This document shows, one piece after another, positions 1 to 64,000 of a DNA stretch of 64,000 nucleotides (the first letter of the stretch is position 1; every line of letters begins with the position of its first letter). Below the pieces are notes generated by a model. The model saw only the letters and a program-made list of their open reading frames with translations. It searched no databases and was not told the origin of the DNA. A program made the translations under genes and the position numbers. The DNA lies in contig NZ_CP065512.1 in the NCBI RefSeq assembly GCF_022811925.1, forward strand, positions 62,001-126,000, written 5' to 3'. Source of the DNA: Cytobacillus oceanisediminis. GTDB taxonomy: Bacteria > Bacillota > Bacilli > Bacillales > Cytobacillaceae.

Positions 1-58
1 CTCATCGAAAGAGCATACAAAGCTAAATTACATTTCATTTGAAGGAGGCCCTGACAGA

Positions 59-232
59 ATGTTTAATCCTGTTTTTATACGATCATTAGTGTACGCTGGA
101 TTGCTTTCAAATTTTCTATTGATCGTGGTCTGTTTTTTCTTCAGAGAATGGGATCATATACCGTCAGGGTCTACCTTTCTTGCCGTATGGACTTTGGTTT
201 ACCTGATTCATAAGAAAATAGGCACTTGGTAA
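59..232 (+). CDS. small membrane protein, unknown
   Basis: A 57-residue protein with two hydrophobic stretches (about residues 8-27 and 36-50), so probably two membrane helices. An AAGGAGG ribosome binding site at 42-48 sits about 10 bases before the ATG, and a strong terminator follows directly. I recognise no family. Confidence 0.6.
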   Translation: MFNPVFIRSLVYAGLLSNFLLIVVCFFFREWDHIPSGSTFLAVWTLVYLIHKKIGTW

Positions 233-243
233 ATGTTTTTTCC

Positions 244-271
244 AGCAATCCTCCGGGGTTGCTTTTTTTTT
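244..271 (+). terminator. rho-independent terminator
   Basis: Hairpin AGCAATCC/GGGGTTGCT followed by nine T. It closes the small membrane gene upstream. Confidence 0.85.
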
Positions 272-302
272 GATTTTTTTTGAATAAAATCCATTTCACC
301 CC

Positions 303-331
303 TTGTATTTTCCTGTTCAACTGCTTACGTT
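303..331 (+). promoter_or_regulatory. atypical promoter, TACGTT class
   Basis: TTGTAT at 303-308, a 17-base spacer ending AACTGCT, and TACGTT at 326-331. The bases AACTGCTTACGTT recur before other operons of this window (23806-23818, 13838-13850), which is the main support. It drives the SPFH operon and shows that the operon's first gene starts at 370, not at the upstream in-frame ATG at 280. Confidence 0.75.
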
Positions 332-369
332 CCTTAAGCGCGCAATTGAAGGAGAAGGAGAATTACAGA

Positions 370-531
370 ATGGTGAAGCTTGGATCTATCATCGTCCTTA
401 TCATCTTGATGGTAGTATTCTTTCTCGGATTAGCCGGGACGAATTTATTCAGCTCAGTCGGAAAAGCGGCTTTGCGAAAAAAAGAAAACATCAAAGAAAA
501 AGCAACGGAGGAATATAGACATGACAAATAG
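370..531 (+). CDS. single-pass membrane protein, unknown
   Basis: A 53-residue protein: a hydrophobic helix at about residues 5-27, then a short Lys/Glu-rich cytoplasmic tail. The start follows GGAGAAGGAG at 351-360. The stop overlaps the start of the SPFH gene by 11 bases, so the two are translationally coupled and probably act together. No family recognised. Confidence 0.65.
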   Translation: MVKLGSIIVLIILMVVFFLGLAGTNLFSSVGKAALRKKENIKEKATEEYRHDK

Positions 532-1357
532 ACCGTTTATTATCGGCGGAGGAATCGTTGGAGCCATCATTCTTGCTCTTGGAATCATTCTCCCAATGTT
601 CATTGAGAAAATCCCTACAGGATATGTAGGACTTGTGTATAGCCCATCAGGCGGAGTGAAGGATGAAACATTAAAGGAAGGCTGGCATGTGGTTGGACTG
701 TTCGATAAAGTCATTGAGTATCCTACCCGCCTCCAAACCGTATCTTATCACGATATGGTTCTATCAACTCAGGACGGCAAGAATATTAATGCCGACATTT
801 CCTACTCCTATAAAGTAGATCCCACAAAGGTTGTCAGCATCTTTAAAGAGTTTGGAAACATATCTGTTACAGATATTGAGTCCGGCTACCTTGAAAAGCG
901 TATGTTGGCTGCTGCCCGTGCTGCGGTATCAAACTATGATCTGTTGGGCATTTATGGAGCAGATTCATCTGAAGCAGGGCTTGATATTCAAAAGAGATAC
1001 GAGGAAGACGTTAAGCGCCTGGGCTTTATGGTTTCAGATGTAACACTTGGAGCACCTAAACCTGACAAAAATACACAAGCTGCTATTGATTCCAGAATCA
1101 AAGCTTCTCAGGAAACAGAAAAGAAAAAGATTGAGCTTGAAAACGAGAAAATTGAAGCCGAAAAGAAACGTGTCGTTGCTGAAGGTGAAGCCAAGAAGAA
1201 ATTGATTGAAGCGGAAGCCGAAGCAAAAGCGAACAATATTGTCGCTCAATCCATCACACCGGAGCTGCTTCAAAAAATTGAGGCAGAAGCACGTAAACAG
1301 CACGGCTGGGTAACAGTGAAGACAGGCGAGGTTATTGTCGATGCTGACAAGAAATGA
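521..1357 (+). CDS. SPFH/prohibitin-family membrane protein
   Basis: 278 residues. An N-terminal membrane helix (about 8-28) is followed by a Band 7/prohibitin domain (about 30-180) and a charged coiled coil rich in Ala, Glu and Lys (about 185-245), the usual prohibitin order. SPFH proteins form ring- or cage-like membrane scaffolds and often regulate proteases; the role on a replicon is unknown. It overlaps the small membrane gene in front and the unknown gene behind, so three gene products may be made together. The family call is firm and the function is open. Confidence 0.85.
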   Translation: MTNRPFIIGGGIVGAIILALGIILPMFIEKIPTGYVGLVYSPSGGVKDETLKEGWHVVGLFDKVIEYPTRLQTVSYHDMVLSTQDGKNINADISYSYKVDPTKVVSIFKEFGNISVTDIESGYLEKRMLAAARAAVSNYDLLGIYGADSSEAGLDIQKRYEEDVKRLGFMVSDVTLGAPKPDKNTQAAIDSRIKASQETEKKKIELENEKIEAEKKRVVAEGEAKKKLIEAEAEAKANNIVAQSITPELLQKIEAEARKQHGWVTVKTGEVIVDADKK

Positions 1358-1703
1358 GCCCCTTAATATTAAGGAAATCATGCCAGGTGTTTACTCGCTA
1401 ATGCGTTCCGGCGAATTGGATGCAAATCCGGATTTTACTATTCCTGAATATATCGCCCGAGAAAAAATACGGGAAGAACTGGAATCAGCTGAAATCCGGG
1501 AAAAATTTTATCTCATGTACCATAATTTTGTTTCCAAGTACGGAATCTTGCCAAATAAGCTTTTTATAACTGGGGAAGACCGCAGTAAATTACTTAAGGC
1601 GGCAGGAATCCAATATTATTCATATGATGTTAATCGATTTATGAATATGGAGCTTGAGCCGACTATTGCTGACAGATCCTATGTCGCACTGGTTCATGAA
1701 TGA
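1341..1703 (+). CDS. hypothetical protein
   Basis: 120 residues, soluble and mixed in charge, no recognised family. The ATG at 1341 overlaps the SPFH gene by 17 bases and has a weak GCGAGG upstream; a second in-frame ATG at 1380 follows AAGGA and could be the true start. A terminator about 70 bases downstream ends the SPFH transcript. Confidence 0.6.
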   Translation: MLTRNEPLNIKEIMPGVYSLMRSGELDANPDFTIPEYIAREKIREELESAEIREKFYLMYHNFVSKYGILPNKLFITGEDRSKLLKAAGIQYYSYDVNRFMNMELEPTIADRSYVALVHE

Positions 1704-1774
1704 ATCAAGGCATTGTAGCCAAAACTGAAGACGGTGGGAATTGCCCACTAATATAATTCGATATTGCAATCCGA

Positions 1775-1801
1775 GACTCCTCTTTGAGGGGTCTTTTTTT
1801 A
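1775..1801 (+). terminator. rho-independent terminator
   Basis: GACTCCTC/GAGGGGTC stem with a TTT loop and a run of seven T. It separates the SPFH operon from the E1/E2/Ubl operon. Confidence 0.85.
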
Positions 1802-1822
1802 TTTTAAGGGGAGGGAAGACCA

Positions 1823-2041
1823 ATGGCACTTACAGAAAAGAGAATTGCAAATATCATTGCACTTAATATCATGAAGGCGGAAACGGTGGCGGCTGACCAC
1901 ACCGAAAAGGGAAATACCTATGAAGCAGATATACAATACGCCATTTCAGCATCTTTAAGAAATTTGGCTTCAGAGCTCGGGGTTAAAAACGATTACTTTG
2001 ATTGTTTCCTGAAGCAGCTGCAAGGGGTGGATTGTGAGTGA
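1823..2041 (+). CDS. hypothetical protein, first gene of Ubl operon
   Basis: 72 residues, mostly helical, with no recognised family. AAGGGGAGGG lies about 9 bases before the ATG. Its stop overlaps the GTG start of the next gene in a GTGA arrangement. It heads the operon that leads to the E2/Ubl/E1 cassette, which is the only clue to its job. Confidence 0.65.
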   Translation: MALTEKRIANIIALNIMKAETVAADHTEKGNTYEADIQYAISASLRNLASELGVKNDYFDCFLKQLQGVDCE

Positions 2042-2436
2042 GGCCCACACTTCATGGAATTAACCGCCTATCAAATGTAACCGTTGAAAAGGTATTGACC
2101 GAAAAAATTAACATTCAAGGGCTTATTAATACTTTGGAGGCCAACCGGGATAAAGCTATTCCGGAAGACTGGTCTCAACATTTCCAAGTTATTTCTACTG
2201 TATATACCCATATGTTCACAGATGGAGAACTGCCGCCTGATTTAGTCCGGGGTCTTGACTACAGCTACTTAGAAATGGCGCAGGAAGGGCTGGATCATGA
2301 ATTGGATATCCTAATGGCTGGTCCAAAGCAAATGGACGGCAGGATCTACTATTACGAATACGCCCGAAGTTTGGCTGTAGAGAAACAGGCTTCCGAACTG
2401 AAAGAACACCTGGATGAGGATAGTGACTTTATATGA
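2038..2436 (+). CDS. hypothetical protein
   Basis: 132 residues, acidic and helical. It starts with GTG overlapping the previous stop and ends by overlapping the next ATG, so it is translationally coupled on both sides. No family recognised. In PRTRC cassettes the accessory genes (E, F and others) occupy this position, but I see no similarity that would assign it. Confidence 0.65.
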   Translation: MRPTLHGINRLSNVTVEKVLTEKINIQGLINTLEANRDKAIPEDWSQHFQVISTVYTHMFTDGELPPDLVRGLDYSYLEMAQEGLDHELDILMAGPKQMDGRIYYYEYARSLAVEKQASELKEHLDEDSDFI

Positions 2437-3098
2437 TTGGGAACTTTTCTGTTGAATCGGTAAAGGCAGCACTGGTTTATGAGGCATACACCAAGGCCCA
2501 CGATGAAATCAGTCAATATAAAGATGACAAGGTTCCTGTCAGGGAGATAGATTGGTTTGATTATGAGGATGAAGCCCGCCACATGATTGGGAGCAATTAT
2601 TACCGTTATGAAATTCTGGAGCAGCTATGCGCCTTGATCCAGATGGAAAAGCCGGACGAAGAATATCGTCAAGTAATTGAAAATATAGACGAGAATATGA
2701 GGGAAGTTGGTTTTAGCATCGAGATAGCTGGCCTATTTTACTTCCGAACCCTTTTTGAGAATCTTCACTGGTTTACTTCAAACGAGAGACTGGTGTGGCT
2801 TACAAAAATGGAAGAATTGTTCTCAAGTTTCAATTTGGAACATTGCCAGTGCTATCTAGGGTTTTATGAAAGCAATTTCAAAACCCAATTTTTTGATGGT
2901 GGCCATCCATTTTTCTCCCGATTTTCTGAGCACATGAAATATACGTATGTGTTTACCTACGATAATTTTGATTCATTTGAAGATATGGGGCCTGAATTTA
3001 TAGGAAGGTTTGTGAAATTTGCTTTGAGCTTTTTAGAGTTTAATAAGGAACTAATGCTTGAACTAAATGAAAAGAGGCAGGTGAAGATTGGTGCTTAA
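2433..3098 (+). CDS. hypothetical protein
   Basis: 221 residues, acidic, rich in aromatic residues (many Phe and Tyr from about residue 100 on), no transmembrane helix. It starts in an ATGA overlap with the gene before. No recognised domain. Confidence 0.65.
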   Translation: MIGNFSVESVKAALVYEAYTKAHDEISQYKDDKVPVREIDWFDYEDEARHMIGSNYYRYEILEQLCALIQMEKPDEEYRQVIENIDENMREVGFSIEIAGLFYFRTLFENLHWFTSNERLVWLTKMEELFSSFNLEHCQCYLGFYESNFKTQFFDGGHPFFSRFSEHMKYTYVFTYDNFDSFEDMGPEFIGRFVKFALSFLEFNKELMLELNEKRQVKIGA

Positions 3099-3699
3099 TA
3101 AAATTTCTGTTCATGATGTAAGGAACAAACTTACCTCATATATCATTTGCTCCAAATATGAAATTGACGATATGAATCAGATTATGCTTGATGATGCCAT
3201 TTATGAGGAAGATGACGAAAGGATTGTCAGGCCGTCTTATGAACTGATGGACCAGCTCTTTCCTTTCGAATATGAAGAAATTATCGTGCCAGATAAGCTA
3301 TATGAGGATTTGTCTGATGGATGTTTCTACTATATTAACGCAGCTATTTTCGTGCCTGGTATCCTTCCCTTGTTAAAGGATGATAATTTCGTTGAAAGAC
3401 TTACGGTATCTAACCAAGGGGGCTGCGGTCATTCATTGGAATTTGTGTATCTGCCAACCTCTGATTTTTCAGGTTTTGCTGACACGGAGGAAGATATTGA
3501 GATTTATCAGAATTTCGGCAATCAGGAAGGGTGCTTCATACTTGCAATCCAAGATGAAGGCTACCACCAGGAACACGATTATATGAATTTCTATATGGAA
3601 GTAAGGGCTTTGGGCCTGTATATTTCCAAGATGATTAAAGAGCATACAGCGGTCAAGCCTGCAGCGCAGCAAAAGGAAAGGGGAGTATTAGTAGCATGA
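3091..3699 (+). CDS. hypothetical protein upstream of E2-like gene
   Basis: 202 residues from a GTG at 3091, overlapping the gene before by 8 bases; TTG at 3088 is possible. The protein is acidic with a GGCGHS segment near residue 110. I looked for a JAB (de-ubiquitinating) motif, because PRTRC-A proteins carry one, and found no HxHP signature. Its stop overlaps the next ATG, so it is made together with the E2-like protein. Confidence 0.65.
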   Translation: MLNKISVHDVRNKLTSYIICSKYEIDDMNQIMLDDAIYEEDDERIVRPSYELMDQLFPFEYEEIIVPDKLYEDLSDGCFYYINAAIFVPGILPLLKDDNFVERLTVSNQGGCGHSLEFVYLPTSDFSGFADTEEDIEIYQNFGNQEGCFILAIQDEGYHQEHDYMNFYMEVRALGLYISKMIKEHTAVKPAAQQKERGVLVA

Positions 3700-4436
3700 T
3701 ACAAATCACTTTAGGGGATGAAAGCCTGCCACGCGTTCGATATCAAAAGAATGGCATGGAGCGGGATTTTGAAATAGACCACAACACGCTTTTTGAGTTC
3801 ATTGAGCAAAATTGCTATGAGAAGAGTGTAAGCAGAAAGAAATTGGACCTGCCTGTTTTTGAAACGCCAGCCCTACCTGTAGGTACCGTAAAATATATGG
3901 CTATGCCAGACGGTAAAGTAGCATTATTCATGGAAAAGAAGGCATTCAGCCACGACATCAATTACCATGGGACTGTTTTCAAGGAAGTACCGCTTCCGAA
4001 TCTATTGTTCATGTTTACTTTCGTTCCAAACCAGGATGGAAGCTTTAAGCTGACAGCCAAAAAAGTCTTTACATTCAAAGGGACTGTGCTTAGAGAAGAC
4101 ACGGAGCTATTCAGATGGCCTTTTGCCCATGTCTATGCAGATGGAGGGATGTGTTTCCACTTTCAAAGTGATTATAAGGATCTTGTACAGCTATCTACAT
4201 TTGTCCATCATTGGCTAAATGCAGAATTTACCGATCACTTTTACCATGGCGAAGGAGTCGGCAGGAATTACTGGGGCAAAACCCAAAGAGAAATTTTTAC
4301 CGAGATCCAAGGAAAGAAATCATTTGAATATGAGCAGCTAGTAACTGCTGAGCAAACCATGGCCAAACTTGTCAAGCAACTGGTAAACGGCTATTTTCCG
4401 GAAGAACTACAAATTGAAGAAGAAGAGGGGAATTAA
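3696..4436 (+). CDS. E2-like protein, PRTRC-B / Prok-E2 type
   Basis: 246 residues. The segment at 141-155 (WPFAHVYADGGMCFHF region) has the layout of a ubiquitin-conjugating E2 active site, where an HPN-like turn is followed by a DG pair and a Cys; here the candidate catalytic residue is Cys153. PRTRC-B proteins are predicted in the literature to have this E2-like fold and to sit beside a Ubl and a ThiF/E1, exactly the neighbourhood seen here (Ubl 3 bases downstream, E1 next). The stop-start overlap with the preceding gene adds that unknown protein to the unit. The family call rests on the motif and the context; catalytic activity is inferred. Confidence 0.7.
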   Translation: MIQITLGDESLPRVRYQKNGMERDFEIDHNTLFEFIEQNCYEKSVSRKKLDLPVFETPALPVGTVKYMAMPDGKVALFMEKKAFSHDINYHGTVFKEVPLPNLLFMFTFVPNQDGSFKLTAKKVFTFKGTVLREDTELFRWPFAHVYADGGMCFHFQSDYKDLVQLSTFVHHWLNAEFTDHFYHGEGVGRNYWGKTQREIFTEIQGKKSFEYEQLVTAEQTMAKLVKQLVNGYFPEELQIEEEEGN

Positions 4437-4439
4437 ATC

Positions 4440-4967
4440 ATGACAGATAAAGACAAAAACCAATTGGACTTATTCGGAAACCTAGATACAAACAACAGCA
4501 ACCTATGGGGAACAGCAGGAAGCTCAGATCCGTTCGGAAGCACAGGAAACGATGATCCATTTGCAGGCATCCCCTTTCCTGAGCCGCCAAAGGCAGAAGA
4601 GAAGCTTGCCTCGACTTTAGCTGCCGTTATTCCGATCAAGCCAGGCGCTGATAAAGCAGAACCCGTCAAAAATGAGGATAAGAAGACAGAAACAGCAAAG
4701 GCTCCTGATAAAAATGACAAGAAAACAGCTGCTAAAGCAACCTCCAAAGATAAGAAAAAGAAAAAGGAAGACATCCAGGTAGATGAGTCCTGGACGGTTG
4801 CTTATGCAGGCAATCAGCTTAGCCCTTCAAGGCCAATGAAACTGGAGGAATTGCGTGAGGAGCTGGAACTGGACTATCCAGAATTATCAAAGGAACGTAC
4901 TCGAATGGAAGCTAATGAAGAACGAAAATTAGTCGTGCCAATCGTTTCTGGCGCGAAGAACGGGTGA
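4440..4967 (+). CDS. ubiquitin-like protein with disordered N-tail (PRTRC-C like)
   Basis: 175 residues. Residues 1-115 are low complexity, first Asn/Gly/Pro rich and then Lys/Asp/Ala rich. Residues 116-175 resemble the small PRTRC-C ubiquitin-like domain: a short beta start, an LEELRxExxxxYPEL helix, a final strand VVPIV and the C-terminal SGAKNG. PRTRC-C proteins are usually only about 70 residues and end near GTKG, so the N-terminal extension is unusual. A terminal Gly fits activation by the E1 encoded 4 bases downstream. The Ubl call is from pattern and context. Confidence 0.65.
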   Translation: MTDKDKNQLDLFGNLDTNNSNLWGTAGSSDPFGSTGNDDPFAGIPFPEPPKAEEKLASTLAAVIPIKPGADKAEPVKNEDKKTETAKAPDKNDKKTAAKATSKDKKKKKEDIQVDESWTVAYAGNQLSPSRPMKLEELREELELDYPELSKERTRMEANEERKLVVPIVSGAKNG

Positions 4968-4971
4968 TTAT

Positions 4972-5781
4972 ATGAAGCCAATCGAATTTTTCCCAAACAG
5001 AAAGATCCATTTTGATATTGTTCAGATAGGCTGCGGAGGAAACGGAGGGTATATAACGCAGAGGCTGGCTAAACTGCTGGCCTCTCTTTCCTTTAATTCT
5101 GACCATTCCACCTTCAGCTATACCCTTGTCGATCAGGACCAAGTTGAAGAAAAGAATCTTCAGCGGCAGCCATTCCTCCCGCATGATGAAGGAAAAAATA
5201 AGGCAAAGGTGCTTGCTGGAAGATACGGGAAAGCCTATCAATTCCCTATCTTTTATCGTGAAGAATACGTGGAGAGCATCCAGGAGCTGAGAAATTGCTT
5301 TCCATCTAATCATGCAACATATGTATTGGACTCAAACCGCATCCTGTTCCGAATCTTAATTGGAGCTGTCGATAACAATGCATCAAGGAAGGTCATGCAT
5401 AAATACTTTCTTGAGGACTCCAGCCTGATTTACATAGATTGCGGAGTCGATGGAATATTGAGAAAGGGCACAGCAGAAGAAAAGCGCAAGTCAGGTTACA
5501 GCGGTCATTGTGTCACAGGCATTCATTACAACGATACTATGCTTGCCCCTGTAGCCGGTGTTTACAAAGACATTTTGAAAGATAAAAAGAGCAAGCTTCC
5601 TACACAGAGCTGCGGTCTCAATATCGTGTCGCAACCCCAGCGCATGCAGGCTAATGAAATGGCAGCCCTTGTGACAATGGGTTACCTCACCCAAATTATT
5701 GCGGAAAGAAGACTCTATTCCCATTACACCAACTTTAATAGCTTAACTCATACCATGAGACCAACATTGCTGCCAGCTTAA
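4972..5781 (+). CDS. E1-like ThiF-family adenylating enzyme (PRTRC ThiF)
   Basis: 269 residues. It has the E1/MoeB/ThiF nucleotide-binding fold: GCGGNGG at 20-26, the acidic loop DQDQVEEKNLQRQ at 54-66 with the Arg that contacts ATP, and GAVDNNASR at 131-139. Cys214 in the QSCG segment is the best candidate for the thioester Cys. E1-like enzymes adenylate the C-terminal Gly of a ubiquitin-like or sulfur-carrier protein; the Ubl is encoded just upstream. There is no rhodanese or other added domain. It is followed 13 bases later by a PP-loop gene with its own AAGGAGG. Confidence 0.85.
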   Translation: MKPIEFFPNRKIHFDIVQIGCGGNGGYITQRLAKLLASLSFNSDHSTFSYTLVDQDQVEEKNLQRQPFLPHDEGKNKAKVLAGRYGKAYQFPIFYREEYVESIQELRNCFPSNHATYVLDSNRILFRILIGAVDNNASRKVMHKYFLEDSSLIYIDCGVDGILRKGTAEEKRKSGYSGHCVTGIHYNDTMLAPVAGVYKDILKDKKSKLPTQSCGLNIVSQPQRMQANEMAALVTMGYLTQIIAERRLYSHYTNFNSLTHTMRPTLLPA

Positions 5782-5794
5782 GGAGGTCATTTAA

Positions 5795-6718
5795 ATGGCT
5801 TTTAACGAGGTTGATAGTCCAGTATCCATGTTTAATCTGAATGTAAAACTGGATATTGTACCAGAACCCAACCCGCTTGATATTTTTCTGAGGGACTATG
5901 CGGAGCGTATGACTATCCCTCTTCCGGAAGAAATGGATTCAATTGAAGACTATGATCAGATACATTGCAATTTTAGCGGGGGCAAGGACAGCATTGCGCT
6001 TGTCTTGCTTCTCTTATATGGCTATAAAGTGCCAAAGGAGAAGCTTGTTCTCGTGCATATGCGGGTAGATGGGCCAGAAGAGAAAAAGGCCTTCTTTGAT
6101 TGGAAAGAAACGGATGAGTATCTCAAATATTGTTCAGGGAAGCTTGGCATTCCTCTTATTATGCTGTCATCGGATATTAGTTTAAAAGAGCGGATTGAAA
6201 TGAGGGGCATGTGGCCTTCAAGCGCTATGCAGTTCTGTACAAGTTATTTAAAAAGGGACGTCTATAGTAAATGGGCCAGATCACTAGGTTCCGGAAAATA
6301 CCTGTGTGTGAGCGGAGAAAGGGCTGAAGAGAGCTCCAGACGGGCGAAAAAGAAAGTCTTTGAGACTTATAAACATGCCAACGCCCCCACCAAAAAGCGT
6401 TACGTGGATTGGCTTCGCCCTGTCCATCACCTTCTGGAAACAGAAGTTTGGGAGTTAATGAGATTGGCAGGCATTGATCCTCATCCTTGTTATGAGTATG
6501 TGTCCCGGTGCAGCTGTAAATTCTGTATATTCCTGTCGCCTGCAGAAATGGCAAAGGTCGCGGAATTGCACCCTCTTGACTTTAATGAATTGGTTGAAAT
6601 GGAAAAGCGCATGGGACACACCATGAGGTACGAAAAAAAGAACCCTGTTTCGCTGTTGGACTTCGTTAAGAAAGGAGCACTGGATTTCAAATTTGATGAA
6701 AGACCTTGTGCTGTATAG
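5795..6718 (+). CDS. PP-loop ATPase, PAPS-reductase-like
   Basis: 307 residues. The PP-loop SGGKDS is at 61-66, GERAEES at 175-181 is typical of the PAPS reductase/DndC/phage group, and five Cys (148, 232, 239, 241, 244) suggest a metal or Fe-S site. Enzymes of this superfamily use ATP to adenylate a substrate and often insert sulfur. True PAPS reductase activity is unlikely without other sulfate-assimilation genes. Its place right after an E1/Ubl pair suggests that a Ubl thiocarboxylate could feed it sulfur, which is an inference. Confidence 0.75.
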   Translation: MAFNEVDSPVSMFNLNVKLDIVPEPNPLDIFLRDYAERMTIPLPEEMDSIEDYDQIHCNFSGGKDSIALVLLLLYGYKVPKEKLVLVHMRVDGPEEKKAFFDWKETDEYLKYCSGKLGIPLIMLSSDISLKERIEMRGMWPSSAMQFCTSYLKRDVYSKWARSLGSGKYLCVSGERAEESSRRAKKKVFETYKHANAPTKKRYVDWLRPVHHLLETEVWELMRLAGIDPHPCYEYVSRCSCKFCIFLSPAEMAKVAELHPLDFNELVEMEKRMGHTMRYEKKNPVSLLDFVKKGALDFKFDERPCAV

Positions 6719-6734
6719 AAGGGAGAAATGGATA

Positions 6735-7337
6735 TTGTTAATTGAGTGGAAACTTGTTGAAGCGAATAAATGGGTAGGGAAAGTAGGTCCCTCCGACTTC
6801 GTTATTGTCATTATTAATCCTTTAGAAAACGGAAAATATGAACTGAAATATATTGATGCCCCTTTTGATAATGTCAAGGATTATGAAATTGAAAACATCG
6901 TAACTAAATATGGTTTATCTCCAGAAGACCAAGAACAGATCGCTCTAAAACTGTTCGATACTTATTACGGTGAATATGAATGGATTTTAGTATGCGACAG
7001 CAGGGATGAGCTGGTACAAGAACTTCTAGGAGGCACTTCATTTGATATCACTCTATTAAAGGATTTAAAAGAGCCACAAGAACAGAAGTCCTTCTCTCTC
7101 AGCACAGAACATGTTTATGACCTTTGGGACGACAATGATGGTAATCTGGCTTACCTATTTACGGACTCGCCCCCAGATGAAATGAACTCACATGTTGGGG
7201 AATTTATTAATAAGTCTAGAAATGAATCGAAAGAAGAAATTGACCCGAATGACTTTCTTGACTGGCTGCGCACGGAGAAAGATGTTCAGGTCATCGTAGT
7301 GAACAGGCCGAATAATGGCATTAATTTGAATCCATAA
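6735..7337 (+). CDS. hypothetical protein
   Basis: 200 residues from TTG at 6735, chosen because AAGGGAG at 6719-6725 sits 9 bases before it; the in-frame ATG at 6696 lies inside the preceding gene with no binding site. The protein is acidic and has no recognised domain. It is the last gene of the Ubl/E1/PP-loop operon and ends at a terminator. Confidence 0.65.
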   Translation: MLIEWKLVEANKWVGKVGPSDFVIVIINPLENGKYELKYIDAPFDNVKDYEIENIVTKYGLSPEDQEQIALKLFDTYYGEYEWILVCDSRDELVQELLGGTSFDITLLKDLKEPQEQKSFSLSTEHVYDLWDDNDGNLAYLFTDSPPDEMNSHVGEFINKSRNESKEEIDPNDFLDWLRTEKDVQVIVVNRPNNGINLNP

Positions 7338-7363
7338 GGGGTGCTAACGCACCCTCTTTTTTT
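7337..7363 (+). terminator. terminator with TAAC loop
   Basis: GGGTGC-TAAC-GCACCC hairpin followed by CTC and seven T. The same hairpin core recurs at 21983-22002, and a related one at 52202-52217. Confidence 0.85.
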
Positions 7364-7432
7364 GTATAAACAATTATTTATTTTTCCCGATATTATCATC
7401 GTGCAGAGCCAACTACAATAGGAGGAGAGCGA

Positions 7433-7702
7433 ATGGATGTAGTCAAAATTATTGTTAAATTTATAAAGTTTATTTTAAAGCTAAGCCCTGAAAACCGAGA
7501 AGGTGCCTTGGGGATGATAGGCTGTTTTGGTTTAGGTCTTGTATCATGTTTTGTCCTAACTGTTGCTTGTATAATAGTCTCGTTTCCACTGATGATATTC
7601 CTGGATTTTGATGTAGCATATGGAATTGGATGCGCCATAGTTATCTTTGGCGGATTGGGCTATCACTGCTATAGGGGCTACAAAAACGGTTTTTATGGTT
7701 GA
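7433..7702 (+). CDS. small membrane protein, unknown
   Basis: 89 residues. Two strong hydrophobic helices (about 29-53 and 56-76) follow an amphipathic Lys-rich N-terminus. AGGAGGAGAG lies just before the ATG. It is a single-gene unit between two terminators. No family recognised. Confidence 0.65.
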   Translation: MDVVKIIVKFIKFILKLSPENREGALGMIGCFGLGLVSCFVLTVACIIVSFPLMIFLDFDVAYGIGCAIVIFGGLGYHCYRGYKNGFYG

Positions 7703-7729
7703 TATCTTACAAAATAAAATTAGATGAAC

Positions 7730-7762
7730 GAAAAAGTCCTCAATTCTGGGGGCTTTTTCTTT
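7730..7762 (+). terminator. rho-independent terminator
   Basis: AAAAAGTCC/GGGCTTTTT stem with a short loop and a T-rich tail after the small membrane gene. Confidence 0.7.
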
Positions 7763-7804
7763 TGCCTAATTTTTAAATTTTGCCCAAAAAAAGATGCCGA
7801 CCCA

Positions 7805-7833
7805 TTGATTTTTTAAAACTAACGGCTTACGTT
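7805..7833 (+). promoter_or_regulatory. atypical promoter, TACGTT class
   Basis: TTGATT at 7805-7810, 17-base spacer ending ACGGCT, TACGTT at 7828-7833. It lies 37 bases before the start of the 816-residue protein gene and rules out the upstream in-frame ATG at 7780. Confidence 0.75.
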
Positions 7834-7869
7834 CTTTTCAACTATTTGTCCGTTGAAGGGAGCAAGCCA

Positions 7870-10320
7870 ATGCTTGAAACAGTTGAAGAAACCATCAAAC
7901 ACATTGAGGATCACGAAAGGGAGAGAATATTAATGAACGTAAATCAATTCGATCAGCTATTAAAAAGAGTCAATTTTGAAGATAGCACAGAAGTTAAACA
8001 CCAAATGCTTTCAGTTATTGAAGGATATTTAAAAAGTCTTGCAGGCGGGTCGGCAGCTGCTCAGGAAACGCAGGTAAAGGTGGAGGAATTAAAGCTTGAA
8101 AACACAACACCTTCTGCAGAACCGGCAGTAGAGGCAGTAGCGGAAGAAAAGCCCCTGGTTGAACAAATCCCTCCTATAGAGGAAGTTTCGGTTGAAGCGA
8201 CGGAAGAGCCGGTACAACCGGAAGAGCCAAAAGCAGAGGCTTTGATTAGCGAATCAACCTTAGCCGTAGATGAATCAGGGCAAGGAGCATTTGACCTTGG
8301 CGAAGTCGAAACCGTTAAGGATGTATCTGCAGAAAAACCTGTTGAAGGAGTAAGGGAAGATACACCAGCTGAAATAGCAGAAATCCCATCTCCTGGAGAT
8401 GAAAAAGTTTATGTTGAAAATTTTGGCCTTCCTTCCACAACGAAAGAAGAACAGCTTGAGGTGTTGAAGGAAAAGGGCGGAGTTATCTTTAGGGACAAAC
8501 GTTCCTATATGCTTTCCTTAAGCCTGGATGATGAAATACTGGCCCTTGCAAAAACACAGAAGATTGAGGAATTCCCTTCTGATATCCGTGCCCACTTAAA
8601 GGCAGGTAAATTCGTTACCGTCGATGTCCTTGAAATTGGCAAGGTAGAGGTAAAAGGAAGATCTCGCAATGTCGATGTAATGTTCAAGAACTTCCAGAAG
8701 CTTAGCGATGATAGTTGGATTGCTAAGAACATCCTCAATCTGCTTGAAAAGGGTGAAGTCCCTGAGCATGCGAAAGAAAAAGAGGTAGCTCCCGTTCAAG
8801 AAGCTCAAACAGAAGAGGCCCCTAACCTTGTGACAACGTTCATGATTAATCCGAATCTAGTTGTGCAATTCAAGGACCACAAGGAAGCCATTAAACAGCA
8901 GCGCTTTGCCGTTGTTTCTCAAGATGGCACTGCGAAGCTGTTTACACAAAACGGCAGCGGCCAAACGATTACGGTTGGATTGAATGAAAAGGCTACGTTC
9001 AAGGATGGCACGTTCTATGTGACTATCGCAGATTATGAACTAAAAGAAGCTGAAGGTAAGACTTTTGCAGAAATCAAATTGCTTATGGCAGATGGAACTG
9101 AAGCTTCCCAGCCACAGACTGAGGAAGCAAAGGAAACACCTGCGGAGCCTGCCAAAGAAGAAAAGCATGAAGCTTTAGCAGGAAAGAAAACGGATAACGT
9201 CATTGTTACACCACAAGGTGATGTCCCGTCTGATTTCCCGCAGACAAATAAACTGTCCCTTGAATTGCATCCATATGCAGAGGCGATGTTCAGCCTTGAA
9301 GCTGCCAAAGCAATGGTTGGCAAGCCTATTAACCTCGGGATCCTAACTCGTCCGGAAGAGAAGGAAAGCCGAATCTCTTTAATGCATGATGTATTCGAAA
9401 TGGCTACAACCAAGAATGTTTTAACAGCAGGAAGCATGCGCAATTCCAAATGGGTTGCCCGCTTAACAAACATTGATCTTATAGAAGATGCCCAGTCCAA
9501 ACGAAAATCTCTAGCTATTGAGTTTGATTACCTTGTTGAGTATCCTCAATTCACGTTTGAGCCAAAAGAGGATGTCCGCGATGTATTGGAATTCGTTCCA
9601 ATCACAGAACAGTCCTACACCCAGCGCCAGCTTCAAATTGGACAATCCCAAGAAGCATCATCTGCTGGAACGGCTGCCCAACCTTCACCAAGTGGAAATC
9701 AGGGAACAGTGACAAAGGAATATGATACAGCGGCAGGAACTCTTCTTGAGCCAACAGGGAACGCATCTGGTGCTTATCAGGAATTAACAGTTGATCCAAA
9801 CAAGAATGGTGCCGGGGCAATGCAAGAAATCAGCAGCCGTTCTGTTATGACTGCAGAAAATTCCCAGGGTGTCATGGAAAAAGCCAATCAGGCAATCTCG
9901 ACTATCATAAACAAGACTTTTACAGAAACAGGCATTCATGCGGTCACAGAAACAAAACAGGCTGCAACAACCGAAGTGGTTGGAAACCTGAAAGATGGAG
10001 CCGGAGAATTAACCGAAACTTCAACGGTTATTCAATTCATGACTGGCTATGCGCCTAACTCATGGGCTCAATCAATTGGAAAGAGAATTGAACTCCAGAG
10101 TGAGCTGTCCTTTGGAAATGGTCCCGTTACACATAAAACGGTCTCCATGATGGGCAAAAATGGAGCACCTGTGGCACAAGGGCAAGTGCCAATGAATGAA
10201 GCGCTTCTGATGGACGGCAAACATCATTCTGCTGTTATTCAAGGGATCGAAGGAGCTCAGCAAAACGGGAATGTCTTTATTGTTTCCATGCGCTTAGGTG
10301 ATTTTACAAAAGTAGCTTAA
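7870..10320 (+). CDS. large acidic modular protein, unknown
   Basis: 816 residues from ATG 7870 (GAAGGGAG 8 bases upstream); an in-frame ATG at 7933 behind AAAGGGAG is a good alternative start. Layout: helical N-terminus, a Glu/Pro/Ala-rich linker (about 70-165), a folded segment of about 115 residues, a second Glu-rich linker, another beta-rich segment of about 80 residues, a linker near 440-460, then a long C-terminal part of about 350 residues. No signal peptide, transmembrane helix or enzyme motif. The alternation of compact segments with acidic linkers suggests a scaffold or a DNA-mimic type of protein, which is speculation. It has its own TACGTT-class promoter, so it is probably expressed with the replication genes. 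Confidence 0.7.
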   Translation: MLETVEETIKHIEDHERERILMNVNQFDQLLKRVNFEDSTEVKHQMLSVIEGYLKSLAGGSAAAQETQVKVEELKLENTTPSAEPAVEAVAEEKPLVEQIPPIEEVSVEATEEPVQPEEPKAEALISESTLAVDESGQGAFDLGEVETVKDVSAEKPVEGVREDTPAEIAEIPSPGDEKVYVENFGLPSTTKEEQLEVLKEKGGVIFRDKRSYMLSLSLDDEILALAKTQKIEEFPSDIRAHLKAGKFVTVDVLEIGKVEVKGRSRNVDVMFKNFQKLSDDSWIAKNILNLLEKGEVPEHAKEKEVAPVQEAQTEEAPNLVTTFMINPNLVVQFKDHKEAIKQQRFAVVSQDGTAKLFTQNGSGQTITVGLNEKATFKDGTFYVTIADYELKEAEGKTFAEIKLLMADGTEASQPQTEEAKETPAEPAKEEKHEALAGKKTDNVIVTPQGDVPSDFPQTNKLSLELHPYAEAMFSLEAAKAMVGKPINLGILTRPEEKESRISLMHDVFEMATTKNVLTAGSMRNSKWVARLTNIDLIEDAQSKRKSLAIEFDYLVEYPQFTFEPKEDVRDVLEFVPITEQSYTQRQLQIGQSQEASSAGTAAQPSPSGNQGTVTKEYDTAAGTLLEPTGNASGAYQELTVDPNKNGAGAMQEISSRSVMTAENSQGVMEKANQAISTIINKTFTETGIHAVTETKQAATTEVVGNLKDGAGELTETSTVIQFMTGYAPNSWAQSIGKRIELQSELSFGNGPVTHKTVSMMGKNGAPVAQGQVPMNEALLMDGKHHSAVIQGIEGAQQNGNVFIVSMRLGDFTKVA

Positions 10321-10328
10321 GCAAAACA

Positions 10329-10357
10329 TTGAGGAAAGAAACTGTAGTGGTTAATTT
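10329..10357 (+). promoter_or_regulatory. probable promoter of endolysin gene
   Basis: TTGAGG, 17-base spacer ending AGTGGT, TAATTT. The spacer end matches the GTGGT seen in the promoter at 52136, so this may be a weaker relative of the TACGTT class. Confidence 0.45.
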
Positions 10358-10401
10358 AGCCGTGCATCTTAGTATGCAATCTCTTACGGGGGTGTACGGC
10401 T
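10358..10401 (+). promoter_or_regulatory. hairpin presenting the endolysin start site
   Basis: AGCCGTGCA (10358-10366) can pair with TGTACGGCT (10393-10401) with one G-U pair. The stem ends directly before the ATG at 10402 and the G-rich binding site lies at the 3' side of the loop. This could control translation of the endolysin. Confidence 0.5.
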
Positions 10402-11565
10402 ATGACTATTGCAGTCAGAAAAATGTTGGTCGCAACGAGCAAATATGGGATCAAGGCTCCTTATCCGATGACAGCGGAATATATCACGGTTCACAATACC
10501 CTGAATGACGCTACTGCGGAGAACGAAGTCAAGTATATGATTGGAAATAACAATGAGGTTTCCTTTCACTATGCGATTGATGATCGGGAGGTCATTTTGG
10601 GCGTGCCTGAAAACAGAAACGCCTGGCATTGCGGTGACAGCAGCAAGGGTGACGGGAACCGCAAATCGATTGGGGTAGAAATCTGCTACTCTAAATCAGG
10701 CGGTCCACGGTATGAAAAAGCGGAAGCTTTGGCAATCCGTTTCATTGCCCAGATGCTCCATGAGCGTAAATGGGGAATTGACCGTGTACGTACCCATAAA
10801 AGCTGGACTGAAATCGGTGTGAGGAGAGGTTTATCACGCTATGTAAAGAACTGCCCTCATCGTATTTTAGATGCCAACCGCTGGGATGACTTTTTAGGAG
10901 CAGTCAAGAAAGAATTGGATGCATTAAATAAGCCGGCAGAAACAGTCGTCAAACCGGTTTATAAGCCAGCTGCTACATCAGGAACACATACAGTCGTTGC
11001 AGGAGATACTCTTTGGAGTCTTTCTGTTCAATACAAAACAACTGTAGCCAACTTGAAAGAGTGGAATGGCCTTACTTCTGATTCATTGTCTGTTGGACAA
11101 GTATTATCAGTAACTGGTGCTGTCTACACAGTCGTTTCAGGCGATACATTGTACAGCCTTGCGAAGAAGTTCGATATGACTGTAGACGAACTTAAGAAGG
11201 CTAACGGCCTTCCTTCTAATGAACTGTCTATCGGACAAAAACTGTCTGTAAAAGGCAAAGTGGCACATGAACCCATGCAAGCTGCTCCCAAACCTGCTCC
11301 TGCACCAAAACCCAGTCCCGCTCCAAAACCCGTGGCCAAAAAGAAGCTTTTTCTTCCAGCTACTGCTGATACTTGGCGTGTATATCCTACTAATAAGGCT
11401 CCTGTAGCCGGAAATGAGAAGGGAATGCTTGCGCCTAAGAAATTCGGCGGTTTAACCTACGAAATCTTAAAGTCTCGCGGTAACCATATATACGAAATTC
11501 AGACGAGCTCTTTTGGGCGCGTTCAGATTTTTGCTGGACCTGGCACAGGTGCTATAATTAAATAG
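10402..11565 (+). CDS. endolysin: amidase with two LysM domains
   Basis: 387 residues. Residues 1-175 form an N-acetylmuramoyl-L-alanine amidase (Amidase_2 / phage T7 lysozyme type) with zinc-ligand-like His in TVHNT and in the RTHKSW region and Cys in KNCPH. Two LysM wall-binding repeats follow (about 195-237 and 240-284), then a Pro/Ala/Lys linker and a C-terminal domain of about 70 residues that may be SH3-like. No signal peptide, as expected for a phage endolysin released by a holin; an SPP1-type holin is encoded near 23.5 kb. A host wall-remodelling role is the alternative. Confidence 0.9.
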   Translation: MTIAVRKMLVATSKYGIKAPYPMTAEYITVHNTLNDATAENEVKYMIGNNNEVSFHYAIDDREVILGVPENRNAWHCGDSSKGDGNRKSIGVEICYSKSGGPRYEKAEALAIRFIAQMLHERKWGIDRVRTHKSWTEIGVRRGLSRYVKNCPHRILDANRWDDFLGAVKKELDALNKPAETVVKPVYKPAATSGTHTVVAGDTLWSLSVQYKTTVANLKEWNGLTSDSLSVGQVLSVTGAVYTVVSGDTLYSLAKKFDMTVDELKKANGLPSNELSIGQKLSVKGKVAHEPMQAAPKPAPAPKPSPAPKPVAKKKLFLPATADTWRVYPTNKAPVAGNEKGMLAPKKFGGLTYEILKSRGNHIYEIQTSSFGRVQIFAGPGTGAIIK

Positions 11566-11582
11566 CATAAAATTGGAGATTG

Positions 11583-11611
11583 GCAGATACCAAGTGTATC
11601 TGTCTTTTTTT
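11583..11611 (+). terminator. rho-independent terminator
   Basis: CAGATACCAAGTGTATCTG hairpin with a T tract, 18 bases after the endolysin stop. Confidence 0.8.
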
Positions 11612-11631
11612 ATTTTTAAGGAGGGAATGTT

Positions 11632-12159
11632 ATGAAGGAAAATCTATTAAAAGCATTGGAAAAGGCAAAAGATGATGCACAGTATTGGATTTACAAGTTT
11701 TCTCCTGAAGGCACTTATAAAATGGAAAAGAAAATTAGGGGAGAAATAATTGATCTTATCAGTAAAGCTGAACTTATCTTTTTTCATGAGGACATGAAAG
11801 ATGTGATCATGCTGGGGGAAATAGGGCTGTCAGCTGCTTCCGTTGAAGAAAATATTTATTATGAAACTATCAATACAGAGGGATATGTTGAACATGTCAG
11901 CAAGTATAATCCTTATCATAAGGTTTATATTAAATTGGATAAGGACAATAAGACGATAGAATTTAAGCTTGGAGACCGGCATAAAAAGCTCGAATTGATT
12001 GAAAGCGGGGAATATGTAAGCAAGCCTCACTATTCCAAGTGGCTAAAGGTTGTCAGTGCGGATGACCTTGAAAAACATATAGGGGACGAGTTCTGGAACC
12101 CTAGAATGGTACATATTGGCCGTACTGTACTTAAAATGAAAGGTTTAAAATTGGCATAA
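11632..12159 (+). CDS. hypothetical protein
   Basis: 175 residues, Lys/Glu-rich, no transmembrane segment, no recognised family. AAGGAGGG lies 6-7 bases before the ATG. The gene stands alone between two terminators; it may be expressed by read-through from the endolysin promoter. Confidence 0.65.
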   Translation: MKENLLKALEKAKDDAQYWIYKFSPEGTYKMEKKIRGEIIDLISKAELIFFHEDMKDVIMLGEIGLSAASVEENIYYETINTEGYVEHVSKYNPYHKVYIKLDKDNKTIEFKLGDRHKKLELIESGEYVSKPHYSKWLKVVSADDLEKHIGDEFWNPRMVHIGRTVLKMKGLKLA

Positions 12160-12163
12160 TAAG

Positions 12164-12195
12164 TAAAGCCGAGCAAAAAATGCCCGGCTTTTTAT
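12164..12195 (+). terminator. rho-independent terminator
   Basis: AAAGCCG/CGGCTTT stem around an A-rich loop, followed by TTTATATT. Confidence 0.75.
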
Positions 12196-12220
12196 ATTAT
12201 CCTCCTAGCCAAACAGCTAT

Positions 12221-12265
12221 AAAAATAGTAGAATTATAGTGTCGAGTTACAAAAATACTATTTTT
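12221..12265 (+). promoter_or_regulatory. inverted repeat before a winged-helix-like gene
   Basis: AAAAATAGTA (12221-12230) and TACTATTTTT (12256-12265) are a perfect 10-base inverted repeat separated by 25 bases. The second arm touches the GGAGG binding site of the next gene, whose product looks DNA-binding. Autoregulation is plausible. Confidence 0.45.
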
Positions 12266-12283
12266 TGGAGGTTAATAAACAGT

Positions 12284-12712
12284 ATGGATTTTGGAAAAAT
12301 GGATATCAAACAGGCTTTGTTGCTCCGCTATTCAATTCTTGATGAGCAAGCCAAGATTCTAGAACAGTTTGTGGAGCTTGAGCAAAAAAATGCACCAGTT
12401 GAACCTGAACCAGTTCAAACGAAGGTTAAGCCTGAAACTGAATCTGAAAAAGTTCACCAGCCATCATTTTTTAGTAAGTCAACTAATCACAGAGGGCAAA
12501 TTTCCTATGCGGAATTATCTCGCCTGATCACTGACATACTAAAGAAACACCAGGTTGTGACACATACTCAATTAGTGAAGATACTATTTGAAGAATATGG
12601 CCTTAAATGGAAGAACTTTTTTGATACCCTTGCTGGTCTAAAAAGGGGCGGGTATCTCTTTTTGGATAAGTTTAAAAGGGATGGCACTACATACTATCAA
12701 TTGCCAAATTAA
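12284..12712 (+). CDS. probable winged-helix DNA-binding protein
   Basis: 142 residues from ATG 12284 behind TTGGAGG. The N-terminal third is a helix that could dimerise, the middle is a Glu/Pro/Lys linker, and residues 75-142 have the helix-helix-beta wing pattern of a winged-helix domain ending in a DGTTYYQL wing. The in-frame GTG at 12239 has no binding site. The inverted repeat in front of it suggests self-control. Assignment is from pattern only. Confidence 0.55.
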   Translation: MDFGKMDIKQALLLRYSILDEQAKILEQFVELEQKNAPVEPEPVQTKVKPETESEKVHQPSFFSKSTNHRGQISYAELSRLITDILKKHQVVTHTQLVKILFEEYGLKWKNFFDTLAGLKRGGYLFLDKFKRDGTTYYQLPN

Positions 12713-12888
12713 AAGTTCCCATTTTGGTACCTGGGTATAAAAAAGTAAACTAAGTTTACTGCTTACTATCATAAGTCTAACAGATTTTGATAGTGATAGT
12801 CTAGAAAAAATAATCTACCAGCGAAGAAATTAAACTTATTGTTTAGAAGAGTCCGCAGAAAAATTGCGGACTTTTTTTATTTTGGGTA

Positions 12889-12917
12889 TTGACTTTTGAT
12901 GTGCTAAGGGTTGAATT
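12889..12917 (+). promoter_or_regulatory. probable promoter of structured RNA region
   Basis: TTGACT at 12889-12894, 17-base spacer ending AAGGGT, then TGAATT at 12912-12917. The -35 and spacer end resemble the TACGTT-class promoters; the -10 is weaker. Transcription would start at the first hairpin of the region. Confidence 0.45.
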
Positions 12918-12918
12918 T

Positions 12919-13255
12919 AAATTGCTCAGTCAGGGTATTGAGCAATACATACCTTTGTGTGTTTCCCCAAAAAGTTTACAGGCTGCAGCTGTATTCATCG
13001 GAGGCATGTTCACAAAGGTACACACCTAAGAGATCAGCAGAGTAAGAGGGGCTTCCGTCTTGCCGGATATAAAGAGTGGCCACCAGCCCCGCCATGCTGC
13101 TTTAGTTTAATGGGCAAAATCACGTAATTCCGCATGGGTAGCTCCCAGCAGGGTAGTGGAACGGGGTTCAAATCCCCGAAGCGGCTTAACACCTTAGAAT
13201 TCACACAAACCAACTTAGATATCCACCACAAGCTGGGTCCGCTTTAGGGCCCAGC
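12919..13255 (+). ncRNA. candidate structured RNA region
   Basis: No gene longer than a few codons is convincing here, but base pairing is dense. Hairpin ATTGCTCA/TGAGCAAT at 12919-12944; a long-range pairing ACCTTTGTG (about 12950) with CACAAAGGT (about 13011); a branched element closed by GGGGCT/AGCCCC at about 13048-13089; the tRNA-like element at 13096-13185; and a final GCTGGG/CCCAGC hairpin at 13232-13255 without a U tract. It could be a leader of the small gene at 13279 or a separate RNA. Confidence 0.4.
13096..13185 (+). tRNA. tRNA-like element, anticodon arm not recognisable
   Basis: Acceptor arms GCTGCTT (13096-13102) and AAGCGGC (13179-13185) pair fully with one G-U. A D-arm GTTT/AAAT with the usual GGG in its loop follows at 13105-13120, and the T-arm CGGGG-TTCAAAT-CCCCG (13162-13178) is perfect. 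The 41 bases between D and T arms do not fold into a 5-bp, 7-base anticodon arm in any register I tried; they contain TGGG/CCCA and CCC/GGG pairings instead. No CCA is encoded. It may be a decayed tRNA, a tRNA with an insertion, or a tRNA mimic. Confidence 0.45.
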
Positions 13256-13278
13256 AATACAACAAGAGGATGTTCATC

Positions 13279-13500
13279 ATGCACACAAAAGGTAAAATCC
13301 AGCTAACGCAGGAATTATTACGCACTTTGCTTCAGCTGCCGGATGAAGTGATCATCACTGATACGCTATTCGATTCTGACAGGGATATTGTAACCTTCAT
13401 CATAAGAAGCGAATACGAATTGGAAGGACTCACTTTTGATGTCCAGGAAGGCGCCGGTACACCATCGGCCAATCATATGATTTTACTGAGGAATGATTAA
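13279..13500 (+). CDS. hypothetical protein
   Basis: 73 residues from ATG 13279, placed 8-9 bases after AAGAGGA; the in-frame ATG at 13270 overlaps that site. Mixed alpha/beta composition, no recognised family. It sits between the structured RNA region and a tiny gene with tRNA-Trp, and may share their transcript. Confidence 0.6.
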   Translation: MHTKGKIQLTQELLRTLLQLPDEVIITDTLFDSDRDIVTFIIRSEYELEGLTFDVQEGAGTPSANHMILLRND

Positions 13501-13556
13501 GCAAAGGTTCAGCTTTTAGCTGGACATACATATCTTCACGAAGGAGTTCACCAGGA

Positions 13557-13658
13557 ATGAAATCTGCTAAAGTTATTAGTCTTGCGGACGTAAAAAGAAA
13601 AAAGATGATCGCACAATATGTGGCTTTTTACGGATATCGCAAAGATAAGACTTCCTAA
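13557..13658 (+). CDS. 33-residue basic peptide gene
   Basis: ATG 13557 follows AAGGAG (13541-13546) by 10 bases and gives a basic peptide beginning MKSAKVISLADVKRKK. The stop lies only 3 bases before tRNA-Trp. Good ribosome binding site and codon choice support it, but the small size limits confidence. Confidence 0.5.
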   Translation: MKSAKVISLADVKRKKMIAQYVAFYGYRKDKTS

Positions 13659-13661
13659 TAT

Positions 13662-13735
13662 GAGGGCATAGTTTAACGGTAGAACAGAGGTCTCCAAAAC
13701 CTCCGGTGCGGGTTCGATTCCTGCTGCCTTTGCCA
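13662..13735 (+). tRNA. tRNA-Trp(CCA)
   Basis: Complete cloverleaf: acceptor GAGGGCA/TGCCTTT, D-arm GTTT..GAAC, anticodon arm GAGGT-CTCCAAA-ACCTC with anticodon CCA, T-arm GCGGG-TTCGATT-CCTGC, discriminator G and an encoded CCA end. Its arms closely match Bacillus tRNA-Trp as I know it. Confidence 0.92.
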
Positions 13736-13776
13736 ATTGCTAAGATTTCAATAAGTTAAGGAAACCAGTAAACCGA

Positions 13777-13812
13777 ACCGTTTATGCCGTGGGGGCATGG
13801 ACGGTTTTTTTA
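13777..13812 (+). terminator. rho-independent terminator
   Basis: AACCGT..GCC/GGC..ACGGTT stem and a run of seven T. It ends the tRNA-Trp transcript. Confidence 0.8.
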
Positions 13813-13821
13813 TTTAGGGTC

Positions 13822-13850
13822 TTGATTTTTAATAATTAACTGCTTACGTT
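13822..13850 (+). promoter_or_regulatory. atypical promoter, TACGTT class
   Basis: TTGATT at 13822-13827, 17-base spacer ending TAACTGCT, TACGTT at 13845-13850. It drives the Tdk-SSB-RecA operon. Confidence 0.8.
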
Positions 13851-13875
13851 CTATTTCGGAGAGGAGTTCATCACA

Positions 13876-14304
13876 TTGTTACAGCTATCAACCATCCATG
13901 AAAATAACCTGACCAAGTTCCACCGCAATCATTTTATTCTGAGCGTGAAAGACTTAAAAGATGCTTCCATCTTTAAAGGGGAGGACATTCAAAACGACAA
14001 TCACTTTACCATTCAATCGTTTAAGCGCCTATTCCCGAATGCAACAAAAGATACCACTGCCGCCATCATTACCATGACGATCAAGATAAAACTCGGGCAG
14101 GGGACGGAAAACTTCTTATTCGCTTTTAACGATCAGACCAAAAACGAGACACTTGATATCGTCAATGGGCTGGTATGGGTTTTTGATTTTAAATCTGGGA
14201 ATGCCGAGCAAGAAGGGTTTTTCCGCTATTTAGAGACACATGCCGGTGAATGGACTCAACTACTACTGGCAGATGCAAGAATGCATCAAGTCGTTCTACA
14301 CTGA
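13876..14304 (+). CDS. hypothetical protein, first gene of tdk-ssb-recA operon
   Basis: 142 residues from a TTG start 9 bases after GGAGAGGAG. Soluble alpha/beta protein without a recognised family. Its place at the head of a nucleotide and recombination operon with a TACGTT-class promoter suggests a part in DNA metabolism, but nothing in the sequence shows it. Confidence 0.65.
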   Translation: MLQLSTIHENNLTKFHRNHFILSVKDLKDASIFKGEDIQNDNHFTIQSFKRLFPNATKDTTAAIITMTIKIKLGQGTENFLFAFNDQTKNETLDIVNGLVWVFDFKSGNAEQEGFFRYLETHAGEWTQLLLADARMHQVVLH

Positions 14305-14331
14305 TTCACAGCATGAAGGAGAGAAGGTCTT

Positions 14332-14910
14332 ATGGCCAAATTGGTCTTTTACTATGGCAGCATGAATAGTTCGAAATCCGCTAACCTCCTAATGACTGCT
14401 TTCAATTTTAGGGAGCAGGGGAAGAGATTTCATATCATTAAGAGTTCAAAGGATACCAGGGATAGAAAGGTTAAGTCCCGTGCCCTGAGTATTGAGATGG
14501 ATTGCACACCGGTATCGCATCCCATGGATATTCTGATATGGGTGAACCGGTATAAACCTGAATGGCTCTTTATTGATGAAGTCCAATTTATGACGCCGGA
14601 AATGATTGAGCTCCTGGCTCAGCTTGTAGATGAAGCAGGGATCAATGTCGTTGCCTATGGTTTATTGACAGATTTCCAAGGAAAGCAATTTCCAGGCTCT
14701 CAAAGCTTGGTGGACAATGCGGACAGCATCCGGGAAGTCAAGAACCAGTGCATCTACTGTGAAAATAAAGCGATTCGAAATATGCGCCTAGTTAATGGCC
14801 AGCCTGTCTTTGATGGGGAAGTGATTCAGGTAGGAGGCAATGAAAGCTACAAAAGCGTATGCCGTAAATGCTACCGAAAATTCAAGAAAAATGAAAAGAG
14901 GTGTTCATAA
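14332..14910 (+). CDS. tdk: thymidine kinase
   Basis: 192 residues, the usual size. Walker A-like GSMNSSKSANL near residue 9, the IDEVQFM segment (Walker B plus catalytic Glu) near 82-88, a thymidine-binding C-terminal part, and four zinc ligands as CxxC pairs (CIYC and CRKC). It phosphorylates thymidine to dTMP. Together with ThyA, Tmk and dUTPase on the same replicon it feeds dTTP synthesis. The Walker A has an MNSSKS core typical of type II TK. Confidence 0.93.
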   Translation: MAKLVFYYGSMNSSKSANLLMTAFNFREQGKRFHIIKSSKDTRDRKVKSRALSIEMDCTPVSHPMDILIWVNRYKPEWLFIDEVQFMTPEMIELLAQLVDEAGINVVAYGLLTDFQGKQFPGSQSLVDNADSIREVKNQCIYCENKAIRNMRLVNGQPVFDGEVIQVGGNESYKSVCRKCYRKFKKNEKRCS

Positions 14911-14912
14911 CC

Positions 14913-15410
14913 ATGGCAATGCATAAGAAATTGACAGTAGGAAGCGTCCTTTTTACATTTCATACGCCCCGTTATGAACATTATTTGCACCAAGCCGGTC
15001 ATCCAAAGTATAGGATTGAATTTAATCTTTTGCATGTTTATAACCGCAGGGAGAGAACATCTGGTGCACCCGTTCCAAAAACGATGATCCCTTTATTGGA
15101 CAAGCTTGGCATCCGCCATCAAAGCTATTATAACGGGAACAGTGTTTATGCCGTTGGCTGCAGGAATCATACCTATTATAAATGCCAATCTGATCTTCCT
15201 TATCCAACTCCAGAGCAAGTCCAGGAAGCAAATAAGGCACTTGAAAATTTTCTTAGCCAGAATAATATTAGGTCCTCTTATGGAGCTGAACTTTCAGAAA
15301 ATCCGTTTATGAAAGATTTTCAAGAAAAGAAAATGTCCAATAAGGACGCTGTATTTTCGTTATTAAAGCCGCTGGATGAATATGTAGCGGAAGAAACCTA
15401 TATACAATAA
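14913..15410 (+). CDS. hypothetical protein
   Basis: 165 residues from ATG 14913 behind AAAAGAGGTG; a second ATG lies two codons on. Basic N-terminal half with many Tyr and His, acidic C-terminus. No family recognised. It lies 2 bases after tdk and 19 before ssb. Confidence 0.6.
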   Translation: MAMHKKLTVGSVLFTFHTPRYEHYLHQAGHPKYRIEFNLLHVYNRRERTSGAPVPKTMIPLLDKLGIRHQSYYNGNSVYAVGCRNHTYYKCQSDLPYPTPEQVQEANKALENFLSQNNIRSSYGAELSENPFMKDFQEKKMSNKDAVFSLLKPLDEYVAEETYIQ

Positions 15411-15429
15411 ACAATTCGGAGGGAATAAC

Positions 15430-15924
15430 ATGTACCAACAAATCACAATTACTGGCCGCTTAACAAGAGAACCAAAAAGCGATACTTACGGAGAAAACAC
15501 TGTTTGCCGCATTGGCGTTGCAGTAGATGATGGCTATGGCGAAAAGAAGACAACAGATTTCTTTAATGTCTCCATTTGGGGAAAGAGGGGAAAGAATGTT
15601 CAGGACTACCTGAAAAAAGGTTCTTTAGTTCAAGTTGTCGGTAAGATGAAATCTTCTAAGAAAGATACAACAACTTACTGGGAACTTCGCGCTGATGATG
15701 TCATTTTCTTAGATAGCAAGAGCAGCAACAGCAACAATAATAATGGCGGCCAATACCAGCAGAATCAAAACTTCCAAAACCAAAATTACCAGCAAAACAT
15801 GCAACAAAACTATCAGCCGCAGAATTTCCAGCAAAACCAAAACTTCCAGAATCAGAATCAATTTGGCAATAATGGATTTTTCCCTAATGCCAATGACATT
15901 TCCGATGATAACTTACCTTTTTGA
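15430..15924 (+). CDS. ssb: single-stranded DNA-binding protein
   Basis: 164 residues. The OB-fold occupies residues 1-105, followed by an Asn/Gln-rich linker and the conserved acidic tip DDNLPF that recruits replication and repair partners. Preceded by GGAGGG. The Gln/Asn linker has many NQN/QQN repeats. It covers ssDNA in replication and recombination and is expressed with RecA. Confidence 0.95.
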   Translation: MYQQITITGRLTREPKSDTYGENTVCRIGVAVDDGYGEKKTTDFFNVSIWGKRGKNVQDYLKKGSLVQVVGKMKSSKKDTTTYWELRADDVIFLDSKSSNSNNNNGGQYQQNQNFQNQNYQQNMQQNYQPQNFQQNQNFQNQNQFGNNGFFPNANDISDDNLPF

Positions 15925-15928
15925 TTTG

Positions 15929-15958
15929 ACGGGGGCTTTAGCCCCTTGGTCTTTTAAA
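15929..15958 (+). terminator. possible attenuating hairpin
   Basis: GGGGCTTTAGCCCC followed by TTGGTCTTTT between ssb and the next gene. It may lower expression of the genes downstream. Confidence 0.4.
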
Positions 15959-15978
15959 TAAGGTAAGGAGGTAAAACC

Positions 15979-16317
15979 ATGTCAAACCAAAGAAGAATGA
16001 GATCTGAGCTGAAACAGGGTCTCCATCAATTTACAATGACTCTCTATAAATCTTATCGGGAGTCATTGTCTCATGAAGACGCTATTCAGGAAATCGTTAC
16101 TTGCTTAGAAGAGGAGCACGGCTATTTTTCCAATCAGTCTATCAAAAAAGAAGAGCAGCAGTCACAGCCGCTTAGTATGGAAGAATACATCGAGTTGATC
16201 GAAAAACGGTCAAAGGCAGAGGAAGTGCCTGAAAAGCAGTATGAATACTACAACGATCTAGAAACTTTGATGTCGGCCCAGGAAATCATCAGGAAATACA
16301 CTTCAACAGGAGAGTAG
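15979..16317 (+). CDS. hypothetical protein
   Basis: 112 residues, acidic and mostly helical, no recognised domain. Strong AAGGAGG before the ATG. It sits between ssb and recA, 8 bases before recA, so a role in recombination or replication is plausible by position only. Confidence 0.65.
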   Translation: MSNQRRMRSELKQGLHQFTMTLYKSYRESLSHEDAIQEIVTCLEEEHGYFSNQSIKKEEQQSQPLSMEEYIELIEKRSKAEEVPEKQYEYYNDLETLMSAQEIIRKYTSTGE

Positions 16318-16325
16318 GAGACAAC

Positions 16326-17402
16326 ATGAGTATTGATAGCTTAATGGCCAAAATCAACAAGTCGCTTGGTGACAACACCATTGCTTATTGTTCAGAAGGC
16401 GGACCAATCATTAATACCGTTACAAGCGGTTCATTGACAATGGACCTTGCTTTGGGTGGCGGTATTCCTGAAGGCAGAATCATAGAATACTATGGTAACA
16501 GTATGGCAGGAAAGACCACTCTGGCATTCCTTCATATGGCTGCAGTCCAAAGAGAAGGAAAGAGGTACGTTGCTTTTATTGATGCCGAGCATGCTATGAA
16601 CAAAAATCTAGCTGCTCAATATGGAATCGATTTGGACAAACTCATATACGTTAATCCCAAAACAGCCGAAAATGCAGTTGATGTTATGGACGCATTGATC
16701 CGGTCAGGGGAAGTCGGGTTAATCGTAACAGACTCAGTGTCCGCAATGGTTCCAACAAAGATTGTGGAATCATCAGCAGAGCAGCAGACTATGGCGTTAT
16801 TGGCCAGATTCATGAGCACTACTATGCAAAAGCTTACTGGCATTGCCTATGAGCATGACACCACTCTTTTATTCATCAACCAAGTCCGTGAAGCTGTAGG
16901 TAAATTCAGCCCAGCGGGTACTCCAACCACAACCTCCGGTGGACGAGCCCTTCCATTTTACGCATCCCAGCGTATCCACGTAAAAATGGGCGAATATATC
17001 AAAAACAAAGATGAAATTATCGGTCATACTGTTAAAATCAAAGTTGTTAAGAATAAGGTTGCTGTTCCTTTCAAGGAAGCGACATTCCCGCTTATTTATG
17101 GCCACGGTGTAGACATCATTGACGAAATTGCACAGGTGTCTGTTTTAGCTGGAGTAGTAGCGAAAGCAGGAGCCTGGCTGCGGATTATTGATCAGGAAAC
17201 TGGTGAAATCCGTGTGAAAGACGGGAAAGAGTTAAAGTTTAATGGAATGGAAGCTTTCAAGAGTTTCCTTCGAGAAAATGAAGATGTGGTGGCTGAACTT
17301 GATGCATTGATCCGGGGAGTTGAAGTAGAGCTTCCGGAAGGCGAACGTGTAGACGAAGAAGGCTATGGTGAAGTAACGTCTGCAGAAGAAATTGTGGCTT
17401 AA
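16326..17402 (+). CDS. recA: RecA-type recombinase
   Basis: 358 residues, near normal RecA length. Core order is intact: TSGSLTMDLALGGGIPEGRI, Walker A GNSMAGKTT at 57-65 (chromosomal RecA has GPESSGKTT), Walker B LIVTDSVSAM, the FINQVR switch and a GGRALPFYAS L2-like region. The acidic C-terminus is also normal. The divergence from bacterial RecA suggests a plasmid or phage lineage. It performs strand exchange with the co-encoded SSB. Confidence 0.93.
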   Translation: MSIDSLMAKINKSLGDNTIAYCSEGGPIINTVTSGSLTMDLALGGGIPEGRIIEYYGNSMAGKTTLAFLHMAAVQREGKRYVAFIDAEHAMNKNLAAQYGIDLDKLIYVNPKTAENAVDVMDALIRSGEVGLIVTDSVSAMVPTKIVESSAEQQTMALLARFMSTTMQKLTGIAYEHDTTLLFINQVREAVGKFSPAGTPTTTSGGRALPFYASQRIHVKMGEYIKNKDEIIGHTVKIKVVKNKVAVPFKEATFPLIYGHGVDIIDEIAQVSVLAGVVAKAGAWLRIIDQETGEIRVKDGKELKFNGMEAFKSFLRENEDVVAELDALIRGVEVELPEGERVDEEGYGEVTSAEEIVA

Positions 17403-17414
17403 CGATAATATAAA

Positions 17415-17453
17415 AATGGGCAGCTATCTAAATGGTAGCTGTCTATTTTTATA
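17415..17453 (+). terminator. rho-independent terminator, possibly bidirectional
   Basis: GGCAGCTATC/GGTAGCTGTC stem between AAAAATG and TATTTTTATATT. It lies between convergent recA and rep, so it may serve both. Confidence 0.8.
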
Positions 17454-17490
17454 TTATTGTAATAAAAAAGACATCCCCAAAGTGGATGCC

Positions 17491-18783
17491 TCAGTAGACC
17501 TCTTCTCCAATTTTATCCCACTCTTCGAATAGTTCCGCAATAGTGGAATGGTTAATGTCTGATTTTAGAAGAGGGGGGTGTTTCTGCTTACGTCTATCTT
17601 CCGAAATGACATCGAATCGTTCAAAGAAGGCTTCTTTTCTCTGTTCCTGGAATGCCTTCAGGTTGATGTCTCGATTCTCAAGCAGTCTTTTTTCAAACAG
17701 CTTATATAGGCCCTCGAGTGATTTATTGTCTTTTTCGGTTCTTGTTTTTAAGCGCTCAATGGTTTGGCCAATAAAGAGACTCTTCATAGGATCCTCTGTC
17801 TCTCGTTTTGCTGGACCGTCAAAACCAGCATAGTTATCCTCTAAGGCACTCATGATATAACCGGCTCTATTTTTGACTTCAAGTGAATCAAGGGAAAGGA
17901 CATATCTCAAATTGGCATCAACATACTGATAGTCATATTCATGTGCGACTTTTTCAGCTGCATCTCTCCGTATTCCTTGGCGGATTAATGTATGTATAAT
18001 CGATTCCATGTCTTCTCTGAGAGAGTCCAATTCAATTTGTGGCCGCTTAAATTTCTTGTTTTTATCGATGTAAAAAATAAATGACTCAATATTGCGGCCA
18101 GCTTTGCTGTGAACTTCATATTTGAATTCAATATCGGTCTTTTCTTTAAGTTCTGCTTTTGCTTTCTCCAGAACGGTTTTCCTGAAAACTTTCATTAGCT
18201 TCATTTTATCATCAGGTATGGAAAGCATTTTGCGTAGCTCATCAACCCTGATGATACGTTCTTTTTTCCATTCATACTCTTTTAAAAGCTCATAAATTCT
18301 CCAGGAATATTCACTGCTCAATCGGAGGACATTATAGAGCCTGTACTTTGCGTATTTTTCCAGGTTGAGAAGGTAACGGGCTAATCCATCTGAAAGCTGG
18401 ATGGTAATGCGGCCGGTTCCCATTTCATATCTTGCGTGCTGAACCCATTGAATTTTATCGATGATATCTTGTTTGCCATCATTAGAATGAATCACAAGCT
18501 GCTTGCCCATTAATCCGTCAATTGCATTTTGTACTTGTTTATATATGGCGTTTCCCTTATATTCTAGTAATTGAGCTAGGTCTTTAACGCCGATGACATA
18601 CTTTTTAAAGTCTTTATCGTCTGGTTGAACCAATGCGATTAAGGTATATATAATTCTTCGTTCTGTTATGGTCAGATCTTGAATAGCATTTATTAGAGTA
18701 GTAGATTGATTAACCCAGTAGGAGGGTTTAATATCGCCTTCGAATAGTGGTAATGACAACTGGTCAGATGAAACTTCAGCCAT
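17491..18783 (-). CDS. Rep_3-family replication initiator
   Basis: 430 residues from ATG 18783. The N-terminal 230 residues have the tandem winged-helix plan of RepB/Rep_3 initiators (for example the LTxxERRIIYTLIALVQ helix near 40-55 and YSWRIYELLKEY near 160). The C-terminal part is helical and charged. It reads away from a large iteron array, the normal arrangement for this family, and should bind the iterons to start replication. The AGGAGG is 13 bases before ATG 18783, rather far; an upstream ATG at 18807 would place the site inside the coding sequence, and ATT codons at 18795 or 18792 are possible rare starts. Confidence 0.88.
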   Translation of the reverse strand: MAEVSSDQLSLPLFEGDIKPSYWVNQSTTLINAIQDLTITERRIIYTLIALVQPDDKDFKKYVIGVKDLAQLLEYKGNAIYKQVQNAIDGLMGKQLVIHSNDGKQDIIDKIQWVQHARYEMGTGRITIQLSDGLARYLLNLEKYAKYRLYNVLRLSSEYSWRIYELLKEYEWKKERIIRVDELRKMLSIPDDKMKLMKVFRKTVLEKAKAELKEKTDIEFKYEVHSKAGRNIESFIFYIDKNKKFKRPQIELDSLREDMESIIHTLIRQGIRRDAAEKVAHEYDYQYVDANLRYVLSLDSLEVKNRAGYIMSALEDNYAGFDGPAKRETEDPMKSLFIGQTIERLKTRTEKDNKSLEGLYKLFEKRLLENRDINLKAFQEQRKEAFFERFDVISEDRRKQKHPPLLKSDINHSTIAELFEEWDKIGEEVY

Positions 18784-18879
18784 TGGGTAAATAATACCTC
18801 CTAACATCGAATCTTGTTTAATTGTATCGAAATATTAAGGAAAAATATAGAACTTTTTGCACTTTTAACATAACTGCAA

Positions 18880-19624
18880 TATGTCTCCTAATCTAGGGTG
18901 AAGCTTTGTGGATAAGTATTGTTCATGTTTAATATGTTAATACTGTTAAAGATTGTTTATTGTTTATTTTGTTTACGGACAAGCCTAGCCCAACAGTGAC
19001 AAGGGTTTGAACGTCTATATGTCACCTAATTAAGTACATATGTCACCTTATCTAGGGTCCGATGTCACCTAATTTAGGGTCATATGTCATGTTAATTAGG
19101 GCGATATGTCATGTTAATTAGGGTTATATGTCACCTTATCTAGGGTGCAATATTAATTGTTTTACATTAAATTTTTAATATGTCACCTTATCTGGGGTGC
19201 CATCATTTTTAGGTTTATATGTCACCTAATTGAGGGTAAATATATTAAGCTGTTTTATATGTCATCTTTTTGAGGGTGAAAAACAAATTATTAGTTATGT
19301 CACTTTATCTAGGGTGCTACCTCAAACATAATGTCACCTAATCTAGGCCGCTTGAACATATGTCACCTTTTTCAGTGTGTATATGTCATCCTATCTAGGT
19401 TAGGTTTTTTATATGGCTTCTTTTTGAGGGCGTTACGTCATCCAATCTAGGGCCATGTTATGGAATTGAAGTTGTTTTGTGTCGGAAGAGCCAGAAATCC
19501 CCCGTTTTTTGGAATTTCGACAGAATGAAACCTTCAAGTTGAGGGCTTTCACCCTATCTGGGGTGACATATCCCTAGAAATGTAGGCTTCAACTTGAGGG
19601 TTTAACCCTATCTCGGGTGACATA
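18880..19624. repeat. iteron array, about 18 copies
   Basis: Unit of about 22 bases, consensus tATGTCACCTtATCTAGGGT. Sixteen copies read in the + direction (first at 18880, last at 19433-19454), several degenerate at the second half (TTTTTGAGGG variants). Two inverted copies lie at 19549-19571 and 19601-19624. Neighbouring copies are directly joined near 19081-19147 and widely spaced elsewhere. Such units are binding sites for Rep_3 initiators. Confidence 0.88.
18907..18915 (-). promoter_or_regulatory. DnaA box
   Basis: TGTGGATAA, the exact complement of TTATCCACA. Next to an AT-rich tract and the first iteron, as expected in an origin that recruits host DnaA. Confidence 0.75.
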
Positions 19625-19625
19625 A
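19531..19625 (+). repeat. imperfect direct repeat containing inverted iterons
   Basis: Two copies of about 40 bases, at 19531-19570 and 19586-19625, each with CTTCAACTTGAGGG-like sequence followed by an inverted iteron. They end the array on the thyA side. Confidence 0.6.
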
Positions 19626-19676
19626 TGGGATGAAATCCTTCCTGAATACAGGAGGGGTTTTTTTGTTCTTAGGGGA

Positions 19677-19705
19677 TTGACTTCGTGTTGCCAAGTCCTT
19701 ACGTT
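19677..19705 (+). promoter_or_regulatory. atypical promoter, TACGTT class
   Basis: TTGACT at 19677-19682, 17-base spacer ending AGTCCT, TACGTT at 19700-19705. It drives thyA and the following DHFR genes. Confidence 0.8.
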
Positions 19706-19735
19706 ATAGCCAGTTAAGCGTAAGGAGGCACTAAA

Positions 19736-20545
19736 TTGGCTTTAATAGATATTTATCAGCAAGAGACATTGCAGCAGATATTAGCCCAGGAATGGGAACC
19801 GGATAATCGTGCTGTTTGGGAAGATGGAACACCCATCATGACGAAAAGAATTTTTGGTGTGGTGAACCGATATGATCTATCAAAGGAATTTCCAGCACCA
19901 ACATTAAGGCCTGTACCTTTAAAGACATGCTTTGATGAAGTGGATTGGATCTATCGTCAGCGTTCGAACAACGTAAACGATTTCAGAGGAAAGATTTGGA
20001 ATGCCTGGGCAAATGAAGAAGGAAGTATCGGCCGTGCATATGGTTATCAAGTAGCAAAGCCTGTTGGAGGATATGACAATCAAATGGATTATGTCCTTGG
20101 CGAGATTAAAAGGAATCCAACAAGCCGCCGCTTAGTCATTGAAATGTGGAACGTAGATGATTTGGATAAAATGAATCTTCCTCCATGTGCTCATCATCTG
20201 CAATTTGTCATAAAGAGCGGAAAAGTAAATTTAATTTTAAAGCAACGCAGTCAGGACTTTTGCGTAGCTAACGGCTTCAACATTGTGGAGTATGCAATTC
20301 TTGTCCATATGGTTGCCCGTCATACCGGTTATGGAGCAGGGGAATTGATTCATATTATTGGGGACTGTCACATCTATAATAAGCATGAAGAGCAAGCGCT
20401 TGAACTGGTTTCAAGAGAGCCGTTTCCCGCTCCAACCCTATGGATTAATCCTGACGTTTCTAATTTCTATGACTTCACAAGAGAAGATTTCTGTCTTGAG
20501 AACTATGAAAAGCATGGGCAACTAAAGATGGAGGTCGCAATCTAA
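19736..20545 (+). CDS. thyA: thymidylate synthase, ThyA type
   Basis: 269 residues from a TTG start 8 bases after TAAGGAGG. Active-site Cys151 in LPPCAHH, paired Arg at 131-132 (SRR), QRSxD at 170-174 and Asn182 in GFNI, the residue that selects dUMP; so dCMP hydroxymethylase is unlikely. The overall pattern, including WINPDVSNFYDF near the end, resembles the ThyA of Bacillus phage phi3T. It makes dTMP from dUMP with methylene-tetrahydrofolate, and the DHFR two genes downstream regenerates the folate. Confidence 0.93.
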   Translation: MALIDIYQQETLQQILAQEWEPDNRAVWEDGTPIMTKRIFGVVNRYDLSKEFPAPTLRPVPLKTCFDEVDWIYRQRSNNVNDFRGKIWNAWANEEGSIGRAYGYQVAKPVGGYDNQMDYVLGEIKRNPTSRRLVIEMWNVDDLDKMNLPPCAHHLQFVIKSGKVNLILKQRSQDFCVANGFNIVEYAILVHMVARHTGYGAGELIHIIGDCHIYNKHEEQALELVSREPFPAPTLWINPDVSNFYDFTREDFCLENYEKHGQLKMEVAI

Positions 20546-20838
20546 TGAGCATTTTTCGCAAGAAACAAAATTCTATTGTGATTAATGGAAAATCCTATTC
20601 AGGCAGCAGCGTACAAATTACAAATAACTCTATCATAATTGACGGCGCTGTCCAGGAATCAGGCGTTTCAGGAATTGTTTCAGTCAAAGTTGAAGGCGAT
20701 GTGGCGGACTTAACCGTGAATTCACCGACAACCATATATGGAAATGTCCTTGGCAATGTGAAAGTAAACGGCTCCCTTGCATGCGGAGATGTCGCTGGCG
20801 ATGTTAAAGCAAACGGCAGCCTGTCTATGAGGAGGTAG
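20545..20838 (+). CDS. small beta-repeat protein, bactofilin-like
   Basis: 97 residues. From about residue 10 the sequence is made of short hydrophobic-polar repeats with Gly/Asn/Asp turns (GNVLGNVKVNGSL, GDVAGDVKANGSL), the pattern of a beta-solenoid such as bactofilins, though shorter. Its ATG overlaps the thyA stop by one base. It might form filaments or simply be a small solenoid; function unknown. Confidence 0.6.
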   Translation: MSIFRKKQNSIVINGKSYSGSSVQITNNSIIIDGAVQESGVSGIVSVKVEGDVADLTVNSPTTIYGNVLGNVKVNGSLACGDVAGDVKANGSLSMRR

Positions 20839-20841
20839 GAT

Positions 20842-21396
20842 ATGATCAGCATGATTGTCGCTGCTGATAGTAACAATGCCATTGGCTATGAGAATAAATT
20901 GCTTTGCCGTCTGAAGGACGATATGAAACATTTTGTCCGAACGACAACAGGAAAGCCCATCATCATGGGTTCGAATACATTTGAATCATTAGGCAAGAAA
21001 CCCCTGAAAGACCGCTTCAATATCGTCCTCACCAATAGCCCCATGGGCTTAACCATCGAACACCTAGACACAATTGATCAATATGAAAACCTCATGTTCG
21101 AAGACTTTGAATTCATTCAATTTATGGTCAACCAGTCACCGGAGAAAGAATTTGTGGTGATCGGCGGGCAAAAGACTTATGAGTTATTTCTTCCATTCGC
21201 CTCACGTATTTACCTAACCAGGATCCATCACAAGTTTGAAAATGCTGACACGTTCTTTCCTGAATTGAGCCTAGATGATTGGTTCATTAAGGAATTCCAT
21301 GGAAGCGGCTTGAAAAATGAAGATAACGACCAATTTTTCAGCCTATATACTCTCGAAAGGACTGGGCGAAATGCTACTAAAATGCAGTCACTGTGA
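20842..21396 (+). CDS. dihydrofolate reductase
   Basis: 184 residues. N-terminal IVAADSNNAIGYENKLL corresponds to the DHFR nucleotide and folate loop, followed by DMKHF with the substrate-binding acidic residue, GKPIIMGSNTFESLG, and VVIGGQKTYELF. It reduces dihydrofolate produced by ThyA. Located 4 bases after the solenoid gene. The C-terminal end overlaps the next start by 26 bases. Confidence 0.9.
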   Translation: MISMIVAADSNNAIGYENKLLCRLKDDMKHFVRTTTGKPIIMGSNTFESLGKKPLKDRFNIVLTNSPMGLTIEHLDTIDQYENLMFEDFEFIQFMVNQSPEKEFVVIGGQKTYELFLPFASRIYLTRIHHKFENADTFFPELSLDDWFIKEFHGSGLKNEDNDQFFSLYTLERTGRNATKMQSL

Positions 21397-21721
21397 TAAC
21401 GGACTTTTGCTGCCGATGCTGGATATTACTGCTCACTACTATAAAGAAGTTTCCCTTTATATCCATGACCATCCATACACGGTTTGTACGCACTGTAATT
21501 TGCGCACATATGAATCTTTGGAAAACACGATTATGTATGCCGAGGAAGCGTATGACGAATTCGGTGCGACATCGTTTGATTTCATGCCGGAATATGAAGT
21601 GGTTGCTTATATTGTTGAACCCAATTTGCCAGTGAATAAGAAAAGCGCTCTTTATGTAGGAACAGTCTTGGCATTAACGGGAGGAATCTGGCTCTTTAAT
21701 AAATACAAGGGGAGGAAGTAA
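21371..21721 (+). CDS. zinc-ribbon protein with C-terminal membrane helix
   Basis: 116 residues from ATG 21371 (AAAGGA 9 bases upstream); ATG 21317 lies deep inside the DHFR gene. CSHC near residue 5 and CTHC near 40 form a zinc-ribbon like that of YgiT/MqsA-type proteins. A hydrophobic helix at about 93-110 ends in basic residues. Function unknown. Confidence 0.6.
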   Translation: MLLKCSHCDNGLLLPMLDITAHYYKEVSLYIHDHPYTVCTHCNLRTYESLENTIMYAEEAYDEFGATSFDFMPEYEVVAYIVEPNLPVNKKSALYVGTVLALTGGIWLFNKYKGRK

Positions 21722-21723
21722 TC

Positions 21724-21939
21724 ATGCTAAGTGCTAAAACCTGTGGGGGTTGCAATGGCACAGGGCTTGTTGCTTCCGGCTTCTGCCACGGATGCAAGGG
21801 CAAAGGATTTTATGAAGTGGTTGCCCTGGCCGGAAAACAGTCCTCAAAAGATCTTCAGCTATTGAAATCAGTTGAAAAATTCACGACGCCTGAACAGCTG
21901 GCCGCTATCCTCAATGACTATTTTACTCCATCCAACTAG
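21724..21939 (+). CDS. small DnaJ-type zinc-finger protein
   Basis: 71 residues. Residues 7-28 contain CGGCNGTG and CHGCKGKG, two CxxCxGxG motifs as in the DnaJ/Hsp40 cysteine-rich domain, with no J domain. The rest is helical. Stand-alone proteins of this type are common in phages and plasmids without known function. Confidence 0.7.
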   Translation: MLSAKTCGGCNGTGLVASGFCHGCKGKGFYEVVALAGKQSSKDLQLLKSVEKFTTPEQLAAILNDYFTPSN

Positions 21940-21982
21940 ACTTTGGGCTCCCTGCACAGGGGGTTTCATTTCTCCATGAGAA

Positions 21983-22002
21983 GAGGGTGCTAACGCACCC
22001 TC
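21983..22002 (+). terminator. TAAC-loop hairpin between genes
   Basis: GAGGGTGC-TAAC-GCACCCTC, then CCTTTATG. It follows a CCCTG/CAGGG hairpin at 21949-21960. The core is identical to the terminator at 7337; the T tract is short, so it may attenuate rather than end transcription. Confidence 0.6.
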
Positions 22003-22042
22003 CCTTTATGAAACTCTAAATAGAATGTGAGGAGAGAGAAAA

Positions 22043-22510
22043 ATGATAGCAAGAGGCTATGTCACTTTGCGTTCTAAACACAAGGTTTCCTATCAAAGAA
22101 GTCATGTACAGCATGTTTCCATTGGCGATTTTTACGTCACAGATGGGGAAGCTGACGTTATTTTCGATTGGCTGGATGTCAGTGCTGGCACTTTCATTGA
22201 CGAGGAAGGCCACCTTGTAGCCAGTATCGAGCTTCGTGAGTTCGATGAAGAACTATTTTCAGAAAGCAATGACGGGAGAATACCTTTCACGCTTGATGGG
22301 ATGAAAAAGCTTGTGTCACTTCCGCTTAAAGAAGTGTATAACGAGGTTTTTATTGGCAATAGGCAATTCGAATTCATGCTGGTAAAAGACTTTGGCATCG
22401 TCATATGGGATGAAGAGGACAATAGGACAAGTCTTCGATTCAGCACAAAAAGCCTTGACCATTGCAATGCTCTTGCAGAGAAGCAATGGCTTGAAGAACA
22501 AGTAGCTTAA
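22043..22510 (+). CDS. hypothetical protein
   Basis: 155 residues, beta-rich, acidic, no recognised family. GAGGAGAGAG precedes the ATG. It stands between a hairpin and the annealing-protein gene, 34 bases apart, likely one transcript. Confidence 0.6.
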   Translation: MIARGYVTLRSKHKVSYQRSHVQHVSIGDFYVTDGEADVIFDWLDVSAGTFIDEEGHLVASIELREFDEELFSESNDGRIPFTLDGMKKLVSLPLKEVYNEVFIGNRQFEFMLVKDFGIVIWDEEDNRTSLRFSTKSLDHCNALAEKQWLEEQVA

Positions 22511-22544
22511 TCCCTTTATATAAGAGAAATCAGGAGGAAAAAAC

Positions 22545-23426
22545 ATGACACAAACAGTCGCAGAACAAAATGTTGTTGATACACCATCTGCCCCAAAACC
22601 TGCTAGTAACTACTTTCAGGAATTGGCTGCTGTCGATGTACAGCATCTCGTTGGAAAGAAAAACGGATATACGTACCTCAGCTGGGCAGATGCCGTTGAT
22701 CAATTAAAGAGAAAGCACCCGGATGCGAAAATCATCACAAAGCGCTTCCCAGAAGCTGATGAAAACGGGAATATGAGAATGGTTCCGTATTTGAGAACCA
22801 ATCAGGGCTTTTTTGTAGAGGTTGAAGTGATAGTGAATGGGAATTCTGTTGAAGAGGTTTTCCCGATAACAGATCATAAAAACAACCCTATTGGGAACCC
22901 AACCACGAAAAATATTAATGACTCAATCCAGCGGGCAAAAGCTAAAGCTATTGCAGGACATGGTTTAGGCCTTTACATTTACCAGGGGGAAGATTTCCCT
23001 ATTGACGATACACGCACTCCAAACCCTGCACCAGTCAGCCAGCAAAGAACCAGCAATCCGCAATACCCTAACCGCAATCCTGTACAGCAGCAAAATAGAA
23101 ATACACATTCCCTTCCACCTCAGAACCAGCAGCCTCCACAGCCAAACCTTAATGGTCCAATGACGGAACAGCAAAAAGGCAAACTGCGTGAGCTTGCAAC
23201 CAACATCGCTGCTCTCCGCTTAGGAAATGGAGCAACCCACGATGCAATGATTAAGGCAATGGGCGATATTTATGGTGAATATAAAGTAACAGGGGATTTG
23301 ACTTTCCAATTGGCCAACCAAAAAATCAATGAAATGCTTCAGCAGGTGAAAGCAATTCATGAACAGCGCGTACAGCATCCGCAAATGATCCAGACACCAG
23401 GCGATGATCTAAGCCAGGTCATTTAA
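22545..23426 (+). CDS. single-strand annealing protein, Sak3/DUF1071 type
   Basis: 293 residues. The segment YTYLSWADAVDQLKRKHPDA at about 43-62 and the DSIQRAKAKAIAGHGLGL helix near 125-142 are the hallmarks of DUF1071/Sak3 phage annealing proteins (Rad52-like). A Pro/Gln/Asn-rich linker (about 160-205) precedes a helical tail. It would anneal ssDNA in recombination, together with SSB and the nucleases encoded here. Confidence 0.82.
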   Translation: MTQTVAEQNVVDTPSAPKPASNYFQELAAVDVQHLVGKKNGYTYLSWADAVDQLKRKHPDAKIITKRFPEADENGNMRMVPYLRTNQGFFVEVEVIVNGNSVEEVFPITDHKNNPIGNPTTKNINDSIQRAKAKAIAGHGLGLYIYQGEDFPIDDTRTPNPAPVSQQRTSNPQYPNRNPVQQQNRNTHSLPPQNQQPPQPNLNGPMTEQQKGKLRELATNIAALRLGNGATHDAMIKAMGDIYGEYKVTGDLTFQLANQKINEMLQQVKAIHEQRVQHPQMIQTPGDDLSQVI

Positions 23427-23521
23427 TGTGCCCTGAGTTAGGAAAGCAAAAAGCATAAGCTGTCCCGGCATTCACTCTAACCGTTAAAGTAAGGTGCAGC
23501 AAAATTCTATGCGGGGAGTGG

Positions 23522-23734
23522 ATGCTTGTGTCAGTAATGGACAGAGCGGCTTTAATTCGAATCATTGTGTTTTTATTTGCGTGGCTTAACCAGTATCTAG
23601 TATCTAAAGGACACCAGCCTTTGCCGGTTTTAGGCGAAGAAGAAGTGGCAGCTGTGCTTACTTTTGTAGCATCAGTGTGGACTTTGGTTAAAGATAATAA
23701 GGTTAAGAAAAACGAAGAAAAACCAGCTGAATAA
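23522..23734 (+). CDS. holin, SPP1 family
   Basis: 70 residues: MDRAALIRIIVFLFAWLNQYLV matches the start of SPP1-type phage holins, with two membrane helices (about 9-25 and 41-57) and a charged tail. ATG 23522 is close to GGGGAG; ATG 23537 is an alternative start. Holins open the membrane for an endolysin; the amidase at 10.4 kb is the likely partner, though it is 12 kb away. Confidence 0.78.
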   Translation: MLVSVMDRAALIRIIVFLFAWLNQYLVSKGHQPLPVLGEEEVAAVLTFVASVWTLVKDNKVKKNEEKPAE

Positions 23735-23748
23735 CCGCATGAATAACT

Positions 23749-23777
23749 GAGACGGACTAAATTTAGTCCGTCTTTTT
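23749..23777 (+). terminator. rho-independent terminator
   Basis: Perfect palindrome AGACGGACTAAATTTAGTCCGTCT followed by TTTT. Confidence 0.9.
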
Positions 23778-23789
23778 CTATTTTGCCTA

Positions 23790-23818
23790 TTGACGAGGGC
23801 CTATCAACTGCTTACGTT
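23790..23818 (+). promoter_or_regulatory. atypical promoter, TACGTT class
   Basis: TTGACG at 23790-23795, 17-base spacer ending TCAACTGCT, TACGTT at 23813-23818. It starts the helicase-dUTPase-Tmk operon and shows that the first gene begins at 23838. Confidence 0.8.
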
Positions 23819-23837
23819 TCACACGGGAGTTGATAAG

Positions 23838-24077
23838 ATGAAACAGTTTGTTTTCGAGGGCAAAGCGACCATCAACCGGAAGTTCAAGATTGAAATCACT
23901 GCAGAAAATTATGAGCAGGCAGAAGAAATGGCGCTTGAAATCCTGGAAGAGGATCCAGACGACAGGAGCTATTACAACATTGGAGATGAAGAGGTAGAAG
24001 TAGAGATCGATGAGGTTTCAGAAGAGCCAGTGTCGAGAAGAGCCTCCTATCTAAATAATTTCGATACCGTTGCGTAG
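23838..24077 (+). CDS. small acidic alpha/beta protein
   Basis: 79 residues. A beta-hairpin-helix pattern (FEGKATINRKFKIEI, then a helix EQAEEMALEI) is followed by a very acidic tail. The gene at 26076 has the same plan, so the two may be distant relatives flanking the helicase gene. Function unknown. Confidence 0.6.
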   Translation: MKQFVFEGKATINRKFKIEITAENYEQAEEMALEILEEDPDDRSYYNIGDEEVEVEIDEVSEEPVSRRASYLNNFDTVA

Positions 24078-24096
24078 ATAGAAGGGGGAGAATTAC

Positions 24097-26064
24097 TTGA
24101 TTGCAACAGAACCAGAAATTGATTTATTCAAAGGATTAAATGAAAGCCAAAAGCGGGCAGTCCTTGCAACAGAAGGCCGAATTTTGGTATTGGCCGGAGC
24201 CGGTTCGGGGAAGACCAAAGTGCTGACAACCCGTACTGCTTATCTTTTAGGCCAAAATGTAGACCCATGGCGTATCATGGCCATCACATTTACGAACAAG
24301 TCAGCTAAGGAAATGAAGGAGCGGGTTCAGAAAATGCACCCAGCCGCCTATAAATGCTGGGTTGGGACTTTCCATAGCATTTGCCTTCGAATTCTAATGC
24401 CGAACATTCACCTTTTGGGGATTGAAAAGTTTACTCCTATGGACGAATCAGATCAAAGGGCCATGGTGAAAAAGGTAGCTCAGCAGCTTGGGCTTGAGGT
24501 GGATAAGAATATTGTCTACAACATGCTCTCTCAGATATCCCTATGGAAATCAGATATGATATCGCCAGGGGAAGCGCAGTCCATAACACATGGAAACAAT
24601 GACAAAAGAGATATGGCAAATGTATATGAGGCGTATGAGAATCAGAAGGCTATCCATCATTATTTTGATTTTGATGACCTGCTGCTAAAAACCATCCGTC
24701 TTTTTCAATTGAATCCAGAGCTGCTTGGAAAATATCAAAATATGTTCCGCTACATCATGGTGGACGAGTTCCAGGACACCAATAAGGTCCAATTTGAAAT
24801 CATTGAAATGCTTTCAGCGAAAAATAAAAACATTTTCCTTGTAGGTGACCCGGATCAATCTATTTACTCATTCCGTTCCGCTAAAATCGAAAATATTTTA
24901 CGGTACCAGCAAATGCACCCGGATACGATTACGTTTACCCTCCAGGAAAATTATCGTTCCACACAAGCCATTGTTAATGCTTCGAATGCATTGGTGGAAA
25001 ACAATAAAATGCGTTTGGACAGGGAAGCTTTTTCTGTTGGCAGAAGAGGGGATGACATACATGTGTTCCGATTCAATGATGCATCCAGGGAAGCAGACTT
25101 TGTAGCACGACTGATCGTCAATATACGAAAAACAGAAAAGAAGGACTGGAAAGACTTTGCTGTTTTATACCGCATGAACTTCCAATCCAAGCACCTGGAA
25201 CTGGCATTAAGGGATGAAAACATTCCCTATAAGATTGTCGGCTCTATTTCCTTTTACGATAGGAAGGAAATTAAGGACATTATTTCTTATGTCCGTGCAG
25301 CTCACAACCTATTTGATGATTATGCGCTAAAGAAAATTATCAATGTACCGAAACGAGCGATTGGAGATAAGACAGTTGATAAGATTTCAGCTTTTGCGGA
25401 AGACCGAAAAATCCCTTTCTTTACGGCATTATTGAACATTGATGAAGTGGCGGAACAAACCAAGATTAATAAAGGCACAGTGGCTAAAATTAAAAACTTC
25501 GCAGCAATCATGGATTCATTATCAAAGCAAGCTGTCACGGGGGATTTTTCAGCTACTAACTTTATGAAAGCCCTGCTTAAGGAAACCGAATATCTAAGCC
25601 AGTTCAATCCAGAAAAAGAAGAGGACGAGGCAAGGATAGAAAACATTGCGCACCTTCGCGATTATGCCAAGCATTGGGACATGCAAGAGAAGGAGCAAAA
25701 TACACTTGCCCAATTTGTTTCCGAAATCAGTCTTGATGGTGATAGGGATGATGTGGACGATGAAGATTATGTCACATTGACCAGTGTACATTCCGCTAAA
25801 GGACTTGAATGGTCACAGACCTTCATTATAGGCATGGAAGACGATACCTTCCCGCATTACCGTTCCAAGCAGAAAGCATCTGATCTTGAAGAGGAGCGCC
25901 GATTGATGTATGTAGCCATGACAAGGGCAGCTGAACGATTGTTTTGTACTTATTCGGCTTATAAATTTGAATACAATTCGCAGAAACCGGTTCGGCAAAA
26001 GCCCAGTCCATTTTTAGACGAAATACCTGCTCAATATAAAACGGTTCGAATCCAGACCGCATAG
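24097..26064 (+). CDS. UvrD/PcrA/Rep-type DNA helicase
   Basis: 655 residues from TTG behind GAAGGGGGAG. All superfamily 1 motifs are present: Q-motif LNESQKRAV, Walker A GAGSGKT (34-40), TFTNKSAKEM, Walker B VDEFQDT, GDPDQSIYSFR, the ENYRST motif, VTLTSVHSAKGLEW and VAMTRA. A little shorter than PcrA (about 720-740) because the C-terminal tail is missing. It would unwind DNA 3' to 5' during plasmid replication or repair. Confidence 0.93.
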   Translation: MIATEPEIDLFKGLNESQKRAVLATEGRILVLAGAGSGKTKVLTTRTAYLLGQNVDPWRIMAITFTNKSAKEMKERVQKMHPAAYKCWVGTFHSICLRILMPNIHLLGIEKFTPMDESDQRAMVKKVAQQLGLEVDKNIVYNMLSQISLWKSDMISPGEAQSITHGNNDKRDMANVYEAYENQKAIHHYFDFDDLLLKTIRLFQLNPELLGKYQNMFRYIMVDEFQDTNKVQFEIIEMLSAKNKNIFLVGDPDQSIYSFRSAKIENILRYQQMHPDTITFTLQENYRSTQAIVNASNALVENNKMRLDREAFSVGRRGDDIHVFRFNDASREADFVARLIVNIRKTEKKDWKDFAVLYRMNFQSKHLELALRDENIPYKIVGSISFYDRKEIKDIISYVRAAHNLFDDYALKKIINVPKRAIGDKTVDKISAFAEDRKIPFFTALLNIDEVAEQTKINKGTVAKIKNFAAIMDSLSKQAVTGDFSATNFMKALLKETEYLSQFNPEKEEDEARIENIAHLRDYAKHWDMQEKEQNTLAQFVSEISLDGDRDDVDDEDYVTLTSVHSAKGLEWSQTFIIGMEDDTFPHYRSKQKASDLEEERRLMYVAMTRAAERLFCTYSAYKFEYNSQKPVRQKPSPFLDEIPAQYKTVRIQTA

Positions 26065-26075
26065 GGGGAACATTC

Positions 26076-26246
26076 GTGAAAAAGTATAGGTACATTGCTG
26101 TTTTGGAAGTAGAAGCTGATACAAAAGAGGAAGCGGATATCTATGCACATGAGTTATACAATTGGAATTCCGCTATCGAATCAGGACAAACGAAGCTAAA
26201 ATCAGAAGAAATTGAAACAACAGAAACTTTGGAAGCAGTTAAATAA
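26076..26246 (+). CDS. small acidic protein
   Basis: 56 residues from a GTG start after AGGGGGA. Pattern VKKYRYIAVLEVEAD followed by a helix KEEADIYAHEL, similar in plan to the gene at 23838. Located 11 bases after the helicase gene. Function unknown. Confidence 0.55.
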   Translation: MKKYRYIAVLEVEADTKEEADIYAHELYNWNSAIESGQTKLKSEEIETTETLEAVK

Positions 26247-26278
26247 TAAAAACCCATTCTCCAGGAGGATTCATCAAC

Positions 26279-26764
26279 ATGAAGAATTTTTTTATACGCT
26301 TATTTGGTAAGAGACGCCGCGGATTTGAGGTTCTGGAAGAGTTTGATCGCTGGTTTGAACAAGGTTATGTGAAAACACCTAATCGCAAGACACACCGTTC
26401 AGCTGGCTATGACATTTGTTCCATCGGTGACTATGTAGTTCCGCCAGGAAGCAAAGTGGCCATTGATACAGGATTGACAGCTTATATGAAGCCAAACGAG
26501 TTTCTTGCGATTGTTGTCAGGAGCGGGCTGGCGTTTAATCACAACCTTACTCTCCAGAATTCCATTGCAATCATCGACTCGGATTACTATGGAAACCATA
26601 TCAGGATTCTGCTACGCAATGAAGGGACGACTCCCTTTATGGTCAAGACAGGTGACCGCATTGCACAAGGAATTTTTCTTCCATACCTTGCAACGGATAA
26701 TGATCATACGCAGGAAAGGGAAGAACGAGTCGGCGGGTTCGGCAGCACCGGACAAGCGGCATAA
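26279..26764 (+). CDS. dut: dUTP diphosphatase
   Basis: 161 residues. All trimeric dUTPase motifs: motif 1 SAGYDI, motif 2 VRSGL, motif 3 in the IIDSDYYG region, motif 4 GDRIAQ, motif 5 RVGGFGSTG at the C-terminus. An extra basic N-terminal stretch of about 25 residues (FGKRRRGF) is not part of the fold. It removes dUTP and supplies dUMP to ThyA. Confidence 0.93.
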   Translation: MKNFFIRLFGKRRRGFEVLEEFDRWFEQGYVKTPNRKTHRSAGYDICSIGDYVVPPGSKVAIDTGLTAYMKPNEFLAIVVRSGLAFNHNLTLQNSIAIIDSDYYGNHIRILLRNEGTTPFMVKTGDRIAQGIFLPYLATDNDHTQEREERVGGFGSTGQAA

Positions 26765-26776
26765 TGAGGTGAGTAT

Positions 26777-26980
26777 TTGACAGGCAAAGAAAGAAGCGAT
26801 GAATTGCGAAGGCAGTTTGCTTCTGTAAAAGTCATGTATCATCAATCTCCACGAAAGAAAGTTCAACAAGAAGCGAGGAAATTTCAACATGATTATATTG
26901 GGATTCGAGGGGCTCGACAAATCGGGCAAAAGAACTCAATCAGAGCTCTTACATCAATCATTATACGAACGTGGTTTTGA
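26777..26980 (+). CDS. doubtful small basic ORF overlapping tmk
   Basis: 67 codons from TTG 26777 behind GAGGTGAG. The first 37 codons fill the 124-base space between dut and tmk, and the last 30 overlap tmk in another frame. A binding site and a plausible basic peptide favour it; the long overlap speaks against it. Confidence 0.3.
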   Translation: MTGKERSDELRRQFASVKVMYHQSPRKKVQQEARKFQHDYIGIRGARQIGQKNSIRALTSIIIRTWF

Positions 26981-27506
26981 AGTAGTTAAATCTGAATTTC
27001 ACAACTACTCTTCCCCAACCGGGCAGTTAATCCGGAAGTTCCTGGACGGGGAATACCAACCGAACCAACTGGCCATTGAGGCGATTATGGCTGCCGATAA
27101 ATATGCGCAGCTGGATTGGTTTAATGAGCTTGCAGAAAAAACCGATGTCCTGATACTCGACCGCTATCTTACAAGCCAATGTGTCTATAGCCATGCCAAT
27201 GGAATAGACATTGATTTCACCACAAACATGCTTCAGTATATGCCGCCTGCTGATTTCCAGTTCTACTTGGACATCGAAGCGGAAGAGTCCATGAAAAGAA
27301 AAGGCGAGCATGGTGAGAATGACCTATATGAGAGCAACCTTGATTTACTAAATAAAGCCCGCCAGCTTTATCTGAAGTATATGCACCTGGAAGTATTGGA
27401 CAATAAAGGCATGATTTTAGATGCCACAAAGACTCCGCAGGATTTGCACAGTTTGATACTTGATCGCACTCTTTCCCTTTTGGGCAAGGAGGTGCAGGAA
27501 GCATGA
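26889..27506 (+). CDS. tmk: thymidylate kinase
   Basis: 205 residues. P-loop GFEGLDKSGKRTQ at 5-17, where most relatives have GxDGxGKST; DRYLTSQ motif near 97-103, and a lid region with KRKGEHG. It phosphorylates dTMP, the product of both Tdk and ThyA, to dTDP. The ATG is preceded by GCGAGGAAA. Ends with an ATGA overlap into the next gene. Confidence 0.9.
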   Translation: MIILGFEGLDKSGKRTQSELLHQSLYERGFEVVKSEFHNYSSPTGQLIRKFLDGEYQPNQLAIEAIMAADKYAQLDWFNELAEKTDVLILDRYLTSQCVYSHANGIDIDFTTNMLQYMPPADFQFYLDIEAEESMKRKGEHGENDLYESNLDLLNKARQLYLKYMHLEVLDNKGMILDATKTPQDLHSLILDRTLSLLGKEVQEA

Positions 27507-27982
27507 TCCCTTTAATAGATATGTCCAAAGATCAATGGACAGAGTATCGAGATAATCTCAGCAGAGATGTGAAAAGCATCCATATCCCCACAGATGTAAA
27601 CCCCAAATCAGCCATCAGCATCCTTTCCAAAATTGACAGCATTTACTCTAACCTTCGGCTGCATTTTTCCGACCTGAAATCATCCAAAGAACGTATCGAT
27701 TTAATGGTAAAAGAAATCGAGCGGGTAGGGCTCCAGGGCAAAAATGAAGACGAGCGTAAGCGGAATGCTGCTCTTGAAGTCAGAAAGATTACAACGGAAG
27801 CTGGTTTCACCCTGTATGACTTGCAGAGGGAATCGACTGAGCGCTATATGGCCATCGAGGGGATATTGGATGTATTAATTAATAAGCAAAATCGCCTTAT
27901 CACTATAAATGGACTGCTAAAACTCGATAAAGATTTGATGGTATCCAGTGATTCCTTCGCTTACATGGGAGGATCTCGATGA
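27503..27982 (+). CDS. hypothetical helical protein
   Basis: 159 residues, almost entirely helical and charged. ATGA overlap with tmk and again with the next gene, so all three are translationally coupled. No recognised family. Confidence 0.6.
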   Translation: MIPLIDMSKDQWTEYRDNLSRDVKSIHIPTDVNPKSAISILSKIDSIYSNLRLHFSDLKSSKERIDLMVKEIERVGLQGKNEDERKRNAALEVRKITTEAGFTLYDLQRESTERYMAIEGILDVLINKQNRLITINGLLKLDKDLMVSSDSFAYMGGSR

Positions 27983-28176
27983 TTGCCTGGTTAAAGAACG
28001 AGTTCGATTGGTATGGCAGAGGTTTTAAATGGTACAGAAAAAGGGAGGGCGGGATTTGGTACAAGGTTTATATTTCGGGACATCCTTACTTGACAATTTG
28101 GATCCGGAAACATGAATTGATGTCTAATCTAATAGTCATGGAGACAGAATCCCACCCTTACAAATGGATGATTTAA
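27979..28176 (+). CDS. hypothetical small protein
   Basis: 65 residues, rich in Trp and Tyr (seven Trp), no membrane segment. Coupled to the preceding gene by an ATGA overlap. Unknown. Confidence 0.55.
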   Translation: MIAWLKNEFDWYGRGFKWYRKREGGIWYKVYISGHPYLTIWIRKHELMSNLIVMETESHPYKWMI

Positions 28177-28194
28177 AGAGGGGAGGGGAACGGC

Positions 28195-28467
28195 ATTCAT
28201 TACATCATCAGTGATCATGCCATCAAGAGATACAAGAAAAGGATCGGCGGACGGACGACAGCAAGAAAAAGGGTAATTCGCCAGATTAATAAAGACCTTG
28301 ACCGTGATGTTCAGGAGCGGAAAAAATCCTATGTGGAAAACCACTATATATTGGTCACTTCCCGCTATCGGGCAGTATGCTGCGGAAGGGTAGTTGTGAC
28401 CATTACATTGCCAAATGAAGATTTAGATGGCTTTGAAGTTAATGAGGAGTTGTTGGCCGTTGTTTAG
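28195..28467 (+). CDS. hypothetical basic protein with probable ATT start
   Basis: An open frame of 90 codons that has no ATG, GTG or TTG near its beginning. GAGGGGAGGGG (about 28178-28188) ends 6 bases before an ATT at 28195, giving (M)HYIISDHAIKRYKKRIGGR as the N-terminus. The protein is basic, beta-rich in its second half, and ends by overlapping the next gene by 8 bases. It resembles small toxin-like or phage proteins in shape only. ATT starts are rare but real (infC). Confidence 0.6.
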   Translation: MHYIISDHAIKRYKKRIGGRTTARKRVIRQINKDLDRDVQERKKSYVENHYILVTSRYRAVCCGRVVVTITLPNEDLDGFEVNEELLAVV

Positions 28468-29200
28468 CTGCAGCCCAGAGCAACATAACAAGTGTGAGAA
28501 TTCCGCGCTTTGTCATCTATGTGACGGAATCCGCCTTTACAAGAACAGCTATGAAGAACGACTGCAAAAACAAAAAGCCCGGGAGGAACGGAAGGCTGCT
28601 GAAAAAAGAGCCGATTTCCGCATTCACAAGGCAGAGAAAAAAGAAGGGATGTCCTTTGAAAAAGATGTGACGAAGGCCTGGAATTCAGGCTATCATGCAA
28701 AGCAAAAACAAAGCGATGCCTTCAAGCAATCTTCTAAAAAGACAAAAATTCAAAAGCCTCGCATTCAATTGGATGAATCTGAAAGCGTAAAGGAAGATAA
28801 GGTACCGGAAGCGGCCCCGCCAAAGACGGTTTCCTTATCAACTTTTACAAAAACTGCTGCAAAGGAAAAGCCGGTAGTGGACGCCAAGCGCCAAAGCAAC
28901 AGCGGAGCTCTTTGGTATGCAAAGGGCGATATCAAGACACAGGATTACCTAATGGAGTGCAAGGAAAGGGGAACAGTCAATGCCCGGGGTGAGAAGACTA
29001 TCAGCATCCCAAAAGACTGGCTGACCAAACAGGAAAAGGAAGCGTTCCAGGAGAACAGGCCGTTTTGGATTCTTCCCTTCCGATACAAGAATGATGATTC
29101 AATCTATCTCGTTAAGAGTTTTGACCAGGAGATTGAAATGTATCAGGAGATTAGAAGATTGAGGGAAGAACTGGAGCAGATGAGGAGTCAAGCAAAATGA
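28460..29200 (+). CDS. PD-(D/E)XK nuclease-like protein with N-terminal Cys cluster
   Basis: 246 residues from TTG 28460, 10 bases after GAGGAG. Residues 1-25 carry four Cys (C4, C12, C18, C21) that could bind zinc. After a Lys/Arg-rich helical linker, residues 165-185 contain AKGDIKTQDYLMECKER, a D-(x)n-ExK nuclease core as in Holliday-junction-resolvase-like and other PD-(D/E)XK enzymes. The C-terminus is a short coiled coil. Probable structure-specific nuclease in recombination; exact family not certain. Confidence 0.6.
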   Translation: MFSCSPEQHNKCENSALCHLCDGIRLYKNSYEERLQKQKAREERKAAEKRADFRIHKAEKKEGMSFEKDVTKAWNSGYHAKQKQSDAFKQSSKKTKIQKPRIQLDESESVKEDKVPEAAPPKTVSLSTFTKTAAKEKPVVDAKRQSNSGALWYAKGDIKTQDYLMECKERGTVNARGEKTISIPKDWLTKQEKEAFQENRPFWILPFRYKNDDSIYLVKSFDQEIEMYQEIRRLREELEQMRSQAK

Positions 29201-29334
29201 CTTTTGCGGTCTAGAAAAATGACAAAAATGTCATCGAACATTCATTCTAAATCTATGGTGTCTTGCGCATATTTGTGGGAAAATAACTTTTGCAGACGGG
29301 CAGCAGGCATCGACATGAAAGGAATACAGACAAC

Positions 29335-29529
29335 ATGAGAATGCACGAAAATTTCACGAGATGCCAGTGTGGACAAGCTTACCTTCGAAAAGAGGAACAT
29401 GTCCTTGCCCAATATAAAAAATTAGAAAATGGCAAAGCGATTTCCTTTACGGAACTCCCTGAAAAGCGTGAGACACGATACATTTGCTCAAACTGTGATC
29501 AAATTATCTTTGTCAAAAGGGAGTCATAA
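29335..29529 (+). CDS. small zinc-ribbon protein
   Basis: 64 residues from ATG 29335 after AAAGGA. CQCG near residue 9 and CSNC near 53 form a zinc ribbon. One base before the next gene's ATG there is a coupled spacing. No specific family. The 130 bases in front hold no gene and no clear promoter. Confidence 0.55.
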   Translation: MRMHENFTRCQCGQAYLRKEEHVLAQYKKLENGKAISFTELPEKRETRYICSNCDQIIFVKRES

Positions 29530-29530
29530 C

Positions 29531-30121
29531 ATGCCAAAAGAAGAAAAAGACAAAAACCAGGAAGTTTTCGATCAGGCTTTTGGAAGCCTGCTAAATACCG
29601 AGCCTGAAAACAACATTGAACAGGAACCTGAGACACCTCTGGAAGAGGCACTTTTCGGACCACCGGAAGAACATGTGCCCCTTACCGAAAAGGAGTGGGC
29701 TGCAGCCGCTGAGAATTATATCCCTCCGTCCGTCAGTGACGAGCATTGGGAACAATTCGCAGCAAGGCCGCCAATCCCTCCTCTTGATAGAGAACAGGAA
29801 GCGCGCGCGGTCCAATTAGGACTGCAGGAACTTCGGAAGATGAAGGAATATACTCATTATATTTACCAGCATATGACCAAAGAATTTAAGGCTATCTATG
29901 TTACATACCCCCTGCTGCTGGAAGGTAAGTACGAGGATGTGTATGCGGGTGCTCACAAAGACATCATGGACACGATTGAGGATTTGGAGCATTTGATTGC
30001 CGGCGATATTGACGCGGTTCAAGCGGTGAAAAATGATTTTAAACTGTTTCAGCAATTCGAAGAGCAGAGGCTTTCCCTTCTTTATAAAATAATAGATTTC
30101 TATAATAAGAAGCTATTATAG
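29531..30121 (+). CDS. hypothetical acidic protein
   Basis: 196 residues from ATG 29531 behind AAAAGGGAG; an in-frame upstream ATG at 29429 lies inside the zinc-ribbon gene. The N-terminal 80 residues are Glu/Pro-rich and probably disordered; the rest is helical. No recognised family. Confidence 0.6.
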   Translation: MPKEEKDKNQEVFDQAFGSLLNTEPENNIEQEPETPLEEALFGPPEEHVPLTEKEWAAAAENYIPPSVSDEHWEQFAARPPIPPLDREQEARAVQLGLQELRKMKEYTHYIYQHMTKEFKAIYVTYPLLLEGKYEDVYAGAHKDIMDTIEDLEHLIAGDIDAVQAVKNDFKLFQQFEEQRLSLLYKIIDFYNKKLL

Positions 30122-30140
30122 AATTTTTTACAAAAAGCAC

Positions 30141-30169
30141 TTGCATTTTCCAGTTCGAGTGCTTATGTT
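30141..30169 (+). promoter_or_regulatory. atypical promoter, TATGTT variant
   Basis: TTGCAT at 30141-30146, 17-base spacer ending GAGTGCT, TATGTT at 30164-30169. It lies 84 bases before the small zinc-ribbon gene at 30253. Confidence 0.7.
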
Positions 30170-30252
30170 ACTGCTTGGACGTTTTATCGTATTGTAACCG
30201 TGATTAAGGCAAAAAACCGTTGAAAAATATGCGTAGGGTGGGGAACATCAAC

Positions 30253-30492
30253 ATGGAGAAAGCACAACAGGTCGTATCTTATAATGCACAAAGCAGAGGT
30301 CATAAGACAAAGGGCAACACTTACAAGGATCGATACGTCGAGAATACTTGCCCAGAGTGCGGAAATGCTCGAGCTTACAAAGATGAATGGAAAACAAGAA
30401 TCAAGTACACTTGCCTGAAGCGTGCTTGCCGTCATCAGTGGTTCGAGAAAAAGATCATTAAATCCGGGTTGGAGCTTACTGAAGCCGAATAA
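30253..30492 (+). CDS. small zinc-ribbon protein
   Basis: 79 residues from ATG 30253, 9 bases after GGGTGGGG. CPEC near residue 34 and a second Cys pair CLKRAC near 55 form a zinc ribbon similar to Ogr/Delta or TFIIS-like ribbons. It has its own TATGTT-class promoter and a terminator. It may be a small regulator. Confidence 0.6.
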   Translation: MEKAQQVVSYNAQSRGHKTKGNTYKDRYVENTCPECGNARAYKDEWKTRIKYTCLKRACRHQWFEKKIIKSGLELTEAE

Positions 30493-30502
30493 AATATACG
30501 AT

Positions 30503-30538
30503 AGAGAGTCCATCTTATTTGGTGGGCTCTCTTTTTTT
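30503..30538 (+). terminator. rho-independent terminator
   Basis: GAGAG..CCA/TGG..CTCTC stem and seven T. Confidence 0.8.
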
Positions 30539-30587
30539 CCCACCCTCTCATATCAGCGGAAATACAACATGAGAGGAATTGATTCAA

Positions 30588-31340
30588 ATGGAAAGAAAAA
30601 TCACGAAGAACATAGTAATACAAAACTGCCTGAAGATTGGAGCAGGAATTGTAGTGGCTGGTTGCGTAGGATTTCAATTTCATGAGAACCAGGAATTGAA
30701 TAAGGACTTAGAGGCCTTGAATCATAAATATGAAAAATCCGTCCAAGAGTTAGATGAAGCAGCCAAAGCAAATGCACAATTACTAGAGCAAAGCCAGTCT
30801 CTAAGCCAGACAGCGGAAAAGCTAAAAAAAGACAAAGGCAAATTGGCCAAGAAGTCTGCTCAGCTTGAAGCAAAGAACAAAAAGCTTGAGACTAAAAATA
30901 CAGAGCTTGAAAAGAGCAACCGTAAGTTGAAGCTGGGCCTTGAAGCAGAAAAGAGCCAACTCAGGCCAGTAGCCAAAAAGCCGGCAAGCCAAACAGTCAA
31001 AGTGGCTGAAGAAAAAAAGCCAAATAAGCCAGCTGCTAAGAATGTGAAGACTGTTGTTCATGGTACAGCTTCAGCCTATACGGCAAGTTGCAATGGATGT
31101 ACAGGGATTACTGCTTCCGGAGAAAGAGTGGAACGCGGGATGGTCGCCATGGCCAAATGGGTGCCACTTGGCACAAAAGTCAGGATTACAAGTCCTGCCG
31201 CTCCACATGTTAACGGAGTCTACACAGTAGCCGATAGAGGTGGAGCGATCAAAGGCAATCGAGTAGACATATTCATGGAATCCCACAGTAAAGCCGTTGC
31301 ATTCGGTATGAAAGAAGTAAAGATCGAAATCCTCAACTAA
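30588..31340 (+). CDS. membrane-anchored 3D-domain wall protein
   Basis: 250 residues from ATG 30588 (GAGAGG 11 bases upstream). A membrane helix at 10-30, a coiled coil of about 80 residues (40-125), a Lys/Pro linker, and a C-terminal 3D domain (about 150-248) with GTASAYT, MAKWVPLGTKVRI, YTVADRGGAIKGNRVDIFM. The conserved Asp in VADRGG and VDIF give the domain its name; it occurs in RlpA/MltA-like wall lytic enzymes such as YocH. Probably cuts or binds peptidoglycan outside the membrane. Confidence 0.82.
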   Translation: MERKITKNIVIQNCLKIGAGIVVAGCVGFQFHENQELNKDLEALNHKYEKSVQELDEAAKANAQLLEQSQSLSQTAEKLKKDKGKLAKKSAQLEAKNKKLETKNTELEKSNRKLKLGLEAEKSQLRPVAKKPASQTVKVAEEKKPNKPAAKNVKTVVHGTASAYTASCNGCTGITASGERVERGMVAMAKWVPLGTKVRITSPAAPHVNGVYTVADRGGAIKGNRVDIFMESHSKAVAFGMKEVKIEILN

Positions 31341-31375
31341 CCCCCACATAATTTCATCACGAAGGAGGGTGCCCA

Positions 31376-33151
31376 TTGTTTTCGCTACGTTTAAGCGGTG
31401 ACTTATTGGACATTCGCATTGAATCCAAACTCTCCCACCAGGGCTTCCGTGACTACACGGATTTTATGAGGTCATTGCCCGGCGCCTATTACGTCGAGGC
31501 TGAATACAAATGGATGGTGCCAAAGAAAAATATAGATATCTTTGCCCAGCGCTATGAAGACATGACCGCCTGGCACACCACGATTGAAGCCATTAAAGAA
31601 ATAGAAGAAGTAATTCTCCCCGAATTCCCAACACTCACCGATTTTTCCGATTTTAAATTACACCCATACGAGTTTCAGCAGCAAGGCATATCTTTCCTAA
31701 GCCATGTCGGAAGCGGTATTATCGGGGACGACATGGGCCTTGGAAAAACGGTTCAAACCGCAGGAGCCGCCCATATGCTCCATAAGCAGGGCAAAGCCAA
31801 TAAGATTTTGGTTATCTGCCCGGCATCATTGAAATATCAATGGTCGAAGGAAATAGACAAATTCCTTGGCCACACCAACATTGTTATTGATGGGAAGACT
31901 CCGAAACAAAAGCAGAAAGCTCTTAAAGACTTTGTTTCGGGTGACTATCTTTTCGGGATTGCCAACTATGAGCTGGTTCGGACAATGGCTGACCAATTCA
32001 AAGAACATCACTATGATGTCATCATTGCAGATGAAGCCCACCGACTGAAAAATCGTAATTCCGCCACCTACAAAGCCGTTTCCTCATTATCCTGTACTAA
32101 TAGAATGGCAAGTACGGGAACACCCCTTCAAAATAATATCGAAGAATTGTACGCCCTCATGGAATGGGTTCAGCCAGGACTCCTTGGCAATATCACCAAT
32201 TTCCGAAAAAAACACATTGTTTATGCCTCTAAGTTTGGCCGCCGCTATGTCCCAATCGGGCCAAAACGCCTCGGTGAGCTCAGACGAAACATATCCCCCT
32301 ATATGCTCCGCCGCTTAAAAAAAGATGTGGCGCAGGATCTCCCTCCAATGATATTCCACCGCCGTGATGTTGAGATGAATAAATCTCAATCTGTCCTCTA
32401 TGAAAAAGTCCAAGCAGATTTTCTTCAATTGCTCGAACAGCTGTCTACTCAGGAAGTCGAAGGGAAGTTTGATGACGAAGGCAACTGGGTTGAAGAAAAA
32501 CGCAGCAATGAGGATAAAATTCTTGGTTATCTGTACATGATGGTGGCCATTTCCGACCATCCAGCACTTCTAAAGCATGGAAGGGGAATGTCCAAGCAGT
32601 ACCAGGAATTAATCCCTGAAGATATCAAGTCTCCTAAACTAGAAGAGCTGCTGGATATCTGTAAAGATCGGATGGAGTCTGGCGTGGAAAAAATCGTGAT
32701 CTTTACCCAATTTGCGCAGATGCAAAGCATTATAGCAGAAGAGTTAAGCAAGCTGGGAGAAGTGCAAACAGTCAATGGAAGCATGACTTCCGCTAAAAGA
32801 CAGGAAGCATTTGACAGCTTCCAGCATAATGAGAATTGCAGATTCCTAATCGGTACTGACGCCATGAATTACGGGGTCAATCTCCAGTTTGCCAATACCC
32901 TGATTAATTATGACTGCCCATGGAACCCCGCCGTCTTTGAACAAAGGGCAGGAAGGGTTCATCGCATAGGGTCCACTCATGACGTGGTGGACATAATTAG
33001 TCTTGTAACATTGGGAACCATTGATGAAAAAATCCAGGAAACACTGGAAGAGAAACGCAGATTAGGGGAAGCGGTCATTGAGCGTAACGCTTCTGAGCGC
33101 TCCACCATGAATAGCTTAATTGCTTCCATTAAGAAGCAGCCTAAATCATAA
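31376..33151 (+). CDS. SNF2-family ATPase
   Basis: 591 residues from TTG behind AAGGAGGGTG. An N-terminal domain of about 95 residues comes before the SNF2 core: DDMGLGKT at 118-125, DEAH near 220, GTPLQNN, and the C-terminal helicase half with IGTDAMNYGVNLQFA and QRAGRVHRIG. This size and order fit single-protein bacterial and phage SNF2 translocases. It may remodel protein-DNA complexes on the replicon. No methylase or nuclease partner lies next to it. Confidence 0.9.
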   Translation: MFSLRLSGDLLDIRIESKLSHQGFRDYTDFMRSLPGAYYVEAEYKWMVPKKNIDIFAQRYEDMTAWHTTIEAIKEIEEVILPEFPTLTDFSDFKLHPYEFQQQGISFLSHVGSGIIGDDMGLGKTVQTAGAAHMLHKQGKANKILVICPASLKYQWSKEIDKFLGHTNIVIDGKTPKQKQKALKDFVSGDYLFGIANYELVRTMADQFKEHHYDVIIADEAHRLKNRNSATYKAVSSLSCTNRMASTGTPLQNNIEELYALMEWVQPGLLGNITNFRKKHIVYASKFGRRYVPIGPKRLGELRRNISPYMLRRLKKDVAQDLPPMIFHRRDVEMNKSQSVLYEKVQADFLQLLEQLSTQEVEGKFDDEGNWVEEKRSNEDKILGYLYMMVAISDHPALLKHGRGMSKQYQELIPEDIKSPKLEELLDICKDRMESGVEKIVIFTQFAQMQSIIAEELSKLGEVQTVNGSMTSAKRQEAFDSFQHNENCRFLIGTDAMNYGVNLQFANTLINYDCPWNPAVFEQRAGRVHRIGSTHDVVDIISLVTLGTIDEKIQETLEEKRRLGEAVIERNASERSTMNSLIASIKKQPKS

Positions 33152-33156
33152 AATCA

Positions 33157-33183
33157 GCCCGTCCATTTGGATGGGCTTTTTTA
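33157..33183 (+). terminator. rho-independent terminator
   Basis: GCCCGTCCATTTGGATGGGC hairpin and six T. Confidence 0.88.
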
Positions 33184-33205
33184 ATACACAAAAGGAGAGA
33201 TTTTA

Positions 33206-33481
33206 ATGACAACTCTAACAAAATCAAAAGTGGATCAGTACTTGGAGAAGAGGAAAGAAGCGGCAGAGCTGCGGATGATTCTCGAGAAGTGGCAGAATTT
33301 TTATTCCAATGAAGCCATTTTTCATATGAAGTCAGATACCCTTAGCCTACTAAAAAGAGAGATGGATGATTTGAAGTGTCACCGTGATCAGGCTGAATTG
33401 GAACTAAGGAATTTCTGGTCATCTATGACTTTGGAGGAAAGGGAAGAATCCCGCCAGAAGTATTATGGGAAAAAACATTAA
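33206..33481 (+). CDS. small coiled-coil protein
   Basis: 91 residues, helical and charged throughout, ending in YYGKKH. Preceded by AAAGGAGAG. It follows the SNF2 terminator. No family recognised. Confidence 0.6.
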   Translation: MTTLTKSKVDQYLEKRKEAAELRMILEKWQNFYSNEAIFHMKSDTLSLLKREMDDLKCHRDQAELELRNFWSSMTLEEREESRQKYYGKKH

Positions 33482-33672
33482 TAGACTATAGGGACGCGAA
33501 ACGTTGTTTGAATATGGAAAAAAATATGAATTATCATAAAAAAAGGATATTAAATAAGACTTATTTACCATATAATTAATGGTGGATAAATCATTAATCC
33601 GGAAGGGGAATAAGCTTTATGTTCCTCCCCCCCCCTTACTTAAAAAGAAGTTTATCCAGGAGGCAAACATGT

Positions 33673-34233
33673 ATGAAATATTTAATTATATTTTTATCCA
33701 TAATAGTGTTAGCTGGCTGCGGTGATACGCAGGCTGGTGGTTCTAGTAAAAGTACTTTTCGAGATACATATTGGGGGATGACACAAGAGGAAGTTAAGGA
33801 AGCAGCTGATACCTCAATGAATTTTAGAAAGGAATCGGATGAATTTATTTATTACAACGGTACTTTAAATAAAGAAGATGTTGATATAGTTTTTGAATTT
33901 GATAAAGGAAAACTAATATCTGCTTGGTACTCAATCGAAAATGGAATTTCAGATGAAGATAAGTCACCTATTTTCGTTACTGAGGGGAAATTAGAAAACT
34001 TTGAGTCTGACATTATTGAGCAACTGGAAAAAAAATATGGGAAACCAAAAGAACTTGAAGGAGAAGATGAAGATACAAGAAAATATCTTCAATTTGAAGA
34101 CAAGGATACTGTCATAGAGTTTAACTCTCATGATAGTTATTTTTTAAAATTTGTCAGGATAACTTATAGCAGCAAAGAGCATATTGATCAAATAAAGGAA
34201 GACAAGGAAAAGGGTATTGAAGAAGAGTTGTAG
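33673..34233 (+). CDS. lipoprotein, unknown
   Basis: 186 residues from ATG 33673, 9 bases after AGGAGG. Signal peptide with lipobox LAGC (Cys near 16), so it is anchored at the outer face of the membrane. The rest is acidic, beta-rich, with no recognised domain. A run of nine C at about 33627-33635 lies in the leader. Confidence 0.68.
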   Translation: MKYLIIFLSIIVLAGCGDTQAGGSSKSTFRDTYWGMTQEEVKEAADTSMNFRKESDEFIYYNGTLNKEDVDIVFEFDKGKLISAWYSIENGISDEDKSPIFVTEGKLENFESDIIEQLEKKYGKPKELEGEDEDTRKYLQFEDKDTVIEFNSHDSYFLKFVRITYSSKEHIDQIKEDKEKGIEEEL

Positions 34234-34274
34234 GAAATGAGAAAAATAAATATTTGTGTTGTTTTAAATCATTT

Positions 34275-34302
34275 GGACCGGTGCTTAGCACTGGTCTTTT
34301 TT
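34275..34302 (+). terminator. rho-independent terminator
   Basis: GACCGGTGC-TTAG-CACTGGTC with six T. It ends the lipoprotein gene and supports the next gene starting at 34323. Confidence 0.85.
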
Positions 34303-34322
34303 GTTGCAAAGGAGTGATAAGG

Positions 34323-35366
34323 TTGGAGCAATTAGAGTTACTGGGTGAAATGAAGGATTTCCGCCTGCATAAAAAATATCGGGAAGGCGTTTTTAAAACC
34401 CGAAGTGAAATCATGAGGGAGATGAATGAAGAAGGGCGTACCAGGATATTTTCTGTTTTGTCATTCGGAGGAGGAACCCAGTCCACACACTTAATGGAAA
34501 TGCATCTTCAGGGCGAAATCGACTATGACTATATTATTTTTTCCGATACTGGTGCCGAACCAGAGTTCATCCATGAACAAGTGCGCTGGTGGCAAGACCG
34601 CCAAAGAGAATTGGGTAATACCACTCCATTCATCATTACAAGGCACAGCAGCATGGATCGGGGCCTGGAAGAAATGCTGATGCGCTATATCCATACAGAC
34701 TATCAAAGGTTTCAGATGCCTGTTTATTGTAATCAAATCGATGAAAAGACGGGTGAAGAAATTAAAGGAGGGCTAATGCCAAGACAGTGCACAGTTGATT
34801 TTAAAATTGTTCCGGTCCAGCAGGCTGCAAGAAAGAGAATCCTTGCGGATTTAGGGCTGGGCTCCAACCAAAGAATGCCATCTGACGTTGGGATAATTAT
34901 GGATATCGGATTCAGCTATGATGAAATGAACCGTATAAATTTATACCGATCTCCTCAATACAAATATATTTCTCTGTCATATCCTCTAGTCGAAGAGAAC
35001 ATGACAACAGAGGAAAGTATTCAATTTTTGAAGGACAACAATATGCCAGATAAAAGAAGCCGATGTTATTTGTGTCCTTTCAACTGTGATTCCAGGGGAG
35101 TGGATTGGAGGGAAATTATTGTCCATGAGTCTCTTTCTTTCCTCAAGGCATGCTATTTCGACGAACAGCTAAGAAAAGTTCAGAAAACTGGTAGAAAAAA
35201 TATGAAGAGTGTTCCGTATTTTCATTATTCCCGTATGCCTTTAAAGGACGCATATCCGGAAGATTATGAATTCCTATCAGCTATCTATAAGAATGAGCTG
35301 GATGATTGGATTTCTTCATGGTCCACCATTTTGAGTGAAAAATACGGAAAAGTGATAGCGGCATAA
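34323..35366 (+). CDS. PP-loop ATPase, PAPS-reductase-like
   Basis: 347 residues from TTG, 8 bases after AAAGGAG. PP-loop variant SFGGGTQS at 47-54, IFSDTGAEP near 72-80, RQCTVDFK with Cys156, and CYLCPFNC with Cys248, 251 and 255. These resemble phage and plasmid members of the PAPS reductase/DndC/QueC-like superfamily, which activate a substrate as an adenylate. It differs from the PP-loop protein at 5.8 kb in motif and Cys spacing. A TGT-like gene follows 33 bases downstream, which points to nucleobase modification. Confidence 0.72.
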   Translation: MEQLELLGEMKDFRLHKKYREGVFKTRSEIMREMNEEGRTRIFSVLSFGGGTQSTHLMEMHLQGEIDYDYIIFSDTGAEPEFIHEQVRWWQDRQRELGNTTPFIITRHSSMDRGLEEMLMRYIHTDYQRFQMPVYCNQIDEKTGEEIKGGLMPRQCTVDFKIVPVQQAARKRILADLGLGSNQRMPSDVGIIMDIGFSYDEMNRINLYRSPQYKYISLSYPLVEENMTTEESIQFLKDNNMPDKRSRCYLCPFNCDSRGVDWREIIVHESLSFLKACYFDEQLRKVQKTGRKNMKSVPYFHYSRMPLKDAYPEDYEFLSAIYKNELDDWISSWSTILSEKYGKVIAA

Positions 35367-35399
35367 ATTTCTTTTTGTCAAAATAGGAGGATAGTGGAG

Positions 35400-36449
35400 A
35401 TGTTTGATCCGAGGAAAACAGAAAGAGCCTTCATCCGAAAGGTGAAAAAGTCAGAAGGCTTATTTAAAACTGCAACCGGCAAGGACAACCGGATTGTCGA
35501 TATAGATAAAGATGCATATTCCATTTTAACTGCCAAGTCAGCAGGAGGTAACAAAATCAAAAGAACTATGGTGCGAAGGGCAATTCAGTATGTCTACCAT
35601 GTTAAGACAGTAACTAGAAAAGATTTGGAGAAGTTTTCCCGCTTCTCTTCCGCTCTTCTCGGGCTGCTGCGTACCATGCTTAGAGAATCGGTCAAGTATG
35701 TAAAGACTCCTTCTGGATTATACCGGCTTACGCTTAAAGGGGTCCGTTTCTTTTTCGCTGGGTGCAGCAAGGCAAAAACAGATATGGAAATGGTAGCGAA
35801 GTATGGCGGGCGCTATATTTTGATAAGTTACTATTATGTTAAGAACGGAATCATGTGGAGAAAGCACGCTGAAAGACTAGGGCTCAAAGTGCTTCTGGAT
35901 AGCGGGGCATACACTTTATGGGAAGCAAGAAAAAAAGGTCGCAAGGTCAAAGACCTGGATATACGCGAATATGCTGCATTCATCAAAAAACACGAAGATA
36001 TTCTTTTGGGCTATTTTAATCTAGATGTTGTCGGGGATTCTGAAAAGAGTAAAGAACATGAAAACTTCCTGAAGTCCCAAGGGCTAAAGCCAATACCTGT
36101 CTATCACGTAGGCTCTCCTTTGGCTGAGCTTCATTCCATCGTCAAAGAAGACCATCCGGTGATTGGGATTGGAGGCTCGGTGCGAAAGGGGGAGGGGAAA
36201 CGATTAAGATATTTTGAGGAAATCTTTAATGCTTTTCCCTTGCAGAACTTTCATTTTCTCGGAGGAAGCTCTAATCTGGTTACTGCCTTCCCTTGGTTCA
36301 GCGCGGATTCCACCGCCTGGATTGGAACAAGGAGCTATGGAAGAATCATAGATGAAAAGGGTCAGCGTTATGCACCCCAAATAGATGAAAAAGAAAGAAT
36401 GCAAATTACCGTTTCCTATTTATCCGGACTGGAAAGGATTACTGCATAA
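35400..36449 (+). CDS. TGT/DpdA-like transglycosylase
   Basis: 349 residues from ATG 35400, 9 bases after AGGAGG. Residues 110-320 carry the TIM-barrel pattern of tRNA-guanine transglycosylases: LLDSGAYT at 165-172 (DSGGYQ in TGT), FNLDVVGD at 207-213, PVYHVG, GIGGS at 256-260 (GGLxVGE in TGT) and SADSTAWIG at 301-309 with Asp303 as the probable nucleophile. The zinc-binding Cys cluster of true TGT is absent, as in DpdA proteins that put 7-deazaguanines into DNA. The first 110 residues are an added helical domain. Substrate unknown. Confidence 0.68.
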   Translation: MFDPRKTERAFIRKVKKSEGLFKTATGKDNRIVDIDKDAYSILTAKSAGGNKIKRTMVRRAIQYVYHVKTVTRKDLEKFSRFSSALLGLLRTMLRESVKYVKTPSGLYRLTLKGVRFFFAGCSKAKTDMEMVAKYGGRYILISYYYVKNGIMWRKHAERLGLKVLLDSGAYTLWEARKKGRKVKDLDIREYAAFIKKHEDILLGYFNLDVVGDSEKSKEHENFLKSQGLKPIPVYHVGSPLAELHSIVKEDHPVIGIGGSVRKGEGKRLRYFEEIFNAFPLQNFHFLGGSSNLVTAFPWFSADSTAWIGTRSYGRIIDEKGQRYAPQIDEKERMQITVSYLSGLERITA

Positions 36450-36911
36450 AAAAGAGCGACAGTTGCACTGCCGCCACAGGGGATATGGTATCCATCCAAA
36501 AAAGGATCTAACTAGGGGTAACATACTTTACCCTTTCTTCCTGCCTATTAAACCAGAAAATAGAATAACGCTGAGGTTCCGTTCCTCAGCGTCATTGTAG
36601 GTTGGGGGAACAACCTGAGAATAATAATGCACAATCACATATATATCCCTATAATCAGGGATTAAACCTCAAATTAAAATTTTTGCTAAAAAAAGAAGTT
36701 ATAGCTGGAACCAAAAAGGGTATAGAGATAAATAATGTTATAATTACATAATTTTATTAAAAAGTAGGGTACTAGAAAAATAGTATCATAACTTTTCCGG
36801 GCTAGAGCAGACCTATGATTTTGTCTGCATCTAGCTTTTCTTAGTTATAACCCTACTTTCCATTTTGGTAAGTTTTGAATAGTTTTTACAGCAGGGATTG
36901 AGGTGCGGGGA
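36450..36911 (+). promoter_or_regulatory. intergenic leader of two-component genes
   Basis: About 460 bases without a convincing gene; a short frame at 36385-36600 mostly overlaps the TGT-like gene and lacks a binding site. It holds a hairpin ACGCTGAGG/CCTCAGCGT (36567-36591), a TATAAT at about 36739, and nested inverted repeats described below. Confidence 0.5.
36761..36859 (+). repeat. nested inverted repeats
   Basis: AAAGTAGGGT (36761-36770) and ACCCTACTTT (36850-36859) are perfect complements about 80 bases apart. Inside lies a hairpin GCTAGA.CAGAC/GTCTG.TCTAGC (about 36801-36835) followed by TTTTCTTA, like an attenuator. Both are upstream of the response regulator. Confidence 0.5.
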
Positions 36912-37610
36912 ATGAAAAAAATTCTGATTCTTGAAGATGAAATCGAAATCGGGCAAACCCTTCAATATATTTTGGAGAGAGAGGGTTATGAAGCAGACCA
37001 TCATTCGTCCGGGGATGAAGCGGTCCAGGCAGCATTGGAAAAGGATTACGATTTAATTTTATTGGATATTATGCTGAAGCAGCAAAGCGTGGATACGACT
37101 ATCACCAATGGTCTTGAAGCGGCCAGGAAAATTAGCCAGCAAAAATCTACACCCTATATCTTTCTCACCTCGAGGGCAGAATCTTTCGATGTGATGGTAG
37201 GTTTGGATTTGGGCGCTGAGGATTACATTACAAAACCCTATGATATTACAGAGCTGCTTGCGAGAATCAGGGCGGTTTTGCGAAGGCATGACAGGACAAA
37301 TGCTGGCATCAATACAGGGATTTTGGAATCTGGCCCTCTAAAGGTGAACCTTTTATCACATAAGGTTTGGGTAGATGGGATAGAGGTAAAGCTCCCCAAT
37401 CAGCAGTTTGAATTACTGCATTATTTAATGGAGCACAAAAATGAGATTGTTTCCAAGGATGAACTTTATAAGAATATCTGGGGATATGAACCCTATGCAG
37501 CTATGGGCACGAATACGCTTGAGGTCAATATTAAACGCCTTCGAAATTCTATAGGTTCACAGTTGATTAAAACGATCAGGGGTAAGGGCTATGTTTTGGA
37601 AGCGGATTAA
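36912..37610 (+). CDS. response regulator, OmpR/PhoB family
   Basis: 232 residues from ATG 36912; GTG 36903 is also in frame. Receiver domain 1-120 with DE at 9-10, phospho-acceptor Asp52 and the conserved Lys in TKPYD. Winged-helix DNA-binding domain about 135-230 ending KTIRGKGYVLE. An insertion after Asp52 (KQQSVDTTITNG) is longer than usual. Overlaps the kinase gene by 20 bases. Targets unknown. Confidence 0.92.
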   Translation: MKKILILEDEIEIGQTLQYILEREGYEADHHSSGDEAVQAALEKDYDLILLDIMLKQQSVDTTITNGLEAARKISQQKSTPYIFLTSRAESFDVMVGLDLGAEDYITKPYDITELLARIRAVLRRHDRTNAGINTGILESGPLKVNLLSHKVWVDGIEVKLPNQQFELLHYLMEHKNEIVSKDELYKNIWGYEPYAAMGTNTLEVNIKRLRNSIGSQLIKTIRGKGYVLEAD

Positions 37611-39057
37611 GATAATCGCAGATGGTTCCCGGCTTCAAGGCAGAATTATACTGACTGCACTGGCCATTATCGTATGTTCTTCTTTTCCAATCAGCGCATA
37701 TTTTCTATATCAGGAAATGGAGAACGTTGCTACCACCGTCTGGAGCAATATGCAATGGAGAGCATTTAAAATAGAGAATGCCGTCAGGGGGGCTGGCAGC
37801 GTTGAAGATGTAAGCCCAACTTTTTGGGATGGGATGAACTATCCTGGCGAAGATATAACAGTAACTGAAGACAATCAATCTTATGCAATTCCAGGTTTTG
37901 AGAGGGAAACGGAGCTTAGCAGTTTTGAAAGCGAGATGGCTTCTAGCTTTATTTCCCTTTTGTTTAAGTTGAATGAAGGCAATCTCAAAAAGATAAAGAA
38001 AAATCACGATGTTGAGGTCTATCTAAGTGAAGGGAAATTACAGGGTGTATTCATTCACCGATTTGTTCATTATGAGACTCAACGGCCAGTTGAAGTCAAG
38101 CTTTCAAGAAATGTTTGGCCGGCTTTAAGTAAACCTGTAGATGATTATGTGAATAGGGTTTTGATTTTCCTTGGATGGTTTACACTTATTGGTTTTTTGG
38201 GAACCTGGCTCATATTGAGACTTATCTTCCGTCCGTTAGGGAAAGCCATTGATGAGAGTTTTGAAGAAGTTAAAAATAATAATTACCGAACAAGGGTTAG
38301 AGTAGATCCACGGTTTGGAAGAGAGATATCAAGAATCATAGATAAGCTGAATTCTGTACTAGACAGAATGCAAGAAATTGTCAGGGATAATATCAATTCT
38401 ATGCAGGATGTGTCCCATGAAATCAATACACAGCTTACTGCCATAAAGCAATCAGTCGATGTTATCAAGCTTTATGGCAATGGTGATAAGGCGCTGGTCA
38501 ACCAGAGACTGTCCGCGATTGAACAGAGTGTTGAGAGGACAAAACAAATCATGCTGGCATTGCTTGCATTGGCAAAATTAAGGCAAGGTTCCTATGAGGC
38601 TAATCCGATGGAACAGCCGGTTAGATCACTTCTTGAAGACTTTATGGCACATCAAAGGCGTGTATTTTCCACTGCGGTCTTTAATGTACAATACGAATCG
38701 GAAGACCCTAAAATCTATATAGACCGGGATCATTTCCATCTGGCACTCAACCCGATAATAGAAAATGCGGTGAAGTATAGTTTTAAAGACAGCAAGGAAG
38801 TCATTGTAAAGGTAAAGGAAGTCGGTAAGGAAACGCATGTGAGTGTCACAAACAGCGGGAATCAAATTAGTCCTAAAGAAGTTCCCCACCTTTTTGAGCG
38901 TTATTACAGGGGAACTAATTATAGCTATAAGCAAGGCTCTGGTCTTGGGCTTCATATAGCCATTGAAGTTGTAAACTTGTACAAGGGAGCAAGAATAGAT
39001 GTTGTCAGCGAACAAGGCTTTAACACTTTCACTCTTGTATTTCCAAGAAAAAAATAA
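37591..39057 (+). CDS. sensor histidine kinase
   Basis: 488 residues. TM1 about 18-40, extracellular sensor about 41-190, TM2 about 190-213, HAMP, HisKA with His276 in DVSHEIN, then an HATPase_c domain with NPIIENAVKYS (N box), HLFERYYRG and GSGLGLHIA (G boxes). Partner of the response regulator just upstream. The signal is not evident; the sensor shows no known domain. Confidence 0.92.
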   Translation: MFWKRIKIIADGSRLQGRIILTALAIIVCSSFPISAYFLYQEMENVATTVWSNMQWRAFKIENAVRGAGSVEDVSPTFWDGMNYPGEDITVTEDNQSYAIPGFERETELSSFESEMASSFISLLFKLNEGNLKKIKKNHDVEVYLSEGKLQGVFIHRFVHYETQRPVEVKLSRNVWPALSKPVDDYVNRVLIFLGWFTLIGFLGTWLILRLIFRPLGKAIDESFEEVKNNNYRTRVRVDPRFGREISRIIDKLNSVLDRMQEIVRDNINSMQDVSHEINTQLTAIKQSVDVIKLYGNGDKALVNQRLSAIEQSVERTKQIMLALLALAKLRQGSYEANPMEQPVRSLLEDFMAHQRRVFSTAVFNVQYESEDPKIYIDRDHFHLALNPIIENAVKYSFKDSKEVIVKVKEVGKETHVSVTNSGNQISPKEVPHLFERYYRGTNYSYKQGSGLGLHIAIEVVNLYKGARIDVVSEQGFNTFTLVFPRKK

Positions 39058-39063
39058 GAACTA

Positions 39064-39096
39064 GAAAAGTCCAGGATATTTTCTTGGGCTTTTTTT
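39064..39096 (+). terminator. rho-independent terminator
   Basis: AAGTCCA/TGGGCTT stem with a G-U pair and seven T. Confidence 0.7.
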
Positions 39097-39107
39097 CATT
39101 TTGGGTC

Positions 39108-39136
39108 TTGAAAATTATGAATCAAGTGGATACATT
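39108..39136 (+). promoter_or_regulatory. atypical promoter, TACATT variant
   Basis: TTGAAA at 39108-39113, 17-base spacer ending AAGTGGA, TACATT at 39131-39136. It shows the next gene starts at 39164. Confidence 0.6.
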
Positions 39137-39163
39137 ACTAACCGTATGAAAGGGGAGGCAGCT

Positions 39164-39460
39164 ATGAGCTACTCTTTGGACATCAATGAAAAAGAAATGA
39201 AGCCAGGCCGAATTTACCTTGGAACCGTAAAGGTTGAGATGGGACGTATGTTCATCTTCGGGCAACAGGAAAGACTTCACCAGATGCTGTCTTTTGTCCC
39301 AGGTTTGGGGAACGGCGCATATGAGGTCTACGGAGAGATCAAGAACGTGCCCGGACACGGTTTCCGTGTTGTGAAGGTCGAGATAGAGTTTATTACTGAT
39401 GATGAAATCCTTTATCTCGAAAAGGAAAATGCGGACTGCGTTATGGAGGTAGCATTTTAA
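39164..39460 (+). CDS. hypothetical protein
   Basis: 98 residues from ATG 39164 behind GGGGAGG; beta-rich with a charged C-terminus. No family recognised. First gene of a four-gene operon with a TACATT-type promoter. Confidence 0.6.
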   Translation: MSYSLDINEKEMKPGRIYLGTVKVEMGRMFIFGQQERLHQMLSFVPGLGNGAYEVYGEIKNVPGHGFRVVKVEIEFITDDEILYLEKENADCVMEVAF

Positions 39461-39463
39461 GCT

Positions 39464-39838
39464 ATGGAGTTTCAACTTAGAAAGAACATGCTGGATTATA
39501 TCGACGAAATGACTCCTATCCTGACCAGATACTTAAAGGAATGGAACGAGAAAATGATTCATGGAATACCTATAGGGAAAAGTTTTTGGTATGACCTGTT
39601 TGGACGAAATATCAAGCTCCTCATGGAACCGAAGACGTTCTTTGAAGGCAGTGTGCCGGATGGGATTCTGCGAATCTTTATTGCTCCGTACATTAATGAG
39701 GATAACCCATTTCAGGTTCTGTTTGTTTATAGAGTCGAAACCATCATTTCAACAACAAGAGAACACTCTGTCGAATACTTTTCAATTGGAGAAGAGCATT
39801 TGCTGCTAGAGTATTGCGAAGAGAGAGGAATCGAATAA
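39464..39838 (+). CDS. hypothetical protein
   Basis: 124 residues, soluble alpha/beta, no recognised family. Starts 3 bases after the previous stop and ends directly before the next ATG. Confidence 0.6.
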   Translation: MEFQLRKNMLDYIDEMTPILTRYLKEWNEKMIHGIPIGKSFWYDLFGRNIKLLMEPKTFFEGSVPDGILRIFIAPYINEDNPFQVLFVYRVETIISTTREHSVEYFSIGEEHLLLEYCEERGIE

Positions 39839-40177
39839 ATGTGGATTTTCTCTGTCATCTCTTCTTATTTGTTTATAGGTTTATTTTATGGAATGAATCA
39901 CACAACACACATTATCAACACCCTGAAACTTGCTGGGGAGCAGGAAGAGCTGCTTCGGAAAATGATATCAGCGTATACTTACACGCCGCAAGGGGCTGAG
40001 TACTTTATGGAGCTCCAAGAACTCCATATTCAAAAAGCAGAAGCCTTAGAAGAATATACAGCCTACAAAAAGAATGAACATCGTTATATGGTTTTAGTCT
40101 TTGTGCTGGGCTTCCTATTATGGCCGTATTACTTATTAAACATCGGAAAAAAGAATTTCACCGAGAAGGGGAATTAA
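39839..40177 (+). CDS. membrane protein, unknown
   Basis: 112 residues with a hydrophobic N-terminal helix (2-19), a central helical part, and a second membrane helix at about 83-100. Starts at the base after the preceding stop. Unknown. Confidence 0.6.
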   Translation: MWIFSVISSYLFIGLFYGMNHTTHIINTLKLAGEQEELLRKMISAYTYTPQGAEYFMELQELHIQKAEALEEYTAYKKNEHRYMVLVFVLGFLLWPYYLLNIGKKNFTEKGN

Positions 40178-40178
40178 C

Positions 40179-40367
40179 ATGACGACTATTGAAATAGAAA
40201 ATCCAAACAATGCAGATGCATATCAGACTGCTTATGCACTTCAACGACTGAGCGGGGCGATGAAACGCTATGTAGATGAAAGCCCTCTGGCAAGGGAACG
40301 TGTCATTGGAGTAAAAGATCCTGAAACAGGAATCATTTTGACGATAAAAGAAAAAGCAGAGCTTTAA
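40179..40367 (+). CDS. small hypothetical protein
   Basis: 62 residues, last gene of the operon from 39164. It converges on and overlaps by 4 bases a minus-strand gene. No family recognised. Confidence 0.55.
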   Translation: MTTIEIENPNNADAYQTAYALQRLSGAMKRYVDESPLARERVIGVKDPETGIILTIKEKAEL

Positions 40368-40810
40368 TAGCCCTGCCTTCTTTTTTTCCGCATCTCAGTA
40401 TATTGCAGGACCAATGAGTCTGGTATGGTTCGATAAAGCTCATCCGGCAAGTGGCGAGCTTTAGCCCCCACCTCCCTTGCTTCCTTCTCCAACTCCTTTA
40501 AATCCTCTGCAGAATAAGGTGAAACATCAGTAAGCCATTGGTGCTGCCCGCAGCTTTTGCACTGGAGAAGAAGGTTGCCATTGTCGCTTTCTTCAAAAAT
40601 CATGAGGGAACCAGCACAGCGGAAACACGCTCTGCCCCCGTCTTTCCAGTCCTTCGCCGGCTGGCCTGAAGTGCCATCCCAATGCTTAATCCAATCCTTA
40701 AAGACATCTTGGGCTAATTCTCCGAATTCTCCCCATTGTTTTTCGTCTTCTTTGCGTTGGGAATAGAGGGTGTCCTGGTCTTGGTGGGAGGGTTTTTTCT
40801 CGATAGCCAT
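40364..40810 (-). CDS. zinc-ribbon protein, isolated on minus strand
   Basis: 148 residues. CFRC near residue 62 and CKSC near 84 form a zinc ribbon; the flanks are charged helices. AAAGGAG precedes the ATG on the minus strand. It is the only minus-strand gene in this stretch and only 33 bases separate its start from the divergent nuclease gene. Function unknown. Confidence 0.6.
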   Translation of the reverse strand: MAIEKKPSHQDQDTLYSQRKEDEKQWGEFGELAQDVFKDWIKHWDGTSGQPAKDWKDGGRACFRCAGSLMIFEESDNGNLLLQCKSCGQHQWLTDVSPYSAEDLKELEKEAREVGAKARHLPDELYRTIPDSLVLQYTEMRKKRRQGY

Positions 40811-40843
40811 TGTAAAAACTCCTTTCGAAATGAGGTGAGAAAA

Positions 40844-41728
40844 ATGTCACTTAAGAAAATACATCAAATAAAAGAAAAATACGGTACGGATGATATCGTG
40901 GAAATGGTCCACACGTTTCTTACCGAAGAAAATGCACAAAATCAGCAAAGACGCATAGAGGAAGGCAGGCTCGGAAAGTTTTATCCGTCATCGGTGGGCC
41001 GCTGTCAAAGGGCAGTTGCCTATCAGATGCAAGGCTATCCGACAAAGCCCATTAATGGTCAATCCTTGCTGATTATGGAGAATGGGACGAGCTTTCATAA
41101 TAGGATGGAAGATATCTTTGAAAGAATGGGAATCCTCATAGCACCCGAGCTGTCTTTAAAACATAAGGAGCTAAGGATTAGCGGGCGTTCGGATGCAATC
41201 ATCTGGAACTTTTTGCTCGATAAAGGTGAACCGCCTGGGGAGGAAATCTCTCTCTTTAGAAAAGAGCAGGTTGAAATCCAGGAGGGCGACGAGCTTAAGA
41301 AGGTAGAAGAGGATATTGAAGTCTATCGTGGTCCAAACAATCATATCCTCATTGTCGAATTCAAGTCAATCAAGAGCAAGAACTTTCACAAGCTGCCAAA
41401 AACGAAGCCGGAGAAAAAACATGAAATGCAGCTGCAGCTGTATTTTAAATTAACAGGGATCCGAAGAGGTCTTGTCTATTATGAAAACAAAGACACACAA
41501 GAAACTAAATACTATTTTGTAGAGTATGACGAGGCAATGGTTGAAGAGACGATAGCGTATATCAAAGATATTATTCGTTATGTGGACGGCCACGACTTGC
41601 CTGAAAGGGAAGGGAATCCGCTTGATATCATGTGCCGATATTGTGATTTCCGCAATATCTGCCATATTCCTGTGTCAGAGGAAGAATGGCTATCTATTTA
41701 TTTTGATGAACAAGAAGATGCTGCCTAA
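40844..41728 (+). CDS. Cas4/RecB-like PD-(D/E)XK nuclease
   Basis: 294 residues from ATG 40844 (GAGGTGAG upstream). Features in order: SVGRCQRAVAY with an N-terminal Cys, GRSDAIIW, IVEFKSIKSKNF (D, ExK core at about 118-174), a HEMQLQLYF helix (QxxxY-like), and CRYCDFRNIC near the C-terminus. The Cys set fits the Fe-S cluster of Cas4/AddB-type nucleases. No CRISPR genes are near; a role in recombination or end processing is more likely. Confidence 0.78.
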   Translation: MSLKKIHQIKEKYGTDDIVEMVHTFLTEENAQNQQRRIEEGRLGKFYPSSVGRCQRAVAYQMQGYPTKPINGQSLLIMENGTSFHNRMEDIFERMGILIAPELSLKHKELRISGRSDAIIWNFLLDKGEPPGEEISLFRKEQVEIQEGDELKKVEEDIEVYRGPNNHILIVEFKSIKSKNFHKLPKTKPEKKHEMQLQLYFKLTGIRRGLVYYENKDTQETKYYFVEYDEAMVEETIAYIKDIIRYVDGHDLPEREGNPLDIMCRYCDFRNICHIPVSEEEWLSIYFDEQEDAA

Positions 41729-41746
41729 ATAGGCGGCTCTTTTTAT
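41721..41746 (+). terminator. weak terminator
   Basis: GCCTAAATAGGC stem with CTCTTTTTA after the nuclease gene. Confidence 0.4.
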
Positions 41747-41760
41747 AGGAGGGATTCGGT

Positions 41761-42027
41761 TTGAATTATCAATTTGTTTTTCCCGAAACCATGTCTGCCC
41801 GAAAAGCAGAGGTGGGCGATAAGGTTATCTATCAGTATCCTGAACATGGATATCAGTACGATCAGAAGGAAGCTGCCCAGCACCTTTCACTAGGCGAGGA
41901 ATATACAATAGAGACCATCGTAGTCGGCCAGTCGCTGTCATATATGACACTCAGGGAGATTCCAGGAGTGGAATTCAATACCGCACTATTCTTAAGCAAA
42001 GACAAGGAAAAGAATGAAGTTGGATGA
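41761..42027 (+). CDS. hypothetical protein
   Basis: 88 residues from TTG behind AGGAGGG. The segment VGDKVIYQYPEHGYQ and following strands look like a small SH3/KOW-like barrel. Terminator follows. No specific family. Confidence 0.58.
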   Translation: MNYQFVFPETMSARKAEVGDKVIYQYPEHGYQYDQKEAAQHLSLGEEYTIETIVVGQSLSYMTLREIPGVEFNTALFLSKDKEKNEVG

Positions 42028-42049
42028 CGCTGAAAGGCGTCTTTTTTTA
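42024..42049 (+). terminator. rho-independent terminator
   Basis: GACGCTGAAAGGCGTC and seven T. It overlaps the preceding stop, which is common in compact genomes. Confidence 0.8.
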
Positions 42050-42064
42050 TTGGGGGAGATATGT

Positions 42065-42661
42065 ATGTATATTCATAAAGTAGCCTCACTATTTAACTCC
42101 GAAAAGATCTATCATATGTGTTTTGACATCGATTCAGGTCATCGTCAAGCTAAACAGCTCAAGGAATCACTCCTTGTCCTTATTTCAAACTCAGTTGACC
42201 TATCCATAAAGTCCTCGAGCAACGCAGCGTTTAACGCAGCATTCGATTATATTAAATACGATCTTGAAGGAAAAGTTCCAATTAGAAATATTGTCATAAC
42301 CAGGGGGGAAGGCCCCTCGGTTGAAACAGGTATTCCTTATACCGTCTCTAATTGGGATGAAGGAAACTTAGTTCTAAGGTCTATGGCCAAAACTGCACCG
42401 GATTGCGGAGGTTATGATAAAACGGATTTTGTGATTACCTTTGAAGATGATGAAACTTACATTGGTACCTATGATTTGAAAAGGAAGGATATGCATGAGG
42501 CTGATTTGAAGGGCCATGTTTTAAGCCATGTAGGGTACTATGCAGGTATTCAGAAGCCACCATGGATGAAACAGGAAGCATATCATAAAGATTTAGCTTC
42601 GTTTGAGCCTGGCATGAAAGAAGAAGCAAGGGAATATCTAAGCAAATACTTGTCAAACTAA
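42065..42661 (+). CDS. hypothetical protein
   Basis: 198 residues from ATG 42065, 6 bases after GGGGGAG; the in-frame ATG at 42014 precedes the terminator and is unlikely. Soluble, mixed alpha/beta, one acidic beta-rich segment near 125-150. No family recognised. Confidence 0.6.
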   Translation: MYIHKVASLFNSEKIYHMCFDIDSGHRQAKQLKESLLVLISNSVDLSIKSSSNAAFNAAFDYIKYDLEGKVPIRNIVITRGEGPSVETGIPYTVSNWDEGNLVLRSMAKTAPDCGGYDKTDFVITFEDDETYIGTYDLKRKDMHEADLKGHVLSHVGYYAGIQKPPWMKQEAYHKDLASFEPGMKEEAREYLSKYLSN

Positions 42662-42738
42662 ACAATTTTATAATGACGTGGTTCGAATGTGACTTTATAA
42701 TTAGTTATATAACAAAAAATGGTATAGGGGGGAGAGTT

Positions 42739-43326
42739 ATGGGATTTCGTTTTAGAAAAAGTGTCAATCTAGGCGGGGGTGTCAGATTAACTGCAGGGAA
42801 AAAAGGTGTAGGGATATCCGCTGGGACGAAAGGCTTGCGTGTAAGTCATGGAGCTGATGGAAAAACTAGGGTAACTGCATCCATTCCTGGTACGGGCATT
42901 TCCTATCAGGAGACGATAGGATCTAAAGCCAAAGCACCAAAGCAGGAGCAGAAATTGCAACAGAAACCTCCTGTTAGCTCTAATTATCAGTTTAAAGGCA
43001 TCGTCAGAAATAAAGTGGTAGATGGGGAGCGCCAATCACTTTCTGTATTGCTTGGTCAGCTGTGTACTGTTTATATCAACAATGGAGAAATTAATATTAT
43101 TTCCGATAACTCTGAGTTGGGTGGCGATATTTTACCCTATCACTTGAATCAAATAAAACCAGAAAAGAATGTTCGTGACAGGGGATTCTGGATCTTTAAG
43201 TATAAAGAAGTTGAACTTAAACTAACTTTAGAAACCGATAGCGGCTGGCAAACGGTATACACTCTTATCGTAAATGAACAAGTTGCAGATCAATTCATGG
43301 AATGGTTTGAAAGAGTTAAAAAGTAA
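42739..43326 (+). CDS. DUF4236-domain protein
   Basis: 195 residues from ATG 42739 behind GGGGGGAGAG. Residues 1-60 (MGFRFRKSVNLGGGVRL, then repeated Gly-rich GISAGTKGLRVS and TGISYQE) are the DUF4236 signature. A Lys/Gln linker and a C-terminal domain of about 110 residues follow. DUF4236 proteins are widespread with unknown function. Confidence 0.78.
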   Translation: MGFRFRKSVNLGGGVRLTAGKKGVGISAGTKGLRVSHGADGKTRVTASIPGTGISYQETIGSKAKAPKQEQKLQQKPPVSSNYQFKGIVRNKVVDGERQSLSVLLGQLCTVYINNGEINIISDNSELGGDILPYHLNQIKPEKNVRDRGFWIFKYKEVELKLTLETDSGWQTVYTLIVNEQVADQFMEWFERVKK

Positions 43327-43352
43327 TATCAAAAAATATGGCCTCATTGCTA

Positions 43353-44159
43353 TTAGCAGGGAGGCTCCTTCATTGCTGATTCAAGTTTTTGTTTGATTTG
43401 TTTCCTCTTATTCCATATCGTATCACGATGATAGCCCATTCTTTCTCCGACTTCTTCATACGTATATCCTTTTTCATCGTAAAGTGACAGTAGGGTACGT
43501 TCAAAAGGGGTGAGTATACTGAAGGGGAATGTAGCTGTTTTACCTAGAATCCAATTGAGTCCAAGTTCCAGTGATTCTCTTTCAAAATAAAGGTCAAGGT
43601 ACCATTGGTCCTGGAGTTCTATTTCATCATCATGTTCTATAAATTCGTCACCTTCATGTAAATTGCTGTAGAGGGAAGGGTCTTTAAAAAGGTTTCTAAA
43701 ATGATTGTGTGCGTAGAATTTATAGCTGCTGTAGAGGAATCCGCAGAAATTTTTTTTAGGGGATTTCTTTTTGTAGCGTTTAGCCATGTAGAGAAGGACG
43801 TAACATAATTCGTGGATTAATTCAGTGTCATTCAAGAACTGCATACGGTCATTCATCCGCTGGACAATCTTACGGGCAGCTTTCTTTGTTTCTGCATACT
43901 GAAAGCCGGGAATTAACGCCTGCTTTACTTGTTCGTCAGCAGTTGAAAGCCGTATAAATCCCCTGGTGTCCCGGTCTCGGAAATTGATGACTCCATATCG
44001 CAGAAGGTTGAAGTACTTCTTTATAAAGCCACTAAGGTCATCAGGTTCTTCTGCATATCCAAAAAGCCGGACCATTTCAAACCCAGCTTCGACAGAACCT
44101 TCTTGGAAGGACTTCACTAATTTTTCAATGTGCTCGTACTGGGCTTCTTTATCTTCCAT
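43353..44159 (-). CDS. divergent sigma factor-like protein
   Basis: 268 residues. The C-terminus (about 218-262) is a clear sigma region 4 helix-turn-helix: LTPFERTLLSLYDEKGYTYEEVGERMGYHRDTIWNKRKQIKQKL. Residues 115-160 (the YMAKRYKKK and FCGFLYSSYKFYAHNHF segments) look like a region 2 of phage-type late sigma factors, but this is weaker. It is the last gene of a minus-strand operon. It could direct RNA polymerase to the TACGTT-class promoters of this replicon, which is an inference. Confidence 0.7.
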   Translation of the reverse strand: MEDKEAQYEHIEKLVKSFQEGSVEAGFEMVRLFGYAEEPDDLSGFIKKYFNLLRYGVINFRDRDTRGFIRLSTADEQVKQALIPGFQYAETKKAARKIVQRMNDRMQFLNDTELIHELCYVLLYMAKRYKKKSPKKNFCGFLYSSYKFYAHNHFRNLFKDPSLYSNLHEGDEFIEHDDEIELQDQWYLDLYFERESLELGLNWILGKTATFPFSILTPFERTLLSLYDEKGYTYEEVGERMGYHRDTIWNKRKQIKQKLESAMKEPPC

Positions 44160-44418
44160 ACTTCTTTAAATGCTCCAAGATCCGCTTCATCTTGACTTCA
44201 TCATCTGAATGCTTCTGTTTCTGCTGATATTCAGCAACTTCCTCAAACAGCTGCTCCTCAAATTTTTGAATATCATCCTCGTTATAATTCATGGCTTCAT
44301 CCATCTCCAGTTCATAAATCAGGTTAAGAAGATCATCAATCTGCTCATCGTCCTGCAGTAGATGTGACAATTCCCCAAGAGATAACTCCACACCAACATT
44401 CCCGCGGTAAATTTTCAT
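44149..44418 (-). CDS. small acidic protein
   Basis: 89 residues, very acidic, helical. Overlaps the sigma-like gene by 11 bases and the RuvC-like gene by 4 bases, so all three are coupled. Being next to a sigma factor it could be a regulator, but no motif shows this. Confidence 0.6.
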   Translation of the reverse strand: MKIYRGNVGVELSLGELSHLLQDDEQIDDLLNLIYELEMDEAMNYNEDDIQKFEEQLFEEVAEYQQKQKHSDDEVKMKRILEHLKKYGR

Positions 44419-44894
44419 GCTGCCACCCCTTTATGCATATCGACGCATGCCCAAGCGATTCCAACAGAATCAGTCATATCGTTGTCTTTCTTAAAGGTAA
44501 GGCCTTCTAGTTCATAGATGGCAACAACTTTGTCGAAGGTGTCCTCCTTTTTGGCGGAACCATAACCATGAAAGACTTTGCGCCAGCTGGTAGGGTAGAT
44601 TAATTCAAGTTCGACACCCTTAAGCTTTGCCATAAGGAGGTAAATGCCAGTGGTCCGGCTTAATTTTTTCACGGTATCAATGTTTAATTTAGCGTATTGA
44701 TCTTCGCATAAAACCTTGGTGATTTCATACTTATCCATTAGGGATTCAATTACTTTATACTGTACTGCAAGCTTTTCTCCGTGGTCATCAATTTTCGAGA
44801 TATCAATCTTTCCTTTTTCAATGATATCTTTATTCTCATCCATCAAGCAGAAGCCTGTGCACTTGGTTGAAGGGTCCAAGCCCAAGAAATACAT
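44415..44894 (-). CDS. RuvC-like Holliday junction resolvase
   Basis: 159 residues from ATG 44894, 9 bases after AGGAG; TTG 44903 is too close to it. RNase H fold residues: Asp7 in LGLDPSTKCTGF, Glu64 in CEDQY, and the last pair in NDMTDSVGIA. The length matches RuvC. It would cut four-way junctions made by RecA or the annealing protein. No ruvAB is seen. Confidence 0.8.
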   Translation of the reverse strand: MYFLGLDPSTKCTGFCLMDENKDIIEKGKIDISKIDDHGEKLAVQYKVIESLMDKYEITKVLCEDQYAKLNIDTVKKLSRTTGIYLLMAKLKGVELELIYPTSWRKVFHGYGSAKKEDTFDKVVAIYELEGLTFKKDNDMTDSVGIAWACVDMHKGVAA

Positions 44895-44941
44895 GTTGTT
44901 CAACTCCTATAGTAGCATAGATTCATAGAGGGAAGGGAAAA

Positions 44942-46264
44942 TTATTCATTTTCCCCAATTTCTTCAAGTTGTGTTTCCATCTCTTCATTTAGTCCAATTC
45001 GAATCGGAATGATATCTTCATTTGTCACAATAATGATGGCTTGGGAAGGATCGCTGTTAGCTTTGAATTTACGAGAGTAAGAGTTGCGGCCCATCGGGGA
45101 TCCAACTCGGATTTCAAGATTTCCATAGTTTCGCTCGATGACTTCAAAGTAATGGAAGTGACCCATGATGACGGCATCGTAAAATTCTTCATCAGCAGCA
45201 ATATGCTTGTCTATTTTTCCTTTATCTGTGCGCTTTTCAAAATCTCCATGAACCAGCTTGATGCGTTTGCCATTGATTTCAACGACATGCTCATAATTAA
45301 AGTGCTTGTCCGCCTCGATGAATTTAACTTTTGGCAGGTTAAGCAGCTCAAGAGTGTTCTTGATGTTTTCAGCGATGACATACATTACGTTATCGGTATC
45401 AATAACATCTGTTTTGTTTGCCTGGAAGCGGTCATGGTTACCGGCGATGCAGAAGAAATCGACATTCACATATTCTGATAGATTCACAATGAAGCTCGTG
45501 ATCAGTTTGGTTGCCTTTACAATTTGCTCTGCAAGCGGAAATTCGGCTTCGTAGCTCTGATTAACATTTCTCATATTGATGTGCTCAACCATGTCTCCGA
45601 TACACGCAACAGTTACATCCCATATGCCAAATTGATCGCAGTACTCCAGGGACTTTTTAAGCAGCTTGTCAATCCGCTTCTGAGCTATTTTGAAATTGTA
45701 GTGGTTACCTTTCATGTGGTGGACAGTTGCACCGATATGCCAGTCTGTAATGACGATAATGGCTTTTGTAGAATGGGTGAATTGATAGGGAGGGTTTAGA
45801 GCCAGGGGAGGGATTTGGAAGTCAGTGTCATCAAGCATGACATTTCGTACTTCTTCAGCGATTAATAGGGGTTTAGACAATTCTCTTTTAACCTTGTTGA
45901 GCTCTCTTTTTACACGCATAAAATCTTGTTTTTCCAAATACATTTCACCCACAGCATGTTTGATTGCTTCAAGCTTTCCATCTGCAATCATGTCTGTAAA
46001 ACGCTGGGCATTGGCAAGCCTTCCGACTTCTTTCTGATAATGCTTAATTAGGGAGCGGTAGGGTTCATTTGTATCCGAGTCGTAAAAGCCGGCTAGTTCC
46101 ATCAGTCTTTTATGCTCTAGCCAGTTTGTTTTACGGGACGGACTCATTTCCTGCAGCTCGAGCTTAATATCGATGGCCTTATCAAGGTGTTCTTTAGTTA
46201 CGGGTGTCATGATGTCATCTGAATTTCGATAGCTTCTCACGATGTTTTGCTCCTCCGTTTTCAT
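44942..46264 (-). CDS. SbcD/Mre11-like metallophosphoesterase
   Basis: 440 residues. The N-terminal 160 are helical and charged. Then the calcineurin-like motifs: TDWHIGA, GDMVEH, AGNHDR, VHGDFEK and GHFHYFE, which bind two metals. The order is that of phage DNA-repair phosphoesterases. No SbcC-like ATPase lies next to it. Acts probably on DNA ends or junctions with the RuvC-like enzyme encoded just downstream. Confidence 0.8.
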   Translation of the reverse strand: MKTEEQNIVRSYRNSDDIMTPVTKEHLDKAIDIKLELQEMSPSRKTNWLEHKRLMELAGFYDSDTNEPYRSLIKHYQKEVGRLANAQRFTDMIADGKLEAIKHAVGEMYLEKQDFMRVKRELNKVKRELSKPLLIAEEVRNVMLDDTDFQIPPLALNPPYQFTHSTKAIIVITDWHIGATVHHMKGNHYNFKIAQKRIDKLLKKSLEYCDQFGIWDVTVACIGDMVEHINMRNVNQSYEAEFPLAEQIVKATKLITSFIVNLSEYVNVDFFCIAGNHDRFQANKTDVIDTDNVMYVIAENIKNTLELLNLPKVKFIEADKHFNYEHVVEINGKRIKLVHGDFEKRTDKGKIDKHIAADEEFYDAVIMGHFHYFEVIERNYGNLEIRVGSPMGRNSYSRKFKANSDPSQAIIIVTNEDIIPIRIGLNEEMETQLEEIGENE

Positions 46265-46290
46265 CGGATGAAGGGAAGGGGAATAGTTCC

Positions 46291-46887
46291 CTACTCCCCG
46301 TCCTCCGCTAATATAGATAATCCATGGATCATGTTTTTCATATAATCTTTTACGTATTCATGGGCCCACTGTGGAATCTTCTCGTAGCGTACAGACCCGC
46401 CAACCAAGCACTCTCTCAGTTCGATTCGCTTTTTGAACATCAGATCAGCCACATCACCTTCTACCATGTCGCCCAATTTTCCGATGCGTTTGGAAAGTAT
46501 GATTTTGTCTAATTCATTAGATAAATCATTGTGTTTTTGCAGTAGGGATGAGACTGCCTTGGAAGTGATGCTGTTTAGAAGATGTTCCTGCAGCTCGTCT
46601 TTGAAGGTTGGTTTAGGAGGGGTTGTGTCAATAGTGGCGAAAGTAGGTTTTGAATTCCAATAAATTGAGCCAGAACCTACATTGACATCATTGATAAAAG
46701 TTTGTATATGGTCTGCTTTGATATGGTCTGCTTTGATGTGTTCTGAAGTACCAATATCGCCAGATATAATAAGCTGTTCTTCTTTTGAGTAAATCTGCTT
46801 ATTTTCAAAATCAATCGTAATGGTCTCTTCCTCATCGTCTTCTTCTTCAACCTCATATAGCGGTTCAGTGTATTCATGTTTTTTCAT
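46291..46887 (-). CDS. hypothetical protein
   Basis: 198 residues: acidic N-terminus, a short repeat KADHIKADHIQ near 55-65, then a helical C-terminal half. GAGGAGAAG precedes the ATG. In the same operon as the phosphoesterase. No family recognised. Confidence 0.6.
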   Translation of the reverse strand: MKKHEYTEPLYEVEEEDDEEETITIDFENKQIYSKEEQLIISGDIGTSEHIKADHIKADHIQTFINDVNVGSGSIYWNSKPTFATIDTTPPKPTFKDELQEHLLNSITSKAVSSLLQKHNDLSNELDKIILSKRIGKLGDMVEGDVADLMFKKRIELRECLVGGSVRYEKIPQWAHEYVKDYMKNMIHGLSILAEDGE

Positions 46888-46976
46888 GTGTTCTTCTCCT
46901 CATTGAAATAAGTTTCTAGTATCTCCTTAACATGGTTGCTCCACTGTTTTATGGGCACTCCCATGTCTGCTATGGT

Positions 46977-47525
46977 TCACTTGTTCTTAGCAGCTTTTCT
47001 GCGAGCGGCACGATTCATAAATGGAACCACTTTGTTTTTATCCATCTGCTCCATTTTCTTTTTCGCTTCTTCATATATATTGATAGAGCCATCCAGGATA
47101 TTGATCTCTTTTTCGAGCTGGTTGACTTGCTCTTCCGTCATTTCATCGGTAAAGACCTTTTCAAGAACTTCAGTCTTTTCAACATAAAAAACGGAAGCAA
47201 CAACAGACCCTTCTTCATCAATACCGACCTCAACCATATCAACACCTTCCCGTATATAGTCATTGAGGCGAAGATACTCTATGATGGTTTCCTGGGTTAG
47301 AACTGTTTTGATTTTATTCACTTGAGTATTGGTGTCCAGCTTGACCCAGTTAGGGGTTCTGTCAACGAGTTTATCAACGATTTCTTCCTGTGCTTCTTTA
47401 GTCAGGTGGACAGATTTTAAGATAGCCTGCAAAGCAAAGTCGGAAACATGGATATGGTCAATCTTCATATTGCCGATCTCTTGTTTAGTAATAAAAATGC
47501 CGAGGACTTCTTGCTGATTAGTCAT
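46977..47525 (-). CDS. hypothetical protein
   Basis: 182 residues from ATG 47525 behind AAAGGAG (10 bases), overlapping the preceding small gene by 8 bases. Soluble; ends in a basic RAARRKAAKNK tail that could bind nucleic acid. No family recognised. Confidence 0.6.
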   Translation of the reverse strand: MTNQQEVLGIFITKQEIGNMKIDHIHVSDFALQAILKSVHLTKEAQEEIVDKLVDRTPNWVKLDTNTQVNKIKTVLTQETIIEYLRLNDYIREGVDMVEVGIDEEGSVVASVFYVEKTEVLEKVFTDEMTEEQVNQLEKEINILDGSINIYEEAKKKMEQMDKNKVVPFMNRAARRKAAKNK

Positions 47526-47667
47526 TCTTTTCGTTCTCCTTTTTCTTTGTCTTTTCTTTTGGAGACTTTTCAAAAGACTTTTCCAGATCCTCATTTAGGA
47601 TTTTAACGTCGCCGCTGTCAGCAAGCTCCATCACTTTTTGGCCTTTTTTGTTAATGAATTTAAGCAT
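47518..47667 (-). CDS. small charged protein
   Basis: 49 residues from ATG 47667, 7 bases after AGGAGG. Lys/Glu-rich. First gene of the seven-gene minus-strand operon that ends with the sigma-like gene. Unknown. Confidence 0.55.
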   Translation of the reverse strand: MLKFINKKGQKVMELADSGDVKILNEDLEKSFEKSPKEKTKKKENEKND

Positions 47668-47717
47668 GTTCAATCCTCCTATTTCTTTTTCTAGGAGTAT
47701 TTGAACCATTAAAAAAC

Positions 47718-47745
47718 CACTTGTAAAGGAAAATCTCTACAAATG
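47718..47745. promoter_or_regulatory. operator-like inverted repeat
   Basis: CACTTGTA and TACAAATG, complementary with one mismatch, 12 bases apart. It lies between the divergent genes at 47667 and 47840, where a shared regulator could bind. Confidence 0.35.
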
Positions 47746-47783
47746 GCTGTTATTGTGCGTGATTATTCAGTGTTTTGTGTGGT

Positions 47784-47792
47784 ATTATATAA
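47784..47792 (+). promoter_or_regulatory. extended -10 promoter
   Basis: TGGTATTAT before ATATAAATTGG: an extended -10 of the housekeeping type, without a clear -35, in front of the gene at 47840. Confidence 0.4.
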
Positions 47793-47839
47793 ATTGGAAT
47801 AGTTTAAGATATAGAGTCGAACATTATGAGGTGGAAGAA

Positions 47840-48160
47840 TTGAACAAACACGAAGCCCTGCAGATCATTAAAGACACCTTCGGCCATTTTATTTACGAAG
47901 AGAATTTAATGATAGGGACAACTGAGGTATTGCTTTACTTCCCGACTATGGGCATCGCCATATTAGAATCAGAGGACAAAGTTATCTCTAACAATAAAGT
48001 AGAAGACCTAAACGAACACCTAATTAGAAAAGAATTAGATGCAAAGCCTATATATCTAAACCTAGAACAGAATAATCCTATCGGATTTATATTGAACGAT
48101 ATTATTATAGAAGCCGGGTTCATACCCACCGACTTAAACATAGAGGGTACGAATAATTAA
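47840..48160 (+). CDS. hypothetical protein
   Basis: 106 residues from TTG 47840 after GAGGTGG. Alpha/beta, acidic. No family recognised. A terminator follows and 185 further bases up to the next gene contain only an AT-rich leader. Confidence 0.55.
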   Translation: MNKHEALQIIKDTFGHFIYEENLMIGTTEVLLYFPTMGIAILESEDKVISNNKVEDLNEHLIRKELDAKPIYLNLEQNNPIGFILNDIIIEAGFIPTDLNIEGTNN

Positions 48161-48175
48161 TTTAATAGTTAGTTA

Positions 48176-48208
48176 GAGAGAAGGCATTCAGAGTGTCTTC
48201 TCTTTTTA
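48176..48208 (+). terminator. rho-independent terminator
   Basis: AGAGAAG/CTTCTCT stem with inner pairing and TTTTTATTTT. Confidence 0.75.
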
Positions 48209-48393
48209 TTTTCTGTCCTCATTATATCGAACAAACGTTCTGTTATCAACCCATTAACAGAAAAAAATTACCGATAATAAACTTGAATGGATTGGTATTT
48301 CAGATATAGAATCATTTTCCATTTTTTTATTGAGTAAAATGAACTAATGTATTACATTAAAAATAAAACAATATGAGTAATAGGGGGGAGAAA

Positions 48394-49293
48394 ATGTTCT
48401 GTACGAGTTGCGGTACACAACTGAGGGAACAAGATTCATTTTGCTCCAAGTGCGGAAGGTCAGTTAATCCGACAGTTGGAAATACAGCTCTGGATATAGA
48501 CCAAGAGGCGATTGGTCAAGAATCGGAAGATTTTTCGCTTGAACAAAAATTGGAAGAAGCGTTTGTAGGGAAAAATTACGATACCTATATTGACAGATGG
48601 GATAGGCTTGAAGAAAAGAATGGTAGAATTAGCTGGAATTGGGCAACATTTTTATTTGGACCGTTTTGGTTTGGGTATAGAAAAATGTATGTTCCGCTGT
48701 TATTTATTTTAGTTGCTTATTTATTTGTTGATCTGATTTTGTATGCAACTGGATCTGATCTTTGGAATCTTTTTATTTTTCCTTTAACTATTATCCTGGC
48801 GATGTTTGGAAATTATATTTATCTTAAACATACAAACAAACATATAAACAAGGCGAACTTAACCCCATTGAATAATGAACAAAAAATGTTTTATTTAAAA
48901 AGAAAAGGTGGAACCAGCTGGTTAGGGGTATTGTTTACTGTAATTAGCTTATTAATTTATGGTGTTCTTACTGCTTTTATTTTCCCGACCGATGAAGACA
49001 AAATAATGATAGTGAAAAACGGATCGTTTTATGACTATCCGACTACTACTGTCGGAAATGCCTTTGAGGATTACTTTTCCGAACCGGAGTGGGAGTATGT
49101 CTCAGGTAGCGCCTATGATATTGTGCGATTCACCGGATATGACTTATCCGAGGAAGGTAACGATATTGAAGTTACAATGGATTTTATAATAACCGATGAT
49201 TCATTTGAAGCTCATTCGGCATGGATAAATCAAAATAAACTATCTGAAGACGACATGTTGTCGCTATTAGACTCGCTTCTCTCCGGTCGATGA
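48394..49293 (+). CDS. zinc-ribbon membrane protein (DUF2628-like)
   Basis: 299 residues from ATG 48394 behind GGGGGGAG. CTSC at 3-6 and CSKC near 21 form a zinc ribbon. After an acidic stretch, NWATFLFGPFWFGYRKMY and three to four hydrophobic helices (about 100-205) match the DUF2628 pattern. The C-terminal 80 residues are extracytoplasmic. Function unknown. Confidence 0.7.
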   Translation: MFCTSCGTQLREQDSFCSKCGRSVNPTVGNTALDIDQEAIGQESEDFSLEQKLEEAFVGKNYDTYIDRWDRLEEKNGRISWNWATFLFGPFWFGYRKMYVPLLFILVAYLFVDLILYATGSDLWNLFIFPLTIILAMFGNYIYLKHTNKHINKANLTPLNNEQKMFYLKRKGGTSWLGVLFTVISLLIYGVLTAFIFPTDEDKIMIVKNGSFYDYPTTTVGNAFEDYFSEPEWEYVSGSAYDIVRFTGYDLSEEGNDIEVTMDFIITDDSFEAHSAWINQNKLSEDDMLSLLDSLLSGR

Positions 49294-49308
49294 TATTTTG
49301 ATTCCGAA

Positions 49309-49336
49309 AAAAAGACCACGTTTATTCGTGGTCTTC
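49309..49336. terminator. bidirectional terminator
   Basis: AAGACCACG-TTTATT-CGTGGTCTT between convergent genes; A-rich on one side, T/C on the other. Confidence 0.7.
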
Positions 49337-49678
49337 CCCATTATACGGAGATGTGCTAGAACTTGAACCCAGGAATCTGGCAAGCTGTAAGCGGAGTTCT
49401 TCCATTTCAAGCAATAGCCTGCGATTTTCAATTGTCAGTTCGGTATTGGTGATCCTCAATTGGCTCATTTCTGCCCGGAGACTTTCTATCTCCTCACGGT
49501 ATCCCCTAATCTCTTCCCTTAGCTCGGTACGAAAAGCCCGCTCATCTTCTGAAAGGGATTGCCGATGGACTACCAGTACATCTTTTTTGTTTGTGTTCCT
49601 GGCGACAAAATAAGTTGTGACTGAGCCGACTATCCCGACAATGGCCGGAATGATTAACTCAACAAGTGTTATGTTCAT
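49322..49678 (-). CDS. membrane protein with coiled coil
   Basis: 118 residues from ATG 49678: a membrane helix at about 8-25, then a long charged coiled coil (about 45-105) and a Ser-rich tail. It overlaps the next membrane gene upstream by 20 bases. The pair resembles phage lysis-module accessory proteins in shape only. Confidence 0.58.
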   Translation of the reverse strand: MNITLVELIIPAIVGIVGSVTTYFVARNTNKKDVLVVHRQSLSEDERAFRTELREEIRGYREEIESLRAEMSQLRITNTELTIENRRLLLEMEELRLQLARFLGSSSSTSPYNGEDHE

Positions 49679-50063
49679 CTTTTCCACCACCATTGCTAGA
49701 GGATAGCCAGAAGATCATCAAAGAAACTAGAAGGTATGTCCCGCTCCCTGTACTGAATTGCCCGGTGTTTAAATCATTAACCAAAAACATACAGGCAATG
49801 AATGTCCAGAAGAATGAGGCTATAGCTAATCCAATAGGCTGCAATTTTTTAAATTTGCCAAATAGCATCAGGGTTTGTCCGCAAGCAATGAATAGGGCAA
49901 ATGCTCCCCATGCTGCTTCGGGTGCAAGGTTGGCCATGGCTGCATAGGCACTGTATTTAAAAGTGTTGAAAGGGAAAACCAGGCATAACCCCCACCATAA
50001 TGCCAGGCCGATATGGTAAAGCTCGATGATACGGTTGGCCGTTAGTTTTTTCAAAGAATTCAC
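49659..50063 (-). CDS. four-helix membrane protein, unknown
   Basis: 134 residues with four hydrophobic helices (about 14-30, 40-65, 77-97, 105-122). No signal for an enzyme. Phage minor-lysis or LydA-like proteins have similar topology, but similarity is not shown. Confidence 0.58.
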   Translation of the reverse strand: MNSLKKLTANRIIELYHIGLALWWGLCLVFPFNTFKYSAYAAMANLAPEAAWGAFALFIACGQTLMLFGKFKKLQPIGLAIASFFWTFIACMFLVNDLNTGQFSTGSGTYLLVSLMIFWLSSSNGGGKDEHNTC

Positions 50064-50076
50064 CCCTTTTCCGGGG

Positions 50077-50880
50077 TTAGAATTGCAATCTATCGCAGTA
50101 GTTCAACATCGAGCAGTTTTTGCACATGAAAGACTGCCGAGGATAGAAGTCTTCCTGCCTGATTCCGTTGCTAACCCCTTTCAAAACGCTGTTTAGACGT
50201 TTGATTTCATTTTGGTCTCTGTAGAGGAGGAGCCGCTTGTCTGTTCCGATATAATCAAACACAAAGCGGTCGGGTGCTGAATTGAATAATTCCTGGAAGG
50301 CAAGAAACATAGCAGTTGCACGGAGGTCGTGTCTGAGGAAAAAACCAGAGGAAGCGTCTGTTTTGTTGTTGGACGTTTTAAAGTCCACTATCTCTATCTG
50401 TCGCTTCTTGTTTTCATCTGTATACTCACGAATCAGTTCAAATTCGCCTGTCAGAATCAGGTCGTCTTGAACGGAGATACGGAAAGGGTAATTGACGGCA
50501 ATAGGGGTCCCGGGGTTGTCTTTGTTTTCATGATAAAAAGCATAGGTAGCCTCCATGCCCCGGTTTAAAATCTGTTGCGTTCGCTGATGGTCCGTCCCTG
50601 TGCGAGCAAGCAGGAAGTTTTCCTTTGTCCGTTTATCCTCTTCGAAAATGGAGTAATAGTAATGAGCCCATTTATCCCGCATTTGCCGGAGTGTTGGAAG
50701 CTTACCTTGCATCACTTCATGATAGAAATAGGATATTGTTTGGTGAATGCCCTTGGAATAGAGCACGGCACTTTTGAATTCATCTTCTGATGGAATCTCA
50801 TGAATCTTGGCCAGCTTATATTTCATAGGGCATTGCAGGTACGTATAGATATCGTCCATGCTTAGTTCGAACTTTGTCAT
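50077..50880 (-). CDS. PD-(D/E)XK nuclease, RecB/Cas4-like
   Basis: 267 residues. Begins with YLQCPMKYKL, the N-terminal Cys segment of the family. Nuclease core near 140-170: GEFELI and IEIVDFKTSNN (D..DxK). Near the C-terminus CKNCSMLNYC completes the likely Fe-S cluster. It differs clearly from the nuclease at 40.8 kb, so the replicon carries two. Likely acts in end resection or primer removal. Confidence 0.78.
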   Translation of the reverse strand: MTKFELSMDDIYTYLQCPMKYKLAKIHEIPSEDEFKSAVLYSKGIHQTISYFYHEVMQGKLPTLRQMRDKWAHYYYSIFEEDKRTKENFLLARTGTDHQRTQQILNRGMEATYAFYHENKDNPGTPIAVNYPFRISVQDDLILTGEFELIREYTDENKKRQIEIVDFKTSNNKTDASSGFFLRHDLRATAMFLAFQELFNSAPDRFVFDYIGTDKRLLLYRDQNEIKRLNSVLKGVSNGIRQEDFYPRQSFMCKNCSMLNYCDRLQF

Positions 50881-50895
50881 GTTAAGTATAGCTCC

Positions 50896-51138
50896 TTACC
50901 AATGTGCTCTTTCTCTATAGCAGCGATAATGGGTCTGATTCAGGCGCTCCCACTCAGGATCTGCCTTATGTCCGTTTGAATCCTGCTGAGCATCGACTAT
51001 CTCTCCGCCGCAGTAACGGCAATAGGGCGTATACTCCCTTGCCTGGAGGTTCAAGTCCCGCTCCCAAATCGTTTCGCCTTTAACAGCTTCAAAAGGGGTG
51101 GCACCATAGATTTGATAGACATTTTTTAATCCGGCCAT
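50896..51138 (-). CDS. small Cys-rich protein
   Basis: 80 residues with CRYC near 40 and a later Cys near 74, partial zinc-ribbon pattern. Adjacent to the nuclease gene, same strand. Unknown. Confidence 0.55.
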   Translation of the reverse strand: MAGLKNVYQIYGATPFEAVKGETIWERDLNLQAREYTPYCRYCGGEIVDAQQDSNGHKADPEWERLNQTHYRCYRERAHW

Positions 51139-51378
51139 TTACTCTTCCTCCAAGCAGTGTTTTAATGTAGCCTCAATATCAATTTCCTGCCGGTTTCGTT
51201 CTTCCTCAACCATCAGGGAGATACAGGGCTCCATCTGTCTGGCAAGTTCTGACTGGGATTGCCTCAGACGGTAAAGGAGCTTCATTTTATTCTCGAACGA
51301 AAACTCATTCCACTCCGCTTCGCCAATGTAAATGTTCATGGTCTTGCCGGGTTTTTCATTGTCAAATTGATAAGACAC
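51139..51378 (-). CDS. hypothetical protein
   Basis: 79 residues from GTG 51378; TTG 51393 overlapping the upstream gene is an alternative. Acidic helical protein. Ends one base before the next gene. Unknown. Confidence 0.5.
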   Translation of the reverse strand: MSYQFDNEKPGKTMNIYIGEAEWNEFSFENKMKLLYRLRQSQSELARQMEPCISLMVEEERNRQEIDIEATLKHCLEEE

Positions 51379-51380
51379 GT

Positions 51381-51557
51381 TTACTCGCCCCAATCCATAT
51401 AGTCATTAGCTGATTCCTCATATGCATAGGAACCACAGACCGGGCATCCTTTTGTATCTCGCTCGTCAATTACATTCTCAATCACGTATTCATGGGAACA
51501 ATTCAGGCATTCTACCCATTTTTCCCCGAATTCGAAGTCCTTCTTCCTGCGTTTCAT
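51381..51557 (-). CDS. small zinc-ribbon protein
   Basis: 58 residues from ATG 51557 (AGAGAGG 8 bases upstream; ATG 51560 also possible). CLNC near 17 and CPVC near 38 form a zinc ribbon. First gene of the minus-strand group that includes the RecB-like nuclease. Confidence 0.58.
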   Translation of the reverse strand: MKRRKKDFEFGEKWVECLNCSHEYVIENVIDERDTKGCPVCGSYAYEESANDYMDWGE

Positions 51558-51650
51558 CATTGTCACCTCTCTTACTGGATATAGAACAACCTTTTTGGAA
51601 GTTTATTGTCAAACCCCTATTTGTGCACTTCCTAACCGCCTAACTCTCTA

Positions 51651-51680
51651 TTGATTTTTAATAGAGTGAAGGGTTGTAAT
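51651..51680 (+). promoter_or_regulatory. housekeeping-type promoter
   Basis: TTGATT at 51651-51656, 18-base spacer, TGTAAT at 51675-51680. It precedes the gene at 51705. Confidence 0.5.
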
Positions 51681-51704
51681 AGGGTCCAAAGGTGGTGAAA
51701 CCAG

Positions 51705-52109
51705 ATGAAAAACTACGTGGAATTCTTGGAAGAAAGCATGCAGTTGTTTTTGCAGCTGGAGAAAGCTTCCCGAAAAAAGAAGAAAGCATTAGCTGAAAAG
51801 ATAGCGGGCAATGAAGTAGGGGAAATTCTTTTGAACCTATTAAAAGACGAGGAAGTTCGATTCTTTGATTTCGTTATGCCGCCAGCAAAAGAAAAGAATG
51901 ATGGACGTGAGCGCCTATCAAACTTCCTCCGGTTTGTGGAAGCAACTAAGTCGTTGAAAAATCCACATGTCTCCATGAATGGAGAAGCTATGGCATATGT
52001 GTTCAGCCATTTCGATGAAGAAGAACAGAACACTTACAGCATGATCCTGACAAAATCTGTAGTCTTCCCAAGTACAAAGGCAGCACAAAAAGAAGAGCAA
52101 GCCGGATAA
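51705..52109 (+). CDS. hypothetical protein
   Basis: 134 residues, helical with a Lys-rich N-terminal third. AAGGTGGTG before the ATG. Terminator follows. No family recognised. Confidence 0.6.
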   Translation: MKNYVEFLEESMQLFLQLEKASRKKKKALAEKIAGNEVGEILLNLLKDEEVRFFDFVMPPAKEKNDGRERLSNFLRFVEATKSLKNPHVSMNGEAMAYVFSHFDEEEQNTYSMILTKSVVFPSTKAAQKEEQAG

Positions 52110-52130
52110 TTTTCCGCTTGCTTTTTTTAT
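52097..52130 (+). terminator. rho-independent terminator
   Basis: GCAAG.CGG/CCG.CTTGC stem and seven T, starting inside the last codons of the preceding gene. Confidence 0.85.
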
Positions 52131-52135
52131 TTGTC

Positions 52136-52163
52136 TTGACTTTCTTCTGCAAGTGGTTATGTT
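52136..52163 (+). promoter_or_regulatory. atypical promoter, TATGTT variant
   Basis: TTGACT at 52136-52141, 16-base spacer ending AAGTGGT, TATGTT at 52158-52163. It drives the primase-helicase operon. Confidence 0.75.
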
Positions 52164-52201
52164 ACAAACGCCATGAAAGGAACGGTTCAAGATAGGGAAT
52201 G

Positions 52202-52228
52202 GCGGGCTAACGCCCGCTCCCTTTTTGA
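52202..52228 (+). terminator. TAAC-loop hairpin in primase operon leader
   Basis: GCGGGC-TAAC-GCCCGC followed by TCCCTTTTT, about 35 bases downstream of the expected transcription start and before the first gene. Candidate attenuator. Confidence 0.55.
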
Positions 52229-52250
52229 TTTTAGAAAGGGGAGAAACAGT

Positions 52251-52979
52251 TTGGGATTTGGTAATTACATGATCATATTAGCAACGCGTTTTTTGCAAGA
52301 CATCAAAGAATTTCCTGTGGACGCCCACGGGAAGATCACATGTGAACCGCGATATAAAAAGGAAGTTATACATGACATAGGGGAGCTTTTGGCTGGAGAA
52401 AGCGTAACGGCAAAAGAAATGGGGGAGCTGTTCAGGAAGGAAAAGGACAATCCCAATAAAGCGCTTTTCTATAAACCCAGCAGCCTTCTGGAGAGCAAGG
52501 GCATTGCAATTAAGCGCAAGCCTTATCGGGAGCCGGATAACCTGCTGGTACCTGGTCAGTTTTATTTTCATCCAAGGCTGCAGGCTACACCTCCACCGCC
52601 AGTCCTGCAGATTTTTGATGACGGAACATTTAAGGCCTCCTATGATGAGGAGCCGTTTTATTTAGAGATTATAGACAAGATAACGGTTAGGGATTTGGTT
52701 GATTACTTTTATGCAAAATTCTATTCCGTATGCCCTGACTCCCACTACAGCAAGGATGCCGGAGCATTTGAACACATGCTGAAGTTTTGGGATGTGGATT
52801 TCATTTTGTACTTAGTAGATGAGGCATTTGCTTGTGCGCTGGATTCAGGCAAAGAGCTTCCAAAATCGCCTTTGGATATTCAGCAGTATGAGGCACAGGC
52901 TGCTGCTGTTTATGAGGCACGAAAAAATACATGTTTTGAGGAGGGATTGGACCGTGTTCACCCCCGGACAATTATTTAA
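52251..52979 (+). CDS. hypothetical protein, primase operon
   Basis: 242 residues from TTG 52251, 6 bases after GGGGAG; the ATG at 52173 is next to the expected transcription start and lies before the leader hairpin. Alpha/beta, no recognised domain. Overlaps the primase gene by 26 bases, so it may be a primase partner. Confidence 0.6.
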   Translation: MGFGNYMIILATRFLQDIKEFPVDAHGKITCEPRYKKEVIHDIGELLAGESVTAKEMGELFRKEKDNPNKALFYKPSSLLESKGIAIKRKPYREPDNLLVPGQFYFHPRLQATPPPPVLQIFDDGTFKASYDEEPFYLEIIDKITVRDLVDYFYAKFYSVCPDSHYSKDAGAFEHMLKFWDVDFILYLVDEAFACALDSGKELPKSPLDIQQYEAQAAAVYEARKNTCFEEGLDRVHPRTII

Positions 52980-54066
52980 TACGGCACAAATTGTTCAAAC
53001 ACCGGCCATGCCGGAGTCACTGGCCAACCCTGCACCCTTTTATATAGAGTTTGGCCGAAACAAACCGGGTAAAGAGGGGGCTAACATCTTTATCCGGAAT
53101 GAATACAGGCAGGTTAACTGGATGAATTATCAGCAGTTTGTACAGGATTATATCCGGAACAATCCTGAGTGGGGACTGTACACTACCGCTTTTCAATACA
53201 GTACGTCCGACCCCTATACCGCCGACTTGCGCGGGGATTTCTTTATTGATTTCGACGATGAAGAAGATATCAAAAAAGCCCAGGAGGATGCCCTAAAGAT
53301 TATCCAGCATCTGACAATCAGCCCGAATTACAAGATTCCCGTGAACATGATCCGTGTTTATTTCAGCGGGAAGAAAGGCATCCATGTCATTGTTCCATTC
53401 AGGTGTTTTGGGGTTGAATGGCATCCCCATCTGGATAAAGTGTACAAAATCATGGCAGAAGAGCTCATGCCTTTTGCACCAAATAAGACATTGGATATGA
53501 AGGTATATGAACGCAGAAGATTGTTCCGATTGCCCGGAAGCAAACATCCATCAACAGGCTCTTATAAAGTGCCGATGGAATTAAAACACCTGCTGGCCAA
53601 GTCAGAATCAGACATTCAGCAGCTCAGCAAGGAACCACAATATGGGGCATGGATTCAATACGACAATCCACGGCCAATCCTTGAAGCGCAAAGATACTTT
53701 TCTCTGTGCGAGCAGAAATTCATTCACCGGTTTAAGAAAGTTTTCAGTAAATCCGGTGAAGACCAAACGCTGGATTTTGACCCGCCATGCTATGAAGAAA
53801 TGATTGAAAATGGACCTGTTAAAGGTTCTAGGAATCACATTGCCAGTATGCTGGTTGCTTTTTGGAGACAGCGGGGCATCAGCGAACAGGATGCCTGGGA
53901 TATGCTGGTGGATTGGAATAATGGAAGCCTTACGGAAAGGGAGCTGCAGACTCTGTTCCGTTCCAATTTCAAGGGCCGATATGTTTATGGCTGTAATTCT
54001 ATTAAGCTGCATGCAAACTGTCCTGCCACATGCAGGGACGACTGTAAGTTCTTTAAAACTACTTAG
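52954..54066 (+). CDS. archaeo-eukaryotic-type primase (PrimPol-like)
   Basis: 370 residues from GTG, 8 bases after GAGGAGGG. AEP motifs: FIDFDDEE with the metal-binding DxD at 99-101, FSGKKGIHV at 137-145 (SxxGxH), and a YERRRLFRLPGS segment near 188-199 for the third motif. The C-terminal 100 residues have four Cys (CxxxC..C) that may bind zinc or an Fe-S cluster. It would make primers for replication from the iteron origin, with the helicase encoded next. Confidence 0.82.
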   Translation: MFTPGQLFNTAQIVQTPAMPESLANPAPFYIEFGRNKPGKEGANIFIRNEYRQVNWMNYQQFVQDYIRNNPEWGLYTTAFQYSTSDPYTADLRGDFFIDFDDEEDIKKAQEDALKIIQHLTISPNYKIPVNMIRVYFSGKKGIHVIVPFRCFGVEWHPHLDKVYKIMAEELMPFAPNKTLDMKVYERRRLFRLPGSKHPSTGSYKVPMELKHLLAKSESDIQQLSKEPQYGAWIQYDNPRPILEAQRYFSLCEQKFIHRFKKVFSKSGEDQTLDFDPPCYEEMIENGPVKGSRNHIASMLVAFWRQRGISEQDAWDMLVDWNNGSLTERELQTLFRSNFKGRYVYGCNSIKLHANCPATCRDDCKFFKTT

Positions 54067-54116
54067 AATTATTTTTTCTACAAGAGGTACCATCAACATG
54101 AGCAAGGAGTGTTACG

Positions 54117-55277
54117 ATGTTCGACATCGCAGAAAAAGAGCCGGCTGCTGCACAGGATCCGTTCTCTGATGCAGCTGCCTGGCCTAATAAACCAGAAGCG
54201 GAAAACCCATTCGGAAATATGCCTTACAATGTAGTGAATAACCCGAATGAGCTATCGGCTGAACTGATTAAATCGGTAGCAGGTGATAAGCCGCCTTTCT
54301 TTAGAACGAGAATGCTAGATACCATTGACGCCGTGGAAGAATACTCATGGACACGCGGGGAAATGGGAGGATTGGACTGGGGATTTGACAGTCTCAATAA
54401 AGCATTCGAAGGATTAAATACGGGTGTTCACTTAGTTGGCGGGCAAAGTAATATTGGGAAATCCTCCTTTATGATGCAGCTGGCATGGCAGGTTGCCCAG
54501 GCTAACCGAATTCCCTCAAAAGAAAGACCCCGAAAAGCATTTGTCCTCTATTTTTCCCTCGATGACAACAACAATGAATTGCTTCCGCGTTTTGTCGCAA
54601 TAGATCAGCGGATCCCCATTAACGTTGTACGTTTCCCTAAGAAATACCAAGATAATGCCACATACATGGAAAAACGTTCCATTGGTGTTGAAAGACTGAA
54701 AGATTCAGCAGACTTCATCAATATTGTGGACGTAAACAACGGCTCTGATATTGAGTACATTGAAAAAACAATGGAAGAGTACCATGTTGAGCTTCAGAAG
54801 GTAGACCCGGCTTACCAGCTGGTCGTATTCATTGATAACTTCCATGACATCACGATTGGTGATGAAAAGCTCCGCGCCAAAACAGGCGGAGAGAAATATG
54901 ATCACATAGCTGACTCTTTGACGAAGATTGCTACAAGATATGACTGCCCCATCGTATGTACTGCAGAATTCCGTAAACTGAATGGAAACCGCAGGCCGAC
55001 TGTAGAGGATTTAAGGGATTCCGTTAAGATTCTTTACGAAGCGAAAGCTGTTATGCTTTGCTACAACGAGGTTTCCTTACGCGGCCAGCAGGCAACTGTA
55101 AACTGGATGCGCTCTGACAATCCAAATAAACAGGCTGTTTACGAGGTCCAGATCGGTAAAAACAAATTTAGCAGCTTTAAAGGCAGATGCTTCTTTGAAT
55201 TCATTCCTGAGATGGCTTATTTCAGGGAAGTGCCGGAAGCCGGAGCGCAAAGGTATGCCCAAATGATTTCAGGGTAA
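54117..55277 (+). CDS. DnaB/RecA-like replicative helicase ATPase
   Basis: 386 residues. The first 80 residues are Pro/Asn-rich and probably flexible, unlike the DnaB N-domain. RecA-like core: Walker A GGQSNIGKSS at 108-117, LYFSLDDNNNEL (cf. DnaB FSLEM), Walker B VVFIDNFHDI, and RDS..LYEAKAVML like the DnaB C-terminal region. Directly downstream of the primase. Loader not identified. Confidence 0.82.
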   Translation: MFDIAEKEPAAAQDPFSDAAAWPNKPEAENPFGNMPYNVVNNPNELSAELIKSVAGDKPPFFRTRMLDTIDAVEEYSWTRGEMGGLDWGFDSLNKAFEGLNTGVHLVGGQSNIGKSSFMMQLAWQVAQANRIPSKERPRKAFVLYFSLDDNNNELLPRFVAIDQRIPINVVRFPKKYQDNATYMEKRSIGVERLKDSADFINIVDVNNGSDIEYIEKTMEEYHVELQKVDPAYQLVVFIDNFHDITIGDEKLRAKTGGEKYDHIADSLTKIATRYDCPIVCTAEFRKLNGNRRPTVEDLRDSVKILYEAKAVMLCYNEVSLRGQQATVNWMRSDNPNKQAVYEVQIGKNKFSSFKGRCFFEFIPEMAYFREVPEAGAQRYAQMISG

Positions 55278-55301
55278 AGGGTGGCAAGTGCTGCCCTTTT
55301 T
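55276..55301 (+). terminator. rho-independent terminator
   Basis: AAAGGG..GCA/TGC..CCCTTT stem with T tail after the helicase gene. Confidence 0.7.
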
Positions 55302-55343
55302 CGCTATTGACATAAAATACGCAGTAAGGAAAGGATGGTAAAA

Positions 55344-55787
55344 ATGAAAAACACAAAAATTATTTCAGGCTTCCCTGCTATCGGAAAAAGTTATTTAACC
55401 CAAAATACCGAGTTGACTGTTTTAGATTCAGATAGTAGTAATTTTTCTTGGATTAGAGAAGGTGAAAGGCATCCCGACTTTCCAAATAACTACATTCAAC
55501 ATATCAAAGATAATATTGGAAAAGCCGACTACATCTTGGTTTCTTCACACGATATTGTTAGAAAAGCATTGGAAGAGAACAATATTGCGTATACCCTTGT
55601 ATATCCTTCTAAAGAGTTGAAAAGCATGTATTTAGAAAGATACCGCAATAGAGGAAACGATGAAAAATTTATCTCTTTTATCAATTCTAATTGGGATAAA
55701 TTCATTGAGGATATTGAAAAAGAAACATTCCCAGTGCTATTAAAGCTAGAAAGCGGAGAGTTTTTAGAAGATGTAGTTATGTCGTAG
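55344..55787 (+). CDS. P-loop kinase-like protein
   Basis: 147 residues from ATG 55344; ATG 55335 is possible. Walker A SGFPAIGKSYL at about 8-18, a conserved DSDSS after strand 2, and a Lys/Arg-containing lid (YLERYRNRG). Plan of small nucleoside/nucleotide kinases of phages. Substrate unknown. Confidence 0.65.
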   Translation: MKNTKIISGFPAIGKSYLTQNTELTVLDSDSSNFSWIREGERHPDFPNNYIQHIKDNIGKADYILVSSHDIVRKALEENNIAYTLVYPSKELKSMYLERYRNRGNDEKFISFINSNWDKFIEDIEKETFPVLLKLESGEFLEDVVMS

Positions 55788-55821
55788 TTCGAATGAAAAA
55801 TTCAAATAGGGAGTATATGCA

Positions 55822-56022
55822 ATGAATATTAGAGACCTGGAAATTATCAAAGCTGCTTTAGAGGGAGATATTATCAGGCAAAAAGAAAGTGAAAATGCAG
55901 ACCACCCTGCTTTCCAAGAATGGCTGAAGGATACCGAGAAACTATTAAAGAGGGTATCTATCCAAATCATTGAACGAAAAGGAAGGCTGAAAATGCTTGA
56001 ACAATATAGATACAAGCGCTAA
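55822..56022 (+). CDS. small helical protein
   Basis: 66 residues, charged helices throughout. Preceded by a weak AGGGAG. Unknown. Confidence 0.55.
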   Translation: MNIRDLEIIKAALEGDIIRQKESENADHPAFQEWLKDTEKLLKRVSIQIIERKGRLKMLEQYRYKR

Positions 56023-56054
56023 TTTACGATGCCAAAAAGGAAAGGAGGGAACAT

Positions 56055-56215
56055 ATGAGATACATAGGAAAAGGGCCCACGATGGGTTTAAAAGGGTTGC
56101 TACTGTAAAAGCCATTGTATTTCACGAAAGCTTGAAGAAGCCGGTATTCATTGGGGTTTCTCCTTATGGCCATGAAGTGAGATTAACAAGGGAAGAAATT
56201 CACAGATTCTTATAG
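56055..56215 (+). pseudogene. small gene with apparent -1 frameshift
   Basis: A very strong AAAGGAGGG leads to ATG 56055, but this frame stops after 17 codons at 56108. The -1 frame continues with a well-formed segment (FKRVATVKAIVFHESLKK to EIHRFL, stop 56215) and has no start of its own behind a binding site. The run GGAAAAGGGCCC at 56067-56078 is where the frames could join. Options: programmed frameshift, mutation, or sequence error. Confidence 0.45.
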
Positions 56216-56294
56216 TATATTGGAAAACTCCTGTTAAACCGTTTGAAAACGGGTAAATATCTTTTAATACAAAATTAAAAGAGGAGTGATTCAT

Positions 56295-56519
56295 GTGGAG
56301 TTAAAGAAAGTGACCTCAAAAGAATCCTTAAGAATTATCCAGAAACGTGAACCTAAAGGCACTTTTTATAGACAATGCGGAGAAATGTGGATCGGTATTG
56401 ATAATCGGGAAGGTGAGGCATGGGTAGAAGAGTTTGAAACACAAGATGATTGTAAAGCTTGGCTAAAGGATGAAGCGGAACCATCAGAAAATATCAATGC
56501 CAGGTTTAAAATAAAATGA
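56295..56519 (+). CDS. hypothetical protein
   Basis: 74 residues from GTG 56295, 8 bases after AGAGGAG. Soluble alpha/beta; acidic. Unknown. Confidence 0.55.
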   Translation: MELKKVTSKESLRIIQKREPKGTFYRQCGEMWIGIDNREGEAWVEEFETQDDCKAWLKDEAEPSENINARFKIK

Positions 56520-56533
56520 AAGAGTGACTGAGA

Positions 56534-56758
56534 GTGTTCATAAAAATCAAAGACATCTTAGGAAGAAAACCAGTCACCTGGTATGCAATGTGCTTTTGGT
56601 TATTCTCATTAATATACCATTCATTAGAAATAGGTATTCAGGTACCCAGATATGATTTCGAATGGTTTGGGAAAACATTTTGGCAGTTTGTCATGGCTTT
56701 TGTTTTCTGGACCATTCATCGTATAGATTACTATCAATGGAAGGAAGCGGGAAAATAA
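56534..56758 (+). CDS. small membrane protein
   Basis: 74 residues from GTG 56534. Two hydrophobic helices (about 16-32 and 47-62), rich in Trp and Phe. Ends one base before the DHH gene. Unknown. Confidence 0.58.
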   Translation: MFIKIKDILGRKPVTWYAMCFWLFSLIYHSLEIGIQVPRYDFEWFGKTFWQFVMAFVFWTIHRIDYYQWKEAGK

Positions 56759-56759
56759 T

Positions 56760-57815
56760 ATGTTCTCAAATTTGCGTTCCCTTAAAGGGAAATTAGTAAA
56801 CCATTTTTCTCATGATGACCTGGACGGATATGGAGCGACGATCATCAGCCGGCTAAGCACAGGTCATTTTCACGAAGTACATCAATGCAGCTATGCTAAT
56901 TTTGAGCAGGAGCTGCTTGCTAGGGTTACAAAGATAGAAGGTATGGAGGATGAAAACCTTTTAGGACTGGCCATCCTTGTAACGGATATAGCTCCAAAGG
57001 AAAGTGAAACACTTGAAAGGCTTAATGCTCTCCACCAACGGGGTTTAACCGTGGTTCTCCTGGATCATCATGATACCAATAAATATATTGCTGATGCTTA
57101 TCCGGATTGGGCTTTTATAAAAAAAGATCTCAATGGCAGAGATACGTGTGGAACAGAGCTCTGCTTTGAATATCTTAAGGAAAAGGAACTTCTGACGTTC
57201 ATTGATAATTCAACCTCTATTGATAGTTTTATAGCCAATGTACGGGATTACGACACCTGGTTTTGGACGAAGAATGGGAATCTGCTGGCCAAGGATATAA
57301 ACACCGTATTCTTTGCTATGAGCCCAGATGTATGGACAAAAAACCAGATGCGGAAATTTTCCGCGCATTTGGAAGGTCAAGGGGAAGTAGAATATGGCCT
57401 TAATGACATTGAGCAAATGATAGCTGGACTTGAGAATGAAAAAGAACGCCGATATGTTCAAAGCCGGGCAAAAAATTTATCCGAAAGAATTTGGGAGGCT
57501 GATGGAGAAACCTATAAGGTTGGTGTTGTATTTGGAGACCAATACCATTCCACAATGGGAAATGACCTTCATGAGCAGTTTCCGCACCTTGACTTTATTG
57601 CAATATTAGACATGAATAAAGGGAAGGGAAGCCTTCGGACCATTCATGACCATATCCATGTAGGGGAAATCTCCCGGGCTATCAGGAAGGGTGGCGGCGG
57701 CCATCAAAAGGCTGCAGGGTTTTCCTTTCCTATTGAAGAAGGACTATATGGAATTGAAAGCTGCTTTAATTCAAAAAATAAATTTGCTATTTCTGAATTC
57801 ACTATAAAGCCATAA
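56760..57815 (+). CDS. DHH-family phosphoesterase
   Basis: 351 residues. HDDLDGYGA at 18-26, a later acidic motif VTDIAP, DHHDT (the DHH signature) at 101-105, and a DHHA1 C-terminal domain with GGGGHQKAAGF near 318-328. This matches RecJ/NrnA-type proteins that cut single-stranded DNA, short RNA or dinucleotides. Length is close to NrnA-like enzymes. On this replicon it probably removes primer or nano-RNA fragments. Confidence 0.85.
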   Translation: MFSNLRSLKGKLVNHFSHDDLDGYGATIISRLSTGHFHEVHQCSYANFEQELLARVTKIEGMEDENLLGLAILVTDIAPKESETLERLNALHQRGLTVVLLDHHDTNKYIADAYPDWAFIKKDLNGRDTCGTELCFEYLKEKELLTFIDNSTSIDSFIANVRDYDTWFWTKNGNLLAKDINTVFFAMSPDVWTKNQMRKFSAHLEGQGEVEYGLNDIEQMIAGLENEKERRYVQSRAKNLSERIWEADGETYKVGVVFGDQYHSTMGNDLHEQFPHLDFIAILDMNKGKGSLRTIHDHIHVGEISRAIRKGGGGHQKAAGFSFPIEEGLYGIESCFNSKNKFAISEFTIKP

Positions 57816-57835
57816 CGCTGTTATTTTCTATAAGA

Positions 57836-57862
57836 AAAGACCTATTGTTTAGGTCTTTTTTA
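57836..57862 (+). terminator. rho-independent terminator
   Basis: AAAGACCTATTGTTTAGGTCTTT hairpin with T tail. Confidence 0.85.
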
Positions 57863-57938
57863 TTGCTTTTTAATAAAGAAAAACATTTAAATTTGTAAAG
57901 ACCTGGTTTTTAATCATACTTTTAGCCTAAATTGCCTA

Positions 57939-57968
57939 TTGTTGGTAAATATGGAAAATTGCTAGAAT
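57939..57968 (+). promoter_or_regulatory. housekeeping-type promoter
   Basis: TTGTTG, 18-base spacer, TAGAAT in front of the secreted protein gene. Unlike the TACGTT class. Confidence 0.5.
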
Positions 57969-58014
57969 GATAGAGCAATACATATTAATCGATATAATAG
58001 GGGGAGGAAAAAAG

Positions 58015-59364
58015 TTGAAGCGAAAAAAGGCATTTGGCATAGTCGGCAGCACAGTCTTGGCAGCATCTCTACTACTGAATCCGTACAGCTTTCAGTGGGG
58101 GAAGGATGAATCAAAGGTATCTGCTAGTTCATTCAATCGTGATGTATATGTGTCTTCACAAAACGACTTTGATAAAGCAATCGCTGAAATCAAAAGCGGC
58201 AAAATCCAAGAACATGATATCTCAAAAAAGGTACTGGACAAAGGAAAAATCAAGTTCTCCAACGGAAAAGGAAAGAAAGCTTCGCTGGAGTCTTATGAAG
58301 ACCTTGTTTTCCATATAGACGAAGTAAGAAGTGACAAGCACCTTCAGAAGGACTTGGCAAAAGCCATTAAGAAGGGTGCAAAGGTATACCTTTATGGCGG
58401 TATTTCCATCCCGGAATTTGCAGACCTTTTAAGTCTTGAGAAAGTAACAACGAAGGGCAAGGACAGCAAGGGCATAGAAATGACTTACCGTTATGATGAA
58501 AGTGAATCGGAACTTGCCAAGACGAATAAGTATAAGGATAATCCGGAAAGTGCATACGAACAAGGTGAAGACTTTATATATGATGTGGTTGGATATACCT
58601 TAGATGAAGAAGAGCATAACCAGCTTGTCGTCACAAATATTAACGCTTTTGACGAAGAAGGAAATAAGGTTGAGGCTACTGAGGAAGATGTTATCAAGGA
58701 CGTGCTTATGGCTACATCTGAAACTATTGATGTGGAAGAACAAGAGTATGCTGCTGCACAGGCTCCAAAGCTTTTTGGATTCCTTTCTCCTAATAATGCA
58801 AAAGCGGCAACTACAGTTAAAAGCAGCTCAACACGTATTTATGGGTATGTAAAATACGGAGGCACAAACGTGGGGCGGACCTATACAGATTGGGTTCTTC
58901 AGAGAGGCAAGAGTGAAACTGATAGCACCTGGGATTATTTTAATGTGTTAGATAAAACCACTATTGATGCTTATAGCGGCTGGAGAGCTACAAAATGGTG
59001 GATTGACCACGACATTCCATATGATAGGGACTACATTTGGGATTGGGATCCGGGCTCTACTTCAAGTGGTTCTTATGATATCAGCTTTGGTGCTCCTTGG
59101 AGCGTTGGGTTAGGATTTACATTGAGTACTGACCCAGATATTAAGGATATTGGCAATCAGGATTTGGATTTTGGAAGATGGGATATTACCGATTATAATA
59201 TGGATGGAGAAAGGTTTGAGCCAGGTACGGCTTGGAAATCCAGGCAGTCATACAAACACGCTCGCATGAACATTACTCATAGAGCAACCATGACGAAAGT
59301 ATCTGATAAGTACATTCCTCCAGTAAGCAGCAATATCAGCATAGCAGTTTCTTATTACTATTAA
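58015..59364 (+). CDS. secreted protein, unknown
   Basis: 449 residues from TTG 58015, 8 bases after GGGGGAGG; the upstream frame has no signal sequence. Signal peptide KRKKAFGIVGSTVLAASLLLN, probable cleavage near SASS (residue 37-39). Residues 40-255 are acidic; residues 275-449 are beta-rich with many Trp and Tyr and could bind carbohydrate or other surfaces. No known domain. It ends SISIAVSYYY. Confidence 0.68.
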   Translation: MKRKKAFGIVGSTVLAASLLLNPYSFQWGKDESKVSASSFNRDVYVSSQNDFDKAIAEIKSGKIQEHDISKKVLDKGKIKFSNGKGKKASLESYEDLVFHIDEVRSDKHLQKDLAKAIKKGAKVYLYGGISIPEFADLLSLEKVTTKGKDSKGIEMTYRYDESESELAKTNKYKDNPESAYEQGEDFIYDVVGYTLDEEEHNQLVVTNINAFDEEGNKVEATEEDVIKDVLMATSETIDVEEQEYAAAQAPKLFGFLSPNNAKAATTVKSSSTRIYGYVKYGGTNVGRTYTDWVLQRGKSETDSTWDYFNVLDKTTIDAYSGWRATKWWIDHDIPYDRDYIWDWDPGSTSSGSYDISFGAPWSVGLGFTLSTDPDIKDIGNQDLDFGRWDITDYNMDGERFEPGTAWKSRQSYKHARMNITHRATMTKVSDKYIPPVSSNISIAVSYYY

Positions 59365-59424
59365 AAAGACCTTGCATAAAATGATTCCATGCTTCAATAT
59401 AAAAATTAAAAAGAGGTAATCATA

Positions 59425-59541
59425 ATGGAACCTAAACATTGGACAGTGATCTATAGACTGGCTGTAGTCGGTATCTTAATTTATATCGCTACTCGTCTGA
59501 ATCTTCTGATTGACCTAACACGAGTTTTAATTGGTAGTTGA
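59425..59541 (+). CDS. 38-residue membrane peptide
   Basis: ATG 59425, 8 bases after AAGAGG. Single hydrophobic helix (about 11-32). It sits 60 bases after the secreted protein gene and ends before a terminator, likely in the same transcript. Toxin-like size, but nothing proves it. Confidence 0.5.
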   Translation: MEPKHWTVIYRLAVVGILIYIATRLNLLIDLTRVLIGS

Positions 59542-59560
59542 TAAAATGACTGGAATCGTC

Positions 59561-59588
59561 CCTCTCACCTTTTGAGAGGGTTTTTTTG
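59561..59588 (+). terminator. rho-independent terminator
   Basis: CCCTCTCACCTTTTGAGAGGG and seven T. Confidence 0.88.
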
Positions 59589-59596
59589 AAAAAGCA

Positions 59597-59625
59597 TTTA
59601 CATTAACAGCATCACTGGTTAAAAA
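59597..59625 (+). promoter_or_regulatory. probable promoter
   Basis: TTTACA, 17-base spacer ending ACTGGT, TAAAAA. The spacer end resembles the TACGTT class but the -10 does not. Confidence 0.4.
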
Positions 59626-59654
59626 ATAGGATAGACAGGAAGGGAGCGTTTGGC

Positions 59655-59933
59655 TTGAACCTTGAAGGGAAACGGGTTTGCATCAAAAAAGATATAGGAG
59701 TGTCCGGTGTTCCAGTTGGCTCGAAAGGGACCGTCCAGTTTGTATTCTTAAATGAATTTTTTCCAGTGCAGCTGGAACTGGACGAGCCTGACAGTGATGG
59801 GCATCATGTTTACCGAGTGGGTCTTGGGGATATTGGTGAAATTACTGAAGAAGGGCAAAAAGAAAAGCTCACGGTCATTGAGCCGGAGCATGATTGGTTA
59901 AGCGTTAATGCTGGTGAAGACATCCCAATCTAG
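59655..59933 (+). CDS. hypothetical protein, SH3/KOW-like
   Basis: 92 residues from TTG 59655 after AAGGGAG. GKRVCIKKDIGVSGVPVGSKGTVQFV resembles a small SH3-like barrel. Converges and overlaps by 36 bases with the minus-strand gene. Unknown. Confidence 0.58.
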   Translation: MNLEGKRVCIKKDIGVSGVPVGSKGTVQFVFLNEFFPVQLELDEPDSDGHHVYRVGLGDIGEITEEGQKEKLTVIEPEHDWLSVNAGEDIPI

Positions 59934-60179
59934 GATTGCAGGTGTAATGGGATCCATTCCATACATGATTTTTTTCGCTTTTACGTATGAGGTAATCAGC
60001 ATGCTGTTGTTATCATCAAAGAAGAGTGCGGTAATTGAATCGCGCTCTTCCCATTTAATATGATCAATATGCGGATTAGCGTTTTTGTGCATTAAGCTCA
60101 CTTGCTGAATCAATTCCATTTCGTCATCTGTCAGCTTACTTGCAATTTCACTATCAAAAGCCACAAGGTAATTTTCCAC
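59898..60179 (-). CDS. hypothetical protein
   Basis: 93 residues, acidic alpha/beta. AGGAGGAT lies before the ATG on the minus strand. Unknown. The 3' ends of this gene and the one at 59655 overlap. Confidence 0.58.
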   Translation of the reverse strand: MENYLVAFDSEIASKLTDDEMELIQQVSLMHKNANPHIDHIKWEERDSITALFFDDNNSMLITSYVKAKKIMYGMDPITPAILDWDVFTSINA

Positions 60180-60459
60180 TTAGTATCCTCCTAATTTTAA
60201 CTAATTACCTCCATACCCTAATCACCACCTTTGAAAACCTTTTTATAAAAAAATGTGCAGCGAGTCGAGAGAGTGCGATTCCATAGGATTGAGAAGTCAT
60301 CTTGAATAGCTTATATATATCATGTAGCGTTCATCATACGATGTGTATCCTCCTACGTGTTATGTCATGTTATTTCTCCTTCTTCCTTCTTTCTCTCTTC
60401 TTGGGGGTCTCTGCGCGAGGCCCCTCTTTTTTTGAAATTTATCAAAGGTGGTTTTAAAA
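60180..60459. other. intergenic region
   Basis: About 280 bases with no gene I can support. It contains AT-rich possible promoters (near 60314) and, at the end, a terminator that would close some transcript coming from the left, perhaps a small RNA. Confidence 0.35.
60402..60430 (+). terminator. rho-independent terminator
   Basis: GGGGTCTC-TGCGC-GAGGCCCC and seven T with no gene directly upstream on this strand; 29 bases before the next start, so perhaps an attenuator. Confidence 0.7.
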
Positions 60460-60960
60460 ATGCGTGTCGGAGACATCCTCGTTATTAGCGGTAATACATT
60501 CGCATCCAAACTAATTAAAAATACATTAAAAACAAAATGGACCCATGCCGCCATTTACATAGGCGGAGACCAGATCATTGAAATCGACTGGAATACAAAA
60601 GCTGCAGTTGTCCGGAATTATTATCCCGAAAGCGGAATGGAATATGTGGTCATGAGGCCAAAACAGAAACTTGAAAGATGGCACAAAAAGCGGGTCGTTT
60701 CTGCCGCTCTTGCGTTCGACGAAACAGGAAATCGGTATGATTGGCCAATACTGTTCAGTATGCTGTTAAAAGCGAAATTCCCATCATTAAAAATCAGCTT
60801 TAACAGGAAGAATCACTATATTTGCACAGAATTGATTGACAATATTCTCAAAGAGGCTGGAATTGATTTATTCCCCGGCCGCAATGGAGATATCTTTCCA
60901 CATGAACTACTCCAAACTGAAATGCTTGAAAAGATTGAATATCCGCAATCAGCAGCCTAA
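60460..60960 (+). CDS. permuted papain-fold protein (YiiX/NlpC-P60-like)
   Basis: 166 residues from ATG 60460. MRVGDILVISG begins the circularly permuted NlpC/P60 fold; WTHAAIYIGG holds the His near 32 and YICTELIDNILKEAGID holds the catalytic Cys near 125. Such proteins cut amide bonds in peptides, peptidoglycan or lipids. No signal peptide, so it acts inside the cell or after lysis. Confidence 0.72.
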   Translation: MRVGDILVISGNTFASKLIKNTLKTKWTHAAIYIGGDQIIEIDWNTKAAVVRNYYPESGMEYVVMRPKQKLERWHKKRVVSAALAFDETGNRYDWPILFSMLLKAKFPSLKISFNRKNHYICTELIDNILKEAGIDLFPGRNGDIFPHELLQTEMLEKIEYPQSAA

Positions 60961-60995
60961 GAGCAAATGACATTAATGTTATTGCTCTTTTTTTT
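60961..60995 (+). terminator. rho-independent terminator
   Basis: GAGCAA..CATTAATG..TTGCTC stem and eight T, directly after the preceding stop. Confidence 0.85.
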
Positions 60996-61048
60996 GGTTA
61001 CAAAATGGTTAACAATTGGTAAAATTTACTTAGTGGAGGGGTGGGAAC

Positions 61049-61933
61049 TTGGGAGGGTGTGCGGTTTTTATTATTCTTGTTTTAGCCATTTGGATTTGGT
61101 TTATGATTTATAAGCATTTGGGCCATGATCCCTTAGTCGAAGGATATTGCGCTTATTTTGATTGTAGCTTTCCGGAGCATTACCGAATTAACTGGTTTGG
61201 TGAAGTGTGGCAGTATAGCTGGATTTGGATTCCTATACTCATAATAATAGTTGTTCAGGTAAGGAAAAATAGAAAAATTTTAAAGGACTACATCCGGAAT
61301 CATTGGGTAAAAATCAGTTTTTGCATGGTTTCAATAGGTGCATTGACCGGGCTCTACTTTGGCTTGAACCCTATAGTCAGAGAGGCACTGCAGATAAGAG
61401 AAACATACGCCTTTGCTCAAGATGCTATGCGAGATGAAAACTATATTAATGCTCTTGACTATTTTAGTGAAGTTAAGACATATAAAGATTCCAAAAAACA
61501 GATTGAGGGCATTCATATCAAAGTAAGTGAGATAGTGGTTCAAAGAGTTAAAGAAAGAAAAATTTATGGAGATACAGAACAGTATCTTGATATATTAGCC
61601 GGTATCCCACAATATAAAGAGGAAGCTCATAGACTAAAGAACAAAGTAAAAAAGATGAAAAAGGAAGATGAGGACAAGGAAAAGGCAAAACTTAAGCAGA
61701 CGGTACCATATGAGGGCATGCATGAAGACAGCATCTCTCTTTCAGCTTGGGGTCCACCTACGGAAATTTATAAAGATATAAATTACAATTCCCTTAGAAC
61801 AGATAGGCAGGTTAAACATTATAAATGGATCGAGCGTGATTCAAGCGGACGAATTATAAAGATAAAGACGCTAATGGTTAAAAACCAGTTTGTCTGGGGA
61901 GAAGTTGAGGTTCACAATTATTATCAAAATTAA
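61049..61933 (+). CDS. membrane protein with TPR-like domain
   Basis: 294 residues from TTG behind GGAGGGG. Three hydrophobic helices (about 5-20, 55-68, 90-107), then a charged helical domain with TPR-like AFAQDAMRDENYINALDYFSEV spacing, and a C-terminal soluble part. No family recognised. Confidence 0.6.
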   Translation: MGGCAVFIILVLAIWIWFMIYKHLGHDPLVEGYCAYFDCSFPEHYRINWFGEVWQYSWIWIPILIIIVVQVRKNRKILKDYIRNHWVKISFCMVSIGALTGLYFGLNPIVREALQIRETYAFAQDAMRDENYINALDYFSEVKTYKDSKKQIEGIHIKVSEIVVQRVKERKIYGDTEQYLDILAGIPQYKEEAHRLKNKVKKMKKEDEDKEKAKLKQTVPYEGMHEDSISLSAWGPPTEIYKDINYNSLRTDRQVKHYKWIERDSSGRIIKIKTLMVKNQFVWGEVEVHNYYQN

Positions 61934-61953
61934 ATCAGTAAGGAGAAAAAGTC

Positions 61954-62358
61954 GTGATATCAAAAGCGATTATGAATAGTGTAATGCCTGCGTTTAATAT
62001 CCTCCATATTGTTAAAGAGGATTTAAATTGGAGCAGGTCACGATGGACTTCTGCAAAAGCAGAAGAATGGATTGAGAAATTAGCCGGATCGGGGTACAGA
62101 GTGAATGACCCCGAGTTATTTTTTTTAGAGGTTAAGAGTTTGCTTGATGAGAATGCCAGGGAGCTAATAAAGGATGATATTTCCCCGGAGTTTATCATGC
62201 CGATCTCTGAAAAATGCGATCATAAGCACCACGAACATGTAGATTTGCCGTCATTTAATATGTTGTCCGCGGGGCATCTAGAAATTATTGTTCACCATTA
62301 CTATTGCCCTCTTTGTAACACTTATTGGGTGGAGCCGAACTTGCTTAATAAGAAATAA
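61954..62358 (+). CDS. hypothetical protein with Cys/His motif
   Basis: 134 residues from GTG behind AAGGAG. CDHKHHEH near 88-95 and CPLC near 118 may bind zinc. Unknown. Confidence 0.58.
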   Translation: MISKAIMNSVMPAFNILHIVKEDLNWSRSRWTSAKAEEWIEKLAGSGYRVNDPELFFLEVKSLLDENARELIKDDISPEFIMPISEKCDHKHHEHVDLPSFNMLSAGHLEIIVHHYYCPLCNTYWVEPNLLNKK

Positions 62359-62420
62359 TCGGCACCAGGTCAATCACGCGCCAGACATTTGATTGAGACT
62401 TACATACCAAAGGGTTACTT

Positions 62421-62438
62421 TTCTAATCGATTATGATT
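62421..62438 (+). promoter_or_regulatory. inverted repeat before subtilase gene
   Basis: CTAATC-GATTAT-GATTAG stem directly before AGGAGG. It could affect ribosome access or be an operator. Confidence 0.4.
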
Positions 62439-62453
62439 AGAGGAGGAATCTGG

Positions 62454-63359
62454 ATGGAATTTAAAATTCAATCAGATGTGCTGGAAGTTCAAGCAACAAT
62501 GCCGGGTCAAGTGATTGACTGGGGAGTAAGCCTTGTTCAGGCTCCGCAAATGTGGTCCCTAACAAAAGGGGAAGGCATTAAGGTTGCCGTATTAGATACT
62601 GGGATTGATATTAATCATCCAGATCTAAAGCCAAATCTTAAAATGGGCATGAATTTCACAAGTTCCATCGCAAGTGATTTTGGGGACAGAAACGGTCATG
62701 GCACGCATTGTGCTGGCATTATTGCCGGCTGTGACAATCATATTGGTGTTGTTGGGGTTGCTCCACAAGCTGAACTATATGTTGCCAAAGTGCTTGGCGA
62801 TGATGGTTCAGGTACAATCAATGGCATTATCAAAGGAATTGATTGGGCAATCTCTCAGAAGGTTGATATCATTTCCATGAGCCTTGGTGCTTCTATGAAT
62901 CCAGGCACAGCTTTTCATGATGCCATGAAAAGGGCTCGCGCTGCCGGAATTGTACTTGTAGCCGCAAGCGGTAATGAGAACACTCATGTCGGGTGGCCAG
63001 CTGCCTACGATGAAGTCATTGCGGTAGGTGCGATTAACCAGGCAATGGATCGTGCAAACTTCTCGAACTATGGGAAAGAACTTGCAGTTGTTGCCCCGGG
63101 AGTTGATATTTACAGCACATACCCAGTAAATCGATATGCCAAGCTGTCTGGAACGTCGATGGCCACTCCAATGGTGGCAGGTGTAATAGCGTTAATCCAG
63201 GCATACTCCCGCAGAGTGGGCATAAAAGCGACACCAGAAATGATCCTGCAGATGATTAAAGAACGTTCTGTTGACCTTGGCACAGATGGGACGGATGCTT
63301 TATTCGGAAATGGATTGTCTAATGTCTATAAAGCTATTAAAGGGAATAATCCTCGCTAA
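62454..63359 (+). CDS. cytosolic subtilisin-like serine protease
   Basis: 301 residues from ATG 62454, 8 bases after AGGAGG. Catalytic triad: Asp48 in VLDTGID, His82 in NGHGTH, Ser235 in GTSMATP; oxyanion Asn174 in ASGNEN. No signal peptide, and a short N-terminal extension only, as in intracellular serine proteases (IspA-like). It would degrade or process proteins inside the cell. Terminator follows. Confidence 0.9.
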   Translation: MEFKIQSDVLEVQATMPGQVIDWGVSLVQAPQMWSLTKGEGIKVAVLDTGIDINHPDLKPNLKMGMNFTSSIASDFGDRNGHGTHCAGIIAGCDNHIGVVGVAPQAELYVAKVLGDDGSGTINGIIKGIDWAISQKVDIISMSLGASMNPGTAFHDAMKRARAAGIVLVAASGNENTHVGWPAAYDEVIAVGAINQAMDRANFSNYGKELAVVAPGVDIYSTYPVNRYAKLSGTSMATPMVAGVIALIQAYSRRVGIKATPEMILQMIKERSVDLGTDGTDALFGNGLSNVYKAIKGNNPR

Positions 63360-63366
63360 TCAATCA

Positions 63367-63393
63367 TGAGCCGCCCAGTTTTGGGTGGCTTAT
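63367..63393 (+). terminator. rho-independent terminator
   Basis: AGCCGCCCA/TGGGTGGCT stem with a TTATTTAAATT tail. Confidence 0.75.
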
Positions 63394-63406
63394 TTAAATT
63401 TGGCTA

Positions 63407-63437
63407 TTGATTTATCTGGAAATAACTTATATATAAT
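63407..63437 (+). promoter_or_regulatory. housekeeping-type promoter
   Basis: TTGATT at 63407, 19-base spacer, TATAAT at 63432-63437. It precedes the Mrr-like gene. Confidence 0.45.
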
Positions 63438-63511
63438 TTATAAGAACCATGTACATCAAAAAATAGAATTTGATATGTGCTTTTAAGTCATATATATGGA
63501 AGGAGGATATT

Positions 63512-64000
63512 GTGGAAAAAGTGCTGTACTATTATATATTTGCGTTTGTCCTTACCTTAATTATCCATGTGTTAATCGGGGAACCTGATTTAACGGTAAT
63601 GATAGGATTATTTGCGTTTAGCATGGGGATTCCATTAATCTTTCAAGTTTGGCGGGAAAAGCAGCGGGAAGAACGATTAAGAAAAGCAGGCATGTATGAG
63701 ATTGATAGCATGAGCGGAAAAGACTTCGAGGATTTTTTATTTCTTTTATTTAAGCAGTCCGGCTATAGGGTAAGAAGAACACCCGCTTCTGGGGATTACG
63801 GCGCAGACCTCATTCTCGAAGGACCGCAAAAGATCGTGGTACAGGCAAAAAGGTATAATAAGAGTGTCGGTGTCCGGGCGGTTCAGGAAGTAGCATCAGC
63901 TTGTACATATTACGATGCAGAGGTAGCTTGGGTCATTACGAATAATTACTACACTGCACCAGCAGAAAGGCTGGCAGAGAAAAGCGGCGTCCGGCTAATT
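63512..64000 (+). CDS. membrane-anchored Mrr-like restriction endonuclease, partial
   Basis: At least 163 residues from GTG 63512 behind AAGGAGG; the frame is open to the end of the window. Two hydrophobic helices (about 5-25 and 30-48) precede the Mrr_cat domain: GKDFEDFLFLLFKQSGYRV, SGDYGADLIL and VVQAKRY, the D..QxK form of the PD-(D/E)XK core. Members cut foreign or modified DNA; the anchor places it at the membrane. Confidence 0.75.
   Translation, partial: MEKVLYYYIFAFVLTLIIHVLIGEPDLTVMIGLFAFSMGIPLIFQVWREKQREERLRKAGMYEIDSMSGKDFEDFLFLLFKQSGYRVRRTPASGDYGADLILEGPQKIVVQAKRYNKSVGVRAVQEVASACTYYDAEVAWVITNNYYTAPAERLAEKSGVRLI

Follow-up and report, generated by a model that had tools for sequence, protein, structure and literature searches.

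A predicted ubiquitin-like conjugation cassette on a phage-plasmid of Cytobacillus oceanisediminis, with a candidate sliding-clamp motif in its ubiquitin-like protein

In this work we analysed a window of 64,000 nucleotides from Cytobacillus oceanisediminis, the whole stretch of DNA considered here, in which the genes for an E2-like protein, a ubiquitin-like protein (Ubl) and an E1-like enzyme follow each other on one strand with intergenic gaps of 3 and 4 bases (Table 1). The three open reading frames were confirmed within the 2.1 kb proposed by the first-pass annotation. The cassette lies on a replicon of 240,207 bases that combines phage genes, for the major head protein, portal, terminase start, tail sheath and baseplate, with plasmid genes for replication (Rep-like, more closely RepM-like) and partition (ParM-like). 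Judged from its genes alone, the replicon is a phage-plasmid.

Table 1. Features of the gene block that contains the cassette (positions in the window)
Feature	Position	Strand	Remarks
Terminator-like hairpin	1773..1795	+	Precedes gene block
72-aa protein	1823..2041	+	Homolog only in L001 among loci searched
132-aa protein	2038..2436	+	Kept in 5 phage-plasmid relatives, 3 near-identical
221-aa protein	2433..3098	+	Kept in the same 5 phage-plasmid relatives; no family above cut-off
203-aa protein	3088..3699	+	Kept in the same 5 phage-plasmid relatives
E2-like protein (Prok-E2_D), 246 aa	3696..4436	+	Predicted catalytic Cys153 at 4152-4154
Ubl, 175 aa	4440..4967	+	Disordered-looking tail 1-113, beta-grasp-like core 114-175, terminal Gly175
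QLDLF, Ubl residues 8-12	4461..4475	+	Candidate DnaN (sliding clamp) binding motif
E1-like ThiF-family enzyme, 269 aa	4972..5781	+	Predicted catalytic Cys214 at 5611-5613
PAPS-reductase-like ATP pyrophosphatase	5795..6718	+	phrog_424; SspD-like
214-aa protein	6693..7337	+	Final gene ahead of terminator-like site
Terminator-like hairpin	7338..7355	+	Closes gene block

Five relatives, of which three are near-identical, keep the gene order of the cassette, so the arrangement is not due to chance. The genes directly upstream (2038-3699) had been described as unfamiliar and they remain so, being kept in five relatives and matching no family above its cut-off in family profile searches. We considered whether they are the X and Y genes of the related plasmid operons described below, and rejected this at hhalign probabilities of at most 2%; the 203-aa protein shows no hhalign relation to gene Y, its positional counterpart. 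On the other side of the cassette, the PAPS-reductase-like gene begins 13 bases past the E1 gene, and its similarity to SspD (64.2 bits) raises the question of a sulfur relay, in which the E1 would make a Ubl thiocarboxylate and, with this neighbour, thiolate DNA or tRNA in a Urm1/Ncs6- or SspD-like manner. A 50% identical gene is found 3.8 kb after the E1 in the related locus L041, and a PAPS-reductase-like gene is annotated 2.2 kb after the E1 in L066. However, no homolog turned up in the flanks fetched for the five closest relatives, and the gene is therefore probably not a core part of the cassette; all five also have an E2 with the Cys. We regard a sulfur relay as very improbable.

The E2 and E1 assignments are carried by curated profiles and by conserved residues. 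The E2-like protein matches Pfam Prok-E2_D (PF14460) with 27.9 bits at a gathering cut-off of 25. Its Cys153, already suggested as a candidate catalytic residue, is invariant in 18/18 aligned close homologs, the window E2 included, and falls into one column in 15/15 E2s drawn from both cassette types discussed here. The E1 matches Pfam ThiF with 41.7 bits (cut-off 28.1), and its G20/G22/G25, D54/D56, N62, Q66, K77, R84, D134 and Cys214 are invariant in 16 of 16 E1s including that of the window, which agrees with the intact ATP-binding motifs first seen there. For the Ubl, direct family searches gave no family above its cut-off (ThiS 14.1 bits, cut-off 22.5). The first part of its core does match the tandem Ubl profile of a second cassette on the same replicon (hhalign 90.7%, E 1.3e-6), in an alignment that spans 34 columns and stops short of the Gly; the second cassette's Ubl itself reaches 22.3 bits against Prok_Ub, below the cut-off of 25. 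Searched over the whole genome, Pfam Prok_Ub gave no match, and neither did its controls. In all 33 mono-Ubl rows listed, near-copies included, the Ubl match terminates in Gly. Searching solved structures by sequence with the E2, E1 and Ubl-JAB returned nothing at the thresholds used, and the Ubl profile found five weak matches only (protein G, ribosomal L1 and TRAX, E 0.07 to 0.81). As there is no convincing solved relative of the Ubl, E2, E1 or Ubl-JAB by sequence, the folds rest on profiles. The ATP-site motifs and Cys of the E1, the Cys of the E2 and the C-terminal Gly of the Ubl support the prediction of an E1-E2-Ubl conjugation system.

The first-pass annotation described the cassette as PRTRC-type and as new in a Bacillaceae-like replicon. 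A distant kinship to PRTRC stands, but the E1 scores 72.0 bits against NCBIfam PRTRC_ThiF (cut-off 144.75), the E2 21.7 bits against PRTRC_B (cut-off 131.45), and PRTRC_parB has no match on the replicon, the genome's matches lying only on contig C1 and below cut-off. For the window Ubl, whose last 60 residues had been said to match PRTRC-C in pattern, there is no NCBIfam match, PRTRC_C included, and the second cassette's di-Ubl reaches 16.7 bits at a cut-off of 45.95. In the PRTRC set (NCBIfam TIGR03735-TIGR03739), A is a JAB, B is E2-like, C is the Ubl and D is ParM-like, with a ThiF-family E1 besides. Proteins similar to A, B, C and ThiF are encoded in the second cassette, and one similar to D lies 3 kb from it, although the matches stay below the curated cut-offs; the window cassette differs by its tailed Ubl and by having no JAB of its own. 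To our knowledge no function has been established for PRTRC-like cassettes of this ubiquitin-like kind. Their presence in such a host is not new: an E1 relative is present in 77 plasmid records from several phyla and an E2 relative in 20/192 other genomes of the family, and large Bacillota plasmids commonly carry cassettes of this kind. Over 193 family genomes the Ubl profile gave 11 matches only, against 21 for the E2, probably because fused Ubls score poorly. A profile search of genome contigs with the E2 alignment gave 30 stretches, none of which was confirmed as a relative.

The second cassette lies about 20 kb upstream and encodes a tandem di-Ubl, an E2, a JAB peptidase and an E1. The initial observation that no JAB is visible is thus correct within these 2.1 kb but not for the replicon, and the JAB gene of the second cassette is also found in 4/4 larger relatives searched (164-245 kb). 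The poly-Ubl of the second cassette is made of similar repeats, each with a Lys-Gly end, which again recalls the polyubiquitin genes of eukaryotes, and has neither a tail nor a clamp-type motif. The jumbo phage vB_BauM_KLEB27-3 (OM634661, L044) has four tandem Ubls and an E2 (32%), JAB (46%) and E1 (42%) related to those of the second cassette, which it matches better than the mono-Ubl cassette of the window. The system on the present replicon shares with the prokaryotic E1/E2/JAB/Ubl operon types 6d/6e (PMC1779556, in the passages covered) a small Ubl with C-terminal Gly, an E2 with Cys, an E1 and a JAB. Those passages describe proteins that contain between one and three Ubl repeats; the JAB is separate or fused to the E1, fusion of a Ubl to JAB comes up for a single phage tail (TAPI) protein only, and no dnaN linkage or clamp motif appears.

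Fusion to JAB is frequent among the relatives of the window Ubl (15/25 annotated plasmid loci), and the window Ubl belongs to this often fused family. Its gene ends at the conserved boundary Gly, where the fused relatives continue into JAB. The E1 tree, built from 34 rows, groups nine cassettes that have a detected mono-Ubl but lack a JAB into a single clade (93/96, 91% of 200 bootstraps), which adjoins four cassettes with fused Ubl-JAB. The predicted proteins of this clade show no JAB half, and their Ubl is encoded with the Gly already at its free C-terminus. By eye, Ubl-like ORFs were also recognised in JAB-less cassettes that fall outside this clade (L045 and L073), and for this reason a single-step loss of JAB is not established. 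No JAB was detected on the plasmids of L039, L065 and L064.

The N-terminal tail of the Ubl had been reported as unusual and disordered. Judged from its composition (35% charged, 16% hydrophobic), it looks disordered. Tails of this kind are usual in the family, and that of the window contains a motif that recurs among them. In the window, residues 8-12 match the DnaN-binding consensus QL(S/D)LF, or loosely QxxLF, given in passages of PMC11139829 and PMC12309361, where Hda provides a precedent for a clamp-binding motif in an N-terminal disordered region. By this pattern and its location, QLDLF is a candidate DnaN-binding site. The form Qxx[LIM]F occurs in 63/98 representative tails, each standing for one cluster at 70% identity (mean of shuffles 1.58, max 7), and in 18/28 tails at 50% clustering (one per cluster; shuffled mean 0.44, max 4), and bare [LI]F in 91/98 (shuffled mean 24.28, max 39); the stricter review pattern is found in 6/98 only (shuffled mean 0.65, max 6). 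Within the first 40 residues the motif is present in 121/192 Ubl tails, redundant sequences included, compared with 8/431 other ORFs of the same loci. The loose pattern also appears once each within the window's E2, E1 and 525-aa protein. The commonest tail form is QTDIF, which looks weaker, its second residue being Thr and its fourth Ile; for the peptide QTSMAF very weak clamp binding is described in the same passages.

The genomic neighbourhood of the relatives points in the same direction. Of the 20 other genomes in which a related E2 was found, 13 have a DnaN gene upstream on the same strand at 2.2-2.3 kb, counted from match start to match start, and among the annotated plasmid loci dnaN is upstream in cassette orientation in 7/25 and dnaX directly after the E1 in 2/25. 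The plasmid layout dnaN-X-Y-E2-UblJAB-E1 is seen in relatives. Neither dnaN nor dnaX lies within 10 kb of the E2 in 6/20 genomes. A dnaX gene 3' of the Ubl on the same strand is seen in G051 (1.6 kb), G034 (4.3 kb) and G055 (4.3 kb), the last two being among those six. Because the tails share a common descent and many of the genomes are closely related, the motif and linkage counts do not represent independent events. Among the matches listed from the open-licence PMC literature we recognised no bacterial Ubl cassette tied to dnaN or the clamp.

Some observations speak against a tie to the clamp in the window itself. The evidence for E1, E2 and Ubl requires no clamp, and the cassette might be an ordinary conjugation system that modifies host or phage proteins, with a tail motif that binds elsewhere or is a leftover. 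No DnaN match exists on the cassette replicon, the genome's own all being on C1. Among nine lineage members (the window, L001, L022, L024, L038, P0019, P0023, P0032 and P0043) the first site keeps xDLF (or xDFF), and only the window Ubl has the Gln (1/9), although the tail of L038 carries another motif, QGNLF, at 17; several [DN]-[LP]-F repeats are visible by eye in the tails of this lineage. Such an ordinary role does not account well for a motif that recurs near the start of distant tails, or for the dnaN-X-Y-E2-UblJAB-E1 layout, and we consider it rather unlikely.

A further possibility is a defence or superinfection exclusion system of the Bil/Bub type, which would tag proteins of competing phages and spoil their assembly. 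Bil (BilABCD) consists of Ubl, E2, E1 and JAB parts, and PADLOC gave weak E1-E2 matches (best 26.3 bits). In the passages covered from PMC11354881, however, two Ubl domains are described for BilA and two adenylation domains for BilD; the window has one Ubl core of about 62 residues and a 269-aa E1 too short for a double-adenylation-domain enzyme, so that we do not assign it to Bil. Bub operons are often accompanied by DNA-damage regulators (PMC13373217, in part), and no regulator-family match was found among the block proteins scanned, not each protein against each library. The relatives also sit frequently among replication genes. We find a defence role improbable.

We return to the sliding clamp as the most likely site of action. 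That this is a phage-plasmid Ubl conjugation module of a large-Bacillota-plasmid family, acting at the clamp, seems to us an evenly balanced proposition on the present sequence evidence. From the conserved residues, the E1 would adenylate Gly175 of the Ubl and form a thioester via Cys214, and the Ubl would be handed on to Cys153 of the E2. The flexible tail may dock on DnaN via QLDLF, as its motif and the dnaN linkage in relatives suggest, and either the Ubl would become attached to replication-fork proteins or the attached protein would be tethered to the clamp. In many relatives the Ubl forms the first half of a Ubl-JAB precursor. For deconjugation, if any takes place here, the JAB of the second cassette would be the obvious candidate. 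With such a module the phage-plasmid could tune its own or its host's DNA replication.

In eukaryotes the sliding clamp PCNA carries ubiquitin and SUMO marks. The tail motif and the clamp-gene neighbours hint at a bacterial counterpart of these replication-fork marks, an analogy in which Ubl chemistry is focused on the sliding clamp; the clamp and the Ubl are others, and a common ancestry of the circuit is not claimed. More tentatively, and with somewhat less than even confidence, we suggest a bacterial clamp-directed Ubl system whose Ubl has its own DnaN-binding peptide, is often made as a Ubl-JAB precursor and shares an operon with a private clamp, and of which giant phage-plasmids took a JAB-less version beside a poly-Ubl cascade that supplies the JAB. 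The tail motif and the operon shared with dnaN offer a direct and cheap functional handle, the binding of the tail to DnaN. If the clamp-directed reading is true, Ubl attachment would tie its target protein to the replication fork, and bacterial mobile elements, too, would have Ubl-type modification of the fork of the kind seen on eukaryotic PCNA.

The window cassette encodes an E2-like protein, a single ubiquitin-like protein (mono-Ubl) and an E1, and our results leave little doubt that these genes form an E1-E2-Ubl module. The three genes are real and lie where the first-pass annotation placed them, with intergenic gaps of 3 and 4 bases. All 18 aligned database homologs of the E2, window included, keep the candidate catalytic Cys153, and its column is common to 15/15 E2s drawn from both cassette types found on the replicon. 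The ATP-binding motifs of the E1 are intact, with the ATP-site residues (G20/G22/G25, D54/D56, N62, Q66, K77, R84 and D134) invariant in 16/16 E1s, as is Cys214. The E2-like protein scores 27.9 bits against Pfam Prok-E2_D (cut-off 25) and the E1 41.7 bits against ThiF (cut-off 28.1). For the Ubl no family passed its cut-off in family scans including Pfam and NCBIfam; the first part of its core matches the tandem Ubl of the second cassette in a profile comparison (90.7%, E 1.3e-6, 34 columns). E2 residue 145, 8 residues N-terminal of the catalytic Cys and presumably close to the Asn of the classical HPN motif, is His in the window lineage and in the plasmid locus L082, and Asn in 11 of the 15 aligned E2s.

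Features of the replicon (C2); positions are those of the window unless marked C2
Feature	Position	Strand	Remarks
E2-like gene	3696-4436		
mono-Ubl gene	4440-4967		
E1 gene	4972-5781		
Gene block	1823-7337		flanked by terminator-like hairpins
Terminator-like hairpin	1773-1795		5' side of gene block
Terminator-like hairpin	7338-7355		3' side of gene block
RepM-like replication protein	17491-18807	(-)	
Second cassette	C2:40791-46042		outside window, about 20 kb upstream; di-Ubl, 101-aa, 525-aa, E2, JAB, E1

The absence of a visible JAB peptidase, as first claimed, holds for the 2.1 kb of the window cassette and fails for C2, where the second cassette carries one. This JAB scores 23.9 bits against Prok-JAB when scanned as a protein, short of the cut-off (25); the genome search gives 25.8 bits, and against PRTRC_A it reaches 34.4 (cut-off 101.8). 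The accompanying E2 reaches 46.3 bits for Prok-E2_D. JAB homologs at 63-66% identity, each adjoining E2 and E1 genes, are found in four of the five close relatives (the contigs G193, G194 and G195, and plasmid pAD3), and none was found in the fifth, the 54-kb fragment G196. In the 113-aa product of the first gene of the second cassette (C2:40791-41132; L030:791-1132) there are two Ubl repeats in tandem. There are four in those same four relatives and in jumbo phage KLEB27-3 (loci L060, L061, L062, L063 and L044). Every repeat terminates in Lys-Gly, and the gene looks like a polyubiquitin-type precursor. In locus L055 the E1 of this cassette type is broken into two ORFs (2694-3624), by sequencing error or decay. 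Operons of the E1-E2-Ubl-JAB kind, and proteins in which the Ubl domain is repeated, are already described in PMC1779556 and PMC11354881, the former also mentioning a single phage-tail Ubl-JAB fusion; a rival explanation for the window cassette is a Bil/Bub-like defence.

In 21 of 33 mono-Ubl rows the Ubl is the front of a Ubl-JAB protein, and a boundary Gly is present in 33/33, near-copies included in both counts. The fusion occurs in 15 of 25 annotated plasmid loci, and its profile finds at least 206 database proteins at E <= 1e-5, the standalone Ubl profile 41 at E <= 1e-3. An E1 tree of 34 rows groups the nine cassettes that lack JAB and have a detected mono-Ubl into a single clade (93/96; 91% of 200 bootstraps), on labels set by a script that marked the fused L077 as 'poly' and overlooked the Ubl-like ORFs of L045 and L073. 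Its sister is a group of four fused cassettes (82/79, weak). A whole-replicon search with the fused profile in three clade members (L039, L065 and L064) gave Ubl only and no JAB. The simplest reading would be that the JAB half was lost at the Gly. One-step loss is not proven, because the script-set labels err and the clostridial L045 and L073, with Ubl-like ORFs seen by eye and no nearby JAB, lie outside the clade. In the Planococcus plasmid locus L069, E2 and Ubl-JAB are separated by a group II intron maturase gene (2100-3911), and the start of Ubl-JAB is seemingly shortened. The Ubl reading frame of L023 (near 8743-9220) is shorter than that of the near-identical L024, by sequencing error or decay.

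The tail of the window Ubl (residues 1-113) is 35% charged and 16% hydrophobic, and contains QLDLF at residues 8-12. The bacterial clamp-binding motif is given as QL(S/D)LF, or more loosely QxxLF, partly in disordered segments, in PMC11139829 and PMC12309361. From 190 tails, with L074 and tails shorter than 15 residues left out of the shuffles, Qxx[LIM]F occurs in 63/98 at one tail per 70% identity cluster (shuffled mean 1.58, max 7), in 18/28 at 50% (0.44, max 4) and in 8/14 at 40% (0.18, max 2). Within the first 40 residues it is found in 121/192 Ubl tails versus 8/431 other ORFs of the same loci, a comparison set that may still contain some Ubls. Several points weigh on the other side. The strict review pattern fits only 6/98 tails (shuffled mean 0.65, max 6), and the commonest form is QTDIF. 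Among nine window-lineage tails, picked by eye, Gln stands at the first xDLF/xDFF site in the window only; the tail of L038 carries QGNLF at another place (17). The loose pattern is also found once each inside the window's E2, its E1 and the 525-aa protein. We consider the chance that the Ubl tail binds the sliding clamp DnaN to be even or slightly better.

DnaN was sought in the 20 other genomes that have an E2 relative (weakest E2 match E about 2e-5), many of them close kin. It lies on the same strand, 2.2-2.3 kb upstream from match start to match start, in 13 of them, covering 6/8 genera (G017, G027, G036, G045, G047, G048, G049, G054, G138, G153, G171, G175 and G186). In G051 the upstream DnaN is about 11 kb away, and dnaX lies 2.9 kb downstream. 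Among the dnaX matches listed, neither gene is within 10 kb of E2 in G034, G055, G060, G099, G181 and G185; in G034 and G055 dnaX lies 4.3 kb past the Ubl on the same strand. The order Rad52-dnaN-X-Y-E2-UblJAB-E1 is seen in 7/25 plasmid loci (L042, L068, L069 with L083, L077 with Rad52 not labelled, L078, L081 and L082), and in L070 and L071 E1 is followed by dnaX; the 25 were hand-picked, non-randomly, from the 50 records listed out of 77. Genes X (about 113 aa) and Y (about 150-257 aa) sit before E2 in L041, L042, L066 and L077-L082, with no family above cut-off among the copies scanned. The search of C2 itself gave no DnaN match, and an ordinary conjugation system with no tie to the clamp is a rival reading.

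The genome has 5.58 Mb in two contigs, and the window covers C2:62001-126000. C2 (240,207 bases) is, judged from gene content alone, a phage-plasmid: among its products are a portal, a major head protein, a tail sheath and a baseplate protein, the first part of a terminase large subunit, and also a ParM-like protein. Four IMG/VR contigs (239, 245, 164 and 54 kb) and the 220-kb Bacillus velezensis plasmid pAD3 carry close relatives of the cassette. The terminase ORF (C2:11886-13586; L028) contains, not far from its start, an intein-like insert that by eye sits right behind the Walker A region. Also by eye, the DNA polymerase III alpha-like gene (C2:50265-54890; L030) is in two ORFs with a 281-aa homing-endonuclease-looking ORF between. 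The hairpin bounds of the gene block are suggestive only, since 12 terminator-like matches compare with 5.3 in shuffles. The genes at 2038-3699, E2, Ubl, E1 and an 846-aa gene at 7780 are kept in the five closest relatives, three of which are near-identical across the cassette. A sulfur relay with the adjoining PAPS-reductase-like enzyme is a further rival. The window also has an SPFH/prohibitin-like gene at 521-1357 (Band_7, 97 bits; pAD3 has a prohibitin-family gene in a similar place). At 13096-13186, close to a tRNA-Trp at 13662, ARAGORN predicts an unusual tRNA whose anticodon has four bases (tccg).

Among the literature matches listed, we recognised no clamp motif in a bacterial Ubl, no operon joining such Ubl genes with dnaN, and no two Ubl cascades on one phage-plasmid. 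Genes, conserved residues, Gly boundary, motif and linkage in relatives are observed; all biochemical steps, the docking of the tail on the clamp and the target are inferred. E1 would activate the Gly of the Ubl, E2 would take it over, and the tail would hold the Ubl at the clamp, where conjugation would occur. Taken as a whole, we regard clamp-directed conjugation as evenly balanced between being right and wrong.
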